Source: Prosthecobacter gellanilyticus
GTDB lineage: Bacteria > Verrucomicrobiota > Verrucomicrobiia > Verrucomicrobiales > Verrucomicrobiaceae
NCBI RefSeq assembly: GCF_007992435.1
Contig: NZ_BKAG01000034.1
Location: 1-64,000 of the forward strand
DNA: 64,000 nucleotides
Reading direction: 5' to 3'
A program made the position numbers and the translations under genes. Below, in pieces: positions 1 through 64,000 of the stretch (within the stretch, counting starts at the first letter, position 1; every line of letters begins with the position of its first letter). The notes under the pieces are model-generated. The model saw only the letters and a list, made by a program, of their open reading frames with translations. It searched no databases and had not been told where the DNA came from.

Positions 1-8
1 AACCTGCT

Positions 9-24
9 GCGGACTGAAGTCCGC
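9..24. repeat. short perfect palindrome at window edge
   Basis: GCGGACT and AGTCCGC face each other across a 2-nt loop, a compact 7-bp stem in the non-coding edge of the window. It resembles the short dispersed palindromes seen elsewhere in this window (43162, 49344). No coding sequence is visible in bases 1-95. Confidence 0.5.
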
Positions 25-36
25 GCCCCACAAACG

Positions 37-72
37 AAAAGGCCTGCGCCCATGGTTTCATGAGAGCAGGCC
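37..72 (-). terminator. probable rho-independent terminator of the haem/LRR gene
   Basis: Read on the minus strand, GGCCTGC pairs with GCAGGCC across an 18-nt loop and is followed by TTTT. It lies 24 bases past the stop of the minus-strand gene at 96. Confidence 0.5.
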
Positions 73-95
73 GATTTCGGGTGAAGGATGTTTGA

Positions 96-1064
96 TTACT
101 TCAAGGTCACGACGGCGCCTGGAAGGGCCTTTTTCAGCTCTTCGACGCCGGCGGGTGTGGCCTTGGTCTGGAAGACGGTGACGCTCTTCAGGCTCTTGAT
201 GGAGGCGAGATGCTTCAGGCCTGCATCCGTGATCTCAGTGTTGAAGAGATTGATGCTCTGCAGGTTCTTCAGCGCGGTGAGGGACTCGAGGCCTGCATCG
301 GTGATCTTGGTCTGGCGCAGGTCCAGAGCGGCCAGGCGCGTGAGTCCGGCCACTTTCTTCAAGCCTGCATCCGTGATGATGGTGCGGCCGAGATCGAGCT
401 GGGCGAGGTGATCTTTGATGGGAGTGAGGGCATCGAGCTTCGCATCATCACACTTCGAGACACCGGTGAGGAAGTCAGCACGGAGCAGTGGGCTGTCGAG
501 CTTGAGCTGGAAGACCTGGGCACCACCGGCCTTGGCTTTGGCAATGTCAGCTTCAGCGGCAGGCTTCAGGCCTTCACCGAGCTTGGCATAGAAGAGATCG
601 TGCTCGCGTGGCTTCACTTCCTTGGCAGCCGCGGCGGCCACAGCCTCAGCGGGGGCGCCTTCCATGTTGCCTTTCCAGGTGCCGAAGTCCGCACCGGCTT
701 GGATCCACTCTTTGAGCAGCTTGATCTCCGCCTCGGTCATGGGGTCACCCTTCGGTGGCATGAAGCTGTCATCGTCCTTCGGCAGGGTCACGACTTCAAC
801 CATGTAGCTCTTGGCCAGATCCTTGGGCACCACGGAGGGGCCGGTCTCGCCGCCTTTGAGCATGGCCCAGGCGGCATCGAGGCGGAGCTCACCCTTCGGG
901 TCCTTCTTCTTGCCATCGACCACGGTGGGTGCGCTATGACAGTCGAGACACTTCTTCTGAAGCACAGGCAGAAGGTCTTTTTCAAAGTTCACCGCAGCTC
1001 CCACCTGGAACACAGGCAGTGAGATGGTGGCGAGAATGAGTGGCAGGGAACGATGGACAGTCAT
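96..1064 (-). CDS. secreted planctomycete-type cytochrome c-like protein with leucine-rich repeats
   Basis: Exported 322-residue protein. The chosen ATG at 1064 places a signal peptide (about residues 1-24, hydrophobic core LPLILATISLPVF) directly at the N-terminus; the reading frame extends upstream but gives an implausible charged leader. A CLDCH haem-binding motif (C39, C42, H43) sits in a segment like the planctomycete-type cytochrome c domain (FEKDLLPVLQKKC...), with later MPPKG and EWIQAGA stretches typical of that family. From about residue 190 there are roughly five leucine-rich repeats of the form ITDAGLxxL. In Planctomycetes and Verrucomicrobia such proteins are periplasmic; the substrate is unknown. 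No DUF1553/DUF1549 partner is adjacent. Divergent from glgC. Confidence 0.8.
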   Translation of the reverse strand: MTVHRSLPLILATISLPVFQVGAAVNFEKDLLPVLQKKCLDCHSAPTVVDGKKKDPKGELRLDAAWAMLKGGETGPSVVPKDLAKSYMVEVVTLPKDDDSFMPPKGDPMTEAEIKLLKEWIQAGADFGTWKGNMEGAPAEAVAAAAAKEVKPREHDLFYAKLGEGLKPAAEADIAKAKAGGAQVFQLKLDSPLLRADFLTGVSKCDDAKLDALTPIKDHLAQLDLGRTIITDAGLKKVAGLTRLAALDLRQTKITDAGLESLTALKNLQSINLFNTEITDAGLKHLASIKSLKSVTVFQTKATPAGVEELKKALPGAVVTLK

Positions 1065-1187
1065 TGGCGTGGAGGGTGGTGATGGTGGATGAAGGGATCG
1101 GGGGAACCATGATTCATCTCGCCACCGGTGGAAACGCCTTGCCTCGGGGCGTTTTTTCCAGGAAAACAACTTCTAATCTCCGCAGCC

Positions 1188-2486
1188 ATGCCACCGCCCG
1201 TCACCACTGATACCGCCCTGCGTCGTTCAACACTGGCCATCGTCATGGGAGGAGGGGCGGGAACCCGCCTCTTTCCACTGACTAAGGATCGTGCCAAACC
1301 TGCGGTGCCTCTTGCAGGCAAATACCGCCTGGTGGACATCCCGATCAGCAACTGCATCAACTCCGGTGTGAGGCAGGTCTTTGTGCTGACTCAGTATAAC
1401 AGCATGTCGCTGAACCGGCACATCGCCCGCACCTACAAGTTTGACCAGTTCACGCGCGGCTTTGTGGAGGTGCTCGCGGCTCAGCAGACTCCGGATGGTG
1501 AGCGCTGGTATCAGGGCACGGCAGATGCGGTGCGCCAGAACCTGCGTTACTTCATCGAGAACGATTACGACTACTATCTCATCCTCAGCGGTGACCAGCT
1601 CTACCGCATGGACTTCCGGGATGTGATGCAGCAGCACATCAAGTCAGGCGCTGAGCTCACCATCGCCACGCTGCCGGTGAATGAGCGGGATGCGAAGAGC
1701 TTCGGCCTCATGCGCGCGGATGCCGACGGTCAAATCCGCGAGTTCGTGGAGAAGCCGAAGGATCCTGAAGTCTTGAAGGCCTTCCGCATGTCTCCAGAGA
1801 CGCTCAAGGAACTGGAGCTGGATGTGGATGAGCCGCGCTATCAGGCGAGCATGGGCATCTATGTCTTCAACCGCCAGACGCTGATCGAGTGTCTGGACAA
1901 CGATCACATGGACTTCGGGAAGCACATCATCCCGACGGCCATCCGTGACCGCAAAGTCTTCACCTACAACTTCCAGGGCTACTGGGAGGACATCGGGACC
2001 ATCCGCAGCTTCTTTGAGGCGAACCTGGACCTGTGCAAGCTGGTGCCTCAATACGACTTCTTTGATTCCCTGGCTCCGATCTTCACGCATGCGCGCTTCC
2101 TGCCGGCCACGAAGATCAATGGCGCCACGATCCGCGAAGCCTTGCTCTCCGATGGCTGCATCATCACGGATGCGCATGTGGAGACCGCTGTGGTGGGCAT
2201 TCGCTCCATCGTGGAAAGCGGCACGACGCTGCGCGAGGTGATCATCATGGGGGCCGACTACTATGCGGGCGCTGCGGGCACGGACCCTGGCAGGCCTGCA
2301 CCAGGCATCGGTCATAACTGCCGCATCGAGCGCACGATCATCGACAAGAACGTGCACGTCGGTGACAACACGGTCATCACACCGCACGGCAAGCCGGAGA
2401 ACATGGATCACGAGCTGTATTGCATCCGTGATGGCATCGTGGTGATTCCAAAGGATACCGTGATCCCTGCGGGGACGTGGATCTGA
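1188..2486 (+). CDS. glgC: glucose-1-phosphate adenylyltransferase (ADP-glucose pyrophosphorylase)
   Basis: Makes ADP-glucose from ATP and glucose 1-phosphate, the first committed step of glycogen synthesis, in the cytoplasm. At 432 residues it matches the usual bacterial length. Visible signatures are the nucleotide-binding GGGAGTRLFPLT near residue 20, KPAVPLAGKYRLVDIPISN just after it, the YYLILSGDQLYRMDF substrate region, GYWEDIGTIRSFFEANL, and a C-terminal left-handed beta-helix region with INGATIREALLSDGCII. The ATG at 1188 is preferred to one 60 bases upstream because family similarity starts soon after it. No other glycogen gene is adjacent. A hairpin follows the stop. Confidence 0.95.
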   Translation: MPPPVTTDTALRRSTLAIVMGGGAGTRLFPLTKDRAKPAVPLAGKYRLVDIPISNCINSGVRQVFVLTQYNSMSLNRHIARTYKFDQFTRGFVEVLAAQQTPDGERWYQGTADAVRQNLRYFIENDYDYYLILSGDQLYRMDFRDVMQQHIKSGAELTIATLPVNERDAKSFGLMRADADGQIREFVEKPKDPEVLKAFRMSPETLKELELDVDEPRYQASMGIYVFNRQTLIECLDNDHMDFGKHIIPTAIRDRKVFTYNFQGYWEDIGTIRSFFEANLDLCKLVPQYDFFDSLAPIFTHARFLPATKINGATIREALLSDGCIITDAHVETAVVGIRSIVESGTTLREVIIMGADYYAGAAGTDPGRPAPGIGHNCRIERTIIDKNVHVGDNTVITPHGKPENMDHELYCIRDGIVVIPKDTVIPAGTWI

Positions 2487-2511
2487 TGAGATGATCCAGA
2501 GATGATGCTGT

Positions 2512-2536
2512 GTGCCGTGGTGATGAGCCACGGCAC
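2512..2536 (+). terminator. hairpin downstream of glgC
   Basis: GTGCCGTGG and CCACGGCAC pair perfectly (9 bp) around TGATGAG, 26 bases after the glgC stop. The following T-tract is weak (TTGCGTTT), so it may be an imperfect terminator or serve both converging genes. Confidence 0.5.
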
Positions 2537-2553
2537 TTGCGTTTGAGCCTCTC

Positions 2554-2844
2554 TCAATAATAGCACGCAGGGCCGCGGCCGTAGCCATAACTGGCGGGGT
2601 AACCGTAGCCTGAGTAGCCGCCATATCCATACCCGGAATAGCGGGAGCTGTGATGATGGTGGCGGTTGTTATTGCTGCTTCCGAGGCCATAAGCCAGGAG
2701 GCCGACTGCGGCGGCACCGAGGACGGCGGTTCCTGGATCAACGACTGGTCGCGGATTGCCGTAAGCGTCATAGGCGGTGGTGCAGCTGGCACCCAGGATC
2801 ACGGCGAGGCTGGCGAGGACGAGACGATGAAGTTTCTTTTGCAT
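2554..2844 (-). CDS. small Gly/Tyr/His-rich putative lipoprotein
   Basis: A 96-residue exported protein. Residues 1-21 look like a lipoprotein signal (basic MQKK start, hydrophobic LVLASLAVILGA, then Cys21); the lipobox GASC is slightly off consensus. A short glycine-alanine hydrophobic stretch follows (about 40-55), then a run HHHH and repeated YG/GYG units to the C-terminus (SGYGYGGYSGYGYP). Similar small YXG-rich proteins occur in Verrucomicrobia and Planctomycetes with no established function. It stands alone between glgC (convergent) and tsf. Confidence 0.65.
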   Translation of the reverse strand: MQKKLHRLVLASLAVILGASCTTAYDAYGNPRPVVDPGTAVLGAAAVGLLAYGLGSSNNNRHHHHSSRYSGYGYGGYSGYGYPASYGYGRGPACYY

Positions 2845-2920
2845 GGCACTTCATCAGACGAGGGGCCTCGCGGGCTATTCGAGAATCCTGCGAAATTTGT
2901 TAGACGTGTTTTCCACGCCA

Positions 2921-2957
2921 AAGAAAAACCGGCAGTGGAACGGGTCCGCTGCCGGTT
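2921..2957 (-). terminator. rho-independent terminator of rpsB-tsf
   Basis: On the minus strand AACCGGCAG pairs with CTGCCGGTT (9 bp) and is followed by TTTCTTT. It lies 31 bases beyond the tsf stop. Confidence 0.7.
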
Positions 2958-2987
2958 TCGTTGATGGATTCTCTAGGGAGGATCGAA

Positions 2988-3584
2988 TTACAGAGCCTCA
3001 CCCACGGCGTAGCGCACGAAGCGGCGCACGACGAGGTTTTCACCCAGCTCGGAGATCTTGCTCTTCACGAAGTCACCGATGGTCTGGTCGGGGTTCTTGA
3101 TGAAGGCCTGCTCCAGAAGGCACTGCTCAGCGAAGATCTTGTCGATCTTGCCCTGAACGATCTTCTCGACGATGGCCTCGGGCTTGCCCTTGACCTGATC
3201 GGCGGCGATTTCGCGCTCCTTGGCGATGAGGTCCGCGGGGACTTCTTCACGGGAGAGGAACTTTGGATTCGCAGCGGCGATGTGGAGGGAGATGTCCTTC
3301 ACGAAGGCCTGGAAGTTTTCGTTACGGGCCACGAAGTCGGTCTCGCAGTTCACCTCGATGAGCACGCCGATGCGGCCTGCCAGGTGGATGTAGCTGGCGA
3401 TGATGCCTTCTTTGGTCTGGCGGTCGCCTTTGGTTTCAGCCTTGATGGTGCCCTTCTTGCGGAGGATCGTCTCGGCCTTTTCCAGGTCGCCTTCAGCTTC
3501 TTTGAGGGCCTTCTTGCAGTCCATCATGCCCGCGTTGGTCTTTTCGCGGAGAGTCTGGACGAGTTGTGCGGTGATTTCAGCCAT
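2988..3584 (-). CDS. tsf: translation elongation factor Ts
   Basis: Guanine-nucleotide exchange factor for EF-Tu. The N-terminal UBA-like segment and signature are clear: LREKTNAGMMDCKKALKEA, then AETILRKKG. HLAGRIGVLIEVNCETDFVARNE is the core-domain signature. At 198 residues it is the short form with one core subdomain, as in Thermus, shorter than the 283 residues of E. coli. It follows rpsB with a 26-base gap, the classic rpsB-tsf order, and ends before a terminator. Confidence 0.97.
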   Translation of the reverse strand: MAEITAQLVQTLREKTNAGMMDCKKALKEAEGDLEKAETILRKKGTIKAETKGDRQTKEGIIASYIHLAGRIGVLIEVNCETDFVARNENFQAFVKDISLHIAAANPKFLSREEVPADLIAKEREIAADQVKGKPEAIVEKIVQGKIDKIFAEQCLLEQAFIKNPDQTIGDFVKSKISELGENLVVRRFVRYAVGEAL

Positions 3585-3610
3585 GTGTGAAAAAAGAGAT
3601 GAGGGGTGAA

Positions 3611-4297
3611 TTACTTCTTCTCACCGGCAGCAGCGATGACGGGGTCGATCAGCTTCTGCAGGATGATGCGGATGGAGCGGATGGCGTCGTCGTTGGCGGC
3701 GATCGGGTAATCGATGATGTCTGGATCGGCATTCGTGTCGACGAGGGCGACGATCGGGATGCGCAGACGGCGGGACTCGTTCACGGCGATGTGCTCGCGA
3801 GCGGAGTCGACGATGATGACGGCATCAGGATACTTCTCCATGCCACGGACGCCGCGGAGGTTGCGCTCCAGCTTGATGCGCTCACGGTTCAGGGAGGCCA
3901 GTTCCTTCTTGGACATGGCTTTGAACTCAGGCTTCTTCTCGATCTCCTCAAGGTAGCCGAGGCGGGCCACGCTCTTGCGGATGGTCTCGAGATTCGTGAG
4001 GGTGCCACCGAGCCAGCGATGGTTCACGTAGAACTGGCCGCAAGCTTCAGCAGCTTCACGGATGGCCTCCTGGGCCTGGCGCTTGCAGCCCACGAAGAGC
4101 ATGCGCTTGCCTTTGCGGGCGAGTTCGGCAAGGAAGCCGGCGGCGACTTCGACCTGCTTGACGGTCTCCTCGATGTTGAGGATGTGGATCTGGTTGCGGG
4201 AGTCGAGGATGAACTGCTTCATCTTCGGGTTCCAGCGCTTGGTCTGGTGACCGAAATGGACACCAGCTTCGACGAGTTCGGCGAGGATTTGGGACAT
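3611..4297 (-). CDS. rpsB: 30S ribosomal protein S2
   Basis: Component of the small ribosomal subunit (228 residues, slightly shorter than E. coli S2 at 241). Signatures are LVEAGVHFGHQTKRWNPKM at the N-terminus, FVNHRWLGGTLTN-type sequence (here FYVNHRWLGGTLTN), and PDAVIIVDSAREHIAVNE with PIVALVDTNADPD towards the C-terminus. First gene of the rpsB-tsf operon. A hairpin in its leader (4351-4369) could be a regulatory structure. Confidence 0.97.
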   Translation of the reverse strand: MSQILAELVEAGVHFGHQTKRWNPKMKQFILDSRNQIHILNIEETVKQVEVAAGFLAELARKGKRMLFVGCKRQAQEAIREAAEACGQFYVNHRWLGGTLTNLETIRKSVARLGYLEEIEKKPEFKAMSKKELASLNRERIKLERNLRGVRGMEKYPDAVIIVDSAREHIAVNESRRLRIPIVALVDTNADPDIIDYPIAANDDAIRSIRIILQKLIDPVIAAAGEKK

Positions 4298-4350
4298 GTG
4301 ATGTATCTAAGGTGCTTGTGTTCCGCACACACGCTCAGCGGGGCGTATGC

Positions 4351-4369
4351 TCAAGGCAGTGAGCCTTGA
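4351..4369 (-). promoter_or_regulatory. hairpin in the rpsB leader
   Basis: TCAAGGC and GCCTTGA form a perfect 7-bp stem with a 5-nt loop, 54 bases upstream of the rpsB start and inside its probable 5' leader. S2 autoregulates its own mRNA in several bacteria; a role here is inference only. Confidence 0.35.
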
Positions 4370-4565
4370 TCCGGAAAACCTGCGGGTTAAGGTTTGCTGA
4401 AAGACCCCCATCCGGCAGTGGCCGGGCAGAGGGGCGCGCATGGTAGGGGTGAAGAGGCGGGCGGCAAGCGGTTTTTCCGGCACAAACGGGGTATTCTGGG
4501 CCGCAAACCGGGGGGGCGCCGAGGGAAGATGGGTGTTTTGAGTCGGAAGGTGGTTTCGGGTGTCT

Positions 4566-4628
4566 GGATGACTACTCTGTTAGCAATTTCTCACTTTTTC
4601 GGGTGCCAGGATGGTAACTCTGTTAGCA
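4566..4628. repeat. direct repeat pair upstream of the FGE-like gene
   Basis: Two 20-base units (4566-4585 and 4609-4628) agree at 17 of 20 positions: GGATG, three variable bases, then ACTCTGTTAGCA. They are spaced 43 bases apart, roughly four helical turns, just upstream of a start at 4689. Confidence 0.45.
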
Positions 4629-4688
4629 TTTGAATACTCTGTGACTGCGTTGACCATTCCAGCCCCCGTTTTCCCCTGGCCCCTTCTC

Positions 4689-6329
4689 ATGCGTTTTTTC
4701 CGTCTGCTGCCTGCCGCCCTCCTGCTGCTGCCTGTTTCCTGGTGTGGGGCCCAAAAACCTGAGGAACTCACGGAGCATACCAGCGCGACCATGGCGGAGA
4801 GGTTCGTGGCCGTGCCAGGATCGTCCGTGCTCTTTGCCCTGCATGAGACCACGGTGATGCAGTGGGAGGCTTTCCTGGAGAGCTCCAAGTATGCCTGGAA
4901 CTACAAGCCCTACTTTGAGCAGGGGGCGGATCATCCCGTGGTGGGAGTGACCTTGCAGGACGCCAAGGCCTTCTGCGCCTGGCTGACGGACAAGGAGCGC
5001 GCAGACCAGAAGCTGAACATGGCCCAGAGCTACCGCCTGCCCACCCAGGCCGAGTGGGATGCTGCCGTGGCGCTGCTGAGAACCCGAAAGGTGGATCTCA
5101 CCGTGGATGAGCGCGTGCAGGACGAGCGCATCTTCCCCTGGGGCATGCGGTGGCCGCCACCGCCGAAAGCGGGGAACTTTGCTGAAGGAGAGATCCCGGG
5201 ATACGAGGACGGTTTTCCCTTCACCTCGCCCGTGGGCAGGTTCGCTCCCTCGAGCGAAGGGCTCTACGACCTGGCGGGAAATGTCTGGGAATGGTGCTGG
5301 GATGTGCAGATCCGCGCCGAACAAGAAGGTGTGCTGCGCGGCGGCTCCTGGGCCTATTTCCGCCCGGAGTGCCTGCGCTCGGACTACGTGTACCGCGTGC
5401 CGGCCACCATGCAGATGCCGACCATCGGCTTCCGCTGTGTGTTTGAGGACAAGCAGCGCAGCGCCGCTCTGCTGGCGGTGATGGAGCAGAGCCGCCAGAA
5501 GATCCGTGATGAGCGCCGTGAGCAGATGATGGGCGGTCCGGTGGACAAGGCGGAGGTCGAGGCCATGCGCAAGAAGATGGCGGGCGAGGAGGTCTCCGTG
5601 CTGCCTGATCCGGCGAAGCTGGCCCCCGCCGCCGCCGGGAAACCTTTCATGAACTCCCTCGGCATGGATTTCGTGCCCGTGGGTGGAAAGCTGCTCGCAG
5701 GCAGCCAGGAGGTGCGCATGCAGGACTTCGAGGCCTGGCTGAAGGCCGCGGGCAGGACCTGGGAGGGGAAACCATCTTTCTTGTTAGGTGGCACGCATCC
5801 CGCCGCAGGGCTGAGCTGGCAGGACGCGCATGATTTTTGTGAATGGCTGACGAAGCGTGACATCGGCTTCAAGCTCATCCCTGAAAAGGCCGCCTACCGC
5901 CTGCCCTCGGATGTGGAGTGGAGCCAGATGGCCGGGCTCAAGGACGAGGCAGGCGCTGATCCCGCGGCGCGCGCCGGCGCTGTGAAAGACCACTTCCCCT
6001 GGTCTGCGAAGGGGGATTTCCCGCCGCCGCCCATGAGCACGAACCTGGATGCGCTGAAGGTGCCTGAATACTCGGACAGCTACTCCTACACCGCTCCCGT
6101 GAGCACGGAAGCGTCTAACGAAATGGGTGTTTCAGGCCTCGGTGGCAATGTGTCGGAGTGGTGTGGAGACTCCTGGCCGGGAGATGACACGGCGCGCGTG
6201 GTGCGTGGCGGTTCCTGGCTGTCTTCAGACAAGGACAAGCTGCTCACCTCCGCCCGCCGGCGCACTCCTGCCGCCAGCACCAGCCCGGACATCGGCTTCC
6301 GCGTGGTGCTGGAGCTGCCAGCGCCGTGA
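4689..6329 (+). CDS. secreted protein with two FGE/sulfatase-modifying-factor-type domains
   Basis: 546 residues. The ATG at 4689 starts a clear signal peptide (MRFFRLLPAALLLLPVSWCGAQ); the frame continues upstream without a plausible leader. Domain 1 (about 30-255) and domain 2 (about 320-545) each carry formylglycine-generating-enzyme family landmarks: SYRLPTQAEWDAA, GLYDLAGNVWEWCWD, VLRGGSW and TIGFRCV; then YRLPSDVEWSQ, LGGNVSEW, VVRGGSW and DIGFRVV. Of the two active-site cysteines of true FGE, domain 1 appears to keep only the second (ECLRSDYVYR) and domain 2 neither. It is therefore probably a non-enzymatic member of the family. It lies 21 bases upstream of the TPR gene, so the two probably form an operon. 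Confidence 0.8.
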   Translation: MRFFRLLPAALLLLPVSWCGAQKPEELTEHTSATMAERFVAVPGSSVLFALHETTVMQWEAFLESSKYAWNYKPYFEQGADHPVVGVTLQDAKAFCAWLTDKERADQKLNMAQSYRLPTQAEWDAAVALLRTRKVDLTVDERVQDERIFPWGMRWPPPPKAGNFAEGEIPGYEDGFPFTSPVGRFAPSSEGLYDLAGNVWEWCWDVQIRAEQEGVLRGGSWAYFRPECLRSDYVYRVPATMQMPTIGFRCVFEDKQRSAALLAVMEQSRQKIRDERREQMMGGPVDKAEVEAMRKKMAGEEVSVLPDPAKLAPAAAGKPFMNSLGMDFVPVGGKLLAGSQEVRMQDFEAWLKAAGRTWEGKPSFLLGGTHPAAGLSWQDAHDFCEWLTKRDIGFKLIPEKAAYRLPSDVEWSQMAGLKDEAGADPAARAGAVKDHFPWSAKGDFPPPPMSTNLDALKVPEYSDSYSYTAPVSTEASNEMGVSGLGGNVSEWCGDSWPGDDTARVVRGGSWLSSDKDKLLTSARRRTPAASTSPDIGFRVVLELPAP

Positions 6330-6350
6330 TTTCCTCATCCCGCCTGCACC

Positions 6351-8075
6351 ATGAGCCAGGACAATCTACCTCAGGAACTGCTCGCCAAGCCTAGCAAGCC
6401 CTGGCTGACGTGGGTCATGGCCGGTCTGCTGGTGATGGGCGTGGCATCCTGGTGGTTAGGCCCGCCGCTCATGCGCAAGGGCAGTATCTTCATGGCCCGT
6501 CACCATGCGGCCAAGGCCGTGGATTTGATGGAGAGGCAGGAGTGGGGGCAGGCTCAGGCTGCGCTGGAGAAGGCCCGCGCGTGGAAGGCGGATGACCCGA
6601 AGGTGCTGCGGGCGCTGGCAGACTTCCTCACCGCCACTCAGTCAGATCCCGTGAGCACCCTGCATTATCTCCGTCTGCTGGAGGTGATCGGCCAGATCAC
6701 GGAGGCGGATTTGCTGCGGATGGGCCAGCTCTATGTGCTCCAGTCGGACGCGGCGAACGCGGAGGCGACCCTGGCCAAGCTGCCAGCCGCCGCACGCGAG
6801 CGCAGGCCGGCGCTCGAGGTCCTGGCAAATGTGCAGCGTCTGCAGGGGCGTGCTCAGCTCGCGGCTGACACCCTGCGCCGCGCTTTGCTCCTGGACCGGC
6901 ATGATCCCATGTGCCGCCTGCGTCTGGCCATGCTTGACCAGAGCGCTGCCTTCCCGGAGATCCGTGACCAGGCCCGTCAAAGCCTCTGGGATCTGACGAA
7001 AGGGAAAGACCAGGCCGCGCTGCTGGCCTTGGACAATCTTGCCCATGATCCACGACTGACTCCCACGGAGGCGGATCAGCTGGTCGCGGCCATGGAGGCG
7101 CATCCTGACAGGACCGAGGAGGTGCGGCTGGCCGTCCTCTCCGGTCTGCTGCGTGCCCGGCCGGAAAGGAAGAAGGAGATCGTGGATGCCGAGATCACTC
7201 ACATGCAGACGGTGCTGCCTGAGCAGCTCCTGCCGAACCTGACCTGGCTGCTGCAGGAGAAACAGCCGCAGCGCATCGTGGAGTTTCGTCCGCGTGACTT
7301 TTTTACCAAGTCCTCCCTGCTTATCCAGGCCTACCTGCAGGCGCTGGGAGACCTGGGGCGCTGGGAGGAGGTGGACAAGCTGCTCTCACGTCCGGCGGGC
7401 ATGCCGGTGTCTCCGGCTTTCATCGCCTTCTGGCGGGCCAGGGCCACGCGTCAGATCGACACGGATCCCACCCGCGTGCGCCAGCATCTCTCCGCCGTGT
7501 ATGAGGCCACCGGACATGGACGTGATGGCGCCACCGCCACTGCCGCTGCAGCCCTGGCTGAGGAGGCCGGTGTGTGGGACGTGGCCGCCCAGCTCTATGA
7601 AGGGCTGGCAGAGCACCAGCCCAAGTCCCGCGTCACGATGCTGGAGAAGGTGCATCAGATGGCGCTCCGCACCCGTGACACGGAAGCCGTGCTGAGGTCC
7701 AGCGACCGTCTTCTGGCACTGCGCCCGAATAACCAACAGTATGTTCTGAGTGACCTTTATCTGCACCTCGTGTCCGGGGTGGGGCTGGAGATCCGCCGGT
7801 TGCAGATTGATCTCGGGAAGATTCCTCCGCCCGCCTCGGATGAGGACCGGCTGTGCCTGGCGCTCGCCGCCTATCGTTTCGGAGACCTCGAGGAACTGCG
7901 CAGGCATCTCGGAACGATTGTGGACCCGAAGACGCTTTCTCCGGGGCAGCGGGCGGTGCATGCCGGTTTGCTTTCCATCAGCGGGCAGGTGGGTCCGGCC
8001 TACCAGATCGCGGAGCAGGTGCCCACCGGACTGCTGCTGAAGGAAGAGGCGCGGTTCCTGGGGCGCGCGCTGTAG
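6351..8075 (+). CDS. membrane-anchored TPR-repeat protein
   Basis: 574 residues. One hydrophobic segment near residues 18-38 (WVMAGLLVMGVASWWLG) anchors a long helical domain. TPR-like repeats are readable, for example VDLMERQEWGQAQAALEKA, and LQRLQGRAQLAADTLRRALLL-type repeats around residue 165. The composition is Ala/Leu/Arg-rich with no catalytic motif. It starts 21 bases after the FGE-like gene and is followed 47 bases later by another secreted protein. A scaffolding role for the neighbouring exported proteins is inference. Confidence 0.65.
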   Translation: MSQDNLPQELLAKPSKPWLTWVMAGLLVMGVASWWLGPPLMRKGSIFMARHHAAKAVDLMERQEWGQAQAALEKARAWKADDPKVLRALADFLTATQSDPVSTLHYLRLLEVIGQITEADLLRMGQLYVLQSDAANAEATLAKLPAAARERRPALEVLANVQRLQGRAQLAADTLRRALLLDRHDPMCRLRLAMLDQSAAFPEIRDQARQSLWDLTKGKDQAALLALDNLAHDPRLTPTEADQLVAAMEAHPDRTEEVRLAVLSGLLRARPERKKEIVDAEITHMQTVLPEQLLPNLTWLLQEKQPQRIVEFRPRDFFTKSSLLIQAYLQALGDLGRWEEVDKLLSRPAGMPVSPAFIAFWRARATRQIDTDPTRVRQHLSAVYEATGHGRDGATATAAAALAEEAGVWDVAAQLYEGLAEHQPKSRVTMLEKVHQMALRTRDTEAVLRSSDRLLALRPNNQQYVLSDLYLHLVSGVGLEIRRLQIDLGKIPPPASDEDRLCLALAAYRFGDLEELRRHLGTIVDPKTLSPGQRAVHAGLLSISGQVGPAYQIAEQVPTGLLLKEEARFLGRAL

Positions 8076-8122
8076 CGGTTCGCCTCCGCATTTCGCTTTT
8101 GCTGCCGGGCAGCGGGTGCTAG

Positions 8123-9613
8123 ATGCGCGCCATGACTTTCTCCCGTGGTCTGCTTTCCGTCCTCGCGCTCATGCTGCCAGCCTTCGCCTCGGCCGCGGAT
8201 CCCTTTGCCATCCATGTGATCGATGAATCGACAGGGCGCGGTGTGCCGCTGGTGACGCTGACGACCACGAACCACATCGCCCACATCACGGACAGCGCCG
8301 GCTGGATCGCCTTCAATGAGCCTGGCCTGATGGAGCGTGAGGTGTTCTTCCATGTGGTCTCGCCTGGATACGCGGCGGGCAAAGATGGTTTTGGTTATGC
8401 CGGCGTGCGGCTCACGCCGAAAGCAGGCGCCACGGTGGAGGTGAAGGTGATGAGGATGAACATCGCCGAACGTCTCTACCGCATCACAGGGCAGGGGATC
8501 TACCGGGATTCCGAGCTGCTCGCCAAGCCCGCGCCGCTGCCACGGCCTAACTTTAACTTCGTCATGGGGCAGGACAGCGTGCAGGCCGTGCCGTTTCATG
8601 GGCGTCTCTTCTGGCTCTGGGGGGACACGAACGTGGCGCACTATCCGCTGGGGAGTTTTCACTCCACCTGCGCCTGGTCAGACCTGCCGGAAAAGGGCGG
8701 GCTGAATCCGGATGAGGGCGTGCATCTGGAGTATCTGACATCAGAAGACGGGAAGCTCCGCAAGATGATGCCGACGAAGGAACCGGGCGTTGTGTGGATC
8801 TTCGGCATGCTCGTGGTGGCAGACAGCGAGGGCAAAGAACATCTCCTGGGACACTACGGACGCTTCAAGGACCTGGGCAAACGCCTGGAGCATGGCTTGT
8901 GCGAGTTTGACGAGTCCCAGGGCATCTTTGTCTCCAGCACGCTGCTCGGTGATGAGTTCGAGTGGCAGCACCCGGAGGGAAATGCCTTTCGCGTGAAGAA
9001 TGATGAGGGAGAGTTCTTCTACTTCTCGCAGGAATTCGCCGTCACGCGTGTCCCCGCGACCTATAACGACGTGCTGAATCCAGGCAGTTATGAGGCGCTG
9101 GCGTGGTCGGAGACTGAGCAGGACTATGTCTGGCAGAAGAAACTTCCACCGGTAACTCAAAAGGGCGAGGCCAAGATGCTCGCGGACAAGAAGCTGCCCG
9201 CCGACCGCGCGCTGCTGCAGGTGCAGGATGCGCTCACCGGCAAGCCCGTGGCCATGCATCGCTCCAGTGTGAACTGGAACCCGCATCGCAAGGCCTGGAT
9301 CATGATCGGCAGCCAGCATTTCGCGCCTGAGTCTGTGCTGGGTGAGGTGTGGTATGCGGAGGCCCCCACACCTTCAGGCCCATGGACGAAGGCCGTGAAG
9401 GTGGCCAGCCATCCGCGCTACACCTTTTACAATCCACGTCATCACGTGCTCTTTGACCAGCAGGGCGGGCGGATCATCCACTTCGAAGGCACCTACACGG
9501 AGACCTTCAGCGGCAATCCCGTGCCCACTCCGCGCTATGACTACAACCAGCTCATGTATCGCCTGGATCTCGATGACCCAAGGCTGGAGGTCTTGAGGAA
9601 GGCGGTGAAGTGA
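8123..9613 (+). CDS. secreted beta-propeller-like protein, unknown function
   Basis: 496 residues, with an alternative ATG at 8132. Signal peptide about residues 4-25 (SRGLLSVLALMLPAFASAA). An N-terminal beta-sandwich-like segment (about 26-115: VIDESTGRGVPLVTLTT, TDSAGWIAF) resembles carboxypeptidase regulatory-like domains. The rest has repeated short motifs typical of five-bladed propeller/DUF4185-like or GH43-like proteins: FHGRLFWLWGDTN, SVNWNPHRKAWIMIGSQ, RYTFYNPRHHVLFDQ. No catalytic assignment is possible by eye. Confidence 0.55.
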   Translation: MRAMTFSRGLLSVLALMLPAFASAADPFAIHVIDESTGRGVPLVTLTTTNHIAHITDSAGWIAFNEPGLMEREVFFHVVSPGYAAGKDGFGYAGVRLTPKAGATVEVKVMRMNIAERLYRITGQGIYRDSELLAKPAPLPRPNFNFVMGQDSVQAVPFHGRLFWLWGDTNVAHYPLGSFHSTCAWSDLPEKGGLNPDEGVHLEYLTSEDGKLRKMMPTKEPGVVWIFGMLVVADSEGKEHLLGHYGRFKDLGKRLEHGLCEFDESQGIFVSSTLLGDEFEWQHPEGNAFRVKNDEGEFFYFSQEFAVTRVPATYNDVLNPGSYEALAWSETEQDYVWQKKLPPVTQKGEAKMLADKKLPADRALLQVQDALTGKPVAMHRSSVNWNPHRKAWIMIGSQHFAPESVLGEVWYAEAPTPSGPWTKAVKVASHPRYTFYNPRHHVLFDQQGGRIIHFEGTYTETFSGNPVPTPRYDYNQLMYRLDLDDPRLEVLRKAVK

Positions 9614-9626
9614 GAAACTGCTGCCA

Positions 9627-12530
9627 TTATCGTGATGGCGCGGCAGCAATCATCGCTTCGAGAGCTTGGAAATCCACAGGCTTGGTAAGATGGGTGAAGA
9701 AGCCGCTGGCACGACTGCGGGCTAGATCGTCCTCCATGCCGTAACCGCTGAGGGCGATGCCGATCAGCCCCTTGCTCTTGCTGAGGGCTGACATGAGCTG
9801 GTGACCATCACCGTCAGGCAGGCCGAGGTCTGAGATGACCAGGTCAAACTTATGGTTCTCGGCAGCTTCAAAAGCAGCGGCGAGGGTTCCCGCCTCGACG
9901 ATCTGATGACCCCGGCGTTTGAGCAGCCGAGCCAGCGTTGCGCGCGTGGTCTCGTGATCTTCCACCAGCAGGATGCGCCGTGGTTTGGACGGCTTGAGCA
10001 TGGGGGACTCAAGACGTGGCGCAGGCGGTGTGTCGGACGTAGGAACGGCAAGCGGCAGTTGAATGCGGAAAGTGGCACCCTGGTCACGTCCATCGCTGGT
10101 CACGGAGATGTTGCCATGGTGAAGCTCCACCAGCCGTTGTGAAATGGCGAGTCCAAGACCCAGCCCTCCAAAACGAAAGCCATGATCGCCCTGGGCGAAA
10201 GCATCGAAGACACGGCCCAGCATGTCTGGCTCAATGCCGATGCCGGTGTCTGTGACCTCCACCTCGATCATGCCGGCAGGTGAGACCGGATTGTGGGTGC
10301 GCACCGTGATGGATCCTCCACGCGGGGTGAACTTCACCGCGTTCTTCAGCACATTCCAGAAGACCTGCTGCACCCGCACAGCATCCGCATGAATGGCGTG
10401 ATGCTCGGCATCAAGGTGCAGGCTCAGTTCCAGCCGGTGCTCATTAGCATCGGCCAGGATGATATCACAGGCGAGACGCATGGCATCGTGCGCATCCATG
10501 GGGTGCGGGTCGAGCCGCAGCTTTCCCGTGGTGATGCGGCTGATGTCGAGCATGTCGTCGATGAGGCGCGCCTGCAGGGCAATGCCGCGGGCGATCGTCT
10601 CCATGTCGGCTCTTGCGGACGGGGACAGCGTCTCATCTTCCGCGAGTTCGCGGGAGAGCAGGAGTGCCGGGCTGAGCGGCGTGCGCAGCTCATGGGAGAG
10701 TTGCGCCAGGAAGTCATCCTTCGCACGGGTGGCGGATTCAGCGCGCTCCTTGGCCGCTTCCGCGCTCACGCGCGCGGCCTGCGCATCTTCTAACAATGAG
10801 CGTATCTGCGCATCGACTTCCCGCTGGTCCGTGATGTCCGTGTTCGTGCCAAACCAGCGCACGATCTTGCCTTCGGCATCACGGATGGGCTGGGCACGGG
10901 AGAGGAACCAGCGATACCTCGCATCCGCGCCGCGCATGGGAAAGGTGTCCTCCCAGGCTTCACCCGACATGAGATGGCTCTGCCATTTTTTCATGACACG
11001 CTCAGCGTGCGCCGGGTGCTGCACACCTTCCCATCCCAGCTCCTTCATCTTCTGTGGCGTGGCACCGGTGAAGTGATACCACCGTTGGTTATACCAGGAA
11101 ACCTTGCCCTGGGCGTCCGCCATCCAGGCGAGCTGGCTCATCTGGTCCGCCAGTCCGCGAAAGCGCTCCTTGCTTTCCTGGGCAGATTCTTCAGATCTTT
11201 TACGGCCAATGGCGATGCCCGTGATGCGGGAGGCTGAGGCCAGGAGGGAGGTTTCATTCTCCGTGGCGGTGCGAGGGGCATGAAAATAAATGGCGATGGT
11301 GCCGAAGAGCTGTCCGCCAGGGGAAAGAACGGGGTGTGACCAGCAGGCAGCCAGGCCGTGCTTTGCGGCGAAATCCCGGTATTGCTGCCAGAGCGGATCG
11401 TGGGCTATGTCGGACACGTGGACAGGCGTCCTGCGGGACGCTGAGGTTCCGCAGCTTCCGTGGCCTTCTGCGATGAAGAGACCGTCGACAGCCGCATTAT
11501 ACTCCGCTGGCAGGCTCGCTCCAGCGCCACAGAAAAGCTGTGTTTCCTCCGCGTTCGCGAGAAGCACGGAAGCCAGAGCGCCGGGGATCACGCGCTCTAG
11601 AGACGAGGTCACCAGTTCAAAAATCTCTTCCAGTGGCCGACCGAGAGCCACGGCATCAAGCACCTCATTTTGAGCTGCGATCTGCACCTCAGCCTGTTTG
11701 CGTTCGGTGAAGTCAATGAGGGCGCCGGGAAAGCTGACGGGTCTGCCCTCTTCATCGTAACGAGCGGCACCGCGCGCGGCGACCCATCGCCAAGCTCCTG
11801 TGCTGTCACACACTCGATACTCCACCGCGTAGCTGCTGCGGGACTGGATCGCAGCGGTGATCTGCTTTTCCACCGGCTCACGATCATTTGGATGAATAGC
11901 GGCGATGTAGGCTTCGATAGGCATGCCGTCCTCCGCCTGCTCCGCCGTGAGACCGAAGAGACGGGCGAAGGTCGGATTGGTGGTCACGATGTTCTGCACC
12001 ATGTCCCACTGCCAGGTGCCGACAGCACCGGCCTCCATGGCGGCCTTCGTCTGCGCTTCGGTGTCCCGCAGCGCGGCTTCGGTCGTCTTTTGTTGATGCA
12101 CATCCGTGCAGTTGCCCAAGTATCCTTCAAATGTTCCGTCTTGTGCAAAGCGAGGCACTCCGCGATCAAGGATCCAGCGATGCTCCCCACTGTGATGCCG
12201 CAGCCGGTATTCCATCTCAAAAGGCTGACGCGCATCAAAAGACTGGGTATAAACCTCCAGGCAGCGCTCGAAATCATCGGGATGCACTCCCTCAGCCCAG
12301 CCATTGCCCACTTCCTGTTCCAAGCTGCGCCCCGTGAAATCCAGCCAGCCTTTGTTGAAAAAGTAACAGAGCTTGTCCGTGCTTGCGAGCCAGATGAGCA
12401 GCGGCGCTGCGTTGGCGATGGTCCGAAAGTGTTCGTCACTCTGCCGCATGGCCTGCTCGATCTGTTTCAGGTCCTGCATCGAGCCGGCATCTTCTCCTGA
12501 TCCAGCGGAGAGTTGGGAGGTGATGGACAT
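9627..12530 (-). CDS. hybrid sensor histidine kinase (PAS-PAS-GAF-PAS-HisKA-HATPase-REC)
   Basis: 967 residues with no obvious membrane segment, so probably cytoplasmic. Domains in order: PAS/PAC (about 25-150), PAS/PAC (155-285), GAF (290-440), PAS/PAC (450-575), a coiled-coil, HisKA with SHELRTPLSP (phospho-acceptor His613), HATPase with NVLKNAVKFTPRGG, DTGIGIEP and GGLGLGLAI, and a C-terminal receiver with LVISDLGLPD (phospho-acceptor Asp901) and a KP motif near the end. No DNA-binding output or adjacent response regulator, so it probably signals by phosphorelay. Its kinase and receiver parts resemble those of the larger kinase at 56357 (both share ALSGYGME), suggesting paralogues. Convergent with the gene at 8123 (13-base gap). 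Confidence 0.92.
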   Translation of the reverse strand: MSITSQLSAGSGEDAGSMQDLKQIEQAMRQSDEHFRTIANAAPLLIWLASTDKLCYFFNKGWLDFTGRSLEQEVGNGWAEGVHPDDFERCLEVYTQSFDARQPFEMEYRLRHHSGEHRWILDRGVPRFAQDGTFEGYLGNCTDVHQQKTTEAALRDTEAQTKAAMEAGAVGTWQWDMVQNIVTTNPTFARLFGLTAEQAEDGMPIEAYIAAIHPNDREPVEKQITAAIQSRSSYAVEYRVCDSTGAWRWVAARGAARYDEEGRPVSFPGALIDFTERKQAEVQIAAQNEVLDAVALGRPLEEIFELVTSSLERVIPGALASVLLANAEETQLFCGAGASLPAEYNAAVDGLFIAEGHGSCGTSASRRTPVHVSDIAHDPLWQQYRDFAAKHGLAACWSHPVLSPGGQLFGTIAIYFHAPRTATENETSLLASASRITGIAIGRKRSEESAQESKERFRGLADQMSQLAWMADAQGKVSWYNQRWYHFTGATPQKMKELGWEGVQHPAHAERVMKKWQSHLMSGEAWEDTFPMRGADARYRWFLSRAQPIRDAEGKIVRWFGTNTDITDQREVDAQIRSLLEDAQAARVSAEAAKERAESATRAKDDFLAQLSHELRTPLSPALLLSRELAEDETLSPSARADMETIARGIALQARLIDDMLDISRITTGKLRLDPHPMDAHDAMRLACDIILADANEHRLELSLHLDAEHHAIHADAVRVQQVFWNVLKNAVKFTPRGGSITVRTHNPVSPAGMIEVEVTDTGIGIEPDMLGRVFDAFAQGDHGFRFGGLGLGLAISQRLVELHHGNISVTSDGRDQGATFRIQLPLAVPTSDTPPAPRLESPMLKPSKPRRILLVEDHETTRATLARLLKRRGHQIVEAGTLAAAFEAAENHKFDLVISDLGLPDGDGHQLMSALSKSKGLIGIALSGYGMEDDLARSRASGFFTHLTKPVDFQALEAMIAAAPSR

Positions 12531-12558
12531 TTCCGGACGTAATTTGGAGCAAGGGTCA

Positions 12559-12582
12559 GGGCACCTCGTTGGTGAGGTGCCC
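12559..12582. repeat. perfect 9-bp hairpin between divergent kinase and RDD genes
   Basis: GGGCACCTC and GAGGTGCCC pair across a 6-nt loop, 29 bases upstream of the kinase start. It would lie in the leader of the kinase mRNA. The remainder of the 273-base divergent region (12531-12803) shows nothing else I can name. Confidence 0.4.
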
Positions 12583-12803
12583 GCAACCTAAGTTCGCGGC
12601 TCCTAAACCTGCGGATGTATGCACTCAACCTGCCCAGGGACTGAGCGCTCTGGAACTCAGGAATACACCCCACCTCATCGTGATCGTAGTCCGCTTAATA
12701 GGCGGCCTGGAATCACTTTTTTGAGCCTCGGCAGGCTAGCTGCCTCAGTCTGAGATTGTCAAAACCAAAGGCCGCCGCTTCATTCACCTGCTCTTATTCC
12801 TGA

Positions 12804-13535
12804 ATGTCTGCTTCCACTCCCGCCACGACGATCGACACCCTGCAACCGGTGGAGCTGGCTGACGGCGTGGAGATCCATCTGCGCGTGGCTGGACCTGCGG
12901 TCCGCAGTGTGGCCTGGCTGATCGACCTGCTCATCTTTGTCGGCGTCCTCATGCTCTGGGGCTTGATCGCTGGCTTGATTTCCAACGTCGTGGGGGAGGG
13001 CATCGGCAACGGCCTCTTTCTGCTGGGACTCTTCCTGGTGGCCTGGTTTTACAACGTGTTCTTTGAGATGGGCGCCCGGGCAGCGACTCCCGGCCAGCGT
13101 GTGGTGAAGATCAAGGTCGTCAGTGTCTCCGGTGCTCCGGTGCGCCTGCCGCAGTCCCTGATCCGCAATCTGCTGCGCGTGATCGACTTCATGCCAGCGG
13201 CGTATCTCTTCGGCCTCATCTGCTGCCTCTTCACGCGGCGGTTTCAGCGTCTCGGAGATCTCGTGGCAGACACCGTGGTCGTTTATGATGACGCCAAGCC
13301 GGCGGAGCCGGCGGCCATCCAGGTGAACGCGGAGCCGCATCCGCCATCGCAGATGCTGAACCGTGCGGAGCAGGCCGCGATCCTGCAATTTCTGGAGCGC
13401 GCGCCGCACTGGTCAGATGCACGGAAGATGGAGCTCTCGGATCTTCTGGAGCCGCTGACGGACCGCAAGGGCCTGGGCGGTCTGACACGTGTGTGCAGCA
13501 TGGGCCTCTGGCTGCAAAAAGGAGGGAGGAAGTAA
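12804..13535 (+). CDS. RDD family membrane protein
   Basis: 243 residues. The RDD domain (about 28-165) begins with the family's Arg (VRSVAWLIDLLIF), has two hydrophobic segments (about 35-60 and 70-95), then ARAATPGQRVVKIKV and a third membrane segment RVIDFMPAAYLFGLICCLF followed by RRFQRLGDLVADTVVV. The remaining about 75 residues are soluble. First gene of a tight three-gene set (6-base gap to the next). In other bacteria RDD, SpoIIM-like and DUF4129 genes travel with MoxR and DUF58 genes; the function is not established. Confidence 0.88.
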   Translation: MSASTPATTIDTLQPVELADGVEIHLRVAGPAVRSVAWLIDLLIFVGVLMLWGLIAGLISNVVGEGIGNGLFLLGLFLVAWFYNVFFEMGARAATPGQRVVKIKVVSVSGAPVRLPQSLIRNLLRVIDFMPAAYLFGLICCLFTRRFQRLGDLVADTVVVYDDAKPAEPAAIQVNAEPHPPSQMLNRAEQAAILQFLERAPHWSDARKMELSDLLEPLTDRKGLGGLTRVCSMGLWLQKGGRK

Positions 13536-13541
13536 GCCGCC

Positions 13542-14516
13542 ATGTCGCCTAACCATTTTGAATCCGAGAACAAGGAGCGCTGGGAACGTCTGCAGCAGAT
13601 GCTGGACAAGGTGGAGAAGAAGGGGGCCAAGGAAAATGCTGGCGTGGAGGAGCTGCCCACGCTTTTCCGCCAGGTCTGCCATGACCTCAGCCTCGCGCAG
13701 CATCGCATGTATGGCACACGGTTGACGGACAAGCTGAATGCCCTGGCCATCACGGGATATCGCGTGCTGGAGCGGCGGATCAGCGGTGGCTGGGAACGCT
13801 TCGCAGACATGGCGCTGCGGGAGTTTCCGCGCGCGGTGCAGCAGGAGCGCGGGCTGTTTTGGTTCTGCATGGCCATGTTCTGGGGACCTTTTCTCTTCCT
13901 GGCCATCTGGACCCCGCATGATCCGGAGTGGGCCATGGCCATCCTCGGGCCGGAAGGCATGATCAGCATGGAGATGATGTATGGGAACGGCACCTCGCCC
14001 ATGGACTACATGCGCGAGGAGTTCGGCTCGAACTTCGCCATGTTCGGCTTCTACATCTGGAACAATGTCAGCATCGACCTGCGCACCTTTGCCGGTGGTC
14101 TGCTGGGTGGCGTGGGCTCCATCGTCATCATGCTTTTCAATGGCGCGCACATCGGCGCGGCCACGGGGTATGTGCATCATGCCTGCAATCCGGAGACCTT
14201 TTACAGCTTCACCGCCGGTCACAGCGCGCCGGAGCTCATGGGGGTGGTGATTTCCGGCATGGCTGGGATGAGGCTGGGACTCTCCATCGTGAAGCCGGGC
14301 CCCTATGACCGCAAAACCGCGCTTGTGCTCGGTGGTCGCAAGGCCTTCGTGCTCATCCTCGGCGCGGTGATGATGACTTCCTTCGCGGCAGTGATCGAAG
14401 GTTTCTGGTCCGCGAATCCCATGGCACCGGCCATCAAATACTCGTTTGGCGCGGTGATGTGGGCCGGCACCCTGGCGTATCTTTTCCTGTGCGGGAGGCA
14501 GCGGGATGAGGCTTGA
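13542..14516 (+). CDS. SpoIIM-like (DUF95) integral membrane protein
   Basis: 324 residues. A soluble N-terminal region (about 1-100, including ELPTLFRQVCHDLSLA) is followed by several hydrophobic segments: about 106-125, 170-215, 225-260 and 270-315. NNVSIDLRTFAGGLLGGVGS and HSAPELMGVVISGMAGMRLG are characteristic of the stage II sporulation protein M family. A sporulation role is not implied; the family is widespread. Its end overlaps the next gene by 11 bases, pointing to translational coupling. Confidence 0.85.
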   Translation: MSPNHFESENKERWERLQQMLDKVEKKGAKENAGVEELPTLFRQVCHDLSLAQHRMYGTRLTDKLNALAITGYRVLERRISGGWERFADMALREFPRAVQQERGLFWFCMAMFWGPFLFLAIWTPHDPEWAMAILGPEGMISMEMMYGNGTSPMDYMREEFGSNFAMFGFYIWNNVSIDLRTFAGGLLGGVGSIVIMLFNGAHIGAATGYVHHACNPETFYSFTAGHSAPELMGVVISGMAGMRLGLSIVKPGPYDRKTALVLGGRKAFVLILGAVMMTSFAAVIEGFWSANPMAPAIKYSFGAVMWAGTLAYLFLCGRQRDEA

Positions 14517-17352
14517 GGATCTGACCATCGTCCTGCGTCCACGCCTGCCCTGGGAGGCGGTGGATCTCGGCTGCGCGCTCACGCGGCGGGACTATGGCCG
14601 CGTGATGCTGCTCTGGCTCATCACCGTGGTGCCGGTGTGGCTCATTCTCGCGGCATTGTTTTGGGACAACCCGATGGCGTTCGGTCTCATCGCCTGGTGG
14701 CTGAAGCCGCTCTATGACCGCGTGCCGCTGTTTCATCTCAGCCGCGCGGCCTTCGGCTCACGCCCGACGGTGAGGGAGACCTTGCGTGAGTGGCCGCGGC
14801 TTTGGTCACGCTTTTTGCTGCCCGCCCTGCTCTGGCGCCGGTTCAGTCTCATGCGCAGCTTTGCCCTGCCGGTGCTCATGCTGGAAGGGCAGAAAGGCAA
14901 GGCATCCCACCAGCGCATCTCCACGCTGGCTTCAGATGGGGGTAGCAGCGGCACCGGCGTGACCTGGGTCTTCATCAAGCTCGAAATCGCCCTTTGGTTA
15001 GGCCTCACCGCTCTCGCCAGCAATCTGGGCCCTGCGGATGGTCTGCCAGACTTCAGCGCGCTCATGCAGGATCCGGAGAACTACTTCCAGGTCACGAATG
15101 CGCAGCAGTGGTTCAGCAATGTGCTTTACCTCATCGCCATGTCCGTGATCGAGCCCTTCTATGTGGGCGCAGGTTTCGGCCTGTATCTGAACTCGCGCAC
15201 GAAGCTGGAGGGCTGGGACATCGAGCTGACCTTCCGGCGTCTCGCGGCGCGGCTGAAGCCTGTGGTCACGGCCCTGCTCATGATGGCTCTCTTTCTGCCT
15301 GGCATGACAGATGCGGCGGAGAAGCGCATGCTGCTGCCGGCCGAAAAAGTCACCACGGAGGAGGTCTCGGAGGCCAGGCAAACCGTTCAGGAGATCCTCA
15401 AGAAGGAAGAGTTCAAGGAGCATAGCAGGACCACCTCGGTCTGGGTGGATGATGGAGAGGCGAGCATGAATCCTGAGATCACAGGACTGGCGGCCTTGCT
15501 CATGCAGTTGGTGGGTTATGCACTGCTGGCTCTCTTGATCGGTCTGCTCATCTGGTGGATCGTGAAGAATCGCCATCTCTACTGGGGTGGCGCGGGGCTC
15601 GCCCGTGCCAGGGTGGAACCTGCGGGGCCGCGAGTGGTCATGGGGCTGGACATTGCCCGTGAGAGCCTGCCGGATGACATCGTCACCGCCGCGCGCGCAG
15701 CCTGGAGTGCCGGGCACTATCGCGAGGCGCTCAGCCTGCTTTATCGCGGCTCGCTCTCACGTCTGGTGGAGCATCTGCATCTGCCCATCCGTGACAGTGA
15801 CACGGAGGATGATTGCCTGGAGAAAACGGCCGCGGTGGCAGATGCCTCCGTCACCTCCTTCTTCCGCCAGCTCACGCTGCTCTGGGTGCGTGCGGCCTAT
15901 GCCGGCAAAGAAGCGCTGCCAGACGAGTTTGAATCGCTCTGCCGTGGCTGGCCTTTCTCCAGCGCGCCTGCGGCCTCGCGCGGGCAGCGGGTGATCGCCC
16001 ACGCCTCCCTCTTGCTGTGTTCTCTGCTGTTTCTCAGCGCCTGTGACGGCCATTTTGAGGACCGCACCTTTCCCCAGGGTTACAAAGGCAAGGCGCGGCT
16101 GGATCCCTTCCTGGCCGCGCAGTATCTGCTGGATGACATGGGCTATGACGCTGAGAGGCTGCCGCAGCTCAAGGAACTGCCGGAGCCTGACGGCGGCGTG
16201 ATCGTCATCTCTGCCGAGGCTGGCATGCCCGAGGTGCGCGCGAAGCAGCTGCTGAACTGGGTGCAGAGCGGCGGCCATCTGGTCTATGCCATGGCCGGAT
16301 GCGCGCCCTACAGCGACTGGGGCCTTTTCAGCAGTGGAAGCACTTTTGGTTACGCGGGTAATGAGGACCGCGTGGATCCCGTGCTGGACAAGATGAAGGT
16401 GGAGATGCTGGGCCTGAAGGACTGGAAGGAAACCGCGCTGCCTGAGCTCTTGCTGAAGCGCCGGAAGAAGGACAAAGATCAAGACAAGAACAAGCAGGAG
16501 GATCCGGACTCCCCAAAGAAGGAAGCTCCCAAGGCGGAGGAGAAGAAGCCGGAGCCTGCACCCGTGAAGGCCAGCGAGGAAAAGCCAGGTGCCGAGTCCA
16601 GGCCAGAAAAGAAGAAGCCACGCATCGTGGAGCCGGAGGATGTGCCCACGGAAGTGCAGGCCGTCAAAATCGGGAACACAGATTACAAGGTGTCTTTCCC
16701 TTCCATCATTCATCTCAAGCTCGGCAGGAAGTTGCGCACGGGCGAATGGGCTGCGGGCGGGAAGCGTGACAAGACCACCGCGCTGCATCTCCATCATGGT
16801 CTGGGCAGCGTGACTCTGCTGAATCACGCCCGGCCTCTGCGCAACCGCTACATCGACGAGCATGATCACGCACAGTGGTTCATGGACTTGATCGGCGAGG
16901 ACGCCTATCACGTGCAGTTCATTGTCTCGCTGGAAGGCAGCTTCTGGGAACTGCTTTGGAAGCGCGCCTGGATGCCGCTCATCGGCCTGGCTCTGCTCGT
17001 CGCGATCTGGCTTTGGATGCATCTGCCGCGCTTCGGTCCACAGCGGCAGGTGGTGCTGCATGACACGAAGCACTTCTTTGAGCACATCAGCGCTCTCGGC
17101 GGCTTCTTCCACCGCATGCGGCGTGATGATGTGCTGCTCGCCGCGGCTGCGGATGCCGTGCGTGCCCGTGCCACACGCCTCTACCCGCATCTTGTGAATC
17201 ACAGCGACAGCGCCATCATCGAGATCCTCACGCAGCGCAGCAATCTGCCGCCGGAGCGCATCCGCGCCGCGTTCGAGGCCAGCGAGAAGCCCTCCACCCG
17301 TGACTTCGTGCGCCACATCCAGGATCTGCAGACGATGAAGCTGGCGCTCTGA
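14506..17352 (+). CDS. DUF4129-DUF4350 fusion membrane protein
   Basis: 948 residues, apparently a fusion of parts usually encoded separately. Residues 1-275 are a membrane domain (segments near 40-65, 155-170, 205-225 and 262-280). A membrane segment near 330-350 precedes a DUF4129-like domain (about 385-495: AARAAWSAGHYREALSLLYR and SFFRQLTLLWVRAAYAG). Another hydrophobic segment (about 500-515) leads into a DUF4350-like domain (LDPFLAAQYLLDDMGYDAE and QLLNWVQSGGHLVYAMAG). A Lys/Glu/Pro-rich linker (about 650-710) and a further membrane segment near 825 follow. The ATG at 14506 overlaps the SpoIIM-like gene. The stop abuts, without a gap, the stop of the convergent ABC gene. Confidence 0.8.
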   Translation: MRLEDLTIVLRPRLPWEAVDLGCALTRRDYGRVMLLWLITVVPVWLILAALFWDNPMAFGLIAWWLKPLYDRVPLFHLSRAAFGSRPTVRETLREWPRLWSRFLLPALLWRRFSLMRSFALPVLMLEGQKGKASHQRISTLASDGGSSGTGVTWVFIKLEIALWLGLTALASNLGPADGLPDFSALMQDPENYFQVTNAQQWFSNVLYLIAMSVIEPFYVGAGFGLYLNSRTKLEGWDIELTFRRLAARLKPVVTALLMMALFLPGMTDAAEKRMLLPAEKVTTEEVSEARQTVQEILKKEEFKEHSRTTSVWVDDGEASMNPEITGLAALLMQLVGYALLALLIGLLIWWIVKNRHLYWGGAGLARARVEPAGPRVVMGLDIARESLPDDIVTAARAAWSAGHYREALSLLYRGSLSRLVEHLHLPIRDSDTEDDCLEKTAAVADASVTSFFRQLTLLWVRAAYAGKEALPDEFESLCRGWPFSSAPAASRGQRVIAHASLLLCSLLFLSACDGHFEDRTFPQGYKGKARLDPFLAAQYLLDDMGYDAERLPQLKELPEPDGGVIVISAEAGMPEVRAKQLLNWVQSGGHLVYAMAGCAPYSDWGLFSSGSTFGYAGNEDRVDPVLDKMKVEMLGLKDWKETALPELLLKRRKKDKDQDKNKQEDPDSPKKEAPKAEEKKPEPAPVKASEEKPGAESRPEKKKPRIVEPEDVPTEVQAVKIGNTDYKVSFPSIIHLKLGRKLRTGEWAAGGKRDKTTALHLHHGLGSVTLLNHARPLRNRYIDEHDHAQWFMDLIGEDAYHVQFIVSLEGSFWELLWKRAWMPLIGLALLVAIWLWMHLPRFGPQRQVVLHDTKHFFEHISALGGFFHRMRRDDVLLAAAADAVRARATRLYPHLVNHSDSAIIEILTQRSNLPPERIRAAFEASEKPSTRDFVRHIQDLQTMKLAL

Positions 17353-18072
17353 TCAGCTCACCATTTCCAGGAAGATCTCTTCAAGGTTCAGCCCTTGCTT
17401 CTCCTGCGCGGCGCGGAGCTCCGCCAGAGTGCCCGTGAAGAGCAGCTTCCCGCGATGAATGATCCCAATCCGGTCCGCGACCTCTTCAGCGATATTCAAA
17501 AGATGCGTGCTCATCAGCACCGTGGCACCGGCGCGGCTCTGGCGCTTCAACTCTTCCTTCACGATGCGCGCATGAATGGGATCCAGGCCGACCATGGGTT
17601 CATCGATGATAAAGACCTTCGGGTCATGCAGCAGCGCGCTGGCAATGCCAAGGCGCTGGCGGGTGCCGTGGCTGAGGTTCTCGATGCGCTGAGCGCTGTG
17701 CTCATGCAGCGCAAACTGGGTGAAGAGCTCATCCGTGCGTGTCGCGGCACGGGCGTGGTCCATGCCGAAGAGCTCGGCAATGAAGTGCATGAACTCCGGC
17801 GCGGTCAGCTTCTCATAAAACACTGCCACGTCCGGCACATAACCGAGCAGTGACTTCGCGCGCAGCGGCTCCTTCTGCATGTCGATGCCGCAGAGCTTCA
17901 CGCTGCCGGCCATGGGCTTCATGAGGCCGGTGAGCAGCTTGATCGCCGTTGTCTTGCCTGCTCCGTTCGGCCCCAGGAAGGCAAAGAGTTCCCCCGGTTT
18001 GATCTGCAGGGACAAGCCGTCGAGCGCCTTCAGCGCCCCGTAGTGCATGGTCAGGTTTTCGATCTCGATCAT
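17353..18072 (-). CDS. ABC transporter ATP-binding protein (ABC-2 type)
   Basis: 239 residues. Walker A GPNGAGKTT near residue 37, signature LSHGTRQRLGIASALL (variant LSHGT), Walker B KVFIIDEPMVGLDP, and H-loop STHLL. It resembles the ATPases of ABC-2 exporters (NatA/CcmA-like). The ATG at 18072 is preferred to a GTG two codons upstream. No permease gene is adjacent on either side, so the partner must be encoded elsewhere. It sits 93 bases downstream of the PotD-like gene but is not a PotA-type ATPase. Confidence 0.9.
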   Translation of the reverse strand: MIEIENLTMHYGALKALDGLSLQIKPGELFAFLGPNGAGKTTAIKLLTGLMKPMAGSVKLCGIDMQKEPLRAKSLLGYVPDVAVFYEKLTAPEFMHFIAELFGMDHARAATRTDELFTQFALHEHSAQRIENLSHGTRQRLGIASALLHDPKVFIIDEPMVGLDPIHARIVKEELKRQSRAGATVLMSTHLLNIAEEVADRIGIIHRGKLLFTGTLAELRAAQEKQGLNLEEIFLEMVS

Positions 18073-18165
18073 CCGCACGCATTGTGCCGCGCTGCGCCCA
18101 GGAAGTAAATGAGAGACGTCGACGTTTCCAAAATCCTCCGTTCAAAATGAGTTCGTCTTTATCTC

Positions 18166-19173
18166 TTATCTCTTCACCGCATCCCACACCTTCGTGTACT
18201 TGGCCAGGTCAGCACCGAGGTCCTGAATGACCTCGCTCTTCGCGCGGATGGCCTCTGGCATGGTCACCGCGGGATTGCTGAGGAACTCGGGATCCACCTT
18301 CTTCAGCGCGGCGGTGTTGGGGCAGAGGTAGCCGGTCCACTGCATGTTCTCGGCCGCGACCTCGGCATCCAGTAGATGATTGATGAAGGCATGAGCCAGC
18401 GCAGCCTGCGGCGCGGACTTCGGAATGACCATCTCATCACAGCCCATGATGGTCCCTTCCTGCGGAACGATGAGGGTGATCTTCTTGTTCTCCTGCGCCA
18501 CCTGCCAGAGGTCGCCGCTGTAGCCATGGACGAGCGTGAACTCACCTGAGTCGAGACCGGCCTTGTAGCCTTCGTTGTCAAACTTCGCAGCCTGGGCCTT
18601 CCAGCGCAGCAGCACTTCCTGAGCAGCAGCGAGCTGCGCTTCATCACGCGTGTTGATGCTGTGACCGAGTGACTTCAATGCCGCGCCGATGCTTTCGCGC
18701 ATGTCATCCAGAAGCGTCATGCGTTGTTTCACGTCAGGCCGCTCGAAGATCGACCAGGAAGACTCAGGATTGGAGACTTTGTCTGAGCGGCAGGCGAGGA
18801 CGGTGTAGGCCAGCGTGTAAGGCACGCTGTGGCGCATGGATTTGTCCGAGACCTTGTCCAGAACCGCAGGATCGATGTTCGAAAGGTGGGTCAGCTTGCT
18901 GTGATCGAGCTCGGTGATCAGGCCCTCAGTCACCATGAGCTGGATCATGTAACTGGTGGGGAAGATGAGATCGTAGCCCTTGGCTCCCGCCTTGAGCTTG
19001 GCATACATGGACTCGTTCGAGTCAAAGGTGTCGATGACCACCTTGCACTTGTTAGCCTTCTCAAACTTCTCCACCGTCTCCGGGCTGATGTAGTCTGCCC
19101 ACGTGAAGATATGCAGCGTGTCCGCCGCGAACGCAGGAAGAGCCAGGGCCAGAAGGAAGAGGAGGGATCTCAT
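18166..19173 (-). CDS. spermidine/putrescine-binding periplasmic protein, PotD-like
   Basis: 335 residues. Signal peptide MRSLLFLLALALPAFAA; the ATG at 19173 is chosen for it over an upstream one at 19221. The mature start TLHIFTWADYISPETVEKFEK is typical of polyamine-binding proteins, as are YDLIFPTSYMIQLM, SVPYTLAYTVLAC and a C-terminal QDLGADLAKYTKVWD. PotD is normally encoded with potA, potB and potC, none of which is here. It is therefore an orphan binding protein, either for a distant transporter or a sensor. Confidence 0.85.
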   Translation of the reverse strand: MRSLLFLLALALPAFAADTLHIFTWADYISPETVEKFEKANKCKVVIDTFDSNESMYAKLKAGAKGYDLIFPTSYMIQLMVTEGLITELDHSKLTHLSNIDPAVLDKVSDKSMRHSVPYTLAYTVLACRSDKVSNPESSWSIFERPDVKQRMTLLDDMRESIGAALKSLGHSINTRDEAQLAAAQEVLLRWKAQAAKFDNEGYKAGLDSGEFTLVHGYSGDLWQVAQENKKITLIVPQEGTIMGCDEMVIPKSAPQAALAHAFINHLLDAEVAAENMQWTGYLCPNTAALKKVDPEFLSNPAVTMPEAIRAKSEVIQDLGADLAKYTKVWDAVKR

Positions 19174-19344
19174 GCTGAAACCAAGACGCGGATGCTGGCT
19201 GAGTAAAATGCTGAAAATCAAAATGCAGGAGCCTGGCTAGGTGATTGTGGCAGCATGGCATCTGTCTTTCGAGCCGGAGGAATTCAGCAGCACCATGCAG
19301 GTCTCCGCCAAGCAGCCATTAAGTGGGCCTGGACCCTCTGAGTG

Positions 19345-19408
19345 CGAGCCGGAGGCTCGATGGCCGGTAGCCGGTGGTGAAATGAGCGAAGCGAATGAGA
19401 ACCACCGG
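19345..19408 (+). repeat. left outer inverted repeat of RAYT module
   Basis: It carries a small palindrome (CGAGCC-GGA-GGCTCG) followed by an arm CCGGTGGT that pairs with ACCACCGG 22 bases later. It therefore resembles a two-hairpin REP element. It is nearly identical to the reverse complement of 19981-20045. A partial copy of the first palindrome occurs at about 19269-19279. Confidence 0.8.
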
Positions 19409-19437
19409 AAAAGGACAGGTCCACCCCATTTCATTCT

Positions 19438-19462
19438 CGCGTCCCGGCAGGGACGCTGGAAG
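19438..19462 (+). repeat. left inner hairpin repeat of RAYT module
   Basis: GCGTCCC pairs with GGGACGC across GGCA, followed by TGGAAG. The same hairpin with a different 3-nt loop, and the same flank, recurs inverted at 19926-19949 just after the transposase gene. Confidence 0.75.
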
Positions 19463-19470
19463 TTATCCCC

Positions 19471-19917
19471 ATGCCCTCGACCCATACCTCGTTGCACTAC
19501 CATTTCGTCTGGAGCACCAAGAATCGGGAGGATTGGTTTCCGGTGGAAGTGCGTGCCCGAGTACATGAGTTTTTGGGTGGATGCCTTCGAACGGAAGGTG
19601 GTTTTTGTCATGCTGTCGGCGGCATTGGAGATCATGTTCATGTTCTTGTGGGGTTGAAGCCGACACATACTCTGGCGGACGTGCTGCAACGTTTGAAGAG
19701 TGTGTCGTCTCGTTGGGTTCATGAAGAACTGCACATGCCTGAGTTTTCCTGGCAGGAAGGTTACGGCGCATTCACCGTTGGCGCTCGCGACCTTGAGCGT
19801 GCCAGATCCTATGTTCTCAACCAAGAGGAACGGCATCGTTCACAAACGTATCAGGACGAGTATGTGGAGATGCTCAAAATGGGCCTCGTCGAATACGATG
19901 AGCGGTATTTGTGGTGA
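19471..19917 (+). CDS. REP-associated tyrosine transposase (RAYT, IS200/IS605-like Y1 HUH enzyme)
   Basis: 148 residues, normal for the family. The HUH metal-binding motif is GDHVHVLV (His55, His57), and the likely nucleophile is Tyr114 in ARSYVLNQEERH. YHFVWSTKNRED at the N-terminus and SWQEGYGAFTVG before the tyrosine helix are family landmarks. These enzymes cut and join single-stranded DNA at REP-type hairpins, and are usually single-copy domesticated genes. The gene is intact with an ATG start and lies between nested inverted repeats containing hairpins, as expected for its substrates. Confidence 0.93.
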   Translation: MPSTHTSLHYHFVWSTKNREDWFPVEVRARVHEFLGGCLRTEGGFCHAVGGIGDHVHVLVGLKPTHTLADVLQRLKSVSSRWVHEELHMPEFSWQEGYGAFTVGARDLERARSYVLNQEERHRSQTYQDEYVEMLKMGLVEYDERYLW

Positions 19918-19925
19918 TGTCATTC

Positions 19926-19949
19926 CTTCCAGCGTCCCTCTGGGACGCG
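19926..19949 (-). repeat. right inner hairpin repeat of RAYT module
   Basis: Inverted counterpart of 19438-19462: CTTCCA, then GCGTCCC-TCT-GGGACGC. The arms match the left copy exactly and only the loop differs, which fits selection on the stem. Confidence 0.75.
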
Positions 19950-19980
19950 GAGCATGATGTCATGTCATGGGCGCGCGCAT

Positions 19981-20045
19981 CCGGTGGTTCTCATTCGCTT
20001 ACGCTCATTTCACCACCGGCTACCGGCCATCGAGCCTCCGGCTCG
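19981..20045 (-). repeat. right outer inverted repeat of RAYT module
   Basis: Reverse complement of 19345-19408 apart from one extra base in the middle (CGCTTACGCTC against CGCTTCGCTC). Ends in the GAGCC-TCC-GGCTC palindrome. Confidence 0.8.
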
Positions 20046-20095
20046 AAAGCAGGCGTTGGCACCACGAGGTTTTGGCTAACCAATGATTGGTCTAT

Positions 20096-20878
20096 TTAAG
20101 CCTTCTTCCTCGCACTAAACCGCGTGCACACGCCACCACCTTCCACCACGGACGGGAGCTGCTCGGCCTGGCGGCCGCTGGCGATGATGCACTGCACGCC
20201 GCTGTTCACGGCGTCCTGCACAGCGCGGAGCTTGGAGATCATGCCGCCGGTGCCGAGGGCAGTCTTTTCTTCCTGCGCATGATGGATGACCGCATCCACA
20301 TCAGTGACGAGCGGGATGGGGCCTTCCTCGGGGTGCTTCATGTCACGCAGCAGTCCGGGGGCGCTGGTGAGCAGGATGAGGATGTCCGCACCCCAGAGGC
20401 TGGCGATGCGGGAGGAAAGCTTGTCGTTGTCACCAAAGCGCAGTTCCTCGATGGCGACACTGTCGTTCTCATTGATGACGGGCACGATTTGCGGGAACTC
20501 GAGCAGGCGTTCGAGCGTGGCCTTCACACGGTTCGCGCGCTCTTCCTGGGCGAGGTCCTCATGGGTGACCAGAAGCTGCGCCACATGCAGGCCGTGATCA
20601 CGCAGCAGGTTCTCATACGCATGCATGAGGTGGGTTTGACCCACCGCCGCCAGGGCCTGCAGCGTGGTCATGTCCGTGGGGCGCTTCTGCATGTCCAGCG
20701 GCTTCAGGCCGGAGGCCACAGCACCGCTGCTGACCACCACCACGCTGTGCCCCGCCTGCTTCATGAGCGCGACGGCTTCCACCAGCTTGCGGAGCTGCAC
20801 CGGATCAGGCTCGGGCGTCGTGAGCTTGGTCAGGATGCCGGAACCGAATTTAAGGACGATGCGCTGAGGTGTGGACAT
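20096..20878 (-). CDS. proB: glutamate 5-kinase
   Basis: Phosphorylates glutamate to gamma-glutamyl phosphate, the first step of proline synthesis. 260 residues, holding only the amino-acid-kinase domain: RIVLKFGSGILTK at the start, VVVVSSGAVASGLKPLDM, PVINENDSVAIEE, FGDNDKLSSRIASL and a TGGMISKLRAVQDAV phosphate-binding segment. The C-terminal PUA domain of the E. coli enzyme (367 residues) is absent, as in many short bacterial ProB proteins. The ATG at 20878 is chosen over an upstream one (20917). proA is not adjacent. Confidence 0.93.
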   Translation of the reverse strand: MSTPQRIVLKFGSGILTKLTTPEPDPVQLRKLVEAVALMKQAGHSVVVVSSGAVASGLKPLDMQKRPTDMTTLQALAAVGQTHLMHAYENLLRDHGLHVAQLLVTHEDLAQEERANRVKATLERLLEFPQIVPVINENDSVAIEELRFGDNDKLSSRIASLWGADILILLTSAPGLLRDMKHPEEGPIPLVTDVDAVIHHAQEEKTALGTGGMISKLRAVQDAVNSGVQCIIASGRQAEQLPSVVEGGGVCTRFSARKKA

Positions 20879-20975
20879 GAGGGGCTGTGGAGATAGGGCG
20901 GGGGAGGGGAGAGTCAAGAGACTGTGAGCCGTGGACGGTAGGCGGTCGGCAGTGGAGTGAGCAGTTTCATTCCAA

Positions 20976-21006
20976 CAAAAAGTGCGGACCGTTGCCGGTC
21001 CGCACT
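20976..21006 (-). terminator. rho-independent terminator of ilvC
   Basis: On the minus strand AGTGCGGACC pairs with GGTCCGCACT (10 bp, 6-nt loop) and is followed by a run of T. It lies about 47 bases after the ilvC stop. On the plus strand it is followed by ATTTTTT, so it could act both ways. Confidence 0.8.
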
Positions 21007-21052
21007 CTTGATTTTTTGACCTGTCCGGGCGGTTAGGCCGCCTGGAGCCGGA

Positions 21053-22081
21053 TCAAGCGTAGCTGGCCTGCTGGCCCTTGATGTCGCGCTTCTTGATCCA
21101 AGGCATCAGGCTGCGGAGCTTGGCACCGGTCTTCTCGATCGGGTGCTTCTCGCCTTCCTTGAGGAGCTTGTTGAAGTTCTTGTAACCGCTCTCGGTTTCC
21201 TTGATCCATTCCTTGGCGAACTTGCCGGTCTGGATGTCCTTGAGGGCTTTCTTCATGCGGGTCTTCACCGACTTGTCGATGATGGCCGGACCCACCTTCA
21301 CGTCACCCCACTTGGCGGTTTCGGAGATGGAGAAGCGCATGCCGGCGATGCCGGACTCGTTCATGAGGTCGACGATGAGCTTCAGCTCATGGAGGCACTC
21401 GAAGTAGGCCATCTCAGGAGCGTAGCCAGCTTCCACCAGCACTTCGAAACCAGCCTGCACGAGGGCGCTGGTGCCGCCGCAAAGAACGGTCTGCTCACCG
21501 AAGAGATCGGTTTCGGTCTCTTCCTTGAAGGTGGTCTCAAGCACACCGCCGCGGGTGCCGCCGATGCCGTGGGCCCAGGCGAGAGCGATCTTCTTGGCGT
21601 TCTTGTCAGCGTTCTGGTAGATGGCGATCAGGGAAGGAACGCCTTTGCCTTCGGTGTACTGACGGCGGACGATGTGGCCAGGGCCTTTCGGGGCCACCAT
21701 GATCACGTTCACGTTCTTCGGCGGAACGACGGTCTTGTAATGGATGGCGAAGCCGTGGGAGAAGAGGAGAGTCTTGCCCTTGGTCAGGTGAGGGGCGATG
21801 TCAGCCTTGTACACGCCACCGATCTTGGTGTCTGGCACGGCGACGAAGATGACGTCAGCGGCCTTCACGGCTTCAGCGGTGTCGAGCACTTTCAGACCTT
21901 TTTCTTCAGCCACAGCGCGGCTCTTGGAGCCAGGATAGAGACCGATGATGACTTTCACGCCGCTTTCCTTGAGGTTAAGAGCGTGGGCATGGCCCTGGGA
22001 GCCGAAGCCGATGACGGCACAGGTTTTGCCTTTCAGCGGAGCCAGGCTGGCGTCCTTTTCAGTGTAGATTTTCGCGGGCAT
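21053..22081 (-). CDS. ilvC: ketol-acid reductoisomerase (NADP+)
   Basis: Second common step of branched-chain amino acid synthesis: isomerises and reduces acetolactate or acetohydroxybutyrate. 342 residues is the class I (short) length. An N-terminal Rossmann domain shows [17 protein letters not shown]. The knotted C-terminal domain has [12 protein letters not shown] and [15 protein letters not shown] with the metal-binding acidic residues, then [12 protein letters not shown]. It stands alone, with no ilvB or ilvN beside it, divergent from the protease fusion gene. Confidence 0.97.
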
Positions 22082-22193
22082 GTGATTTGGTTAGTCTAAT
22101 TTGGGGCGCGGAGAGTGGTTCATCCCCCCCCTGAGGTCAAGGAGGAGTTGACAGGGGCAAAGTTCCCGCGTCGAGGCGCGTTTCCTGCGTATC

Positions 22194-24419
22194 ATGATCC
22201 GCATGCGTGCTTTTCTCCTCCCCGTCCTCGTTCTGGCCGTGGCTCCGCTGTCCCCGGGCAAGCCGCCTGTGGCTGCCTCGAAAGCCAGCACGAAGACCGT
22301 GGAAACCATCGCCAAGGAGGTGAAACCCTCTGTCGTGAAGGTGCTGCAGGACGGCCGCGAGGGGCTGGACGGACTGGGCACCGGCTTTGTGGTCAGCCCG
22401 GACGGATTGATCGCCACGAACCTGCATGTCATCGGTGAGGCGCGCCGCCTGGAGGTGGAGCTCAGTGATGGCACGAAGCATGACGTCACAGAGATCACCG
22501 CCACGGATTCGCATTGGGATCTGGCACTGCTGCGCATCACGGCCAAGGATCTGAAACCCCTGCCGCTGGGCGATAGTGACAGCATCAAGCAAGGTCAGCC
22601 GGTGGTGGCGATGGGCAACCCAGAGGGCCTCGCCTTCAGCATCGTGGATGGGGTTGTGTCCGAGTATCCAGACGTGGTGCGTGACGTGCCCATGATCCGC
22701 CTCGCCATGCCCATCGAGCGTGGCAACAGCGGTGGTCCGCTGCTGGACCGTCAGGGAAATGTGCTGGGCCTCATCACCATGAAGCACAGCATCACCGACA
22801 ATCTTGGTTATGCCATGCCGGTGAATGAGCTGAAGCATCTCATCGCCAAGCCGAACCCAGTGCCCATCGATCGCTGGATCACCATCGGCGTGTTGAATTC
22901 GAAGGTGTGGCAGCCCGCCCTCGGTTCACGCTGGACCCAGCGCTCTGGCACCATCAAATCCGCCGGCATGGGCCATGGCTTTGGGGGCCGCACCCTGTGC
23001 CTCTCGAATGCCGAGGTGCCGCAAGAGACCTTCGAGGTTTCGGTGAATGTGAAGCTGGATGACGAGAGCGGCGCCGCGGGCCTGCTCTTCTGCGCCGAGG
23101 ACGAGGACCACTACTACGGCTTCTATCCCTCCGCCGGGAAGATGCGCTTCACACGCTTTGAAGGGCCAGATGTCTACTCCTGGGTCGTGCTGAAGGAATT
23201 CGATACCGAGGCTTATCGTCCCGGCGCCTGGAATCATCTGCGCATCCGTGTGGAGCCTGATCAAATCATTGGTTGGGTGAATGGCCAGCGTGTCCTGGTG
23301 CATGAGGACAAAGGCCTGCGTGGAGGCCAGGTGGGCCTCTGCCGCTTCCGCAGCCCGGCCGCCGAGTATCGCGGCTTCCGTGTTGGCGCAGACCTCGGCG
23401 AGAAAGCCATCCCCGAGACCGTCGCCTCTGCCATCGACACCGCGCTGGACCAGTTTAGCTCGAGCGAGACCACGCGTGACAAGACGCTGGACGAGCTGCT
23501 GCAGGATCCGGCTTCAGCCCGCAGGCTGCTGGTGGAGCGCCGGCGTGAACTGGAGAAGCAGACCGCCGCTTTGAGGGATCTCGAAAAGGACCTGCATCGC
23601 CGCGCTGTCACGCGTGACATCATGACCGAGCTCGCGAAGCCAGAGGAGAAGATTGATCTCATGCGCCTCACGCTGCTTCTGGCGCGGCATGACAACACGG
23701 AGATCGACGTGGCGCAGTATCTCCAGCAGTTCACGCGCATGGTGGATGAGCTGAAGACGGATCCCGAGATCAAGAAAGGCACCGCCTCCGCCGTGCCACG
23801 TCTCAGCCGCTTTCTCTTTGAAGAGTGCGGCTTTCATGGCAGCCGGCATGACTATGACAGCAAGGCCAACAGCTCCATGAGTGAGCTGCTGGATGATCGC
23901 GAAGGCCTGCCCATCACACTCTCCGTTCTCTTCATCGAGCTCGCTCGTCGTCTGGAAGTGCCAGATGTGTTTGGCGTGCCGCTTCCAGGCCGCTTCATGG
24001 TCGGGTGGAAAGATGGCCCGGAAGGCGAGGTGCAGCTTGTGGATGCCTTCAATCGCGGCAAGGCCATGACCGTGACGGAGGCCGCGCTGGAGCTCTCCAG
24101 CACCGGTCAGTTTGAAGAGCCTGAGCTCCAGCCTGCCAGCAAGCGTGACACCATTCTGCGCATCCTGCGCAATCTCCTCGGCGCGGCCTTGGACTCTGAA
24201 GACACCCTGAAGGACTCGCTGCCCTATCTCGATCTTACCGTGGCGATTGATCCTGAGGCAAGCATGGAGCGCATCACCCGTGCGCAGATGCGTCAGCGGT
24301 TAGGCCAGAAGGCCGCCGCGCGTGAGGACGTGCAGTGGCTGATCGAGCACTTCCCCGAATCTGCGCCCGAGGAACTGCGCGCCAAGCTGGACGAGTGGAT
24401 GCAGAACCTCCGGGACTGA
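22194..24419 (+). CDS. secreted trypsin-like protease fused to DUF1080-like lectin and SirB1-type domains
   Basis: 741 residues. Signal peptide about 1-22 (an alternative ATG lies 9 bases downstream). Domain 1 (about 40-215) is an HtrA-type serine protease: His78 in NLHVIG, Asp109 in HWDLALL and Ser179 in GNSGGPLL complete the triad. No PDZ domain follows. Instead, domain 2 (about 235-400) is a LamG/DUF1080-like beta-sandwich (VSVNVKLDDESGAAGLLF and WNHLRIRVEPDQIIGWVNG). A coiled stretch then leads to domain 3 (about 495-650), resembling the SirB1/transglutaminase-like family (LLDDREGLPITLSVLFIELA and GVPLPGRFMVGW), with a helical TPR-like tail. The combination is unusual. Convergent with 24428 (8-base gap). 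Confidence 0.8.
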   Translation: MIRMRAFLLPVLVLAVAPLSPGKPPVAASKASTKTVETIAKEVKPSVVKVLQDGREGLDGLGTGFVVSPDGLIATNLHVIGEARRLEVELSDGTKHDVTEITATDSHWDLALLRITAKDLKPLPLGDSDSIKQGQPVVAMGNPEGLAFSIVDGVVSEYPDVVRDVPMIRLAMPIERGNSGGPLLDRQGNVLGLITMKHSITDNLGYAMPVNELKHLIAKPNPVPIDRWITIGVLNSKVWQPALGSRWTQRSGTIKSAGMGHGFGGRTLCLSNAEVPQETFEVSVNVKLDDESGAAGLLFCAEDEDHYYGFYPSAGKMRFTRFEGPDVYSWVVLKEFDTEAYRPGAWNHLRIRVEPDQIIGWVNGQRVLVHEDKGLRGGQVGLCRFRSPAAEYRGFRVGADLGEKAIPETVASAIDTALDQFSSSETTRDKTLDELLQDPASARRLLVERRRELEKQTAALRDLEKDLHRRAVTRDIMTELAKPEEKIDLMRLTLLLARHDNTEIDVAQYLQQFTRMVDELKTDPEIKKGTASAVPRLSRFLFEECGFHGSRHDYDSKANSSMSELLDDREGLPITLSVLFIELARRLEVPDVFGVPLPGRFMVGWKDGPEGEVQLVDAFNRGKAMTVTEAALELSSTGQFEEPELQPASKRDTILRILRNLLGAALDSEDTLKDSLPYLDLTVAIDPEASMERITRAQMRQRLGQKAAAREDVQWLIEHFPESAPEELRAKLDEWMQNLRD

Positions 24420-24427
24420 CTAACAAG

Positions 24428-26776
24428 TCATTCCGCATTGATCACTTCCTGCTCGGGCTCCGGCTCCCAGAGTCTGGAGAGGTGAAACTCGTCACGCGGA
24501 TGCAGGTCCGTGTTGATGTCCGTGAACTGGCTGCGGCTGGTTTCCGGTCCGATGATGTGCGTGCGGAAGTTGGCATTCAGGTAAGGTGCCAGCAGTTCCT
24601 GGATGGGCACATCCGCCAGACGGAAGTGCTGGCGCACCTCCAGATGACCCAGGCGGCGGCGCAGGTCACTCGCGCTCACATCGATCCGGTCCGGACTGCC
24701 GATGATGATGTGACCGAGGTCCAGCACATGCGGAAACACCCGCAGGAAGGTGTTGCGCACCCGCGAGGTGGGAACCCATGTCACAGCATAACCACCGGGC
24801 TTGAGCCGCTTCAGCATGAGCTGGAAGTACTCTTGCGAATACAGGATGCCCGAGCCTGCACCATTCGGGCGCAGCGCATCCGCCTCGATGATGTCGAAAC
24901 GCTCGTCGCTCATCATCAGAAAGCGGCGGCCATCGCCACGCACATGGCGGATGCGCTTCTCCCCGAGCAGAGCCTTGATCGAAGGACTGGGATGCCGCGC
25001 GTGATGCTCCCGCAAAGCCTCGATCTGTCCGCCGATGATCTCCACGCAGATGACCTCCTCGGTTTGATAACGCGGCGCCACGCTGTAGGCTGTGTCACCT
25101 GAACCGAGGCCAATGACCGCGATGCGCTGCGGATTCGGATGCAGCAGCGCAGGCAGGGCGCCGAGCACGCTGTGAACATGCCCGTAAGGCAGCCAGCTCT
25201 GGCCCGTGCCGTTCACAAACACCATCGTGTCTCCAGGCAGCCCGGGAGCTGGGGCAGTCTTCTTCAAGGCCGCGACACCGGTGCTGTCCTCCACATGGAC
25301 CATCTTGTCAGCCGTGGTGCCATGAATGCTTGCCCAGAAATCGTCGGCGGATGGGATCAGAGCCAGGGTCACGAGCGCCAGCGCCAGCCAGGAGGCTGCC
25401 TTGAGTCTGAGCCGCTGCGTTCCCGCCAGCGCCAGCAATCCCAGCACCACGCCGATGCTGACCAGCAGCTCCAGGGTCCGCGCACTGCCTAACCAAGAGA
25501 TGAACAAAGTGCCGACCAGCAGCGCTCCTGCCACGCTGCCTGCGATGTTGGCCGCCTGCAGCCAGCCGGTGCGTGTGCCGATGTGGGCCAGATCCGTCTG
25601 CGCCGCCTTTTGCAGACAGGGAAAACTCAGCCCCATGAGGAAGGTGGCCGGCAGGATCAGCAGCAGCGGAATCAGCCCATGCAGGATCGGCAGCAGCATG
25701 GGATCTGGCAGCCCGGCATGAGCAGCCTGATGATGCTGCAGAAGCTGGATGGACATGTTGATGTCAATCGGCTCATAGCTGTCCAGATAGGCCAGCAGCT
25801 CCGCGCACCAGGGCGCGTGATGAATGGCCTGGAGCAGGAGCATCAATGACAGCCCGGCATACACGGCCAGAGATGCCTGCAGCCAGAGGAAGGTGCGCAG
25901 CGGATTCGTGCTGCGTCCGGCCTTCCAGATCCCGGCCAGCGCGCCCAGGCCAAGACCCGCCAAGTAGATGCCGAGCAGCGTGCCGAAGGTAAAGGCCGTG
26001 GACTTCAGCATCACTCCCAGCACGCGGAACCACACGATCTCCAGCCCCAGCGCCAGGAAGCCCGTGACGGCATGCAGCAGCAGAAACCCCTTCATCCGTC
26101 CACTGAGCCCTGGAGTTGTTGGCGCGGCCTCCGGAACTGCCGGCATGATCTCCGTCTGCTCTCCAAATGAGAGGGGTATGAAAGGCAGGATGCAGGCCGC
26201 ACAGGCGATGTTCATCATGACTGCTGTGTCGATGCTTCCTGAGATCCCATGCTGCGGCAGCAGATACCATGTGGTCAGCAGCGCGCCTGCGGCGGCGCCC
26301 AGCGTGTTCATGCCATAGAGACAGCCGATGTGGGCCGCCGCCTGATCCACCTTTCGTGTCAGCGCGCGGGCCAGCAGGGGCAGGGACATGCCCATGAGCA
26401 CCGTGGGCGGCAGCAGCAGGATGATGAGCACGATGCCACCCGTGATGCGCGCACCGGTGAGCGCGGAAAGCTGCTGGCAGAGGATGTCATGGTAGAGCCA
26501 CTGGCTGCAGCCGCCCCAGATGGCAATGCCCGCCTCCACCAGAGCGAAGGCCAGCAGGTTCCTCGCCGCGCTCTGCTGGTCAGCCAGCCAGCCGCCGAGG
26601 AGATAGCCGCCTCCAAGACCGAGCATGAAAGCCGTGACGATGAGCGTCACCGCCTGGATGTCTCCTCCCGCAAAGATGACGAAGAGCCGCTGCCAGGCTG
26701 TCTGGTAGATCAGCGCGGCCGAACCAGAAATGAAAAAAAGGCTGGCGGCGCTGATGATCGTGAGCTTGGACCTCAT
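24428..26776 (-). CDS. polytopic membrane protein with spermidine synthase-like methyltransferase domain
   Basis: 782 residues. Residues 1 to about 450 hold ten or more hydrophobic segments (for example FFISGSAALIYQTAWQRLF and AFMLGLGGGYLLGGWLA), the pattern of MFS-like fusions to SpeE-type enzymes. The C-terminal part has a class I methyltransferase/spermidine-synthase fold: IAVIGLGSGDTAYSVA, VICVEIIGGQIEALREH, RHVRGDGRRFLM and FDIIEADALRP. No polyamine synthase role can be claimed for such membrane fusions. The start overlaps the stop of the upstream gene by ATGA, so translation is coupled. Confidence 0.85.
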   Translation of the reverse strand: MRSKLTIISAASLFFISGSAALIYQTAWQRLFVIFAGGDIQAVTLIVTAFMLGLGGGYLLGGWLADQQSAARNLLAFALVEAGIAIWGGCSQWLYHDILCQQLSALTGARITGGIVLIILLLPPTVLMGMSLPLLARALTRKVDQAAAHIGCLYGMNTLGAAAGALLTTWYLLPQHGISGSIDTAVMMNIACAACILPFIPLSFGEQTEIMPAVPEAAPTTPGLSGRMKGFLLLHAVTGFLALGLEIVWFRVLGVMLKSTAFTFGTLLGIYLAGLGLGALAGIWKAGRSTNPLRTFLWLQASLAVYAGLSLMLLLQAIHHAPWCAELLAYLDSYEPIDINMSIQLLQHHQAAHAGLPDPMLLPILHGLIPLLLILPATFLMGLSFPCLQKAAQTDLAHIGTRTGWLQAANIAGSVAGALLVGTLFISWLGSARTLELLVSIGVVLGLLALAGTQRLRLKAASWLALALVTLALIPSADDFWASIHGTTADKMVHVEDSTGVAALKKTAPAPGLPGDTMVFVNGTGQSWLPYGHVHSVLGALPALLHPNPQRIAVIGLGSGDTAYSVAPRYQTEEVICVEIIGGQIEALREHHARHPSPSIKALLGEKRIRHVRGDGRRFLMMSDERFDIIEADALRPNGAGSGILYSQEYFQLMLKRLKPGGYAVTWVPTSRVRNTFLRVFPHVLDLGHIIIGSPDRIDVSASDLRRRLGHLEVRQHFRLADVPIQELLAPYLNANFRTHIIGPETSRSQFTDINTDLHPRDEFHLSRLWEPEPEQEVINAE

Positions 26777-28638
26777 GGCAAGGATGCGACCTGGGTTTGC
26801 AACTGGTTCTTCAGTTCCGCGTAGTGGCGGTCCAGCGGCATGATCCGCTCCGCCGCGTTCAGATGTCTCATCGCCTCCTGGCCCTTGCCAGTCTGGGCGG
26901 CGATCTCTGCCAGGCTCAGATGAGAGTCACGATGGTCCGGCAAAGTCTTGAGGATGTTCTCCCACACACCCTTGGCCTCCTGCCAGCGGCCGAGCTGGAC
27001 CAGGGAGTGCGCCATCAGATGCAGCAGCGTGGCTTTGTTGCCCACGTGCTTGACCGCCATGTTGCCGGCGGCCAGCGCGTCCTCGCTCCTCTTTTGCTGC
27101 ACATACATGGCGCAGAGATTGATCCAGGACTCGATGTCCTCAGGATGGTTTTCGGTGGAGCGCTTGAAGCAGTTGATGGCTTCGTCATGGCGCCCGGCGT
27201 TGTTCGCGGAGATGCCCAGGCCTTTCCAGACACGGGCCTTGTCAGAGCCTTTGGAGAGAGCATCACGCCAGATGGTTTCGCGGGAGCGATAGGTCTCGTT
27301 GCGCAGCAGCGTGGCAAAGGACAGCGCCAGCACGCAGCTGGAGCCCGCGGCAATGAGCGTGAGGCGCGAGAACGCCGGCAGCCGCAGGGAAAGCATCTCC
27401 TTCAGCAGAGCGGCCAGCGCGATGAAGACGCCGATCGAGGGAAGGTAGCAGCGGTGCTCGGAGAACAGGTCCGGCAGCGGCACGATGCTGGAGGAGGGCG
27501 CCAGCGTGACGAAATACCAGAGCAGGCCCCACAGCACCATCGCGCTGGTGGCGCCACGATGACGGCGGAAGTATAACCAGGAGCATAGAAAGAGCGCGAG
27601 CACGAAGCTGCCGCTTGAGATCACGCGCCAGTCGCTCATGGAGGTGATGAGCGGGTAGTTGTGGTCAAAGTTCTGGCCCACGGGCAGGATCAGCAGGCGC
27701 AGGTAGGAAACCCAGGCGCAGATCTGCGTTGTGAAGTACTGCATCACGTTATACTCCTGCGGCCCGCCATTGGTGATGTTGACAGAATCCACCACGCTGA
27801 ACCTCCCGCTCTGCGCCCACTCCGCCGCGAAGATGAGCAGCGGGATCACCGGCATTAGCAGCAGATGCCAGCGGGCGGAGACCAGGGATCGCCACAGCGT
27901 CTGCCTCCGCCAGGTCATCTCCAGAAGCACCAGCATCACCGGCAGCGTGAAGGCGGTCTCTTTGGAGAACATGGCCAGCAAGGTGCAGATCAGGCTGCCC
28001 GCCTTCCACGCACGGCCCAGCTGCAGGTTGGAGACCTTTCTTGATTGAATGTAGGTTAGGACCGCCAGCAGGCAGAGGAGAGTCGAGAGTGACTCGAAAC
28101 GCTGCACGATGTAAGTGACGGATTCCGTGGCCAGCGGATGCACGGCAAAGAGCAACGCCACGGAAAGCGAGGCGATGAACGAGCGCCCGTCCTTTCGGCC
28201 GGCCAGGCTTTGGGCCAGCAGAAACAGCAGCATGCCATTGAGCATGTGCAGGGAGATGTTCACCAGCCGGAAGCCCGCTGTCTCAGGGCCGCCGAAGTTC
28301 AGGTTCAGATAGAAGGTCAGGTAGGCAAACGGCCGCAGGATGAAGTTCAGCGGCACATCCGGACTGATGCCCCACTTGTCCGCGCTCAGCGCGAAGGTCT
28401 TGAAGTACAGCGGGTAGAGAAAGCTCTCTGAGTCCTTCAGCAGTGGGTTGTGGAAGATGTACGGATCATCATCCAGCAGAGGCTCGAAGTGCAGCGTGTG
28501 GCTGTAGAGAAACCAGGGCAGCACAGCCAGCAGCAGCGCCGTGATCAGGCGTCTCGCGCTCCACACATGTCCGCCGGCCTTGCCGCATGAAAGGGATGTT
28601 TCTCCGGGGGATGTGTGAACGCATTTTTGGATAGGCAT
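26773..28638 (-). CDS. membrane TPR protein of the TMTC/PMT-like glycosyltransferase type
   Basis: 621 residues from the ATG at 28638 (a longer frame starts at 28674). After a cytoplasmic N-terminus come about ten hydrophobic segments. LLDDDPYIFHNPLL near the start has the acidic pair expected in the first loop of GT-C enzymes. AVHPLATESVTYIVQRFESLSTLL is the conserved loop of this family. The C-terminal about 150 residues are TPRs (ISANNAGRHDEAINCFKRS, LVQLGRWQEAKGVWENIL, IAAQTGKGQEAMRHLNAAE). A lipid-linked sugar donor is likely but unproven. Translationally coupled (ATGA) to the following gene. Confidence 0.8.
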   Translation of the reverse strand: MPIQKCVHTSPGETSLSCGKAGGHVWSARRLITALLLAVLPWFLYSHTLHFEPLLDDDPYIFHNPLLKDSESFLYPLYFKTFALSADKWGISPDVPLNFILRPFAYLTFYLNLNFGGPETAGFRLVNISLHMLNGMLLFLLAQSLAGRKDGRSFIASLSVALLFAVHPLATESVTYIVQRFESLSTLLCLLAVLTYIQSRKVSNLQLGRAWKAGSLICTLLAMFSKETAFTLPVMLVLLEMTWRRQTLWRSLVSARWHLLLMPVIPLLIFAAEWAQSGRFSVVDSVNITNGGPQEYNVMQYFTTQICAWVSYLRLLILPVGQNFDHNYPLITSMSDWRVISSGSFVLALFLCSWLYFRRHRGATSAMVLWGLLWYFVTLAPSSSIVPLPDLFSEHRCYLPSIGVFIALAALLKEMLSLRLPAFSRLTLIAAGSSCVLALSFATLLRNETYRSRETIWRDALSKGSDKARVWKGLGISANNAGRHDEAINCFKRSTENHPEDIESWINLCAMYVQQKRSEDALAAGNMAVKHVGNKATLLHLMAHSLVQLGRWQEAKGVWENILKTLPDHRDSHLSLAEIAAQTGKGQEAMRHLNAAERIMPLDRHYAELKNQLQTQVASLP

Positions 28639-28675
28639 GGCGGCAGTGTGTTGAAGACTGCCGCATCTCACCAAA

Positions 28676-28694
28676 TTTGCGGTTAGACCGCAAA
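28676..28694 (-). terminator. possible terminator after the response regulator gene
   Basis: TTTGCGGT and ACCGCAAA form a perfect 8-bp stem with a 3-nt loop between the stop of the regulator (28730) and the next start (28638). No strong T-tract, so read-through into the downstream pair is possible. Confidence 0.35.
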
Positions 28695-28729
28695 GGACAT
28701 CACGTGTGGCGGATCACCCGACCAAACTG

Positions 28730-29401
28730 TCATGCCCCATGCTCCCGCACCCACTCTCCCGCACGCAAATACAGTTCGGCGGCGCTGCGCAGATTCAGCT
28801 TTTCCTTAATACGCGCACGATAGGTTTCCACCGTGGACTCGCCCAGATGCAGGGCGTCGGCGATCTCTCGCGTGCTGCGGCCCTTGCCCAGCAGGTGGAA
28901 GACCTCCAGCTCGCGGTCCGCCAGCAGCTCCATGCCAGCCAGTTGGTTAGGGCTGCGCTTCTGGGTCATGCGCGCCAGCAGCTTCGCGTTCATGGTCCGG
29001 CTGACATACACGTCACCCTTCATCACGCTTTGAATGGCGGAGATCACCTCCTTCGAGGCCTCGTTCTTGCTGATGTAGCCGCGGGCACCGGCACGCAGCG
29101 CGCGCTCGGCATACAGGTCCTCGTCATGCATGGAGAGCACCAGCACGTTCAGGTTGATCCCGCGGGCCTTGATGTCTTTCAGCAGCTCCAGCCCGCTGGA
29201 TCCCCGCAGGGTGATGTCCAGGATCGCCACGTCAGGTTTCTTCTCCTCGATCAATTTCATCGCGTCCTGGATGTTGTCCGCCTCGCCGCACACTGACATG
29301 CCGAATTCACGGCTGATCAGCGCGCTCAGATGTTCGCGGAACATGGGGTGGTCCTCGACGAGAAGAACCTTGCAGGTGGTTGGGGGGGAGATGTCAGCCA
29401 T
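28730..29401 (-). CDS. NarL/LuxR-family response regulator
   Basis: 223 residues from the ATG at 29401. N-terminal receiver: KVLLVEDHPMFREHL with the acidic pair, AILDITLRG with phospho-acceptor Asp62, VLSMHDED and a Lys in GYISKNEA. C-terminal LuxR-type helix-turn-helix: LLADRELEVFHLLGKGRST followed by EIADALHLGESTVETYRARI. Its start lies 8 bases inside the end of the histidine kinase gene, so the pair is co-translated. It probably controls transcription of the glycan genes or of a distant regulon. Confidence 0.95.
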   Translation of the reverse strand: MADISPPTTCKVLLVEDHPMFREHLSALISREFGMSVCGEADNIQDAMKLIEEKKPDVAILDITLRGSSGLELLKDIKARGINLNVLVLSMHDEDLYAERALRAGARGYISKNEASKEVISAIQSVMKGDVYVSRTMNAKLLARMTQKRSPNQLAGMELLADRELEVFHLLGKGRSTREIADALHLGESTVETYRARIKEKLNLRSAAELYLRAGEWVREHGA

Positions 29402-30494
29402 GGGAAGAGGGTTCTGTATCGATACGAAGGCAGCAGTATACACGGTTGCCTCCCTTAGGGCGAGGCTCTATTTCGAGGGAGGCGCCGATGGACTGCGCCC
29501 TGTAGCGCATCGTCCGCAGCCCCATCCCGTCAGATTTGTTCAGCAGCCGGACATCGATGCCCCGGCCATCGTCCTCCACGGTCAGGTGCAGCTTGCCGCC
29601 CTTGCGCTCGATCTTGATCCAGATGTGATGCGGAGACGCATGTCTCACCGCGTTCGCCACCGCTTCCTGGGCGATGCGGTACAGGTGCATGGAAATCTCG
29701 GGAGAGCTCAGCTGCACCTCCTCATTGTCAATGAGCTGGATGTCGATGTTGGTCAGCCGCGCCGTCGTCTGTGCCAGGTCTCTCAGGGCCGTGGACAGGC
29801 CGCTGCGGTCCACGTGCACCGGGAAAATCCCGCGCGCCATGTCCCGTGCCTCCACCACGGCCTGCCTCAGGGAGTCCTCGATCGCGCTGGCATCGTTGGC
29901 GTGCTCCAGCCCCTTGCCCTGCAGGTCCTCCGTCAGGGCACGCGCCGCGCAGCCGATGGCCGCCAGCTGCTGGCAGAGACCATCATGCAGGTCACGGCCG
30001 ATGCGCTGCTGCTCGTATTCACTGACAGCCACGATGTCTTTTTCAAGTTGCTGACGCTCTTCCAACACACGGATGTATTCGGCGTCCGCATCCTGCTTCT
30101 TGCGCACGATGCTCACGGCAAACACCACCACGAGGAAGTAGAACTCGCGGTTGATCATCGCCCACACATAACCAAACAGGGTCTCATACGGATGCACGTC
30201 CAGGTTCGCATACCACCAGACCAGGCCTGAGAGGATCGTGATGATGACCCCGGCATTCACCCCGCCCCACCACACCGCCTGGATGATCGGGATGGCGTAA
30301 AAGATGAACAGGCTCACTTCCCAGCCCGTGATGTCATCCAGCCAGCCCATGACGATGGTCAAAAGCACCGGGAAGAAAATGGAGACCCACATGGGCTGGG
30401 TCCGCATGAAGGCGGTCAGTTCAGACCAGGGTGTGGAGGGGACCTTTCTGTCAGCCACCACAGGGATGGGAGATGTGCTGATGTCAGCATTCAT
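29394..30494 (-). CDS. membrane sensor histidine kinase (HisKA_3/NarX type)
   Basis: 366 residues. Four or more hydrophobic segments in the first 130 residues (about 36-55, 60-78, 84-100 and 112-130) form the sensor, with no evident periplasmic domain. A short coiled-coil precedes RIGRDLHDGLCQQLAAIG, the HisKA_3 motif with phospho-acceptor His170. The HATPase part shows RIAQEAVANAVRHA, VEDDGRGIDV and GMGLRTMRYRA. Partner of the downstream regulator (8-base overlap). Its own ATG overlaps the stop of the ketoisomerase gene (ATGA). Confidence 0.93.
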   Translation of the reverse strand: MNADISTSPIPVVADRKVPSTPWSELTAFMRTQPMWVSIFFPVLLTIVMGWLDDITGWEVSLFIFYAIPIIQAVWWGGVNAGVIITILSGLVWWYANLDVHPYETLFGYVWAMINREFYFLVVVFAVSIVRKKQDADAEYIRVLEERQQLEKDIVAVSEYEQQRIGRDLHDGLCQQLAAIGCAARALTEDLQGKGLEHANDASAIEDSLRQAVVEARDMARGIFPVHVDRSGLSTALRDLAQTTARLTNIDIQLIDNEEVQLSSPEISMHLYRIAQEAVANAVRHASPHHIWIKIERKGGKLHLTVEDDGRGIDVRLLNKSDGMGLRTMRYRAQSIGASLEIEPRPKGGNRVYCCLRIDTEPSSHG

Positions 30495-30961
30495 GGGCGC
30501 GTCGTGGTCCTCCTGATCATGGTCAAAAATTCGTCATAGTCCCGGATGTAGTCATCGGGCTCATAAGGTTGTGAGGCCAGCACCAGCAGGGCGGAGTCAG
30601 GGGAGTGCCTGTCTTCCTCCGCCCACACGAGCGGTGGCACCAGCACGCCCAGCGTGGGCCTGTCCAGATGGATGTCTTCCTGCGCAGTGCCATCATCCAC
30701 GCGGACATGGCACTGGCCGTGGGCGCAGACTAAAAACTGCGTGCAGCATTTGTGGGCATGCTGTCCGCGGGTCTGCCCCTCGGGGATGCCATAGGTGATG
30801 AAATACCGCTGCGGCACAAACGGCAGCCCGTCCGGTGTCTGGCCTACCGTCAGGTTGCCACGCACCTCGTCCATCACGCAGGGCATCTCATAGAGCTGCA
30901 CTCCGCGCACCCGGCAGGGATGGATCTGGGGGTTGGTCATCATCAGGAAAGGAAATCTCAT
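30491..30961 (-). CDS. FdtA/WxcM-like cupin, probable dTDP-4-keto-6-deoxyhexose 3,4-ketoisomerase
   Basis: 156 residues from the ATG at 30961, which overlaps the preceding stop as ATGA; a GTG/ATG-rich stretch two codons upstream is the alternative. Family marks: FITYGIPEGQTRGQHAHKCC (sugar-binding His pair), QFLVCAHGQCHVRVDDG, a PPLVWAEED active-site loop and the C-terminal YEPDDYIRDYDEFL. FdtA-type enzymes move the keto group of dTDP-4-keto-6-deoxyglucose so that an FdtB-type aminotransferase can make a 3-amino sugar. Such an aminotransferase heads this same operon (32668). No rmlA or rmlB is in the window. Confidence 0.88.
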   Translation of the reverse strand: MRFPFLMMTNPQIHPCRVRGVQLYEMPCVMDEVRGNLTVGQTPDGLPFVPQRYFITYGIPEGQTRGQHAHKCCTQFLVCAHGQCHVRVDDGTAQEDIHLDRPTLGVLVPPLVWAEEDRHSPDSALLVLASQPYEPDDYIRDYDEFLTMIRRTTTRP

Positions 30962-31962
30962 GCGCATTGTTGAAGCCGGGGGAGGCTGGCTCCGCGGCGC
31001 GCCGCCGGACTTGCGCTCGTCTGCCGGCGGATCTGCGTCCGCACGATCGACTGCGGCTTGCCTGACACCGTCAGGAAAGCGCGGCCCACATACTCGCCGA
31101 TGAGGCCCAGCATCAGCAGCTGCGCCCCGGAAAAGACCGCCAGCGCGGCCATTAGGGAGCCCCAGCCCGGCTGCCGCGCACCTTGCAGCATCATTTCCAC
31201 CAGCACTGCGGCCAGGGCGGCTCCGCCTAACAAACAAAGCACAATGCCCAGCACGCTCGCCAGCCGCAGCGGCATGATGCTGAAGTCAAACAGCAGGCTC
31301 ATGCTCAGGCGCAGCAGGCCGCGCATCGTGTAGCCGCTGCGTCCGTGCACACGCGGATCATGCCGCACCTCCAGGGTCTCAATCCGGCGCGTGGCGCCGA
31401 GGATGAGTCCGTCGACGTAAGGGTAGGGACCGTGATACGCGATGATGCGCTCCACCAGCGTGCTGCTCATCGCCCGGAAGCTGGAAAGATACAGGTCACG
31501 CGGCTTGCCCAGGAGAAAGGTGGCAAAGGCATTCACCAGCCAGCTTCCCGCATTGCGTAACCAGGAGTGCTGCTTGGTTTTGTAGCGTGAGTACACCACC
31601 TCCGCACCGCTGTCCCGCAGATGCCTGAGCAGTCTCACCGCCTCGTCCACAGGGTTCTGCAGGTCATCATCCATGGTCACGATGAACTCTCCGCGCGCAC
31701 GCCGGCAGCCTTCCAGCACCGCGGCATGCTCGCCATAGTTGCGGGCCAGCTCCACCAGCGTCACAGGGGCCGGAAAGCTGCGCATTAAAGTCTGCGCCTG
31801 GTCGAACGTGCCGTCCGTGCTTCCATCATCCACCAGCACCAGCTCCCAGGTTTCAGGGAGGCTGAGATCACGAAACGCATCGATCAACGCCGCCAGCCCC
31901 TCACCCGTGTGGAAGAGAGGGATGACAAAGCTGAACTCAGGCGTGTCTGGGCTCGTTTTCAT
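30958..31962 (-). CDS. family 2 glycosyltransferase, lipid-phosphate sugar type (ArnC/DPM-like)
   Basis: 334 residues. GT-A nucleotide-sugar fold: FVIPLFHTGEGL, LVLVDDGSTDGT, ELARNYGEHAAVLEGC and the metal-binding IVTMDDDLQNPVDEA. RKSGYT-type acceptor motif appears as GRSGYTMRGL. Two hydrophobic segments near residues 228-260 and 270-295 are the membrane anchor typical of polyprenyl-phosphate sugar synthases. It probably loads the modified sugar onto undecaprenyl phosphate. ATGA overlaps on both sides show coupling to the methyltransferase upstream and the ketoisomerase downstream. Confidence 0.9.
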   Translation of the reverse strand: MKTSPDTPEFSFVIPLFHTGEGLAALIDAFRDLSLPETWELVLVDDGSTDGTFDQAQTLMRSFPAPVTLVELARNYGEHAAVLEGCRRARGEFIVTMDDDLQNPVDEAVRLLRHLRDSGAEVVYSRYKTKQHSWLRNAGSWLVNAFATFLLGKPRDLYLSSFRAMSSTLVERIIAYHGPYPYVDGLILGATRRIETLEVRHDPRVHGRSGYTMRGLLRLSMSLLFDFSIMPLRLASVLGIVLCLLGGAALAAVLVEMMLQGARQPGWGSLMAALAVFSGAQLLMLGLIGEYVGRAFLTVSGKPQSIVRTQIRRQTSASPAARRGASLPRLQQCA

Positions 31963-32687
31963 ACGGTTTCAGGGCGATGCGCCACAGCGAAGATGGAACT
32001 TCCGAACGGTGGCCGCACATGCCGGCAGAGCCTGGCATCCAGATGCCCCGCTCTCATGAGGATCCGGTTCATCATCTCCGGCATGGAACGCAGGTCGGAG
32101 CGGCATTCACGGGAACGACGAGACCACCAACGCCATGCCAGCAATGGTAGGAAGAGCCAGGCATTCCAGTAGTGGATCATTCGCACTTCAAACCTACGTT
32201 TTCGCAGAAGGTCGCGCATATGACATGCGGTGTAGCGTCGTGAACCACAGACCGCCTTGTCATGCGCTCCGCGCAGGCAGTTCATCGCAGGAAGATTCAG
32301 GATCATCAGACCTCCAGGTCTTAAGACACGTGCCATCTCATCCAGCGCGGATGTCTCATGCACCTCCTGGTGATACAGCACATCCAGGCTCAAGACTGAG
32401 TCAAAACTGGCATCAGGGAAGGGGAGCTCGCACACGCTCGCCTGACGCGCCTCATGCAGCCCGCGCTCATGGCAGTGGGAGACCGCCGCGGCGGAGATGT
32501 CCACACCCTGGATGTCCCACTTGGCCAGTCGCGCCATCATGCCGCCTGTGCCGCAGCCAGCATCCAGCACCGCCGCGCCCGGCTTCACATGCGCATGCAT
32601 CTCTGCGAGCACAAGCTGGTGCAGCACGGCATACCACCAGTGCTGTTCTTCAGATTCTCGCAGAATCTTATGTTCGGCGGGGCTCAT
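31959..32687 (-). CDS. SAM-dependent class I methyltransferase
   Basis: 242 residues from the ATG at 32687, which lies 20 bases inside the aminotransferase gene. EEQHWWYAVLHQLV is the HWW-type entry motif of a methyltransferase group common in sugar clusters. AAVLDAGCGTGGMMARL is the SAM-binding glycine motif, and LPFPDASFDSVLSLDVLYH and RVLRPGGLMILNLP are motifs II and III. The target could be the amino sugar made by its neighbours, but this is not shown. Stop overlaps the next start (ATGA). Confidence 0.88.
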   Translation of the reverse strand: MSPAEHKILRESEEQHWWYAVLHQLVLAEMHAHVKPGAAVLDAGCGTGGMMARLAKWDIQGVDISAAAVSHCHERGLHEARQASVCELPFPDASFDSVLSLDVLYHQEVHETSALDEMARVLRPGGLMILNLPAMNCLRGAHDKAVCGSRRYTACHMRDLLRKRRFEVRMIHYWNAWLFLPLLAWRWWSRRSRECRSDLRSMPEMMNRILMRAGHLDARLCRHVRPPFGSSIFAVAHRPETV

Positions 32688-33801
32688 CGGTGAATCGTTG
32701 CAGGACCTGCACCACATGATCGAGCGCATCCCTTTTCAAATAAGGGTTCAGAGGGAGAGAGAGCACTTCCGCAGCCGCACGTTCGGCCACGGGAAAACGG
32801 CGCGCGCTGTGCCACGCCGGCTGCTGATGCAGGGCGGCTGGGTAAAGCACCGCCGCTGGAATGCCATGCTGCTCCAGATGCTCATGCAGCCTCTGGCGCC
32901 GGGCACTGCGGATGACATATTGATGGTAGGCATGATAGCACCCTTCGCGGACCATCGGTGTCAGGAGGCCGGAGATGTGCCTCAGTCCATGGTGATAGTG
33001 CGCGGCCCAGGTGTTCCGCCGCGCCACCTGGGCTTCCAGGTTGTGCAGCTTCACGCGCAGCACGGCCGCCTGCACCTCATCCATGCGGCTGTTGATGCCG
33101 GAGCATTCGCTGATGTGCCGCCGCACCCAGCCATACTGGCGCAGCTGCTGGATGCGCGCCGCCAGCTCTGCATCCGTGGTCACCACAGCCCCCGCATCTC
33201 CCATCGCTCCTAAATTTTTGGTTGGGTAAAAGCTGAAGGCCGCCATGCGCCCCAGCGTGCCGATGTTTTGATGGTGCCAGCGCGCTCCATGCGCCTGCGC
33301 GCCATCCTCTAGAATCTCCACCCCGTGCTTCACCGCCACTCTTTGCAGTTCCTCCCAGTCCACAGGATGTCCGTAGAGATGCACCGCCAGCACCGCGCGC
33401 ACACCCTGGCCTTCCTCAGAGTCCAGCAGACCATCCACCGCGCGCGGGCAGAGCGTCAGCGTCTGCTCATCCACGTCCGCCAGCAGCACTGTGGCACCGG
33501 CACGCTCCACACCCGCGGCCACGGCGGAAGGCACCAGCGAAGGCACGATCACCTTGTCTCCCGGCCCGATGTCCAGCGCGCGCAGCATGAGCTCGATCGC
33601 ATCCGTGCCATTGCCCACACCCACCGCATGAGCCGCGCCCAGGTACGAGGCAAACTCCTCCTCAAAAGCCCGTACCTCATGTCCCAGAATGAAGTTGCCG
33701 CTCTTCATCACCTGATGAAGGGCACGCTGAATCTCCTCCTGATACTCAAGGCAGTCGGAGGCCGGAAAAGCCGGAAACATGGATGCGCGTCGTGAGCTCA
33801 T
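32668..33801 (-). CDS. DegT/DnrJ/EryC1 (FdtB-like) PLP-dependent sugar aminotransferase
   Basis: 377 residues. The PLP Lys is K195 in FYPTKNLGAMGDAGAVVT. VGNGTDAIELMLRALDIGPGD, LYGHPVDWEEL and LEDGAQAHGA are conserved in sugar-3- and sugar-4-aminotransferases. Paired with the FdtA-like ketoisomerase in the same operon, the most likely reaction is transamination at C3 of a dTDP-3-keto-6-deoxyhexose using glutamate. First gene of a minus-strand operon of six genes down to 28730, most with overlapping ends. The promoter should lie in the 600 bases to its right. Confidence 0.92.
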   Translation of the reverse strand: MSSRRASMFPAFPASDCLEYQEEIQRALHQVMKSGNFILGHEVRAFEEEFASYLGAAHAVGVGNGTDAIELMLRALDIGPGDKVIVPSLVPSAVAAGVERAGATVLLADVDEQTLTLCPRAVDGLLDSEEGQGVRAVLAVHLYGHPVDWEELQRVAVKHGVEILEDGAQAHGARWHHQNIGTLGRMAAFSFYPTKNLGAMGDAGAVVTTDAELAARIQQLRQYGWVRRHISECSGINSRMDEVQAAVLRVKLHNLEAQVARRNTWAAHYHHGLRHISGLLTPMVREGCYHAYHQYVIRSARRQRLHEHLEQHGIPAAVLYPAALHQQPAWHSARRFPVAERAAAEVLSLPLNPYLKRDALDHVVQVLQRFTDEPRRT

Positions 33802-34410
33802 GTGCCGCTATCATGTGCGAAAAAGGGGGTGTCTGACCAAAGACATGTCATGTAGTGAATGGCGTGACAAATTTGTCGTGCCCAACGGGCTGCCTCCCAA
33901 GAAATGACGAGAGCCACCTCCAGCACCTCCCACTGGCAGACACAGCTTTGATTAGGCCGGATCCACCTGGATTGACCTGGGGCGCCTCCCCCGCGCCGTG
34001 AGATGCGCCGCACGATCCCGCCCTCTCCACCCACCACCGCGAACAGGTCGGATCCAGTCGGATCGCCTCTGCTTTGAAGCCACCGTAAACAACCGCAAAC
34101 GGCTCCTCCCGCCGCCCACGACGAGCCCCGCCCGGATCAGGTCGGATTCAGTCGGATCAGCCTCTCTTCCAAACCACCGTAAACAACAGTCAAACACTGT
34201 AAACAACCGTCAACGGCTCCCGTCCGTCCCGTGCGTTCCGCAGGACACCTCTCCCATTCTCCAAAACTCCAAATCTCCTGTGAAAAATCTCCACTCATAG
34301 CCCCTCACTCTCCACCTCTCTCGCACGAACCAAAAGCGTCCCAAGCGGACCCTTTGGACAGCGCCAAAGCATCCGGAATCATGAATCAGGACTCCTGAAT
34401 CATGAATCCA
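33802..34410. other. 609-base non-coding region with degenerate tandem repeats
   Basis: Between the aminotransferase start and the UbiA stop. Contains two imperfect copies of a 63-83-base unit (34044-34106, 34138-34220) and a weaker related stretch near 33959. An 84-codon frame on the minus strand (33952-34206) merely follows the repeat and is not convincing as a gene. Confidence 0.6.
34044..34220. repeat. two-copy tandem repeat
   Basis: Copy 1 (34044-34106) and copy 2 (34138-34220) both begin CAGGTCGGAT-C/T-CAGTCGGATC, continue with GCCTCT, and end with CACCGTAAACAAC and AACGGCTCC. Copy 2 contains an extra internal duplication of GTAAACAAC. Repeats of TGTTTAC/GTAAACA type could bind a protein or be remnants of a larger repeat. 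Confidence 0.6.
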
Positions 34411-35370
34411 TCAAGTCGCCGCAATCCAGCGCTGCCACAGCCTTAACACCGGCGCCAGCGCCACAAACCCTAGCGCCAGCGGCAGCGAGACCACGCTCAC
34501 TGCCAGCGCATCCACGATCGGAATCCCCGCCAGCAGCAGCCCCACGGCGCGACCGATCGCCGGTCCGCCCTGCCGCATCACCCGCATGGCAAACATCACC
34601 CACAGCACGAACACCCCTGGGATGATGAACAGCAGCAAAGGCGTGAAATCCGCCAGGATGGAGAGCGGCTTAAAGTTCCCCAAGCGCATCAGGATCACCG
34701 CAAAGGAGATGACGGGCATTCCCAGCAAAGCGTAAGCGAACAACCTTTGCCCTGGGGAGGCGGAGCCCTTCTTGGATTCCAACCTCGCAACCATGGTTAG
34801 GCCGACGATGTAGCCGCCCAGCCCCAGAGCCATGATCTGAACCGGAGACAGGCTCCAATGGCCCGTGTCATAAACACATCCCAGGTTGAAAAGCTGGGCG
34901 GCCTCACTCAGACCCAAACGCACGCTAATGCCAGGCCCCATGGCCATCAGCATCAACAGCACCCGGCACATCCCCATCACCCACACCGCCCCGCTCCAGG
35001 GTTTGTGATACAGATCATAAAACAAAATGCAGCCCACCAGCGCCGTCGTGATGCTCACACTCGCCCCCGCCACCAGCACCGCCACACACCATCCCCCGAC
35101 CAGCATCCCCAATCCCACGCTCCAGGCCATGACCGCGCTCACCTTGCCGCTCGGGATCGGTCTCTCCTTCCGGTGCTCACGATCAAACTTCACATCCGCC
35201 GCATCATTGAGGATCATCCCGCCCGTGTAGAGCAGCGAACCCGCGAGCAGCATCCACAGCAGCACAGGATTTCCCAGCCCTCCGTCCGCCAGCAGCCAGC
35301 CAGCCGTCACATTCGTCCACACCGTCGGCAGGTTGGAGATGCGCGCGAGCTCGAGCCAGGGGCGGATCAT
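34411..35370 (-). CDS. UbiA family prenyltransferase
   Basis: 319 residues from the ATG at 35370 (a TTG two codons upstream is possible). Eight or nine hydrophobic segments. The first aspartate-rich motif is NDAADVKFDREHRKERPIP (NDxxDxxxD); the second, usually in the loop after helix 5, is less clear (the DTGHWS region). Ending in LALGFVALAPVLRLWQRW. Members transfer polyprenyl groups to aromatic or other acceptors in quinone, haem or lipid synthesis. With no quinone gene next to it the substrate cannot be named. Confidence 0.85.
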   Translation of the reverse strand: MIRPWLELARISNLPTVWTNVTAGWLLADGGLGNPVLLWMLLAGSLLYTGGMILNDAADVKFDREHRKERPIPSGKVSAVMAWSVGLGMLVGGWCVAVLVAGASVSITTALVGCILFYDLYHKPWSGAVWVMGMCRVLLMLMAMGPGISVRLGLSEAAQLFNLGCVYDTGHWSLSPVQIMALGLGGYIVGLTMVARLESKKGSASPGQRLFAYALLGMPVISFAVILMRLGNFKPLSILADFTPLLLFIIPGVFVLWVMFAMRVMRQGGPAIGRAVGLLLAGIPIVDALAVSVVSLPLALGFVALAPVLRLWQRWIAAT

Positions 35371-35421
35371 GATCAAAAGGAAAGGCTGGCGGGTGCAGTC
35401 AGCTCACGCGGGTGAAAAAAA

Positions 35422-36306
35422 TCAAGCCTTCGTGAAACCCACCAGCTTCGTGGTCACCTGCTGGCGCACCGGGATCTTTTTCCCGCTGATCTCCAGCTGG
35501 ATGTCCGCCAGGAAGGCCCCGAAAGTCACCGTGCCGCGCTCCACATCAAACAGCACCTGCCCGAAGACACGCGAGCCATCGCCGATGGTCACAGCGCGCG
35601 AACCGGCCGTCTCCTCCGTCCGCTTCATCTCCCCCTCAAAGGTCACCTTCGCATGCTGGCGGCCCTCATAGCTCACCACAGATTCCAGCTTCGCCCGCAG
35701 CTCGATGTTCATCGTCCCCGCGCTCGGGAAGTTCACCGTCTCCTGGGCCGTCCAGCGGTCACCCGGCTTCACAGCGCCCTTCGGCAGCCCCATCTCCAGG
35801 GACCGGCGATATAGGTCCGCCACCTGCTTGGCTTCAGCGATCCTCACCAGATTCGGCCCGTCATCAGGGGTCTCGGCCATGGAGCTGGAGTTCCTCACCT
35901 CCAGGAACTGGTCATCAGCCCCGTAGGCCAGTACAAAGGTCTTCCCCACGCTCTTGCCCACGGAGGACTGGATCATCGGGTTCGCGTCCTTCAGGTTCGC
36001 CGAATCAAACGTTTCCTTTTTGCCGTTCAGCATCACCTCGCCGCTCAGGTTCACGAAGGTCACCCGGGCCAGTTTTTCTCCCGTGCCAGCCCCGGTCACC
36101 TTGATCTCCGTGGTCTGCTTCACCTTCATCTTCTGCTCCTCCCCCTTGCCGGTGATCTTGATGCCGGAGGTGGTTTCCGTGGTCGTTTCCTGGGTGTAGG
36201 TGTGCTCCGGCAGCCAGCGCAGCCGCAGGGAAAGCGGCTCATCCTGGGCCTGGAGAACAGTCGCGAGACAGAGGAGGCTGGAAAAGAGGAAGGGCAGGCG
36301 GCGCAT
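35422..36306 (-). CDS. secreted protein of unknown function
   Basis: 294 residues. Signal peptide MRRLPFLFSSLLCLATVLQA. The mature protein is rich in Thr, Lys and Glu and in short beta strands (YTQETTTETTSGIKITG, KVKQTTEIKVTG, RVTFVNLSGEVMLNGK), with GAVKPGDRWTAQETV and a C-terminal FGAFLADIQLEISGKKIPV. It resembles the family of exported beta-rich proteins annotated only as DUFs in Verrucomicrobia and Planctomycetes. Lies 51 bases upstream of ubiA on the same strand. Confidence 0.6.
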   Translation of the reverse strand: MRRLPFLFSSLLCLATVLQAQDEPLSLRLRWLPEHTYTQETTTETTSGIKITGKGEEQKMKVKQTTEIKVTGAGTGEKLARVTFVNLSGEVMLNGKKETFDSANLKDANPMIQSSVGKSVGKTFVLAYGADDQFLEVRNSSSMAETPDDGPNLVRIAEAKQVADLYRRSLEMGLPKGAVKPGDRWTAQETVNFPSAGTMNIELRAKLESVVSYEGRQHAKVTFEGEMKRTEETAGSRAVTIGDGSRVFGQVLFDVERGTVTFGAFLADIQLEISGKKIPVRQQVTTKLVGFTKA

Positions 36307-36402
36307 GGCGTTGCCGTGGTAGGTCAGATGGGGCTGAAATGCAACTCCGCCCGTGCTCTGGAACCCCTTTGAAAACAGGCGAAAGATTTTTCCTTGTCAA
36401 AC

Positions 36403-36420
36403 TTGGCACGCTTCCCGCTT
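36403..36420 (+). promoter_or_regulatory. sigma-54-like promoter upstream of glnB
   Basis: TTGGCACG followed after CTTC by CCGCTT. The invariant GG (36405-36406) and GC (36417-36418) are separated by exactly 10 bases, as in -24/-12 promoters; the TT of the -12 TTGC box is replaced by CC. About 95 bases upstream of the glnB start. A competing sigma-70-like TTGTCA at 36394 overlaps. Confidence 0.55.
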
Positions 36421-36464
36421 TTAGGTAAACCCGAAGCAAACAACCAGTGGAAAATCACCCCTGA

Positions 36465-36863
<399 letters not shown>

Positions 36864-36894
36864 TTTTCCCCCATAACCTGAACCCCTTCAAAAG

Positions 36895-36925
36895 CCCGCT
36901 TGGATCAAACCAAGCGGGTTTTTTT
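36895..36925 (+). terminator. rho-independent terminator of glnB
   Basis: CCCGCTTGG pairs with CCAAGCGGG (9 bp, 6-nt loop) and is followed by seven T. It lies 31 bases after the stop. Confidence 0.92.
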
Positions 36926-36949
36926 CATGCCCATGGAGCGCGTGTGTCC

Positions 36950-37417
36950 TCACTCAGCGCTTTCCATTTCTGCGATCAGTCTTGTAAGACGCTCCGACTC
37001 CTCCTCCCAGCGGCTCACAAGTTCGAGGAGCGACTCGGGGTCTGTAGCAATCTCCTGGATATACTTGCTTTCATGAGCGGCACAGATCTGGAGGTGATTC
37101 ATCATAGCGTCTTGATCCAGACCCGCTAAAAGTTCTGCTATTCTCCCATACTCCCAATCGTCATTGGTTGCGAGATGCGGCGCTACAACCTGACCCCAGC
37201 GGCTAAGGAGCCACTCTTTCGGCACCATCTTGAGAGACATACGACCGAGGGAGATATTCATCATGTTCTGGCATGCGAACGCAAGCTCAGCGAGATAGTC
37301 CAATACCTGGGTTTGCTGGATCTCTGAGGCACGATCCAGTCTTCGCAGATCTTCCACTGAAGGAAGCCCCAGCTCTTTGAGGCGGGATTTAAAGCTCACC
37401 AAGTATGCGCCAGACAT
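36950..37417 (-). CDS. hypothetical helical protein
   Basis: 155 residues, predicted almost wholly helical and acidic, no signal peptide or membrane segment. Readable stretches: RRLDRASEIQQTQVLDYLAEL, WLLSRWGQVVAPHLATNDDWE, and a C-terminal coiled stretch SRWEEESERLTRLIAEME. I do not recognise a family. Its DNA looks less GC-rich than its neighbours', like the small genes at 45-46.8 kb, which may indicate transfer. Starts 15 bases after the esterase stop's partner region on the same strand order (the esterase gene lies to its right). Confidence 0.6.
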   Translation of the reverse strand: MSGAYLVSFKSRLKELGLPSVEDLRRLDRASEIQQTQVLDYLAELAFACQNMMNISLGRMSLKMVPKEWLLSRWGQVVAPHLATNDDWEYGRIAELLAGLDQDAMMNHLQICAAHESKYIQEIATDPESLLELVSRWEEESERLTRLIAEMESAE

Positions 37418-37432
37418 AGCTGAATGGGGGGA

Positions 37433-39505
37433 TCACTTCACCTGCCACTTCTCATCAAAGAACCCCGCCTCCACCACCTTGCCGGCGCTCTCCGCGCTGG
37501 GTGCCTGCGTGATGTCCAGAATGGCCCAGTCCGGCAGCTTCGGATTCTGCAGTGAGTTCGTCCGGTCATGCGCCTCGCGGAAGGTTAGGCCCGAATTGAT
37601 CACCACCTCAAAACCTGCCGACTTCAGCGCCGGGTAGGTCAGCAGCGGCACATGCGTGCTCGCATCCAGCGCTGGATGATTCCCCACCGGATTCAGCGGG
37701 CTCAGATCCTTCGCATCCCACTTGAATGGCAGGCTTTTCGCCAGCGCCTTGATGCAGGAGTTCGACTCCGGCGTGCCCCACAGGATCAGGCTCTGCGTCT
37801 TGCCTGCCTCATACACGTCTTTGATCTCCGAAGCCTTCACCACGCGCGCATCACCGCGCATCAGACTGCGCCAGCGGGTGATGAAGTGGCTGGACTCCGC
37901 CTCCACCCAGGCATCCACCGCCGCGGAGGATGACTTCCCATCCGGCAGCACCACCAGGAAGCGCTTCATGAACGAGGTGTCCATCAGCCCTGGATGCGCG
38001 GACGGCTTGCCACCCTCCGGCCCTTCATGCTGAAAAGGCTGCGCATTGCCAAAATCACGCCACTTCCCGTTCTCCTTGATCAGACGGCAGAAACCACCCG
38101 CCACCTTCGGCCCGGTCGACATGAAGGTCTCAAACTTCGGCATCTCTGGCCCGATGGTTAGGCTCAGCTCGCTGCCATCAATTTTCACCGTCACCTTGTC
38201 GCCACCCTTGCGCACCTGCGGTGGAGGATAAAACACGATGCGGCTCACATTCTTCGTCTGGATCTCGATGCCCTGCGCTCCTGCCACCTTCGCATCCAGG
38301 CGCGCATCCTTCCAGCTCTCCTCCAGCCCGTGCAGGTTCATCCACTTCATGCGGCCATACAGCGCCGTCTTCGTCTGGATATGGATTTCGTTAGGGAAAA
38401 GTTCACGCCCTTTCTCCACCGCCTTCTCCACCAGCGCCTGCACCTCTTTGATCGTCTCCGGATGATACTTGTGCCCCATGCCCGCGCCGATGAGGTGCGG
38501 CGGCTTCAGACCTTCCTTGCCCAGCACCTCCATCATGTACTCCGCGCTGTCACGCTGCGCATCCTGCTCACCGCTGTAGCTGATCAGCGGCACATTCAGA
38601 AAATTGCGCGCATAGTCCGGCACATCATAGAGACCCCACAGCGTCTGCTCATACGCCACCGGCATCTTCTCCGGCGTCAGCTTCTGGTAGCGCTTCACAT
38701 CCACAAAGCCCGCCCCCGTGTGCACCACCGCCCACTGGTCCGCGTAGTGCGCGCCCATGTGCCAGGCACCTGCGCCACCCATGCTGAAACCGGCGAGCGC
38801 AATGCGGTTCACATCCACCTTGAAGTGCGCGATCGCATCATCACGACACTCCAGCACGTCGATCTCCCCCGCCGACTTCCAACCATTGCAGTAACGGCCG
38901 AACGGATGAATCACAATCGTGCCCTGCGGCCGGAATTGCCCGGGCTTCGTCGCCTTCAGCTTGCTGTACACAAAGGCCAGATCCGTCGCCGTGTCACCGC
39001 GACCATGCAGCCAGATCCACATCGGGATCTCCTTCGCACCGATCTCCAGCCCTTCCGGAATCTCCACGCCATACGGCTGCGCCGAGTCATCGATCTTCGA
39101 GTAAAATCCCAGCACCTTGTTGCCCGCGCCTTTCAGCCAGGGCGTCTCGTTTCGTTTGAGGTCAAAGATGCGCTTCTTCGCTTCATTGATGAGCTCGAGC
39201 ACCTTCTTCTCGCTGTCCTCAGGCTTCTTGTCATACCACTCATCAAAGTCGATTGCATAGCGCAGCGCTTTCAGGAAGATGGCCGCATCCGCCGAGCGCG
39301 GATGCTTCCTCACCTCTTCAAACTCCGCCTGCAGGCGGTCCACCAATCTGGAATACCCCGCCTCCTTTTCCGGATCCAGGGCCGATGTCGGCTTCGGCGG
39401 CAGGCTGCCCTTGAAGGAAGCCGTGGCCCCATTGGCACCCAGTTGAGCCCGGGAGGCGGCAGGCAGGATCGAGAGGAGAACAAGAGCAGAGAGAAGAGGA
39501 CGCAT
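37433..39505 (-). CDS. secreted alpha/beta-hydrolase (esterase/dienelactone hydrolase-like)
   Basis: 690 residues. The ATG at 39505 begins a signal peptide (MRPLLSALVLLSILPAASRA); the frame runs upstream to 39601 without a sensible leader. Residues about 120-380 are an alpha/beta-hydrolase: IWLHGRGDTATD near the oxyanion loop, nucleophile Ser241 in GFSMGGAGAW, Asp candidate in YSGEQDAQRDS, and His in GMGHKYHPET. The remainder is a beta-rich accessory region ending in a domain with PALDASTHVPLLTYPAL. Such two-part proteins are common in Planctomycetes and Verrucomicrobia as esterase-like or prolyl-oligopeptidase-like enzymes. Substrate unknown. Confidence 0.8.
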   Translation of the reverse strand: MRPLLSALVLLSILPAASRAQLGANGATASFKGSLPPKPTSALDPEKEAGYSRLVDRLQAEFEEVRKHPRSADAAIFLKALRYAIDFDEWYDKKPEDSEKKVLELINEAKKRIFDLKRNETPWLKGAGNKVLGFYSKIDDSAQPYGVEIPEGLEIGAKEIPMWIWLHGRGDTATDLAFVYSKLKATKPGQFRPQGTIVIHPFGRYCNGWKSAGEIDVLECRDDAIAHFKVDVNRIALAGFSMGGAGAWHMGAHYADQWAVVHTGAGFVDVKRYQKLTPEKMPVAYEQTLWGLYDVPDYARNFLNVPLISYSGEQDAQRDSAEYMMEVLGKEGLKPPHLIGAGMGHKYHPETIKEVQALVEKAVEKGRELFPNEIHIQTKTALYGRMKWMNLHGLEESWKDARLDAKVAGAQGIEIQTKNVSRIVFYPPPQVRKGGDKVTVKIDGSELSLTIGPEMPKFETFMSTGPKVAGGFCRLIKENGKWRDFGNAQPFQHEGPEGGKPSAHPGLMDTSFMKRFLVVLPDGKSSSAAVDAWVEAESSHFITRWRSLMRGDARVVKASEIKDVYEAGKTQSLILWGTPESNSCIKALAKSLPFKWDAKDLSPLNPVGNHPALDASTHVPLLTYPALKSAGFEVVINSGLTFREAHDRTNSLQNPKLPDWAILDITQAPSAESAGKVVEAGFFDEKWQVK

Positions 39506-39645
39506 AAAAGACGGATCCAGACAACGGCCCTCACGGCCATTTCTTTTGCATGGAACGTCACTCTTAAAGCTGCGAGGGAGTTCCCGGGATTGGCCAATCA
39601 TCCAGCTTGTCAGGCCCCCGATGCTCGCTAGTTGCCCGCCCGCCC

Positions 39646-41244
39646 ATGTCCTCCCGGTTCTCTCTAAGTCATCTCATCCTCAGCATTAGCCTCACTGCGG
39701 CATTCGCCCATGCCCAGCTCGGCGTCTCTCCTTCTCAGAACGCCGCCTTCCTCTCCGAACTGCGTGGTCGTGATAAAGACCACTCCAAAGACAGTCAGGA
39801 TGTGCTGGGCGACCATCGCCAGCTCCTGGAGCGCGGACGTGAACTCTCCCGTCCGGAACTCTTCAAGTATGGTGGGGTGGACGCTTCGCGGCTTGAGGCC
39901 GACATCAGCGGCTTCAACAGCCAGTATCAGCTAGGGCGCAAATACCTTTCCCCCTTCTACAATGGCTGGACAGCCCCTAAGCCCTCCACGCAGAACCCCG
40001 AAGGTCTGACACTCGGCACCGCGCTCCAACTGGATGTCCAGAACTACAATTTATGGCTCGACCGGACGCCTAACCTTGTTTTCTCTCCCACCTTCCTCTG
40101 GGATGGCGTCTATAAGATAGACGCCAATCAAACCTTCACCTTCACCGGCGGCCTGCAGTTCAATATCGAGGGGGATAACGAAAAGTATGACTCCGAATAC
40201 TGGAGTGACGATTTTGGCTTCGCCCTGCTCCCTGGCACCAGCATCGCCTATGATCTGGATCTCGATTCGCTGCATGTGACCGCCTATGACCGCGTCAGCG
40301 CCCGTCCCTATCTCGGCATGCTGCAAAATGACCTCGGTCTTGCTGCCACCCTGGATCTTAGCTCCCGTCTCTCCTGGACGGTGAACTATACCTTCTCCAA
40401 GACCTTCGATGTGGATGGTGCCTACGGCTCATACATCCCCGGCATCAACTTTGACCAGCACGCCATCTCCACCGAGCTTGTCTTTGAGCACAGCTCCAGC
40501 CTGGATCTCGGTCTGGAAGGCGCGGTCACCTGGTACAACCCAGATAATGAGGAGACCGGCGGCACGGCACCCGCCTTTGATGACTGGAGTGACAGGGCTC
40601 TTAATGCACAGTTCTACAATGTCGGCCTCTTTGGCGCCTGGCGTCTCACGGACAACACCAAGATCCGCCTCGCTGGCGGTGTCCAGACATCCCGCACCTA
40701 CGGGCGTGTTGTCAGCAATGACCTTGATCAGCCACAGTCGGACATCAGCAGCCCCTACTACTCCCTCGCCATCAGCCAGCGTCTGAGTGACGAATGGAGC
40801 CATGAGCTTGCCGCAGGTTATGAGAACGTCCTCAGCCTTGGCGGCTTCTACTCCCGCGCACACTACGTGAACTACGGCGTGACCGGCAAGGTGCGTGAAG
40901 GCGGCCAGCTCACCGGCAGCCTCTTCTATGAGCGCTTTCACTCACCAGCGTCTCGCGGATATAGAATAGGAAACCCAGTATCTACCACGGGTGTCGACCT
41001 CCACTACTCTCAAGAAATCACCGCTCGCCTGACCATGGATTTCAGCGGTTCGGTGGTCTGGGGCAATGAGGAAGGCACGGGACAATTGGATGAGACCTTT
41101 CAGTACATGGCAGGTATCGGCGCCCGTTATGCCCTCACAGACCGCACCCAGTTGAGTCTGAAGCTCCAAGGCTTCATGTTACAATACGACAGGCAATGCT
41201 TTGACTCGAGCCGCCTCGTCTTTGGCGTCCGCACCGAGTTCTGA
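39646..41244 (+). CDS. probable outer-membrane beta-barrel protein
   Basis: 532 residues. The ATG at 39646 starts a signal peptide (MSSRFSLSHLILSISLTAAFAHA); an upstream in-frame ATG at 39607 is less likely. The mature protein is made of alternating-hydrophobicity strands with many aromatic residues (FTFTGGLQFNIEGDN, LDLSSRLSWTVNYTFS, RLTMDFSGSVVWGNE) and ends in phenylalanine (FGVRTEF), as barrel proteins recognised by BamA usually do. About 14-18 strands are plausible. Ligand unknown. Convergent with the GNAT gene. Confidence 0.75.
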   Translation: MSSRFSLSHLILSISLTAAFAHAQLGVSPSQNAAFLSELRGRDKDHSKDSQDVLGDHRQLLERGRELSRPELFKYGGVDASRLEADISGFNSQYQLGRKYLSPFYNGWTAPKPSTQNPEGLTLGTALQLDVQNYNLWLDRTPNLVFSPTFLWDGVYKIDANQTFTFTGGLQFNIEGDNEKYDSEYWSDDFGFALLPGTSIAYDLDLDSLHVTAYDRVSARPYLGMLQNDLGLAATLDLSSRLSWTVNYTFSKTFDVDGAYGSYIPGINFDQHAISTELVFEHSSSLDLGLEGAVTWYNPDNEETGGTAPAFDDWSDRALNAQFYNVGLFGAWRLTDNTKIRLAGGVQTSRTYGRVVSNDLDQPQSDISSPYYSLAISQRLSDEWSHELAAGYENVLSLGGFYSRAHYVNYGVTGKVREGGQLTGSLFYERFHSPASRGYRIGNPVSTTGVDLHYSQEITARLTMDFSGSVVWGNEEGTGQLDETFQYMAGIGARYALTDRTQLSLKLQGFMLQYDRQCFDSSRLVFGVRTEF

Positions 41245-41259
41245 CCTGATGCACGGGCC

Positions 41260-41700
41260 TCACGCCTCCGCATCCAGCAGCGGCATCTCCATCAGCAGAA
41301 ACGGCACTTCCTCGTGGAAGCCCCGTTCCAGCACCACACCGCCGCGTTGCTTGTAAAAAGCCAGCGCCCGCTCATTCGCCTCCACGCACTTCAGGTGCAA
41401 CGGCCAGGCATACCGCCGCTGCGCAAACTCCAGCAGCCGGCTCCCCGTGCCCTGGCCCTGATGCTCCGGCGCCACAAACAAGTGATGCACAAACGAGTCC
41501 GGCACCCAGATCGCGATGAGCCCCAGCACCTCCCCATCTCGATCCTCCACAAAGACCTCCTCATCCTCCGAGTCCCGTTTGAAATCCCCCTCCCGGATCG
41601 TCGCCACATCCATCCAGTGAAACTGCGCCCGCCGCGCCTCATTATAAATGCGGCTCAGCGCTGCTTCATCATCGGGGTCAGCTGGACGGATCTGGATCAT
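41260..41700 (-). CDS. GNAT family N-acetyltransferase
   Basis: 146 residues, a full-length single GNAT domain. IQIRPADPDDEAALSRIYNEA is the N-terminal strand-helix, and LFVAPEHQGQGTGSRLLEFA carries the acetyl-CoA-binding Q/RxxGxG/A loop. CVEANERALAFYKQRGGVV is the C-terminal motif. Acceptor unknown. It lies 15 bases from the stop of the barrel gene. Confidence 0.92.
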   Translation of the reverse strand: MIQIRPADPDDEAALSRIYNEARRAQFHWMDVATIREGDFKRDSEDEEVFVEDRDGEVLGLIAIWVPDSFVHHLFVAPEHQGQGTGSRLLEFAQRRYAWPLHLKCVEANERALAFYKQRGGVVLERGFHEEVPFLLMEMPLLDAEA

Positions 41701-41930
41701 CGAAGCAAAAGATCAAAAGGTCTTAATCCTGTCATCCTGAAATCATGTCAATCCTGTCCAAGTGGCCAGTGCCATCCATGGACACACCTCATCTCGACCG
41801 ACCTCGCCCACCCCGGCTTGAGACATCTGAGCCCTCTGCGTTATCTGCGGTTAAAAAAAATCCAGTGCCGCTGCCCACCGGAAGAAATGCTCGCCAATCA
41901 TCGTTCTCTGGCCTCTCATCCAGCCTCGCC

Positions 41931-42920
41931 ATGAAGATACCCTCCTTCCTTGTCCTTTCCGTCCTCGCCGCCTTTTCACAGGCAGGCGCCGCCACTTTCA
42001 CGGTCGATAAGACGCCCGCCGGTGGTGCCATTGTGAAGCTGGATGGCGAGTTCCTCACCGAGCTCGTCGTGGACCAGGCGAACAAGACCTACCTCTGGCC
42101 CATCATCGGCACCAGCGGCGTCACCATGACCCGCGCCTACCCCATGAAGAAAGTGGACGGCGAGCAGCACGACCACCCGCATCATCGCGGCCTCTGCTTT
42201 GGTCATGAAAGCATCGCTGGTTATGACACCTGGGCTGAAGCCGCCACCTTCCCGAAAGGCGCCAAAAACTCCGAGCGCCTCGACCACCTCGGCGCCATCA
42301 AGCTGCGTGAGATCACCGAGATGAAAGGCGGCGAAACCGCCACCATCACCACCATCTCGGATTACCTCGATGCCGCCGGCAAAAAGACCTCTGAGGAAGT
42401 CCGCAAATACACCTTCGCCGTCAAAGGCGCCAACCGCGTCATCGATGTCGACATCGACCTCATCGCCACGGAAGCCGACATCGTCGTCGACGACAAGAAA
42501 GACGCCGGTCTTAGCATCCGCGTCCCCACCGAAATGGCCGTCGATCGCGGCAAAGAAGCCGGCGGCAAAGGCACCGGCAAAATCATCAATAGCGAAGGCG
42601 TGACCGATGAAGCCGCCTGGGGCAAGCGCGCCACCTGGGTCGACTACCACGGCACCGTCGGTGGCAAGGCCGTCGGCGTCGCCATGCTGAACCATCCTGC
42701 CAGCTTCCGTCACCCCACCCCTTGGCACGTCCGCACCTACGGCCTCTTCACCGCCAACCCCTTCGGCCTCTCCCAGCTCAAAGTGCAGCCTGAGACCGGC
42801 GCCATGACCCTGAAGAAAGGTGAGAAGATCACCCTCCGCCACCGCTTCGTCTTCCACGACGGCGACGAGAAAGCCGGCAAAATCGCCGAAGCCTACGCCG
42901 ACTACGCCCAGGAGAAGTAA
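41931..42920 (+). CDS. secreted DUF6807 (PmoA-like) protein
   Basis: 329 residues. Signal peptide MKIPSFLVLSVLAAFSQAGA at the ATG chosen (41931); the frame extends upstream through an unlikely leader. The mature protein has YLWPIIGTSGVTMTRAYPM and DHPHHRGLCFGHESI, the histidine-rich core typical of this family, and ends with HRFVFHDGDEKAGKIAEAYA. In Verrucomicrobia and Planctomycetes these periplasmic proteins accompany sugar-oxidation genes; the catalytic role is not settled. A strong terminator follows. Confidence 0.85.
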   Translation: MKIPSFLVLSVLAAFSQAGAATFTVDKTPAGGAIVKLDGEFLTELVVDQANKTYLWPIIGTSGVTMTRAYPMKKVDGEQHDHPHHRGLCFGHESIAGYDTWAEAATFPKGAKNSERLDHLGAIKLREITEMKGGETATITTISDYLDAAGKKTSEEVRKYTFAVKGANRVIDVDIDLIATEADIVVDDKKDAGLSIRVPTEMAVDRGKEAGGKGTGKIINSEGVTDEAAWGKRATWVDYHGTVGGKAVGVAMLNHPASFRHPTPWHVRTYGLFTANPFGLSQLKVQPETGAMTLKKGEKITLRHRFVFHDGDEKAGKIAEAYADYAQEK

Positions 42921-42950
42921 TCCTCCGCGCATAGGAGCAAATCACATTCC

Positions 42951-42988
42951 AAGAAGGGGGACCTCACCAGTCCCCCTTCTTCTTTTTT
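42951..42988 (+). terminator. rho-independent terminator of the DUF6807 gene
   Basis: AAGAAGGGGGAC pairs with GTCCCCCTTCTT (12 bp, 7-nt loop), followed by C and six T. Confidence 0.92.
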
Positions 42989-43042
42989 AAAAGCAAGATC
43001 GCCTAACAAGGAATGCGTAACCACTGCGCCCTCAGTGCCGAA

Positions 43043-43128
43043 GTCGCGAAGCGTCCCGGAGTGCGGTGGCAGAGATGCACGGGCCACCGTGCATCGTCGA
43101 CACCGCTCTGCGCGCACCCACGACCTCC
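43043..43128 (+). repeat. 86-bp structured direct repeat, copy 1
   Basis: Its core is a perfect hairpin, GATGCACGG-GCCA-CCGTGCATC, enclosed by a second stem GCGGTG/CACCGC. It matches 44904-44989 in the same orientation with about 7 mismatches, most in the last 20 bases, outside the stems. It sits just past the terminator of a secreted-protein gene. Confidence 0.85.
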
Positions 43129-43161
43129 GTCATAGAGCCTCATCCCGAACGCTCACCCGTA

Positions 43162-43183
43162 CCACCCCATTCCAATGGGGTGG
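43162..43183. repeat. 10-bp perfect palindrome, family member 1
   Basis: CCACCCCATT-CC-AATGGGGTGG. The same sequence with one base change, and with the same preceding GTA, occurs at 49344-49365 after hisS. Probably a small dispersed hairpin family. Confidence 0.7.
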
Positions 43184-43486
43184 AGCCCCGAAGCTCTCTC
43201 GAGCCTGCCACCATCTCAAACAGCGCAGTCGAAAGAGTGACCCCTTCCGGAGCCCCAAAGGGGCAAGACAACAAAGCGAAGGGCAAGTTGGCGCAGCCAA
43301 CGCAGCCCTGGAGAAAAGCCCGCATCATCTATCTCAGGCTTCAGAGCCCTGTAATGGCGAGACAGACAGCTCGCATCCACCCACAACCTCTCCATCGCTC
43401 TCTAAAAATTCGCCTGCCCCCATTCGTCTGCCGGAAAATCCCCCTCGATCCGAGGCTCAGGATAAGAGCAGCGTCTTTCCGCCGCC

Positions 43487-43690
43487 TCAAGCCGCCATCT
43501 TCTGCATCCCCAGATCCTTCAGCAGCTCCGCCAGATCCGGCGTGTACCGCACGATCTCATGCGCCAGCATCTCCAGGCGCGTTTCTGAGCGCCAGGATCC
43601 CCGCAGGCTGCGGTCAGCATCGTCCAGGTCATGGGTCATCGTGATATTGAAGACCATGGTATCACTCTGAAGTTCGAGTTGCGTGGGCAT
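43487..43690 (-). CDS. small hypothetical protein downstream of RHH gene
   Basis: 67 residues. N-terminal beta-like stretch (QLELQSDTMVFNITM), then helical (WRSETRLEMLAHEIVRY, LAELLKDLGMQKMA). It starts 6 bases after the RHH gene stop, so the two are one operon. Not recognised; size and context would fit a partner of a small DNA-binding regulator, but no toxin fold is evident. Confidence 0.6.
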   Translation of the reverse strand: MPTQLELQSDTMVFNITMTHDLDDADRSLRGSWRSETRLEMLAHEIVRYTPDLAELLKDLGMQKMAA

Positions 43691-43696
43691 GAGGAT

Positions 43697-43942
43697 CTAG
43701 GAGGTTAGGGCGGGTGCCGCCGTGGGCGTCACGTCACCATTTTGAACAATGAACTTCCTCCGGGTCAGCGCCCCATCCTTGATCTTCTGCTCGATCGCCT
43801 GGCCGAGCAGCAGACGTGCTGCTTCGGACGGGCTGCAGCCATACATCCCATCGGCTGTCAGGTCCTCCAGATACATTTTGATCTGCGGAGTGACAGCGAT
43901 GGTCATGGTGACCGATTCAAAGCTGTTGGTAGGGCGTGCCAT
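43697..43942 (-). CDS. small ribbon-helix-helix-like (CopG-type) protein
   Basis: 81 residues from the ATG at 43942; an upstream start at 44002 would place the promoter boxes inside the gene. FESVTMTIAVTPQIKMYLEDL is a beta strand and first helix, and YGCSPSEAARLLLGQAIEQKI the second helix, a layout matching RHH DNA-binding proteins. Two GGTTAAAACC boxes bracket its promoter and are likely operators for autoregulation. Forms an operon with the 67-residue gene. Confidence 0.7.
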   Translation of the reverse strand: MARPTNSFESVTMTIAVTPQIKMYLEDLTADGMYGCSPSEAARLLLGQAIEQKIKDGALTRRKFIVQNGDVTPTAAPALTS

Positions 43943-43950
43943 TCGAAGGT

Positions 43951-43960
43951 GGTTAAAACC
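43951..43960. promoter_or_regulatory. putative operator box 1 of the RHH operon
   Basis: GGTTAAAACC, an inverted repeat of GGTT/AACC around AA, between the predicted promoter and the start codon at 43942. Identical to box 2 (44024-44033). Confidence 0.45.
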
Positions 43961-43973
43961 CGGAATTAACCCA

Positions 43974-44002
43974 ATAATAACCGGCTCAAACGGGAGTCGC
44001 AA
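43974..44002 (-). promoter_or_regulatory. sigma-70-type promoter of the RHH operon
   Basis: On the minus strand TTGCGA (44002-43997), a 17-base spacer, then TATTAT (43979-43974). The -10 matches the consensus at 5 of 6 positions. The start codon follows 31 bases downstream. Confidence 0.5.
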
Positions 44003-44023
44003 GATTGAACTGGGTTTTTCTCG

Positions 44024-44033
44024 GGTTAAAACC
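44024..44033. promoter_or_regulatory. putative operator box 2 of the RHH operon
   Basis: Second exact GGTTAAAACC, just upstream of the -35 element and 73 bases (seven helical turns) from box 1. Both boxes are followed by C/G-rich CGG. Confidence 0.45.
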
Positions 44034-44152
44034 GGCCAAAAATCACCTATTTAATTAATACATGTTAAACAACTGGGCGCTTTTGAGCCCATTTCGGTCA
44101 TTTTTGAGAGTCCCGATGGATCAGTGAGTCTTCGCCCGTTCACTGCCTCCCC

Positions 44153-44833
44153 ATGAAAACCCGGTTTTTATTCCCCGCACTCCTCACCCTCGCCACCCCC
44201 ATGCTCCTCACCGCCGAAGACGGCTGGCAGGAATGGTTCAAGGACGGCCTGGGAGATGCCAAGGTCGTCAGCGGCACCGCCTCTTATAAGGTGGAGGACG
44301 GCGTCCTCATCGGCACCACCGTCGATGGCAGCCCGAACACCTTCCTCATGAAAGGCCCCTTCAAGGACTTCGAGCTCCAGTTCGAGGTGAAGGTCGATAA
44401 CGAGCTCAACTCCGGCGTCCAGGTCCGCAGCACCCTCGCCAAAGAGGGCGATAAAGCCCCCGAAGGCAGCAAGGGCGACAAACCCCTCCCTCCCGGCCGC
44501 CTCTATGGCCCGCAGTGCGAGATCGCCACGAACGGCACCGCCGGTGACTTCTATGACGAAGCCCGCCGCGGCACCTGGTGGAGCATCCTCACCAAGACCG
44601 AAGCTGTCCGCACGGAAGAGTCCAAGGCCGCCTTCAAGAAAGACAACTGGAACCACTACCGCATCGTCGTGAAGGGAGACCACTACCAGAGCTTCGTGAA
44701 CGGCGTCAAAACCGCCGACTTCACCCAGCCCGGCGACCCCGAAGGCAACATCGGCTTCCAGGTCCACGGCATCAAAAAAGGCACCGGCCCCTACACCGTC
44801 CGCTGGCGCGCTGTGAAGTTCAAGACCCTCTGA
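44153..44833 (+). CDS. secreted DUF1080 (3-keto-disaccharide hydrolase-type) protein
   Basis: 226 residues. Signal peptide MKTRFLFPALLTLATPMLLTA. The mature part is a single LamG-like DUF1080 domain: GWQEWFKDGLGDAKVV, FELQFEVKVDNELNSGVQVRS-type core (FKDFELQFEVKV and NELNSGVQVRS), YGPQCEIATNGTAGDFYDE, and WNHYRIVVKGDHYQSFVNG. Family members bind or cleave sugars outside the cell; which applies here is unknown. A strong terminator follows. Confidence 0.9.
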   Translation: MKTRFLFPALLTLATPMLLTAEDGWQEWFKDGLGDAKVVSGTASYKVEDGVLIGTTVDGSPNTFLMKGPFKDFELQFEVKVDNELNSGVQVRSTLAKEGDKAPEGSKGDKPLPPGRLYGPQCEIATNGTAGDFYDEARRGTWWSILTKTEAVRTEESKAAFKKDNWNHYRIVVKGDHYQSFVNGVKTADFTQPGDPEGNIGFQVHGIKKGTGPYTVRWRAVKFKTL

Positions 44834-44858
44834 TCCAGCCAACCTAGGTCACCCTCCA

Positions 44859-44893
44859 GCCCTCAACCGTCTCCAAACGGTTGAGGGCTTTTT
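44859..44893 (+). terminator. rho-independent terminator of the DUF1080 gene
   Basis: GCCCTCAACCGT pairs with ACGGTTGAGGGC (12 bp, 6-nt loop), followed by five T. Confidence 0.95.
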
Positions 44894-44903
44894 GTTAGGC
44901 GCA

Positions 44904-44989
44904 GTCGCGAAGCGTCCTGGAGTGCGGTGGCAGAGATGCACGGGCCACCGTGCATCGTCGACACCGCTATGTGCGTGCTCATGACCTCC
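44904..44989 (+). repeat. 86-bp structured direct repeat, copy 2
   Basis: Second copy of the element at 43043-43128 with both nested stems intact. Again placed immediately after a terminator. Confidence 0.85.
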
Positions 44990-45011
44990 CTACCACCACA
45001 GCCTTGGAGCG

Positions 45012-45446
45012 CTACATGCCAGTGTTCGCCTCCTCGTTTTTATCGCCCTCATCATATTCATACCGCGGCGGCGCATACTCACTCTTGATCCGCGCGATGA
45101 TCTTATCCTCACGACTCCTGGCCCACTCAGGAAACTGAATGGACGAAAGATCAATGATGCGGTGAACTTTTCCGACGAGCATCTCTGCGTAGATCGTGAT
45201 CCTCTTCCACTCACCCTCCACCTTCTCCTCGTAGAAGATCTCATCTCTTCCAGATGATCCCACGCGCCATCCCCGGCGTTCATTCCTTCTCCTGGTGATG
45301 AGTCCTTGAATCAGTCCCCAGATGATCACAGAGAGCACCAACACACCAAAGGGAAGAGGATAGGTTTGGGCGGTCCAAATAACGCCCATACCCGCGATGA
45401 CGAAGACAGTCAGCGGAATAACAAGGTGTCGTAGGAGAGCTTTCAT
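45012..45446 (-). CDS. small membrane protein, unknown
   Basis: 144 residues. Two hydrophobic segments (about 9-25 and 30-50: VIPLTVFVIAGMGVIWTA and FGVLVLSVIIWGLIQGL) are followed by a basic patch TRRRNERRGWR and a soluble domain with beta then helical content, ending acidic (YEYDEGDKNEE). Not recognised. Last gene of the minus-strand series that begins with recF. Less GC-rich than the surrounding core genes. Confidence 0.55.
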   Translation of the reverse strand: MKALLRHLVIPLTVFVIAGMGVIWTAQTYPLPFGVLVLSVIIWGLIQGLITRRRNERRGWRVGSSGRDEIFYEEKVEGEWKRITIYAEMLVGKVHRIIDLSSIQFPEWARSREDKIIARIKSEYAPPRYEYDEGDKNEEANTGM

Positions 45447-45470
45447 CGATGAAGATGAACGAGTTGAGAT

Positions 45471-46025
45471 CTAATCCCAAAGCACCTGAAAAACACTCCC
45501 CTCCACCGCCAAACCAATTTTGCGTGCAGACACCTTCCCCACCCCGTCCGCCCCGAACCCGCTCAAAGCCTCCCGCTCACTTGCAGACAACTCCTTCGCC
45601 ACCAGATACACCTCCGAGGTCGCCACATCATCATCATACGGCAGCACCCACACACTGTCCGGACCATGCGCCTTCGCATAAGCCCGCAGCCACTTCGCCA
45701 GCTCCTGGGAAACCTCCTCATCCTGGTTCGGCGCCACTACCGCATCCGGAATCGCCAGAAACTCCTCCAGTCGCATCAGCGCCAGCGTCCCACTGCTGAC
45801 ACCCGCACCCGGCGACGAACCCCGACTCATATCCCAGGCAAAGTGAGCCCCCCACCCCAGCACCGCCCCGATCACCGGCCCCAGCACCATCGCCTCCCGC
45901 CCCGTCAGCACCGCCAGATAAGTCCTGCAAAGATAGACCACCGCAGCACCCACCAGCGCCCCCGCCAGCAGCGAGCCCCACTCCTGCAAACGCATCTTCC
46001 AAAGCTGCTGTTGGCCTTCAGTCAT
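45471..46025 (-). CDS. membrane protein with C-terminal soluble domain, unknown
   Basis: 184 residues from the ATG at 46025 (MTEGQQQLWKMRLQEW); an ATG at 46070 would add 15 residues and lie closer to the upstream stop. Two hydrophobic segments (about 20-38 and 47-65) precede a soluble domain with VWVLPYDDDVATSEVYLVA. The C-terminus (SARKIGLAVEGSVFQVLW) looks like a beta hairpin. Function unknown. Confidence 0.55.
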   Translation of the reverse strand: MTEGQQQLWKMRLQEWGSLLAGALVGAAVVYLCRTYLAVLTGREAMVLGPVIGAVLGWGAHFAWDMSRGSSPGAGVSSGTLALMRLEEFLAIPDAVVAPNQDEEVSQELAKWLRAYAKAHGPDSVWVLPYDDDVATSEVYLVAKELSASEREALSGFGADGVGKVSARKIGLAVEGSVFQVLWD

Positions 46026-46077
46026 AGTGGGAAAGGTAAGTGTTGAGTCAAACAACGTGCTGATGAGCATCGTGAGG

Positions 46078-46332
46078 CTACACGGCTACATATCCTTCTG
46101 TCCAATGATCCTTCCCGAGCTCGTATTCGTTGATGTGGAAGCCCTGCATGTCCGTGGCGGAGCCTGATTGAGGATCCACAATCTTGGGATGATCACAAAA
46201 GCCAGGCTGGCCCCTCAAACGGTCAACGGCTTGAACTGCATCCACTCGGGTAAGGTAGGCTCCGATCATTTTCACATCATCGACGTCACCCGGAAGTGTG
46301 TGCATGTGTTGAAGAATGAAGACGCTTTTCAT
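46078..46332 (-). CDS. small DUF7336-like protein
   Basis: 84 residues from the ATG at 46332. The pattern VFILQHMHTLPGDVDDVKMIG, AYLTRVDAVQAVDRLRGQPGF and HINEYELGKDHWTEGY matches what I recall of the DUF7336 family, small single-domain proteins of unknown role. Starts 20 bases after the preceding gene on the same strand. Confidence 0.6.
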   Translation of the reverse strand: MKSVFILQHMHTLPGDVDDVKMIGAYLTRVDAVQAVDRLRGQPGFCDHPKIVDPQSGSATDMQGFHINEYELGKDHWTEGYVAV

Positions 46333-46352
46333 GTGGGTGGAGCTCTGAAGGA

Positions 46353-46835
46353 TCACGGAGCTGAGAAAGGGCGGTTTTCTCGAAGTGCCGTGCGCCACGC
46401 ATGGTAGTCACCATTCGGACCACGTTCCAGCTCAGAGGCAAGTTGCTGCCATCGGGCAAACTCCATGAGATCAGCCATTTCAGAGAGTGCCGTCTCTGAC
46501 AATTCATCCTCCCATAAATCAATCATCAGGTCCGCTATCACTCCGTCAAAGCTCACTCCACTGAACCAATATTCACGAGGCGCTTCGAGAGACAGCTTGC
46601 AGAAAGATCGGTCCAGCGAGTCAAAAGCAGTCACTATTGTCCCGCATTCCCAAAGCGGAATGAGTGGGCGAGGCAATGCTGAACCTCGAGTTAATGACTT
46701 GTGCGGGCTTTCGCAACGATAGGCGAGCTCAGATCGTGAAGCAGTGCCATCAAAGAGTAGCAATACGATGGCGGGTAAACTCAATTGAATGAGCTCGGCC
46801 CGAATGGAATCACGATCGCGCACAGAAGCAGTCAC
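46353..46835 (-). CDS. hypothetical protein coupled to recF
   Basis: 160 residues. The start is a GTG at 46835 whose TG is shared with the recF stop (GTGA), so it is translationally coupled. N-terminal half: LIQLSLPAIVLLLFDGTA; C-terminal half helical and acidic (LMIDLWEDELSETALSEMADL). No recognised domain; size and style recall small immunity-type or SUKH-like proteins, but I cannot support that. Composition lower in GC than recF. Confidence 0.55.
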   Translation of the reverse strand: MTASVRDRDSIRAELIQLSLPAIVLLLFDGTASRSELAYRCESPHKSLTRGSALPRPLIPLWECGTIVTAFDSLDRSFCKLSLEAPREYWFSGVSFDGVIADLMIDLWEDELSETALSEMADLMEFARWQQLASELERGPNGDYHAWRTALRENRPFSAP

Positions 46836-47911
46836 AAGATTTCACCGGCCTCGATTTGTTTCACCACCCCCACCTCCACCCCATACACCATCCCGCCCAC
46901 CACCTCATCCCGCGCCCAGTCCAGCGTCGTCGTCGTGATGATCTTCTGCGTGCCGGGAGGCAGCAGGCCTAACAAAGCACGTCGGCGTTGCGCATCCAGC
47001 TCGCCAAACACGTCATCGAGCAGCAGCAGCGGCGGTTTGCCAGCGGCTTCCTCCAGCACACGTGCCTGCGCCACCTTCAGCGCCAATGCAGCGCTGCGTT
47101 GCTGACCTTCGGAGGCATAGGTGGAGGCATCCAGACCATTGAGAGTCAGCGTCAGATCATCCCGATGCGGCCCCGCTGCGGTCTGCCGGTTGCGACCTTC
47201 CTCGTCACGACGTGCGGCCAGTTCCTCGGCGAGACTGGCTCCCGAAAACCCCGGCACATAACTCACCTCCACGGCTTCCGCGCCGGTGCTCAGATCATGA
47301 TGCACCTTCGCCACATGCGGCCTCACCGAATCCATCAAACTCTGCCGGCGATCCCGCAGCACCTGCGCAAACTCATCCATGACCCCGGCAAAAGCATCCG
47401 CCTGCCGCCACTGGATCACCGCGTCACGCTTCAGCACATAGTTGCGACCCCGCACCGCGCGCTCATAGCCACGAAGCGCCTTCAGATAATCCGGAAACAT
47501 CTGGCTCGCGGCAAAGTCCAGATACCGCCGCCGATGCTCCGCACCACCGCGCAGCAGGTTCATGTCCCGATGATCCATCCACACCACCAGACCGCTCTGC
47601 GCCAGGTAGTCTCCCGACCTTCCACACACCGCTCCGTCGATGGCCAGCCGCCGCGCCGTGGCGGACTGCGCACAGCGCACTTTTTTACCATCCAGCGTGC
47701 CCTCCACCAGCATCGTCGTCGCCCCCAGGCGGATCAGCTCGCCCTTCTGGCTGGTGCGCGGGGACTGCAGCCGCAGCAGCACACAGGCCGCCTCCATAAG
47801 CGATGTCTTCCCCTGCGCGTTCCGCCCGATGAACAGCGTCGTCTCTGGATGCAGCGGCACACGGCACTCCGTGAAGCAGCGGAAATCTCGGAGCAGTAGG
47901 TCGGACAGCAT
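46832..47911 (-). CDS. recF: DNA replication and repair protein RecF
   Basis: 359 residues from the ATG at 47911, which gives the canonical LSDLLLRDFRCFTECRVPL start; longer frames lack family similarity. Walker A is IGRNAQGKTSLMEAA, the signature region is ASEGQQRSAALALK, and Walker B is LLLLDDVFGELD. AAGPHRDDLTLTLNG is a RecF-specific stretch. SMC-like ATPase that loads RecA at gapped DNA with RecO and RecR. Not in the dnaA-dnaN-recF context here; instead divergent from hisS and followed by small unknown genes. Confidence 0.95.
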   Translation of the reverse strand: MLSDLLLRDFRCFTECRVPLHPETTLFIGRNAQGKTSLMEAACVLLRLQSPRTSQKGELIRLGATTMLVEGTLDGKKVRCAQSATARRLAIDGAVCGRSGDYLAQSGLVVWMDHRDMNLLRGGAEHRRRYLDFAASQMFPDYLKALRGYERAVRGRNYVLKRDAVIQWRQADAFAGVMDEFAQVLRDRRQSLMDSVRPHVAKVHHDLSTGAEAVEVSYVPGFSGASLAEELAARRDEEGRNRQTAAGPHRDDLTLTLNGLDASTYASEGQQRSAALALKVAQARVLEEAAGKPPLLLLDDVFGELDAQRRRALLGLLPPGTQKIITTTTLDWARDEVVGGMVYGVEVGVVKQIEAGEIL

Positions 47912-48018
47912 GCGGGAGCAGAAGGCGGGGGAAAAGGGCAGGGGACGCGTAGATACGCGGGTGGCAGGGTTTTCGGTTGAATTGGCGGGCCTGGCGGGCA
48001 TGGGTCGTGGTCCAGATC

Positions 48019-49308
48019 ATGGCCACTTTCCGCACCGTTAAAGGCTTCCGCGACTTCTTCCCCGAAGACTGCGCTCTCCGCAATTACATCTTCGACACCT
48101 GGCGTCAGGTGGCGCGCCGCTATGGCTTCGTGGAATACGAGGCCCCGCTGGTGGAGACCACGGACCTTTATCGCAAAAAAAGCGGGGACGAGATCACCAG
48201 CCAGCTCTTCTGCTTTGAGGACAAGGCCGGCCGCGAAATCTCCCTCCGCCCTGAGGTCACCCCCTCCCTGGCCCGCATGGCCACCACCCGCCAGCGTGAC
48301 TACAAGAAGCCCATGAAGTGGTTTCAGATCGGTTCCTGCTTCCGCTATGAGGAGCCCCAGGAAGGCCGCTCACGAGAGTTCATCCAGTTCAATGCCGACA
48401 TCCTCGGCGATGCCAGCTCCGGCACAGATGCCGAGCTCGTCGCGCTCGCGGTGGACGTCATGCTCGCCTTCGGCATCAAGGCCGAGGACTTTGTCATCCG
48501 CCTGAGCAACCGCCAGATCTGGACCCAGTATCTCACGGAGAAAGCCGTGCCTGAGGAGCACGCCACCACCTTCCTTTCCATCATCGATAAGATCGAGCGC
48601 GCGAAGCCCGAGGACACCGCCGAGAAGCTCTCCAACATCGGCCTCAGCCTCGAAGACGTCCGCGCCTTCATGACCGCAGCGGATGAGAATCACCCCATCT
48701 TCGCCACCCTGCGCGCTGATCTCGAGGCCCGCGGCCTGTGGCAATACGTCCGCATCGATGCCAGCATCGTCCGCGGCCTCGCCTACTACACCGGCACCGT
48801 TTTCGAAGTCTTCGATCTCAAGCACGGCCTGCGCGCCGTCGCCGGCGGCGGCCGCTATGACAAGCTCTGCGCCCTGATGAGCGATGGCAGCGTGGACATG
48901 CCCTCCGCAGGTTTTGCCATGGGAGATGTCGTGCTCGGCATCCTCCTTTCCAAAACCCCCGGCGCCCAGTTCGGCATCACCGACTACCTCAATTCCCAAA
49001 TGGGCGTGGATGCCTACGTCGTCGTGGCTGATGAAGCCCAGCGCGCTCCCGCTCTTGCTGCCGTGCAGGCCCTGCGCGCTGCTGGTGTGCGTGTCGACTT
49101 CGCCATGACCGCCCAAAAGGTCGGCAAGCAGTTCCAGGCCGCTGAGAACGTCAAAGCCCGCTTCGCCCTCGTCTTCGGTGCCGAGTATCCCCAGGTGCAG
49201 ATGAAGAACCTCGTCAGCCGCGAGCAGACCATGGTCGCCGCCGAGGACCTCGCCTCCACCGTCGTCCAGGCCGTGAAGCAACCGTTGGTAGGCAAGCTGA
49301 TCGCTTGA
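48019..49308 (+). CDS. hisS: histidyl-tRNA synthetase
   Basis: Class II aminoacyl-tRNA synthetase, 429 residues. The ATG at 48019 gives MATFRTVKGFRDFFPED, the usual motif-1 entry. Motif 2 is FQIGSCFRYEEPQEGRSREF, the HisRS-specific motif RGLAYYTGTVFEVF is intact, and AGGGRYDKLC precedes motif 3 (SAGFAMGDVVLG). The C-terminal anticodon-binding domain (about 330-429) includes AYVVVADEAQR and FALVFGAEYPQVQMKNL. Confidence 0.96.
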   Translation: MATFRTVKGFRDFFPEDCALRNYIFDTWRQVARRYGFVEYEAPLVETTDLYRKKSGDEITSQLFCFEDKAGREISLRPEVTPSLARMATTRQRDYKKPMKWFQIGSCFRYEEPQEGRSREFIQFNADILGDASSGTDAELVALAVDVMLAFGIKAEDFVIRLSNRQIWTQYLTEKAVPEEHATTFLSIIDKIERAKPEDTAEKLSNIGLSLEDVRAFMTAADENHPIFATLRADLEARGLWQYVRIDASIVRGLAYYTGTVFEVFDLKHGLRAVAGGGRYDKLCALMSDGSVDMPSAGFAMGDVVLGILLSKTPGAQFGITDYLNSQMGVDAYVVVADEAQRAPALAAVQALRAAGVRVDFAMTAQKVGKQFQAAENVKARFALVFGAEYPQVQMKNLVSREQTMVAAEDLASTVVQAVKQPLVGKLIA

Positions 49309-49343
49309 TCTGTTGGTGAGGTCGAAAGGCCTGTCTGGTCGTA

Positions 49344-49365
49344 CCACCCCATTCCGATGGGGTGG
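49344..49365. repeat. palindrome, family member 2
   Basis: CCACCCCATT-CC-GATGGGGTGG, one base different from 43162-43183 and preceded by the same GTA. It sits 36 bases after the hisS stop and may help end transcription between the converging genes. Confidence 0.7.
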
Positions 49366-49402
49366 AGGGAGTCCGGTGTAGTCGCGAATCGATCGAAAAT
49401 TC

Positions 49403-50047
49403 TCACCCTCCCCGATACACACTCACCCAGTCCTTGAAGAAGATCATCTGGCTCTTCAGCCGGCGCTTGCGGAAGATCCCCTGACCTTCGCGATCCGCCT
49501 CCGTTCCTTGCTTGGAGTTAGGCCCCGTGTTGCCTTCGATCGTCAGGATCGCATTCCCCAGATCACGCTCCACGATGCCCGTGTGCCCGATGCGCCAGCG
49601 CCGCTCCTGCTCGATGTAGTGCAGCACGCCAAAGGTGTCCGCAGGCCGCGCCATGTAGCCGCTGTTGGAGGCCCAGTAGTTCCCATACACCATGTCCGAG
49701 GCACGCGCCGTGCGCGGATACAGACTCGGAAAGCCGGACTGAATGCCCACGAAATGCACAAAGGCGGCGCAGTAAGGTAGCTGCCTCCCCTGCAGGCCCA
49801 CGGTCGATAAAATAGCGTCGATGTTCTGCCCGTCATTCTTCCCTGTGGCCTCTTTCCAGCCCACGTAGCGGCTCGCCTCCCACACCACACGACCGCGCAC
49901 CTGATCCATCGTGCTCACCGGATTTTGCATCGTGGCATAAGCCGGCACCTGGTGATCATACGCCGGCTGCATCGGCATGTTCGGCGCGGGTGTCATCGCC
50001 ATCACGGCCAGCGCCAGCACACAGATCACCGCATACGGCCAGTTCAT
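49403..50047 (-). CDS. exported Cys/His hydrolase, probably cell-wall acting
   Basis: 214 residues. N-terminal hydrophobic segment (about 5-22) suits export. Residues about 50-200 resemble NlpC/CHAP-like peptidoglycan hydrolases: VVWEASRYVGWKEATGKND, catalytic Cys93 in LPYCAAFVHFVG, His155 in RIGHTGIVE, and then LTIEGNTGP, the third conserved strand with a polar residue. It ends in RRLKSQMIFFKDWVSVYR. Its ATG overlaps the stop of the membrane-protein gene upstream (ATGA). Similar domains occur in phage lysins, but it could equally be a host enzyme. Confidence 0.75.
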   Translation of the reverse strand: MNWPYAVICVLALAVMAMTPAPNMPMQPAYDHQVPAYATMQNPVSTMDQVRGRVVWEASRYVGWKEATGKNDGQNIDAILSTVGLQGRQLPYCAAFVHFVGIQSGFPSLYPRTARASDMVYGNYWASNSGYMARPADTFGVLHYIEQERRWRIGHTGIVERDLGNAILTIEGNTGPNSKQGTEADREGQGIFRKRRLKSQMIFFKDWVSVYRGG

Positions 50048-50472
50048 GCGTCACCTCCGGCGCCCAGCGCGGTGATTTTCACAAAGGTCCAGATCAGCAC
50101 CGTCATCACCGCCACCAGCATCCACAGGCGATGCGGCGCCGGCACGCCATGGAAGTCCTGGCGGAATTTTTCACCATCCAGATACTCGGACAAAGTGGGG
50201 AAGCTGAAGTGAAAGATCAGCCACACCGTCATCACCGCAAACGACGTGCCCAGGGTGCCAAACACCAGCACATGCACCATGCCGAAGTCACTCACCGCCG
50301 AGGTCGGGTCCACCTTCTGGATGAAGTAAGGCACGATGCGGAAGGCCGCCAGCAGCAGACACCAGATGAGGATGTCACGCACGTTGTTCAGCAGGAAGCG
50401 GAGGGAGAAGGGCCGCTTTCTGGGAGCGGGTTCGGGCGGTGTCGGAGAGGCGGGAGCTTCGGGTTCACTCAT
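50044..50472 (-). CDS. small three-helix membrane protein coupled to the hydrolase
   Basis: 142 residues. Pro/Ala-rich N-terminus (PEAPASPTPPEPAPRKRPF), then hydrophobic segments at about 30-48, 62-86 and 115-135, with a charged loop LSEYLDGEKFRQDFHG. Stop overlaps the hydrolase start by 4 bases. Holin-like by position and topology only; no holin family is recognised. Confidence 0.65.
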   Translation of the reverse strand: MSEPEAPASPTPPEPAPRKRPFSLRFLLNNVRDILIWCLLLAAFRIVPYFIQKVDPTSAVSDFGMVHVLVFGTLGTSFAVMTVWLIFHFSFPTLSEYLDGEKFRQDFHGVPAPHRLWMLVAVMTVLIWTFVKITALGAGGDA

Positions 50473-50570
50473 GACACCTCATCCCTAGCGGAGGCACTCG
50501 CGGCGGGTCAATGCCCAAGTCAGGATTCTTGACACCTCGCGCATCCGCCTGACCATGCATTGCCCCCTGC

Positions 50571-51524
50571 ATGAGCCTCGCTGATCCACTGCCAGACCGC
50601 CCACGAATCGCCATTGTCGGTGCCGGAGCCGTCGGCTGCTACTACGGGGGCAGGCTGGCCGAGCACGGCCACGATGTGCACTTTCTCATGCGCTCCGACT
50701 ATGACGCGGTGATGCGTGACGGCCTGCACATCTCCAGCCCTCTTGGCGATGCCCATCTCCAGGTGCAGGCGCATCGCAGCGCGCAGGACATCGGCCCCTG
50801 TGACCTCGTCATCATCGCGCTGAAGGCCACTTCGAATCCCGTGCTGCTGGAGGTCCTGCCTCCGCTCATGCATGACAAGACCTTGTTGTTGACCTTCCAG
50901 AACGGTCTCGGCAATGAAGAGTTCCTCGCAGAACATTTTGGAGTAGATCGCGTGCTCGGCGGACTCTGCTTCGTCTGCATCAATCGCACCGCTCCAGGCC
51001 GGATCCTCCACATCGCCCAAGGCAGGATCAATCTCGGTGAACACACACGCTCTCCGCTGCCTCGCACCCATGGCATTGCCGAAGCATTTCAAGCCTCGAA
51101 AATCGACTGTGTCATCGAGCCCAGCCTCGCCGCAGCACGCTGGAAGAAGCTGGTTTGGAACATCCCCTTCAACGGTCTCTCCATCGCTGCGGGTGGCATC
51201 GATACCGCCGCGATCCTCGCTGATCCTGCCCTCGAACAGCGTGTGCGTGATCTCATGCACGAGATCATCACCACCGCGCGCGCCCTCGGGCATGAGGTCT
51301 CTTTCGATCTCATCCATGACATGATCGAGCGCACCCGCACCATGAGCGGTTATCGCCCTTCCTCCTTGATCGACTTCGATGAAGGCCGCGAGGTCGAGCT
51401 CGAGCCCATCTGGGGCGCTCCCGTGCGCCAGGCTGAACTCGCTGGTCTCACCATGCCTCGCGTGAGCCAGCTTTTGTCGGAACTCCGTTCGCGAATCCAG
51501 TCCAGAGCCTCCTGTTCGGACTAA
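50571..51524 (+). CDS. panE: 2-dehydropantoate 2-reductase
   Basis: 317 residues. Reduces ketopantoate to pantoate with NADPH in pantothenate/CoA synthesis. N-terminal Rossmann motif IAIVGAGAVGCYYGGRLA with the usual GxGxxG, then DLVIIALKATSNP and LLTFQNGLGNEEFLA. The catalytic lysine lies in AARWKKLVWNIPFNGLS, and the C-terminal helical domain has RPSSLIDFDEGREVELEPIWG. Other members of this fold act on related keto acids, so the exact substrate is probable, not certain. 14 bases before the FAD oxidase gene. Confidence 0.88.
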   Translation: MSLADPLPDRPRIAIVGAGAVGCYYGGRLAEHGHDVHFLMRSDYDAVMRDGLHISSPLGDAHLQVQAHRSAQDIGPCDLVIIALKATSNPVLLEVLPPLMHDKTLLLTFQNGLGNEEFLAEHFGVDRVLGGLCFVCINRTAPGRILHIAQGRINLGEHTRSPLPRTHGIAEAFQASKIDCVIEPSLAAARWKKLVWNIPFNGLSIAAGGIDTAAILADPALEQRVRDLMHEIITTARALGHEVSFDLIHDMIERTRTMSGYRPSSLIDFDEGREVELEPIWGAPVRQAELAGLTMPRVSQLLSELRSRIQSRASCSD

Positions 51525-51538
51525 TCCGCATCCACTCT

Positions 51539-53017
51539 ATGATTCGCTTGTTGCGTCGTTTGTTATGGCTGGTCTTCAGTCTCGTGGTTCTATCGGTCCT
51601 CATCGTGGGTGGGCATCTCTTGCTCGTCTGGTGGAAGGACGGCGCCGGACCACCCCCATGGCCTGAGGCGGGCAGGGGAGACATTGGCCGCTTCGTCGTC
51701 GGCAATCCTGCGGAGGTCATCCAGGTGGCTGGAGACCTCGCGGAGGCCGAGGCCCAGCTCAGCGTCCTTGTTTTAAAGGCCGGAAGCACCGGCGGCCATA
51801 TTGCCATTGCAGGCCGCAGGCACTGCATGGGCGGTCATACCATGGCAGATGGAGCCACTGTGCTGGACATGACCCCGCTGAAGCATGTGCAGGTGGATGC
51901 CGCGAACAAGACCATCACCGTCGGTGCGGGAGCTGTGTGGGAAAACATCCTGCTGGAATTGCAGAAGCATCAGCTCGCCGTGAAGGTGATGCAGTCTAAC
52001 AATGATTTCAGCATCGGCGGATCCCTTTCCGTGAACTGTCATGGCTGGCAGCAGGGTCTGCCGCCGGTCTCCAGCACCGTGCGCTCCTTCCGTCTTGTGA
52101 TGGCAGATGGCAAGGTGGTCGAGTGCAGGCGCGATAACGAGAACGCCGTGCTCTTCCGCCACGTTCTCGGCGGTTACGGCCTCTTCGGCATCATCACGGA
52201 AGCCACGCTCGATGTCGTGGACGATGCCTACTACACGATCAAAAGCGTTCCCGTCACGCCTGCCACCTATCACCAGGAGTTCATGCGCATGACCGCGGAT
52301 GGCGAGGTCGGCATGGCCTATGGCCGCATTAACATCGCACCCTTCGGCTTCCTGGAATCCGGCACTGTCAACGTCCTGCGCAAAACCAGCGGCAGCGGGA
52401 TCCCGAAGCTCACCCCCACCGGTCCGGTTGAAAGCCTGAAGCGCCTCGTCTTCCGCGGCTCCGTGGGCAGTGCCTTTGGCAAGCAGATCCGCGAGTGGGG
52501 CGAGGGCATCGGCGGTGAGACCACCGGCGGCTGGCGCAGCATCATCCAGTCCGAGCCTGCGGCCAAGTTCGGCAGTTACGATACCGGCAGCTCGGAGATC
52601 CTGCATGAGTACTTTGTTCCCGTGGCTCAACTGGATGCCTTCGTGAAAGCCATCCGCCCAATCTTGAAGGACAAGAAACATCCCGTGGATCTGCTAAACA
52701 TCACCGTGCGCGATGTGAAGCCCGACACTGACACCGCGCTGCCCTATGCCCGCGAGCACGTCTTCGGCCTCGTGATGTTGTTTCATCTGGAGTTAGGCCA
52801 GGAGTCCGATCTCAACATGCAGGCCTTCACCCAGAAGATGATCGATGCCGCTCTAAAAGTCGGCGGCACCTACTATCTGCCCTACCGCCTCCACGCCACG
52901 CCGGAGCAGTTTAAGGCTGCCTACCCTCAAGCTGAAGCCTTCTTCACCGAGAAGCACCGCTTCGACCCCAAGGGCATCTTCACGAACACCTTCCATCAGA
53001 CCTACGATCCGAAGTAA
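51539..53017 (+). CDS. membrane-anchored FAD-binding oxidoreductase (FAD_binding_4)
   Basis: 492 residues. A hydrophobic segment at about 9-31 (WLVFSLVVLSVLIVGGHLLLVW) anchors or exports it. The FAD-binding part (about 75-245) has AGRRHCMGGHTMADGATVLDM, ITVGAGAVWENIL, and the SIGGSLSVNCHGW glycine-rich loop. GGYGLFGIITEATLDVV closes the domain. A substrate/cap domain follows, ending in TEKHRFDPKGIFTN, typical of the vanillyl-alcohol oxidase/PCMH superfamily. The His in GRRHCMGG could hold covalent FAD. Probably co-transcribed with panE and the phosphorylase gene. Confidence 0.85.
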   Translation: MIRLLRRLLWLVFSLVVLSVLIVGGHLLLVWWKDGAGPPPWPEAGRGDIGRFVVGNPAEVIQVAGDLAEAEAQLSVLVLKAGSTGGHIAIAGRRHCMGGHTMADGATVLDMTPLKHVQVDAANKTITVGAGAVWENILLELQKHQLAVKVMQSNNDFSIGGSLSVNCHGWQQGLPPVSSTVRSFRLVMADGKVVECRRDNENAVLFRHVLGGYGLFGIITEATLDVVDDAYYTIKSVPVTPATYHQEFMRMTADGEVGMAYGRINIAPFGFLESGTVNVLRKTSGSGIPKLTPTGPVESLKRLVFRGSVGSAFGKQIREWGEGIGGETTGGWRSIIQSEPAAKFGSYDTGSSEILHEYFVPVAQLDAFVKAIRPILKDKKHPVDLLNITVRDVKPDTDTALPYAREHVFGLVMLFHLELGQESDLNMQAFTQKMIDAALKVGGTYYLPYRLHATPEQFKAAYPQAEAFFTEKHRFDPKGIFTNTFHQTYDPK

Positions 53018-53051
53018 TTTGAAGCCAAGTCCACAAACAGCATCATCGATC

Positions 53052-53810
53052 ATGAGCCTTTCCCACCTGCAATCCGCATGTCCCGAAACCGCCATCGTGC
53101 TCGGCTCGGGACTCGGCAGCGTTGTGGATGACCTCGGCATCGAGGCCGAAGTCCCCTTCGCCGATGTCCCCGGCCTCAGCGCCTCCACCGTTCCCGGACA
53201 TGCGGGCCGCTTGGTCCTGAGCCGCATCTCCGGCAAGGCTGTGCTCATCGCCCAAGGTCGCCGTCATCTCTATGAAGGTCTCAGCGCCTATGAAGTCACC
53301 GCCAGCATCCGCTTCATGCATGAGCTCGGTGTGAAGCGTGTGGTGCTCACGAATGCCGCCGGTGCCATCAAGGAGAGCATGGCCGTCGGTGAGCTCATGC
53401 TCATCACCGATCATCTGAATCTTCAGGGCACCACGCCTCTCCTCGGCGGCCCGCACTTCCATGACATGAGCGAAGTCTACTCAGCCACTTGGCGAGACCG
53501 CTTCCTCGCCGCCGCTGCCAAACTTCAGATGCCGCTGCATGAAGGTGTGTACGCTGCCTTGTTAGGCCCGCAGTATGAGACCCCTGCCGAGATCCGCATG
53601 CTGCGCACCCTCGGTGCGGATGCCGTCGGCATGTCCACCGTGCCTGAAGCCATCCAGGCCCGTGCCCTCGGCATGGAAGTCGCAGGCATCTCCATGCTCA
53701 CGAACTGGGCCGCCGGCCTCAAGCCGCAAACACTCGATCACAGCGAGGTCGTCGCTGTTGGCAAGCAAGCCTCCGTCCAGCTCGCGAAGCTGCTCGCCGC
53801 TGTGCTTTGA
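53052..53810 (+). CDS. punA: purine nucleoside phosphorylase
   Basis: 252 residues from the ATG at 53052 (a TTG at 53019 is less likely). Cleaves purine nucleosides with phosphate (PNP/MTAP class II). Visible are AIVLGSGLGSVVDDL (phosphate loop), VPGHAGRLVLSRISG, AQGRRHLYEG, VVLTNAAGAI and GPQYETPAEIRMLRTLGADAV. SMLTNWAAGL provides the base-specificity asparagine region. It ends 4 bases from the convergent GH26 stop. Confidence 0.92.
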   Translation: MSLSHLQSACPETAIVLGSGLGSVVDDLGIEAEVPFADVPGLSASTVPGHAGRLVLSRISGKAVLIAQGRRHLYEGLSAYEVTASIRFMHELGVKRVVLTNAAGAIKESMAVGELMLITDHLNLQGTTPLLGGPHFHDMSEVYSATWRDRFLAAAAKLQMPLHEGVYAALLGPQYETPAEIRMLRTLGADAVGMSTVPEAIQARALGMEVAGISMLTNWAAGLKPQTLDHSEVVAVGKQASVQLAKLLAAVL

Positions 53811-53814
53811 TCCA

Positions 53815-54813
53815 TCAAGGCTTCGCCACTGCACCAAACGCCGCTTTGAAAGCCTTCGTCGGCGCAGGCCATTCCTTCTCGCGCTGAGTCAACTCGCCAG
53901 GATATCCGGAATTGCTGTTCCAGTAGGTGTGAGAGCGCACGTTGTTGGCTTTGAGGAACTCGGCCATGCCCTGGACAAAGACCGCAGAATCTGGACCCCA
54001 GGTGCCCCACTCATCGATCTGGAATGGTTTGCCTTTTTGTTGGGCAAACTTGAGCATGCCGCCCACGCCCCACTCGTTGTAGCCATCGTTGACCCGCTTG
54101 TCCCAGGCCAGCTTCGCATCGCCTTCCTCCCAGCCTTCGCCGCCCATGGCCTTGGGCTTCCAGTAGACATCATGTCCCACGATGTCCACATACTCATCTC
54201 CAGGCCACATCGGGCGCGGATCGCTCGCGCCTTCGGAAGTTGAGAAGCTGAAGCGAAATCTCTCTCCGCCCTTCACACCGCGAAACACCCCGTGGAAGCG
54301 CTGCCATGAGGCGATGAAGTCCGGGATCATCGCCTGCTTCGATCCGCCGACACCCCACGCAAACCATTCGCCGTTCATCTCATGGCTTGGGCGGATCACG
54401 ATCTCATACTCACCGGCGTTATTGCTGAGGATGGACTCCGCCAGACACTTCCAGTGCTCATCATAGCTGCCCGTCTTCGCCTCCGCATAGCTTGTGTCCT
54501 GGATGATGATCGGCACATCATACACCAGCCGGCGGTCGCCACGCGCGCCATACACCGTCTGGCTCAGCCAGTCCGCGTAGCGGTAGTTCTCCCACTTGTG
54601 GAAATCCACCGTGCATAGGATCACATCCACCTTCCGCCCCAGCCACTTCTCAAAATCCAGCACATGCTGCATGGAGTTCTCGCCATAAACGCCAATCAGG
54701 GGCTCTGCTGAGTTTGCGGCTGGGACAGTGCTGATGAGCATCGCCAAGGCAGCGATGATTCGGAGGGCAGAGCTGGCAAGACCTTTGGGTGCAGGGGATG
54801 GGATGGCAAACAT
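53815..54813 (-). CDS. secreted glycoside hydrolase family 26-like protein
   Basis: 332 residues from the ATG at 54813; signal peptide about 15-36 (SALRIIAALAMLISTVPAANS), a longer N-region than usual. The (beta/alpha)8 landmarks of GH26 beta-mannanases are present: acid/base Glu145 in RPSHEMNGEWF and nucleophile candidate Glu268 in QIDEWGTWG, with HDVYW and a C-terminal YWNSNSG. Likely cleaves mannan or a related beta-linked polysaccharide outside the cytoplasm. No carbohydrate-binding module or sugar transporter is adjacent. Confidence 0.83.
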   Translation of the reverse strand: MFAIPSPAPKGLASSALRIIAALAMLISTVPAANSAEPLIGVYGENSMQHVLDFEKWLGRKVDVILCTVDFHKWENYRYADWLSQTVYGARGDRRLVYDVPIIIQDTSYAEAKTGSYDEHWKCLAESILSNNAGEYEIVIRPSHEMNGEWFAWGVGGSKQAMIPDFIASWQRFHGVFRGVKGGERFRFSFSTSEGASDPRPMWPGDEYVDIVGHDVYWKPKAMGGEGWEEGDAKLAWDKRVNDGYNEWGVGGMLKFAQQKGKPFQIDEWGTWGPDSAVFVQGMAEFLKANNVRSHTYWNSNSGYPGELTQREKEWPAPTKAFKAAFGAVAKP

Positions 54814-55015
54814 GGAAGTGTCATCCCTTAAACATCCAAACTCATCCGTCTTCAAGGTCATCCATGATCCCCAGGTCGCCCCTGGCATGAGTGATGGCAT
54901 CCAACTCTCGCATGTGGTGCGATCTCATGCGTGAGAGGAATTGGACACAGCCTGCCCAACCGACGCAGCCCCTTGCCACAGCGCCCAGATCTTGAACGCC
55001 ACCTAACCAACGATC

Positions 55016-55405
55016 ATGAGCATCAAAGAAACCTTTCATCACGCGGCCAACCAGGCAGCGCGGGCGCTTGGCAGCCCCTATGCCTTTTTGATCGCTGCCA
55101 CCGGCGTGCTCATTTGGGCTTTGCTCGGACCCTCCGCAGGTTACTCGGAGACCTGGCAGCTCATCATCAACACCGCCACCACCATCATCACCTTCCTCAG
55201 CGTGTTCCTGATTCAAAACACCCAGAACCGCGACAGCAAGGCCATGCAGTTGAAGCTGGACGAAATCCTCCATTCCATCAAAGAGGCGCGGAACGAACTC
55301 ATCGATCTTGAGGACATGCCCGAGGAGGAGGTGAAGCGCATTGCCGAGCAGCTTCACAATTTGAAAAACAAGCCCTCGGAGTCCGAGGACAAGCCTGGCA
55401 CCTGA
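55016..55405 (+). CDS. low-affinity iron permease family membrane protein
   Basis: 129 residues. Two hydrophobic segments (about 22-40 and 48-66) with LGSPYAFLIAATGVLIWALLGP and TATTIITFLSVFLIQNTQNRD, the core motif of the Fet4-like low-affinity iron permease family. DSKAMQLKLDEILHSIKEARN follows as a coiled cytoplasmic helix and an acidic tail. Despite the family name, iron transport by short bacterial members is not proven. 53 bases before the SDR gene. Confidence 0.85.
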   Translation: MSIKETFHHAANQAARALGSPYAFLIAATGVLIWALLGPSAGYSETWQLIINTATTIITFLSVFLIQNTQNRDSKAMQLKLDEILHSIKEARNELIDLEDMPEEEVKRIAEQLHNLKNKPSESEDKPGT

Positions 55406-55458
55406 CCGACACGTCAGGGCACAACCGGAGAAGGATTGCCTCGCGATGATCAGTTATC

Positions 55459-56337
55459 ATGAGTTTGCTTGTCGATCCACGTTCGCTCTATCGGAAGCCA
55501 CCCTACGCGGCTCCTGTTCAAGAACCTCCAGGCACCGAGGAGGAGATGGACCCTGCGGCTGATCACGGAGAGGACAGCTATGTGGGAAACAAGCTTCTCG
55601 AAGGTCGGCGTGCTCTCATCACTGGCGGAGACAGCGGCATCGGTCGTGCCATCGCCATCGCCTTTGCCCGTGAAGGCGCCGACGTGGCCATCTCTTACCT
55701 CAGTGAACATGATGATGCCGAGGTCACTGAGCAATGGGTGATGGAGGCTGGCCGGAAGGCTCTGCTTCTACCAGGTGACCTGAGTTCCAAGCAAACCTGC
55801 AAACAGGTGGCGGAGGCTGCTGTGGCGCAGCTCGGAGGTGTGGACATCCTGGTGAATAACGCCGCCTTCCAGCGCGCTCGCAAGAAGCTGGATGACACCG
55901 ACGACGATGAACTCGTGAAAACCTATGAGGTGAACTTCTTTGCCATGTTCAGGCTGTGCCAGCTCCTCTTGCCGCAGATTCCGGCGGGTGGTTCGATCAT
56001 CAACACTGCCTCCATCCAGTCGTTCGACCCGAGTCCGGAGCTGCTCGCTTATGCCTCCAGCAAATCGGCCATCGTCAGCTTCTCGCGTTCGTTGGCCAAC
56101 ATCGCCATTGAGCAAGGGGTGCGTGTGAACTGCGTTGCACCGGGTCCGGTCTGGACGCCGCTGATCCCCTCCACGCTGTCGAAGGAGAAGGCGAAGATGT
56201 TTGGCGCGCACACGGCCTTTGGTCGTGCCGCGCAGCCAGCCGAGCTGGCACCGCTCTTTGTCTTCCTCGCCAGTGCCCAGGCCAGCTATGTCACGGGTGA
56301 AGTTTACGGTGCCACAGGCGGTCAGATGCCTTTGTGA
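55459..56337 (+). CDS. SDR family NAD(P)-dependent oxidoreductase (YghA/GsiB-like)
   Basis: 292 residues. A long N-terminal extension (YRKPPYAAPVQEPPGTEEEMDP) is typical of the general-stress SDR group. The NAD(P) motif is LITGGDSGIGRAIAIAFA, VNNAAFQ is conserved, the catalytic Ser is in IINTASIQSF, and Tyr/Lys are in AYASSKSAIVSFSR. CVAPGPVWTPLIPS and SYVTGEVYGATGGQMP complete the fold. Substrate unknown. It sits next to the iron-permease-like gene, perhaps a small stress unit. Confidence 0.93.
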   Translation: MSLLVDPRSLYRKPPYAAPVQEPPGTEEEMDPAADHGEDSYVGNKLLEGRRALITGGDSGIGRAIAIAFAREGADVAISYLSEHDDAEVTEQWVMEAGRKALLLPGDLSSKQTCKQVAEAAVAQLGGVDILVNNAAFQRARKKLDDTDDDELVKTYEVNFFAMFRLCQLLLPQIPAGGSIINTASIQSFDPSPELLAYASSKSAIVSFSRSLANIAIEQGVRVNCVAPGPVWTPLIPSTLSKEKAKMFGAHTAFGRAAQPAELAPLFVFLASAQASYVTGEVYGATGGQMPL

Positions 56338-56356
56338 TGCTTCTTGAGCGCACCGT

Positions 56357-59300
56357 TCACGTCTTGGGCGAGGCCATCGCATCCCGGATGGCCTTGCGCA
56401 CGCTGTCGATGTTCAGCGGCTTAACCAAATGTGCCACAAAGCCAGCGTCGAGTGAGTCGCGGATGTCCGTTTCCATGCCATAGCCGCTGAGGGCGATTCC
56501 ACGCCAGCCGCGTCGCTTGCGTAGTTCACGCATCATTTCCACACCCGTAAGGTCGGGCAAACCGATGTCACTGACGACCAGATCACAGTCTCCGCTTTCG
56601 GCAAACTTCAGCGCCTCGCCAGCAGTCCTGGCCATGTGCACTTCATGTCCGTCACGCTGCAGCACGCGGGAGAGCACCTGGATGGTGGGCTCATGATCCT
56701 CCACCACCAGCAGGCGCAGTGCCTGGATGGATGATGCAGGCGCCTGGCCGCGGACATAGTTGATCGTGGAGGTGGCCAGCGTGCTCAGTTCCACGGTGAA
56801 GGTGCTGCCTCTGCCGAGACCGGAGCTCTCTGCGCGGAGCTCGCCCTCATGCAGATCCACTACCTTCTTGGCGATTGTTAGTCCCAGGCCCAGTCCACCA
56901 AAGCGATGTCCGCCATGCTCGCCCTGCTCAAAGGGATGGAAGATCTTGGCCATCATCGCCGGGCTGATGCCCACCCCATTGTCCTGCACCTGAAGAGTCA
57001 GGCGGCCGGGCGTGGCATTGAAGGTCCGCACGCTGACTTTGCCTGTGCCCAGACCACCGCGGTTGCCGCTGAACTTGATGCCGTTTTTGATCAGGTTCCA
57101 AAATACCTGCTGCAGGCGCGCTGCATCTGCCAGCACCTGGCTTTGCTCGGCTTCCAGGAGAAACTCCATCTCGACTCCCGCCGCTGCCGCATCTTCGCGC
57201 ACGATCTCCTCCGTGTGGCGCAGCAGTGCATGCACATCGTTAGGCATCAGCTGCAGACGCATCTTGCCCTGGGTGATGCGGGTGAGGTCCAGCAGGTCAT
57301 CAATCAGGCGCGCTTCGAGCTCGATGTTCCGGTGGATCATCTTGAGCTGCTCACGCGTCGCCTCCGGCAGCGTGGGGTCGTGGGCCAGATCACTGGAGCT
57401 GAGCAGCACAGGGTTGAGCGGATTGCGCAGCTCATGGCTGAGTGCGGCAAGAAAGTCGTCCTTCGCGCGGCTGGCTGCTTCTGCCTCCTCCTTGGCAGCG
57501 CGCAGCGCAGTCTCCGCCTGCTTGCGTTCCGTGATGTCAATCATCACGCCGGCCATGCGCGTGGCGCGTCCGCTGGCGGTGCGTTGCGTCGCCTGGCCGA
57601 AGCCGCTCATCCAGCGTTCCTCGCCCGTGTCCGCACGCACGATGCGGAAGTCTGCGCGATACTGCCCTGTCTCCTCCACCGCGACCCGGAGATGGTCACG
57701 AATCCGTGCATCGTCCTCCGGATGCACCTCCCGGAGAAAGTCCTCGGGATCCATCGGCCCGTCCATCACCGGCAGGCCTAACAAATGAAAGTGCTGCTCA
57801 TTCCACACCACCTGGTTCGCCACCACATCATAGTCCCACGCGGCCATCTCTGCGGTCTTCAGCGCCACGCGGAAGCGCTCCTCGCTGATCCGCTGGGCCT
57901 CCGCGGCCTGCCGCAGGTCATGGATGTCCGTCGCAGCACCATACATGCGCACCACACGGCCGCGGGCGTCACGCAGCGGCTCGGCACGGATGAGATGCCA
58001 GCGATACTCGCCATCAGCACGGCGGAGCCTTTGCTCTTGTTCGATCGATTTTCCCGCAGCCACGGACTCGCGATATTTCTCCGCTGTCCCTGCACGCTCA
58101 TCAGGATGCAGCACGTTCACCCATCCCCAGCCGATGGACTGCTCCATGCTTTGGCCGGTGTACTCCATCCAGCGGGCATTGTACCAGGCGGTCGAGCCAT
58201 CGGCCTCGCTTCTCCAGAGCAGATCAGGAGCCACATTGGCCACGGCGTTCAGGCGCTCCTCACTGGCACGCAGAGCTTCCTCAGCACGCGCACGTTCCAC
58301 GGCGGCCCAGGTCCTCTCTGCTGCTTCCTGCAGGATGATGATATCATCCACCGTCCACTGGCGCGGCTTGCCATGATGCACCGCCAGATTGGAAACCCAG
58401 CGTCCGCCCTTGCACATCGGCACCACCAGCTGCGCCCGCGTTTTGATGCTGAGATAGGCAGTCTTCGCTTCTTCCGTCAGCTTCGTTGTGTTCTGCACAT
58501 CCTGGATGACGAGCGTCTCTCCTGCGCGCAGCTTGTCGATGGCGGACACTCCAAAATCATCCGCCTTGTAGGTGCCGGTCATCTTCGGGAAGTCGCCGGT
58601 CACGTAGTTGTCGGCAATGACCACGGTGTTGTCGTCTGCCAGCACATCCGCATAGAGCACGCGGTCCACCTGAAGGGTTTCTCCGACCACACGCATGACC
58701 GCTTGTTGGATTTCCAGCGATCCTGAGAGTGGTCTAAGTGCATCACTCAGCTTTAAAAGGAAGCCCTGCCGCTGCTCGCGGCGTTTGCGTTCGGTGATGT
58801 CATCAAAGACCACGATCGCGCGGCGGCTGCCTTCACCACCCACACGTGAGGCAAAGATGGTGAACCATGCGCCGAGTTGCTCATGCTGATACTCGATCCT
58901 CGCCGGCTCGCCTGTCTTTAGGATCTTGTCATACCATTCATAGCGGCTGTGATCGATTTCTCCCAGAGTCTCGCTCACCGTCTTGCCCGTGCCCTCGAAA
59001 CCCACCAGACGCTTGAAGGTCGGATTGGTTTCAAGATACCTGATGTCGACCGGGTTGCCGTCGGTGTCATAGATCACCTCCAGGAGACCCAGCGCCTGAT
59101 CGGTCGAGCTGAAAAGCGTCCTGTACCGCTCCTCAGAGTCACGCAGCGCCTCCTCGGCACGGACACGTTCCAGCGTGGACCAGACTCGCTCAGCGGCTTC
59201 CTCAATGAGCGCGATCTCGCTCTGCGTCCACCCACGTGGCACGTTGCTATGAGTGGCGAACACCGCCACCGGATGCCCCTTCTTCACCAACGTGACCGCC

Positions 59301-60682
59301 ACGAAGGCGCCGATCTGCATGGCGCGGTAGTTGTCTTTCTCCTCCGTGGAAAGCTCAGGATCTCCCGGCGCATCATGGAGCACGTAGGTGCCGCTTTGCT
59401 TGAAGGCATCCGTGATGAGTTTGCCGAAGGCCTCTTTCGGGTAGCTCCCCACCATGGACTGCACGCCGGAAGTGTAGTCACGCCTAACCACGATTTCGTT
59501 CTCGATGATCTCGGCGTAGGTCACGCGTTGCGCGCGGAGGTGCTCTCCGAGAAGACGGGAGGCCTCTCCCTGGATCTCCGCCAGATCTGACAGCGGACGC
59601 AGTGCATCGTTGAGCGCGACCCGAAAGGCGTCAGAGGCTGCCCGCCGGTTGAGCGCCTCCTCCGCTCGTGCACGCTCGATCCTCGGGAAGAGGCGTTGAG
59701 TGATCTCCTCCAGCAGTTCGATCTCGTCCCGCCGCCACACACGCGGCTTCTCATTCGTGATGGCAAAGTAGTGCGTCCACACGCCATGGCGGAGGAATGG
59801 AATGGTCACGAAGGAGCCCAGCTTCAGGCGCGCATAATTTTCGGCATCCGTGCGCGGATCTTTGCCAGTGTCATTGACCACAAAGGTCTCTCCAGCGCGG
59901 CAGGCCTTGGCAAATTCCTCCGTGGGGTAGTAGTCGCTCAAGCGAAAGGTCTGCTTCAGGCTCGGAACCTGGTCTGCCATCCAGCCATGATGAATGGTCA
60001 CCTCGTTCTTCGCCTCATCCACATCCACGCACACACAGCCGGAGAGGCCCAGGTGTTCGCCCACACGCGCGCCTATGGTCTGCATGATCTCATCCGCGCC
60101 TGTCAGGCGTGCGAGATCCCTGCTGATCAGGTCCAGGAGAGCCGCGTTGGACTCACGGCGCTTGCGCTCGGAGACGTCTCGAAACAACACGGCGACCTGG
60201 TTTTTACCTTGGGCCACGACCCGGAAGGCATTGACATCATAGTGTCTCCCGAGGGCCTCAGCGTTGTTTTCAAACCGCAGGGACTCCCCCGTGCGCGCCA
60301 CGCGGCCGTAAACGTCATACCAAAACTGTTCATGGCCGGGGTAGAGCTCCCTCACGCTCCGCCCGATGGCATTCGTGAGACCTGTTTGACGCTCGAAGGC
60401 CGGATTCACCTCCAGGAAACGGTAGTCAAACGGCTTGTCACTAGCATCAAAGAGGACCTCGATGATGCAAAACCCGTCATCCACGCCTTCAAAGAGCGTC
60501 CGGTATTTTTCCTCACTGGCTCCGAGGGCTGCCTGGGCCTTCAGCGCCTCCTCCCTGAGTTCCATCGCCGTCTGCTGCTCGGCGGCCTGGCGTGCCATTT
60601 CTGCCCTGAGCCGGGTCACCTCCGCCTGAAGCGTCTCGACCGTGCTTGGCAGGGGTTCGGGAGGTGGGCTGGCTTCTGTCAT
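56357..60682 (-). CDS. very large hybrid sensor histidine kinase (PAS/GAF array, HisKA, HATPase, REC)
   Basis: 1441 residues, no membrane segments. An N-terminal coiled-coil (VETLQAEVTRLRAEMARQA) is followed by PAS (about 50-170), GAF (190-345), GAF (355-510), PAS (520-640), GAF (650-805), PAS (815-935), PAS (945-1060), HisKA with SHELRNPLNP (His1083), HATPase with NLIKNGIKFSGN, DNGVGISP and GGLGLGLTI, and a receiver with LVVSDIGLPD (Asp1372). Three GAF domains share the motif around REDEALRPL/GE-LRAQRVTYA-type sequence, suggesting internal duplication. No paired regulator adjacent, so probably a phosphorelay or soluble-ligand sensor. Convergent with the SDR (19-base gap). Confidence 0.92.
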   Translation of the reverse strand: MTEASPPPEPLPSTVETLQAEVTRLRAEMARQAAEQQTAMELREEALKAQAALGASEEKYRTLFEGVDDGFCIIEVLFDASDKPFDYRFLEVNPAFERQTGLTNAIGRSVRELYPGHEQFWYDVYGRVARTGESLRFENNAEALGRHYDVNAFRVVAQGKNQVAVLFRDVSERKRRESNAALLDLISRDLARLTGADEIMQTIGARVGEHLGLSGCVCVDVDEAKNEVTIHHGWMADQVPSLKQTFRLSDYYPTEEFAKACRAGETFVVNDTGKDPRTDAENYARLKLGSFVTIPFLRHGVWTHYFAITNEKPRVWRRDEIELLEEITQRLFPRIERARAEEALNRRAASDAFRVALNDALRPLSDLAEIQGEASRLLGEHLRAQRVTYAEIIENEIVVRRDYTSGVQSMVGSYPKEAFGKLITDAFKQSGTYVLHDAPGDPELSTEEKDNYRAMQIGAFVAVTLVKKGHPVAVFATHSNVPRGWTQSEIALIEEAAERVWSTLERVRAEEALRDSEERYRTLFSSTDQALGLLEVIYDTDGNPVDIRYLETNPTFKRLVGFEGTGKTVSETLGEIDHSRYEWYDKILKTGEPARIEYQHEQLGAWFTIFASRVGGEGSRRAIVVFDDITERKRREQRQGFLLKLSDALRPLSGSLEIQQAVMRVVGETLQVDRVLYADVLADDNTVVIADNYVTGDFPKMTGTYKADDFGVSAIDKLRAGETLVIQDVQNTTKLTEEAKTAYLSIKTRAQLVVPMCKGGRWVSNLAVHHGKPRQWTVDDIIILQEAAERTWAAVERARAEEALRASEERLNAVANVAPDLLWRSEADGSTAWYNARWMEYTGQSMEQSIGWGWVNVLHPDERAGTAEKYRESVAAGKSIEQEQRLRRADGEYRWHLIRAEPLRDARGRVVRMYGAATDIHDLRQAAEAQRISEERFRVALKTAEMAAWDYDVVANQVVWNEQHFHLLGLPVMDGPMDPEDFLREVHPEDDARIRDHLRVAVEETGQYRADFRIVRADTGEERWMSGFGQATQRTASGRATRMAGVMIDITERKQAETALRAAKEEAEAASRAKDDFLAALSHELRNPLNPVLLSSSDLAHDPTLPEATREQLKMIHRNIELEARLIDDLLDLTRITQGKMRLQLMPNDVHALLRHTEEIVREDAAAAGVEMEFLLEAEQSQVLADAARLQQVFWNLIKNGIKFSGNRGGLGTGKVSVRTFNATPGRLTLQVQDNGVGISPAMMAKIFHPFEQGEHGGHRFGGLGLGLTIAKKVVDLHEGELRAESSGLGRGSTFTVELSTLATSTINYVRGQAPASSIQALRLLVVEDHEPTIQVLSRVLQRDGHEVHMARTAGEALKFAESGDCDLVVSDIGLPDLTGVEMMRELRKRRGWRGIALSGYGMETDIRDSLDAGFVAHLVKPLNIDSVRKAIRDAMASPKT

Positions 60683-60782
60683 GGGAATTTCAATGCCTTG
60701 AATCGTTGGATCTCTCCTTGTTGGACTTCACGTGTATCTAGGCAAACGACTTTTTGAGCCCCATCTCCCATATAGGATTCCC

Positions 60783-61718
60783 TCAGAACGCCTTGATCCC
60801 CTGCAAACTCGCAAAGCTCACGCGGCGCATGATCTGCTGAAAGTCAGACATCCACGCCACCTTGGCCAGGGAGTCAGTCGTGGCCGCATAGAGCGCGCTT
60901 TGCAGGCCGTTTTTGCCAATCGGGCGCGCCACCACGTATTCGCGGTCCAGGAATGGCTGCACCGCCCAGCGCGGCATGGCAGCGATGCCGCGGCGGCTGG
61001 CCACGAGCTGGAGGATGGCCACCGTCAGCTCCGTGGTGCGCCGCTTCGCGGGGTCGATACGCGCGGGAATCAAAACCTCGCGCATCACATCGATGCGGTC
61101 ATCCGGAATCGGGTAGGTCACCAGCGTCTCCGTGGAAAAGTCCTTCGCCGTCAAATACGTCTTTTTGGTTAGGGGATGCTCCTTGGCCAGCAGCGCGGAG
61201 ACATCATAGCGAAACAGCGGATGATAGGCCGTGTGGGCGCGTTTCACCGCGTGGGAAACGATCACAAGATCTGCACGATCCTCATGCAGAAGGCCGATGG
61301 GATCCGCATGGAAGCCGGAGACCAGGTCCTGCTCCACCTCCGGCCAGCGCTCGCGGAAGGCATCCATGCTCGGCATCAGCCAGTCAAAGCAGGAGTGGCA
61401 CTCCACCGCGATGCGGAGCTGCCCCGTGTTCCCACCCGCGATGCGCGCCAGATCCCTCTCCGCCTCCGCCATCTGCTGCTCCATCTGCCGCGCCAGGTCC
61501 AGCAGCCGCTGGCCTGCGGGTGTGAGCTTGATCGGCATCGTCTTGCGCTCAAACAGCGGCAGTCCGCACAGTTCCTCCATCACCCGCACCTGATGCGAAA
61601 CCGCCGGCTGTGAAAGGTGCAGCCTCTCCGCCGCCTTCGACAAACTATGCGTGTCCACGATCGCCGAAAGCGTGCGCAGATGACGAAATTCAAGCGGGGC
61701 AGTGGGTGCGGTCAGCAT
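60783..61718 (-). CDS. metR: LysR-family regulator, MetR-like
   Basis: 311 residues from the ATG at 61718. N-terminal winged HTH: LEFRHLRTLSAIVDTHSLSK, AAERLHLSQPAVSHQVRVME, LFERKTMPIKLTPAGQRLL. The effector domain closely follows the MetR pattern I recall from E. coli: LRIAVECHSCFDWLMPSMD, WPEVEQDLVSGFHADPIGLL, DLVIVSH, then ETLVTYPIPDDRIDV and RRGIAAMPRWAV. MetR activates methionine-synthesis genes using homocysteine as coactivator. No met gene lies next to it here, so its targets are elsewhere. A LysR T-N11-A operator was not identified. Confidence 0.85.
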   Translation of the reverse strand: MLTAPTAPLEFRHLRTLSAIVDTHSLSKAAERLHLSQPAVSHQVRVMEELCGLPLFERKTMPIKLTPAGQRLLDLARQMEQQMAEAERDLARIAGGNTGQLRIAVECHSCFDWLMPSMDAFRERWPEVEQDLVSGFHADPIGLLHEDRADLVIVSHAVKRAHTAYHPLFRYDVSALLAKEHPLTKKTYLTAKDFSTETLVTYPIPDDRIDVMREVLIPARIDPAKRRTTELTVAILQLVASRRGIAAMPRWAVQPFLDREYVVARPIGKNGLQSALYAATTDSLAKVAWMSDFQQIMRRVSFASLQGIKAF

Positions 61719-61788
61719 GAATGGAATGAATGCGCAAACATGGATTCCATTCAAGCGGTGAAAGCGCCATCCGGCCCGTCCTCACGCC

Positions 61789-63864
61789 TCAGTCATCCGG
61801 CATCTCGCCTCCTGCATTAGTGTCGATATCCGCGATGCTGGAATGGAACTTCAGCCCGGTGATTTTCTCAATGTAGGCGAGCGGCACTTGAGCGGTCGTG
61901 AAGATCTCATCGAAGCGCAGCACCTCGAACGCAATGTCTCCCACAAGCCTTTCTTGTGACAGCCGGTAACACGTCGTCCGCAGCTCACCGTCCCCGTCAT
62001 ACCAGCAGACGACCTTGAAGAAACGCATGGCGACTTGAACACCCTTAAACACCGGGTCTTCGTCGTCGTTGAAGAGCGGGCCCGCGAAGACGCAGATACG
62101 GCCCGCCTTGCCCTCCTCGTTCTCGATGCCCTTCTCCAGCAGCTCTTCTTCGAGCAATCCCCATTTGCCCCTGAGGCCGAATCTCGCCCGGTTCAGGGTA
62201 GGCACCTGGGGCGCCGCATTCACATAGCTGCAGGACATGTCTGCGGCCAGCTTGGCACGTGCCAGCGTCCTTCCCCACTCGACGTCCTCGCGCCGGGCCA
62301 TGTGACCTTTGTCAAAGCCGCTCTTGGCATAGAAGTCGTCGTTGAGCTGCACATCGTAGTCGATGCGGTTGTCGCGGAACCATTTGTCCTGTCGTGACCC
62401 GTCTTCGTCGAGTTCCGGGTAGCGCCATTTCGAATGAACGTTGAGGCCCACGACCACCGGCACGCGGCGCACGGCGTGCTGGATGGCGCTGAAGTGATGG
62501 TATTTGAGCGTGAAGGCGCTGGGACTGTTCTTCAGGTAAGCCAGTTTTCTCCGCAGATCCTCGGACGGGGTTGGCATGGGCAGATACACGCCCATGAAAT
62601 CGGTTTCGAAGCCCGCGCAGTCGGAGAAGTCGAGTTCGTCCTCGAACTTCTTCTCAAAGACAAAGGCTTCCGTCAGCGGAGATGCGGTGAAGCCCAGTGC
62701 CGATGTGGTGATGGCCGGAACACCGCCCGTCGGCGAGATGTTGATGTTGATGCTGATCGGCGCCACGGCACGGGCCGGGGCGGCGGGTTCGACAACAGGA
62801 GCCACGATGGTCCGCTCCACATCCGACGCTGGACGCGAGAGGAACGCGAAGGGACGGCTGTCCGTGTAAGCAGGAGAAAGCAGGGCCTGGACCGCCGGGT
62901 GTGTCACCACCGCCGGATGGGTGGAGAGGTGGTTCATGATCGTGCTGACACGAATCCCGCGATTGCTTTCCCACACGATGCGATCTTCATCGATACGGTC
63001 TCCGATGGGTTGGATGATCTGGTCATCCTTGTCGATATAATGTCCCGCGGCGTCCTTCTTGGCGACACCGGCACTGTGCAGGGCGATGACCTGCCACTGA
63101 TCATTGAACACCGGCGCTCCGCTGCTGCCTCGAGCCGTGTCGCTCACGTAGATGATGGCGTCGTCCAGATCCACGTTGATGATCTCGTTCTTGCGGATCG
63201 CGATCTGCTTCTCGCTTCCTCCGGGATGCTGGATGATCGTCGCGGAGTCACCTTTGCCAGCTTTGCCACGGGCACCGTTCAGGACGAGGTAGCCCTGGTT
63301 GCGAAGCGCATGCTTTCCGCTCTTGTCGGTTGGGCGGACGGCGACCACGGCCAGGTCCAGATCCTTCCAGGTGTGAAGAAAACGATCAGGATCCAGCTCG
63401 AAGGCGATGGCGGCGGGACGTGTTCCATCAATGTCGAACTCGAAGTTAAACTCGACCGTCGCATCTTTCACCAGGCCACGAAACTGGGTCACGTCATTCA
63501 CCGGGAAGACGTGATGGTTCGTCACCAGCAGTTCCTCGGAGATCAGGAAACCGGTCGCCACGGCACCCTTGCCCTCGCTCTTGTCAAAGTAGCGGATGCA
63601 CCCGACCGCGCGACTCTGCTGGAGGCCGATCGCGAGGTAGTTGATCGGCAGCAGTTCGTTCTCGCCGATGTAGCGCTCGAAAGCATCCGCCACAGGCTCG
63701 GCCGTCACCGCTGCAATCATTTGCTTACGCCGTTCGACGTGCTCCTGCCCGTCGAGGGCGAGTGCGGATGCGGTGCTAATGCGCTTCCGGATGGTTTGGA
63801 TCGTCTTGTCGCTGACATCCCAGGCGGCCCTAGCTTTCTCAATGAGGTCGATGGGGACTTTCAT
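61789..63864 (-). CDS. trypsin-like protease fused to DNA/RNA non-specific endonuclease (NUC1-type)
   Basis: 691 residues, with no signal peptide or membrane segment, so apparently cytoplasmic. Residues 1-60 are a charged helical region. About 85-290 is a trypsin-like protease with a complete triad: His118 in TNHHVFPV, Asp170 in DLDLAVVAV and Ser248 in RGSSGAPVF. A Pro/Ala-rich linker (about 345-385) includes SINININISPTGG. About 445-680 is an Endonuclease_NS domain: His521 in GFDKGHMARRED (the DRGH-type catalytic motif) and the metal-site Asn in CSYVNAAPQVPTLN. VFAGPLFNDDEDPVF and RFFKVVCWYD continue the fold. Fusion of a protease and a nuclease in one intracellular protein suggests a regulated effector, possibly in phage defence (inference). 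Confidence 0.85.
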   Translation of the reverse strand: MKVPIDLIEKARAAWDVSDKTIQTIRKRISTASALALDGQEHVERRKQMIAAVTAEPVADAFERYIGENELLPINYLAIGLQQSRAVGCIRYFDKSEGKGAVATGFLISEELLVTNHHVFPVNDVTQFRGLVKDATVEFNFEFDIDGTRPAAIAFELDPDRFLHTWKDLDLAVVAVRPTDKSGKHALRNQGYLVLNGARGKAGKGDSATIIQHPGGSEKQIAIRKNEIINVDLDDAIIYVSDTARGSSGAPVFNDQWQVIALHSAGVAKKDAAGHYIDKDDQIIQPIGDRIDEDRIVWESNRGIRVSTIMNHLSTHPAVVTHPAVQALLSPAYTDSRPFAFLSRPASDVERTIVAPVVEPAAPARAVAPISININISPTGGVPAITTSALGFTASPLTEAFVFEKKFEDELDFSDCAGFETDFMGVYLPMPTPSEDLRRKLAYLKNSPSAFTLKYHHFSAIQHAVRRVPVVVGLNVHSKWRYPELDEDGSRQDKWFRDNRIDYDVQLNDDFYAKSGFDKGHMARREDVEWGRTLARAKLAADMSCSYVNAAPQVPTLNRARFGLRGKWGLLEEELLEKGIENEEGKAGRICVFAGPLFNDDEDPVFKGVQVAMRFFKVVCWYDGDGELRTTCYRLSQERLVGDIAFEVLRFDEIFTTAQVPLAYIEKITGLKFHSSIADIDTNAGGEMPDD

Positions 63865-64000
63865 GGCGGACGGGTGATCTAAATGCCGAGGTGTGCAACC
63901 GTAAATTTGTTACGGAATTGCTTTTTGTGCCTGTTTGTTAGACCGGGCGTGTGCATTCATCTGGCGAATACAGACCGGCAATACAATGAATTGGATGAAA

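Follow-up and report, generated by a model that had tools for sequence, protein, structure and literature searches.

Between potD and proB of Prosthecobacter gellanilyticus, a small transposase gene is symmetrically enclosed by inverted hairpin repeats, which raises the question of whether gene and repeats form an element that moves as a whole, a resident enzyme that disperses its repeats, or a chance neighbourhood. The initial annotation of the window, by which we mean the whole 64,000-nucleotide stretch analysed, had described the locus as a RAYT gene within two nested pairs of inverted repeats, and had taken the symmetric enclosure as a departure from the habit of RAYTs; enclosure is, however, the usual RAYT arrangement. 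We consider it probable that the locus is a mobile REPtron-like element, composed of an IS200-like single-strand transposase of subclass 1.2 and its own inverted three-hairpin ends, and that the arms dispersed through the genome are most likely its non-autonomous REP/REPIN-like derivatives.

The features of the element are collected in Table 1. Each arm is about 118 bp long and reads, from outside to inside, H1 (CGAGCCGGAGGCTCG), GTAG, H2, a spacer of about 30 nt, H3 and TGGAAG. The outer repeats are nearly identical, as annotated: a repeat search paired positions 19338-19388 with 20002-20052 in inverted orientation (51 nt, 94% identity) and 19389-19409 with 19980-20000 (21 nt, 100% identity), the two rows being due to one extra loop base. 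The inner hairpins, positioned 14 nt from each end of the transposase gene, likewise keep an identical stem and change the loop (GCGTCCC-GGCA-GGGACGC on the left and GCGTCCC-TCT-GGGACGC on the right, both on the plus strand). The TGGAAG tail, 8 nt ahead of the transposase ATG, could act as a ribosome-binding site. Folding of both arms beats dinucleotide shuffles (z of −2.6 and −4.3). Searches of the window against Rfam and for defence systems with PADLOC gave no match, and a promoter and terminator scan gave nothing convincing at the element.

Table 1. Features of the element and its flanking genes (R1, covariance model of the arm; A1, alignment of arm copies; both as described in the text)
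Feature	Coordinates	Strand	Evidence or remark
Whole element: arm, transposase gene, inverted arm	19345..20045	+	701 bp
Left composite arm, three hairpins	19345..19462	+	R1 match 125.4 bits, top among 78 genomic copies
Left-arm H1 hairpin, CGAGCC-GGA-GGCTCG	19345..19359	+	sequence; stem nearly invariant in A1
GTAG tag, foot of left-arm H2	19367..19370	+	sequence
Left-arm H2, long hairpin CCGGTGGT...ACCACCGG; inner stem variable, covarying	19371..19408	+	A1, covariation
Left-arm H3 hairpin, GCGTCCC-GGCA-GGGACGC	19439..19456	+	sequence, covariation
TGGAAG, conserved left-arm tail	19457..19462	+	sequence, A1
Transposase gene, 148 aa, HUH/Y1	19471..19917	+	Pfam Y1_Tnp (PF01797) 85.9 bits, invariant columns, AlphaFold model
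Right composite arm, inverted	19926..20045	-	R1 match 114.2 bits
Right-arm H3, GCGTCCC-AGA-GGGACGC (plus-strand loop TCT)	19932..19948	-	sequence
Right-arm H2	19981..20019	-	sequence, A1
Right-arm GTAG tag (plus strand: CTAC)	20020..20023	-	sequence
Right-arm H1	20031..20045	-	sequence
Flanking PotD/PotF-like substrate-binding protein gene (potD), outside the element	18166..19173	-	protein-family match; abuts proB in ten congeners
Flanking proB, glutamate 5-kinase, outside the element	20096..20917	-	TIGR01027 268 bits

Although the two nested repeat pairs are real, they are better read as one composite arm per side, with H1 and H2 as the outer repeat and H3 as the inner one, since the same three hairpins recur together elsewhere in the genome. 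In the whole genome (7.65 Mb, 137 contigs), the outer 72 bp of the arm as query found 40 places, and all seven exact GCGTCCC hairpins adjoin a copy of the outer arm. H1, H2 and H3 are all conserved across an alignment of 29 arm places (A1), the basis of the covariation count, and their helices covary, with 53 double-change cells compared with 17 in shuffles and 0-5 when partners were slid. A covariance model of the 117-nt arm (R1), built from this genome alone, retrieved 78 arm copies, including the two in the window, so that the genome-wide search proposed in the initial annotation shows the repeat to be abundant. The 78 copies fall into three related sequence families. They match all 117 model positions and are about 110-130 bp long, shorter ones being rare; H2 and H3 are spaced 28-33 nt apart in 70 of the 71 measurable copies, with a spacer of variable sequence, and the tag is GTAG in 43 copies, TTAG in 15 and ATAG in 14. 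Of the features of the GTAG-REP superfamily, the arms display the GTAG foot of the palindrome and not the size of 20-40 bp. The CGTC-REP class was rejected, as the CGTC of H3 belongs to the base-paired stem and the sequence of H3 differs in other families.

No further arm copy was found in the window, in agreement with the initial annotation (next best E = 0.1, chance level). Hits at 49293-49551 were set aside as chance, there being no inverted repeat at those positions, and a GTTAGG/CCTAAC motif beside the arms was dropped with 28 occurrences in the window against 27 expected. Some copies elsewhere lie at or near contig ends (G000:C7:17-142, C59:42-160 and C47:290-408); the repeat may thus have broken the assembly, and 78 may be too low a count. 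Eight copies and the transposase L039 are clustered within about 13 kb at G000:C42:36000-49600.

Apart from the two arms at the window transposase, 56 copies are single and 20 form ten close pairs, which have gaps of 32-110 bp and are all convergent with H3 inside, like the window arms. According to the initial annotation, many single copies near unrelated genes would mean that the pairing is coincidental clustering of ordinary REPs. Such copies do prevail (56/78), but coincidence does not follow from them, given that 78 copies scattered at random over 7.65 Mb are calculated to yield about 0.1 close pair against the ten seen, all convergent; the calculated chance of all ten sharing one orientation is (1/4)^10. 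The places where a partner would lie beside a single arm mostly hold no degenerate relic. For REPINs the inverted pair is the mobile unit, and ten convergent pairs were seen; most copies, however, are single and lack a partner relic, and mobility here need not reside in the pair. Some single arms of family C flank other transposases. At one congener locus (L290, G033:C6:220914-222293), five arms of the same orientation form a tandem array whose period is about 356 bp and then 193 bp, in contrast to the convergent pairs elsewhere.

The transposase passes the NCBIfam IS200 model (71.9 bits, cut-off 55), which all 33 scanned relatives match as well, and fails the RAYT model NF047646 (24.6 bits, cut-off 80). 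Its motif residues are D54-H55-V-H57, W94-Q95, Y114, Q118 and H122, among which the HUH residues (H55, H57), WQ94-95, Y114 and Q118 do not vary among 33 relatives (alignment A3); HUH and the catalytic tyrosine in a Y1_Tnp fold characterize the IS200/IS605 protein family. The window motif YVLNQEERH (Y114-Q118-R121-H122) is the RH variant of Y---Q--(H/R), which is observed in 114 of 115 intact homologues; 111 homologues have HH and 4 have RH, and Y---NP occurs in none of the 115. An AlphaFold model (pLDDT 91) matches the ISDra2 and IS608 TnpA structures best in the PDB (E about 1e-8 to 1e-7), followed by the RAYT 4er8 (1.7e-4). Judged by these motifs and models, the protein is not a canonical RAYT and carries the signature of TnpA-Y1 subclass 1.2. 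The RAYT label of the initial annotation was thus right in recognizing a Y1 transposase enclosed by inverted hairpins, and wrong as to the family.

No second full copy of this transposase family is present in the genome, the next paralog being only 64% identical; the suggestion that the unit might be a recent copy is therefore not supported, nor is recent activity. This paralog (L032, G000:C12:58123-58392) is not enclosed by arms; next to it, on the downstream side, stands a gene-less convergent arm pair. Five other transposases of the subclass in the same genome (L033, L034, L036, L037 and L038) are flanked by inverted, hairpin-rich repeats that differ widely in sequence. The genome thus contains several arm families, each probably served by an enzyme of its own.

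The proB-potD site was compared with that of related genomes, the second comparison that had been proposed. In ten congeners (L230-L244) the two genes overlap or abut with nothing between, an arrangement that suggests translational coupling, broken in the window by the insertion. In the window 922 bp separate them (19173 / 20096), exceeding the element by about 50 and 170 bp, which blurs the insertion joint and any target duplication; the comparison thus yielded an empty site, though not an exact boundary. The closest congener, G057, has a proB 93% identical and an empty proB-potD site, and carries a homologous element, with a transposase 88% identical, at another locus behind another gene. 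The local alignment of window positions 19345-20047 to this element (L258:1424-2136) extends exactly as far as the arms do, and similarity in the flanks is no higher than in shuffles; the orthologue of the G057 site in P. gellanilyticus has no element behind the gene. Because the G057 copy stands at another locus and is homologous only as far as the arms reach, and because the window site is empty in G057, the whole module appears to have changed place, as the initial annotation had surmised. Many closely similar transposase pairs also have unrelated flanks, the homology mostly ending near the arms, and in the genome itself another family is present as three complete elements (L039-L041; 84-87% identical DNA) whose flanks are unrelated. 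Orthologous sites were found as well (L218/L219/L221), and the flank comparison was therefore able to give either answer.

The association of arms and enzyme extends over the transposase clade. For 116 subclass 1.2 loci, drawn from named genomes (Verrucomicrobiota, Planctomycetota, Acidobacteriota, Bacteroidota, Methylobacter and others), from this genome (11) and otherwise from relatives, the 350-nt upstream flank was compared with the reverse-complemented 350-nt downstream flank. At 83 of these loci the inverted flanks, often rich in hairpins, scored 40 or more, a level reached by 3.7% of mismatched loci and lying above the 95th percentile of shuffle maxima (29); at the other 33, inverted flanks were below detection in this 350-nt comparison. 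Seven subclass 1.1 IS200 control loci scored 16-22 and showed no inverted flanks. A subclass 1.2 locus on a Bernardetia plasmid scored 67, and R1 detects both convergent arms around the Methylobacter homologue. When folded, the arms of other loci often exhibit the same layout with TAG ahead of H2, and at the feet of the hairpins TAG by far outnumbers any other trinucleotide (81 of 158 arms, compared with 20 for the next independent one). Subclass 1.2 thus has long inverted arms in many phyla, contrary to its published description, in which it has no REP, generally no terminal hairpins, and a distribution mostly in Cyanobacteria and Bacteroidetes (Quentin et al. 2018, PMC6006769). Among transposase pairs at least 90% identical, the upstream arms are common to 24 of 24, whereas a control stretch 680-900 nt upstream is shared in only 17%; the arms co-diverge with the transposase protein. 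The transposase also occurs in records titled Akkermansia muciniphila and Klebsiella pneumoniae MAGs (L144, L147, L176), names that look doubtful for environmental MAGs. A literature search of mostly open-access papers found no earlier description of these arms, which is weak evidence of novelty.

Within the genus, arms were found in 44 of the 48 genomes searched, with 0-75 copies. The median number of arms is 18-21 in congeners that carry a transposase of at least 49% identity and 2 in those that do not (Mann-Whitney p about 2e-5, n = 34, a test that ignores kinship and assembly quality); the association persists when the comparison is confined to genomes of 5.5 Mb or more (p = 0.0016). G022 is an exception, with 20 arms but no transposase reaching 49% identity.

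The element combines traits of several known systems. Like the REPtrons of RAYT/TnpA-REP proteins (NF047646; Nunvar 2010, PMC2817692; class 2 of Quentin 2018), it has an HUH/Y1 gene enclosed by inverted hairpins with a GTAG foot, repeats dispersed as singles and inverted pairs, and a single transposase for each repeat family; inverted REPs headed by GT(A/G)G on both sides and abundant cognate repeats (78 here) are the class 2 traits that it displays. It differs from them in the Y---Q in place of Y---NP and a score below the family cut-off, in a 118-nt three-hairpin composite in place of a 20-40-nt palindrome, and in a complete module that occupies different loci in sister species. With TnpA of IS200/IS605 subclass 1.1 (IS608, ISDra2) it shares fold, HUH and tyrosine motifs, length and the IS200 model, but it has no tnpB, gene-less arms are dispersed, the ends are long inverted three-hairpin structures rather than small non-inverted subterminal hairpins, and the next copy is 64% identical where those elements have several near-identical copies per genome. 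Subclass 1.2 as published (PMC6006769) agrees in the Y---Q--HH-type motif, WQ, DHVH, the 148 aa, low copy number and low identity between copies in one genome, and disagrees in the three-hairpin arms seen here in Verrucomicrobiota, Planctomycetota, Acidobacteriota, Gammaproteobacteria and others. Gene-less convergent repeat pairs with a short spacer recall REPINs/BIMEs (Bertels & Rainey 2011, PMC3116915), from which the three hairpins per arm and the excess of single arms over pairs set this system apart. TIRtrons (Di Nocera 2013, PMC3733652) likewise have long inverted repeats flanking a Y1 transposase, dispersed copies and sometimes a degenerate GTAG unit joined to another stem-loop; TIRYT proteins, however, are mostly of subclass 2.1 with a C-terminal HTH, and here the GTAG hairpin is intact and the three-hairpin layout fixed.

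That ordinary dispersed REPs landed by chance on either side of an unrelated transposase gene is barely credible: the preponderance of single copies near unrelated genes would agree with it, but the excess of convergent pairs, the recurrence of the enclosure at most clade loci and the co-divergence of arms and transposase contradict it, and the arm-transposase association across loci already refutes it. Only slightly less far-fetched is an ordinary subclass 1.1 IS200 that uses the inner hairpins as its ends and landed within unrelated repeats already present there as an inverted pair. The protein is closest in fold and sequence to IS200/IS608/ISDra2 TnpA and the inner hairpins lie close to either gene end, as such an element would have it; yet H3 is part of a conserved 117-nt unit with H1 and H2 at 76 further places without the gene, the subclass 1.1 controls are without such arms, and the G057 homology reaches the outer edge of H1.

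The strongest competing account invokes recombination between arm pairs dispersed in the genome. A domesticated, immobile transposase would spread only the arms in trans, and the gene itself would owe its new place to homologous recombination or gene conversion involving such convergent pairs, or else to horizontal transfer. We regard this as unlikely, though it would accommodate the single copy of this family per genome, the convergent arm pairs as possible landing sites, and the end of homology at the arm edges, which is expected here too. Against it, the proB-potD site of the ten congeners is without any arm pair, so that insertion of a pair and later conversion would be needed; the three whole-element copies of another family and the very similar transposases in unrelated flanks of many genomes also tell against it. 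Quite improbable as a full account, though not exclusive of the mobile element, is that the dispersed arms are now regulatory or structural (transcription terminators, mRNA stabilizers or nucleoid sites), kept by selection, with mobility in the past. By a crude codon-usage gene call, 77 of the 78 copies are intergenic and neighbouring genes are convergent or tandem at 64 of 72 (33 + 31); G-U pairs are present in the arm stems, and REPs elsewhere play such roles (PMC3733652). The wide swings in copy number between congeners (0 to 75), which go with the transposase, argue the other way.

For the mobile element, the most likely route is single-strand transposition, by analogy with TnpA-REP, whose recognition and choice of cleavage site at CT involve the GTAG foot (PMC8266576). 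The hairpins would fold on single-stranded DNA, such as the lagging-strand template, and a transposase dimer is predicted to recognize H2 through its TAG/GTAG foot, with H1 as the outer and H3 as the inner border at the fixed 30-nt spacing. Y114 would then cut beside the arms, and the DNA enclosed by two convergent arms would be excised or copied before being joined to a new site. Gene-less arm pairs may be acted on in trans by this enzyme, in a REPIN-like manner, as probably are single arms, giving rise to the dispersed copies.

The element bears on how REPs spread and on whether their transposases are domesticated or still mobile. The published classification sets subclass 1.2 outside the REP systems, and here GTAG-tagged arms accompany it in many phyla. 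With dispersed copies that track the enzyme and a module standing at different loci in sister species, it provides a natural test case for the passage from insertion sequence to REP system, in which an element of 701 bp is short enough for direct assay. It is conceivable, and we propose it only tentatively, that subclass 1.2 transposases define a third kind of single-strand mobile element, widespread and placed between IS200 and RAYT/REP, in which three-hairpin arms of fixed geometry serve both as termini of a module that transposes as a whole and as REP-like units dispersed independently. If so, this third kind would be a living link from insertion sequences to REP systems that have been domesticated.
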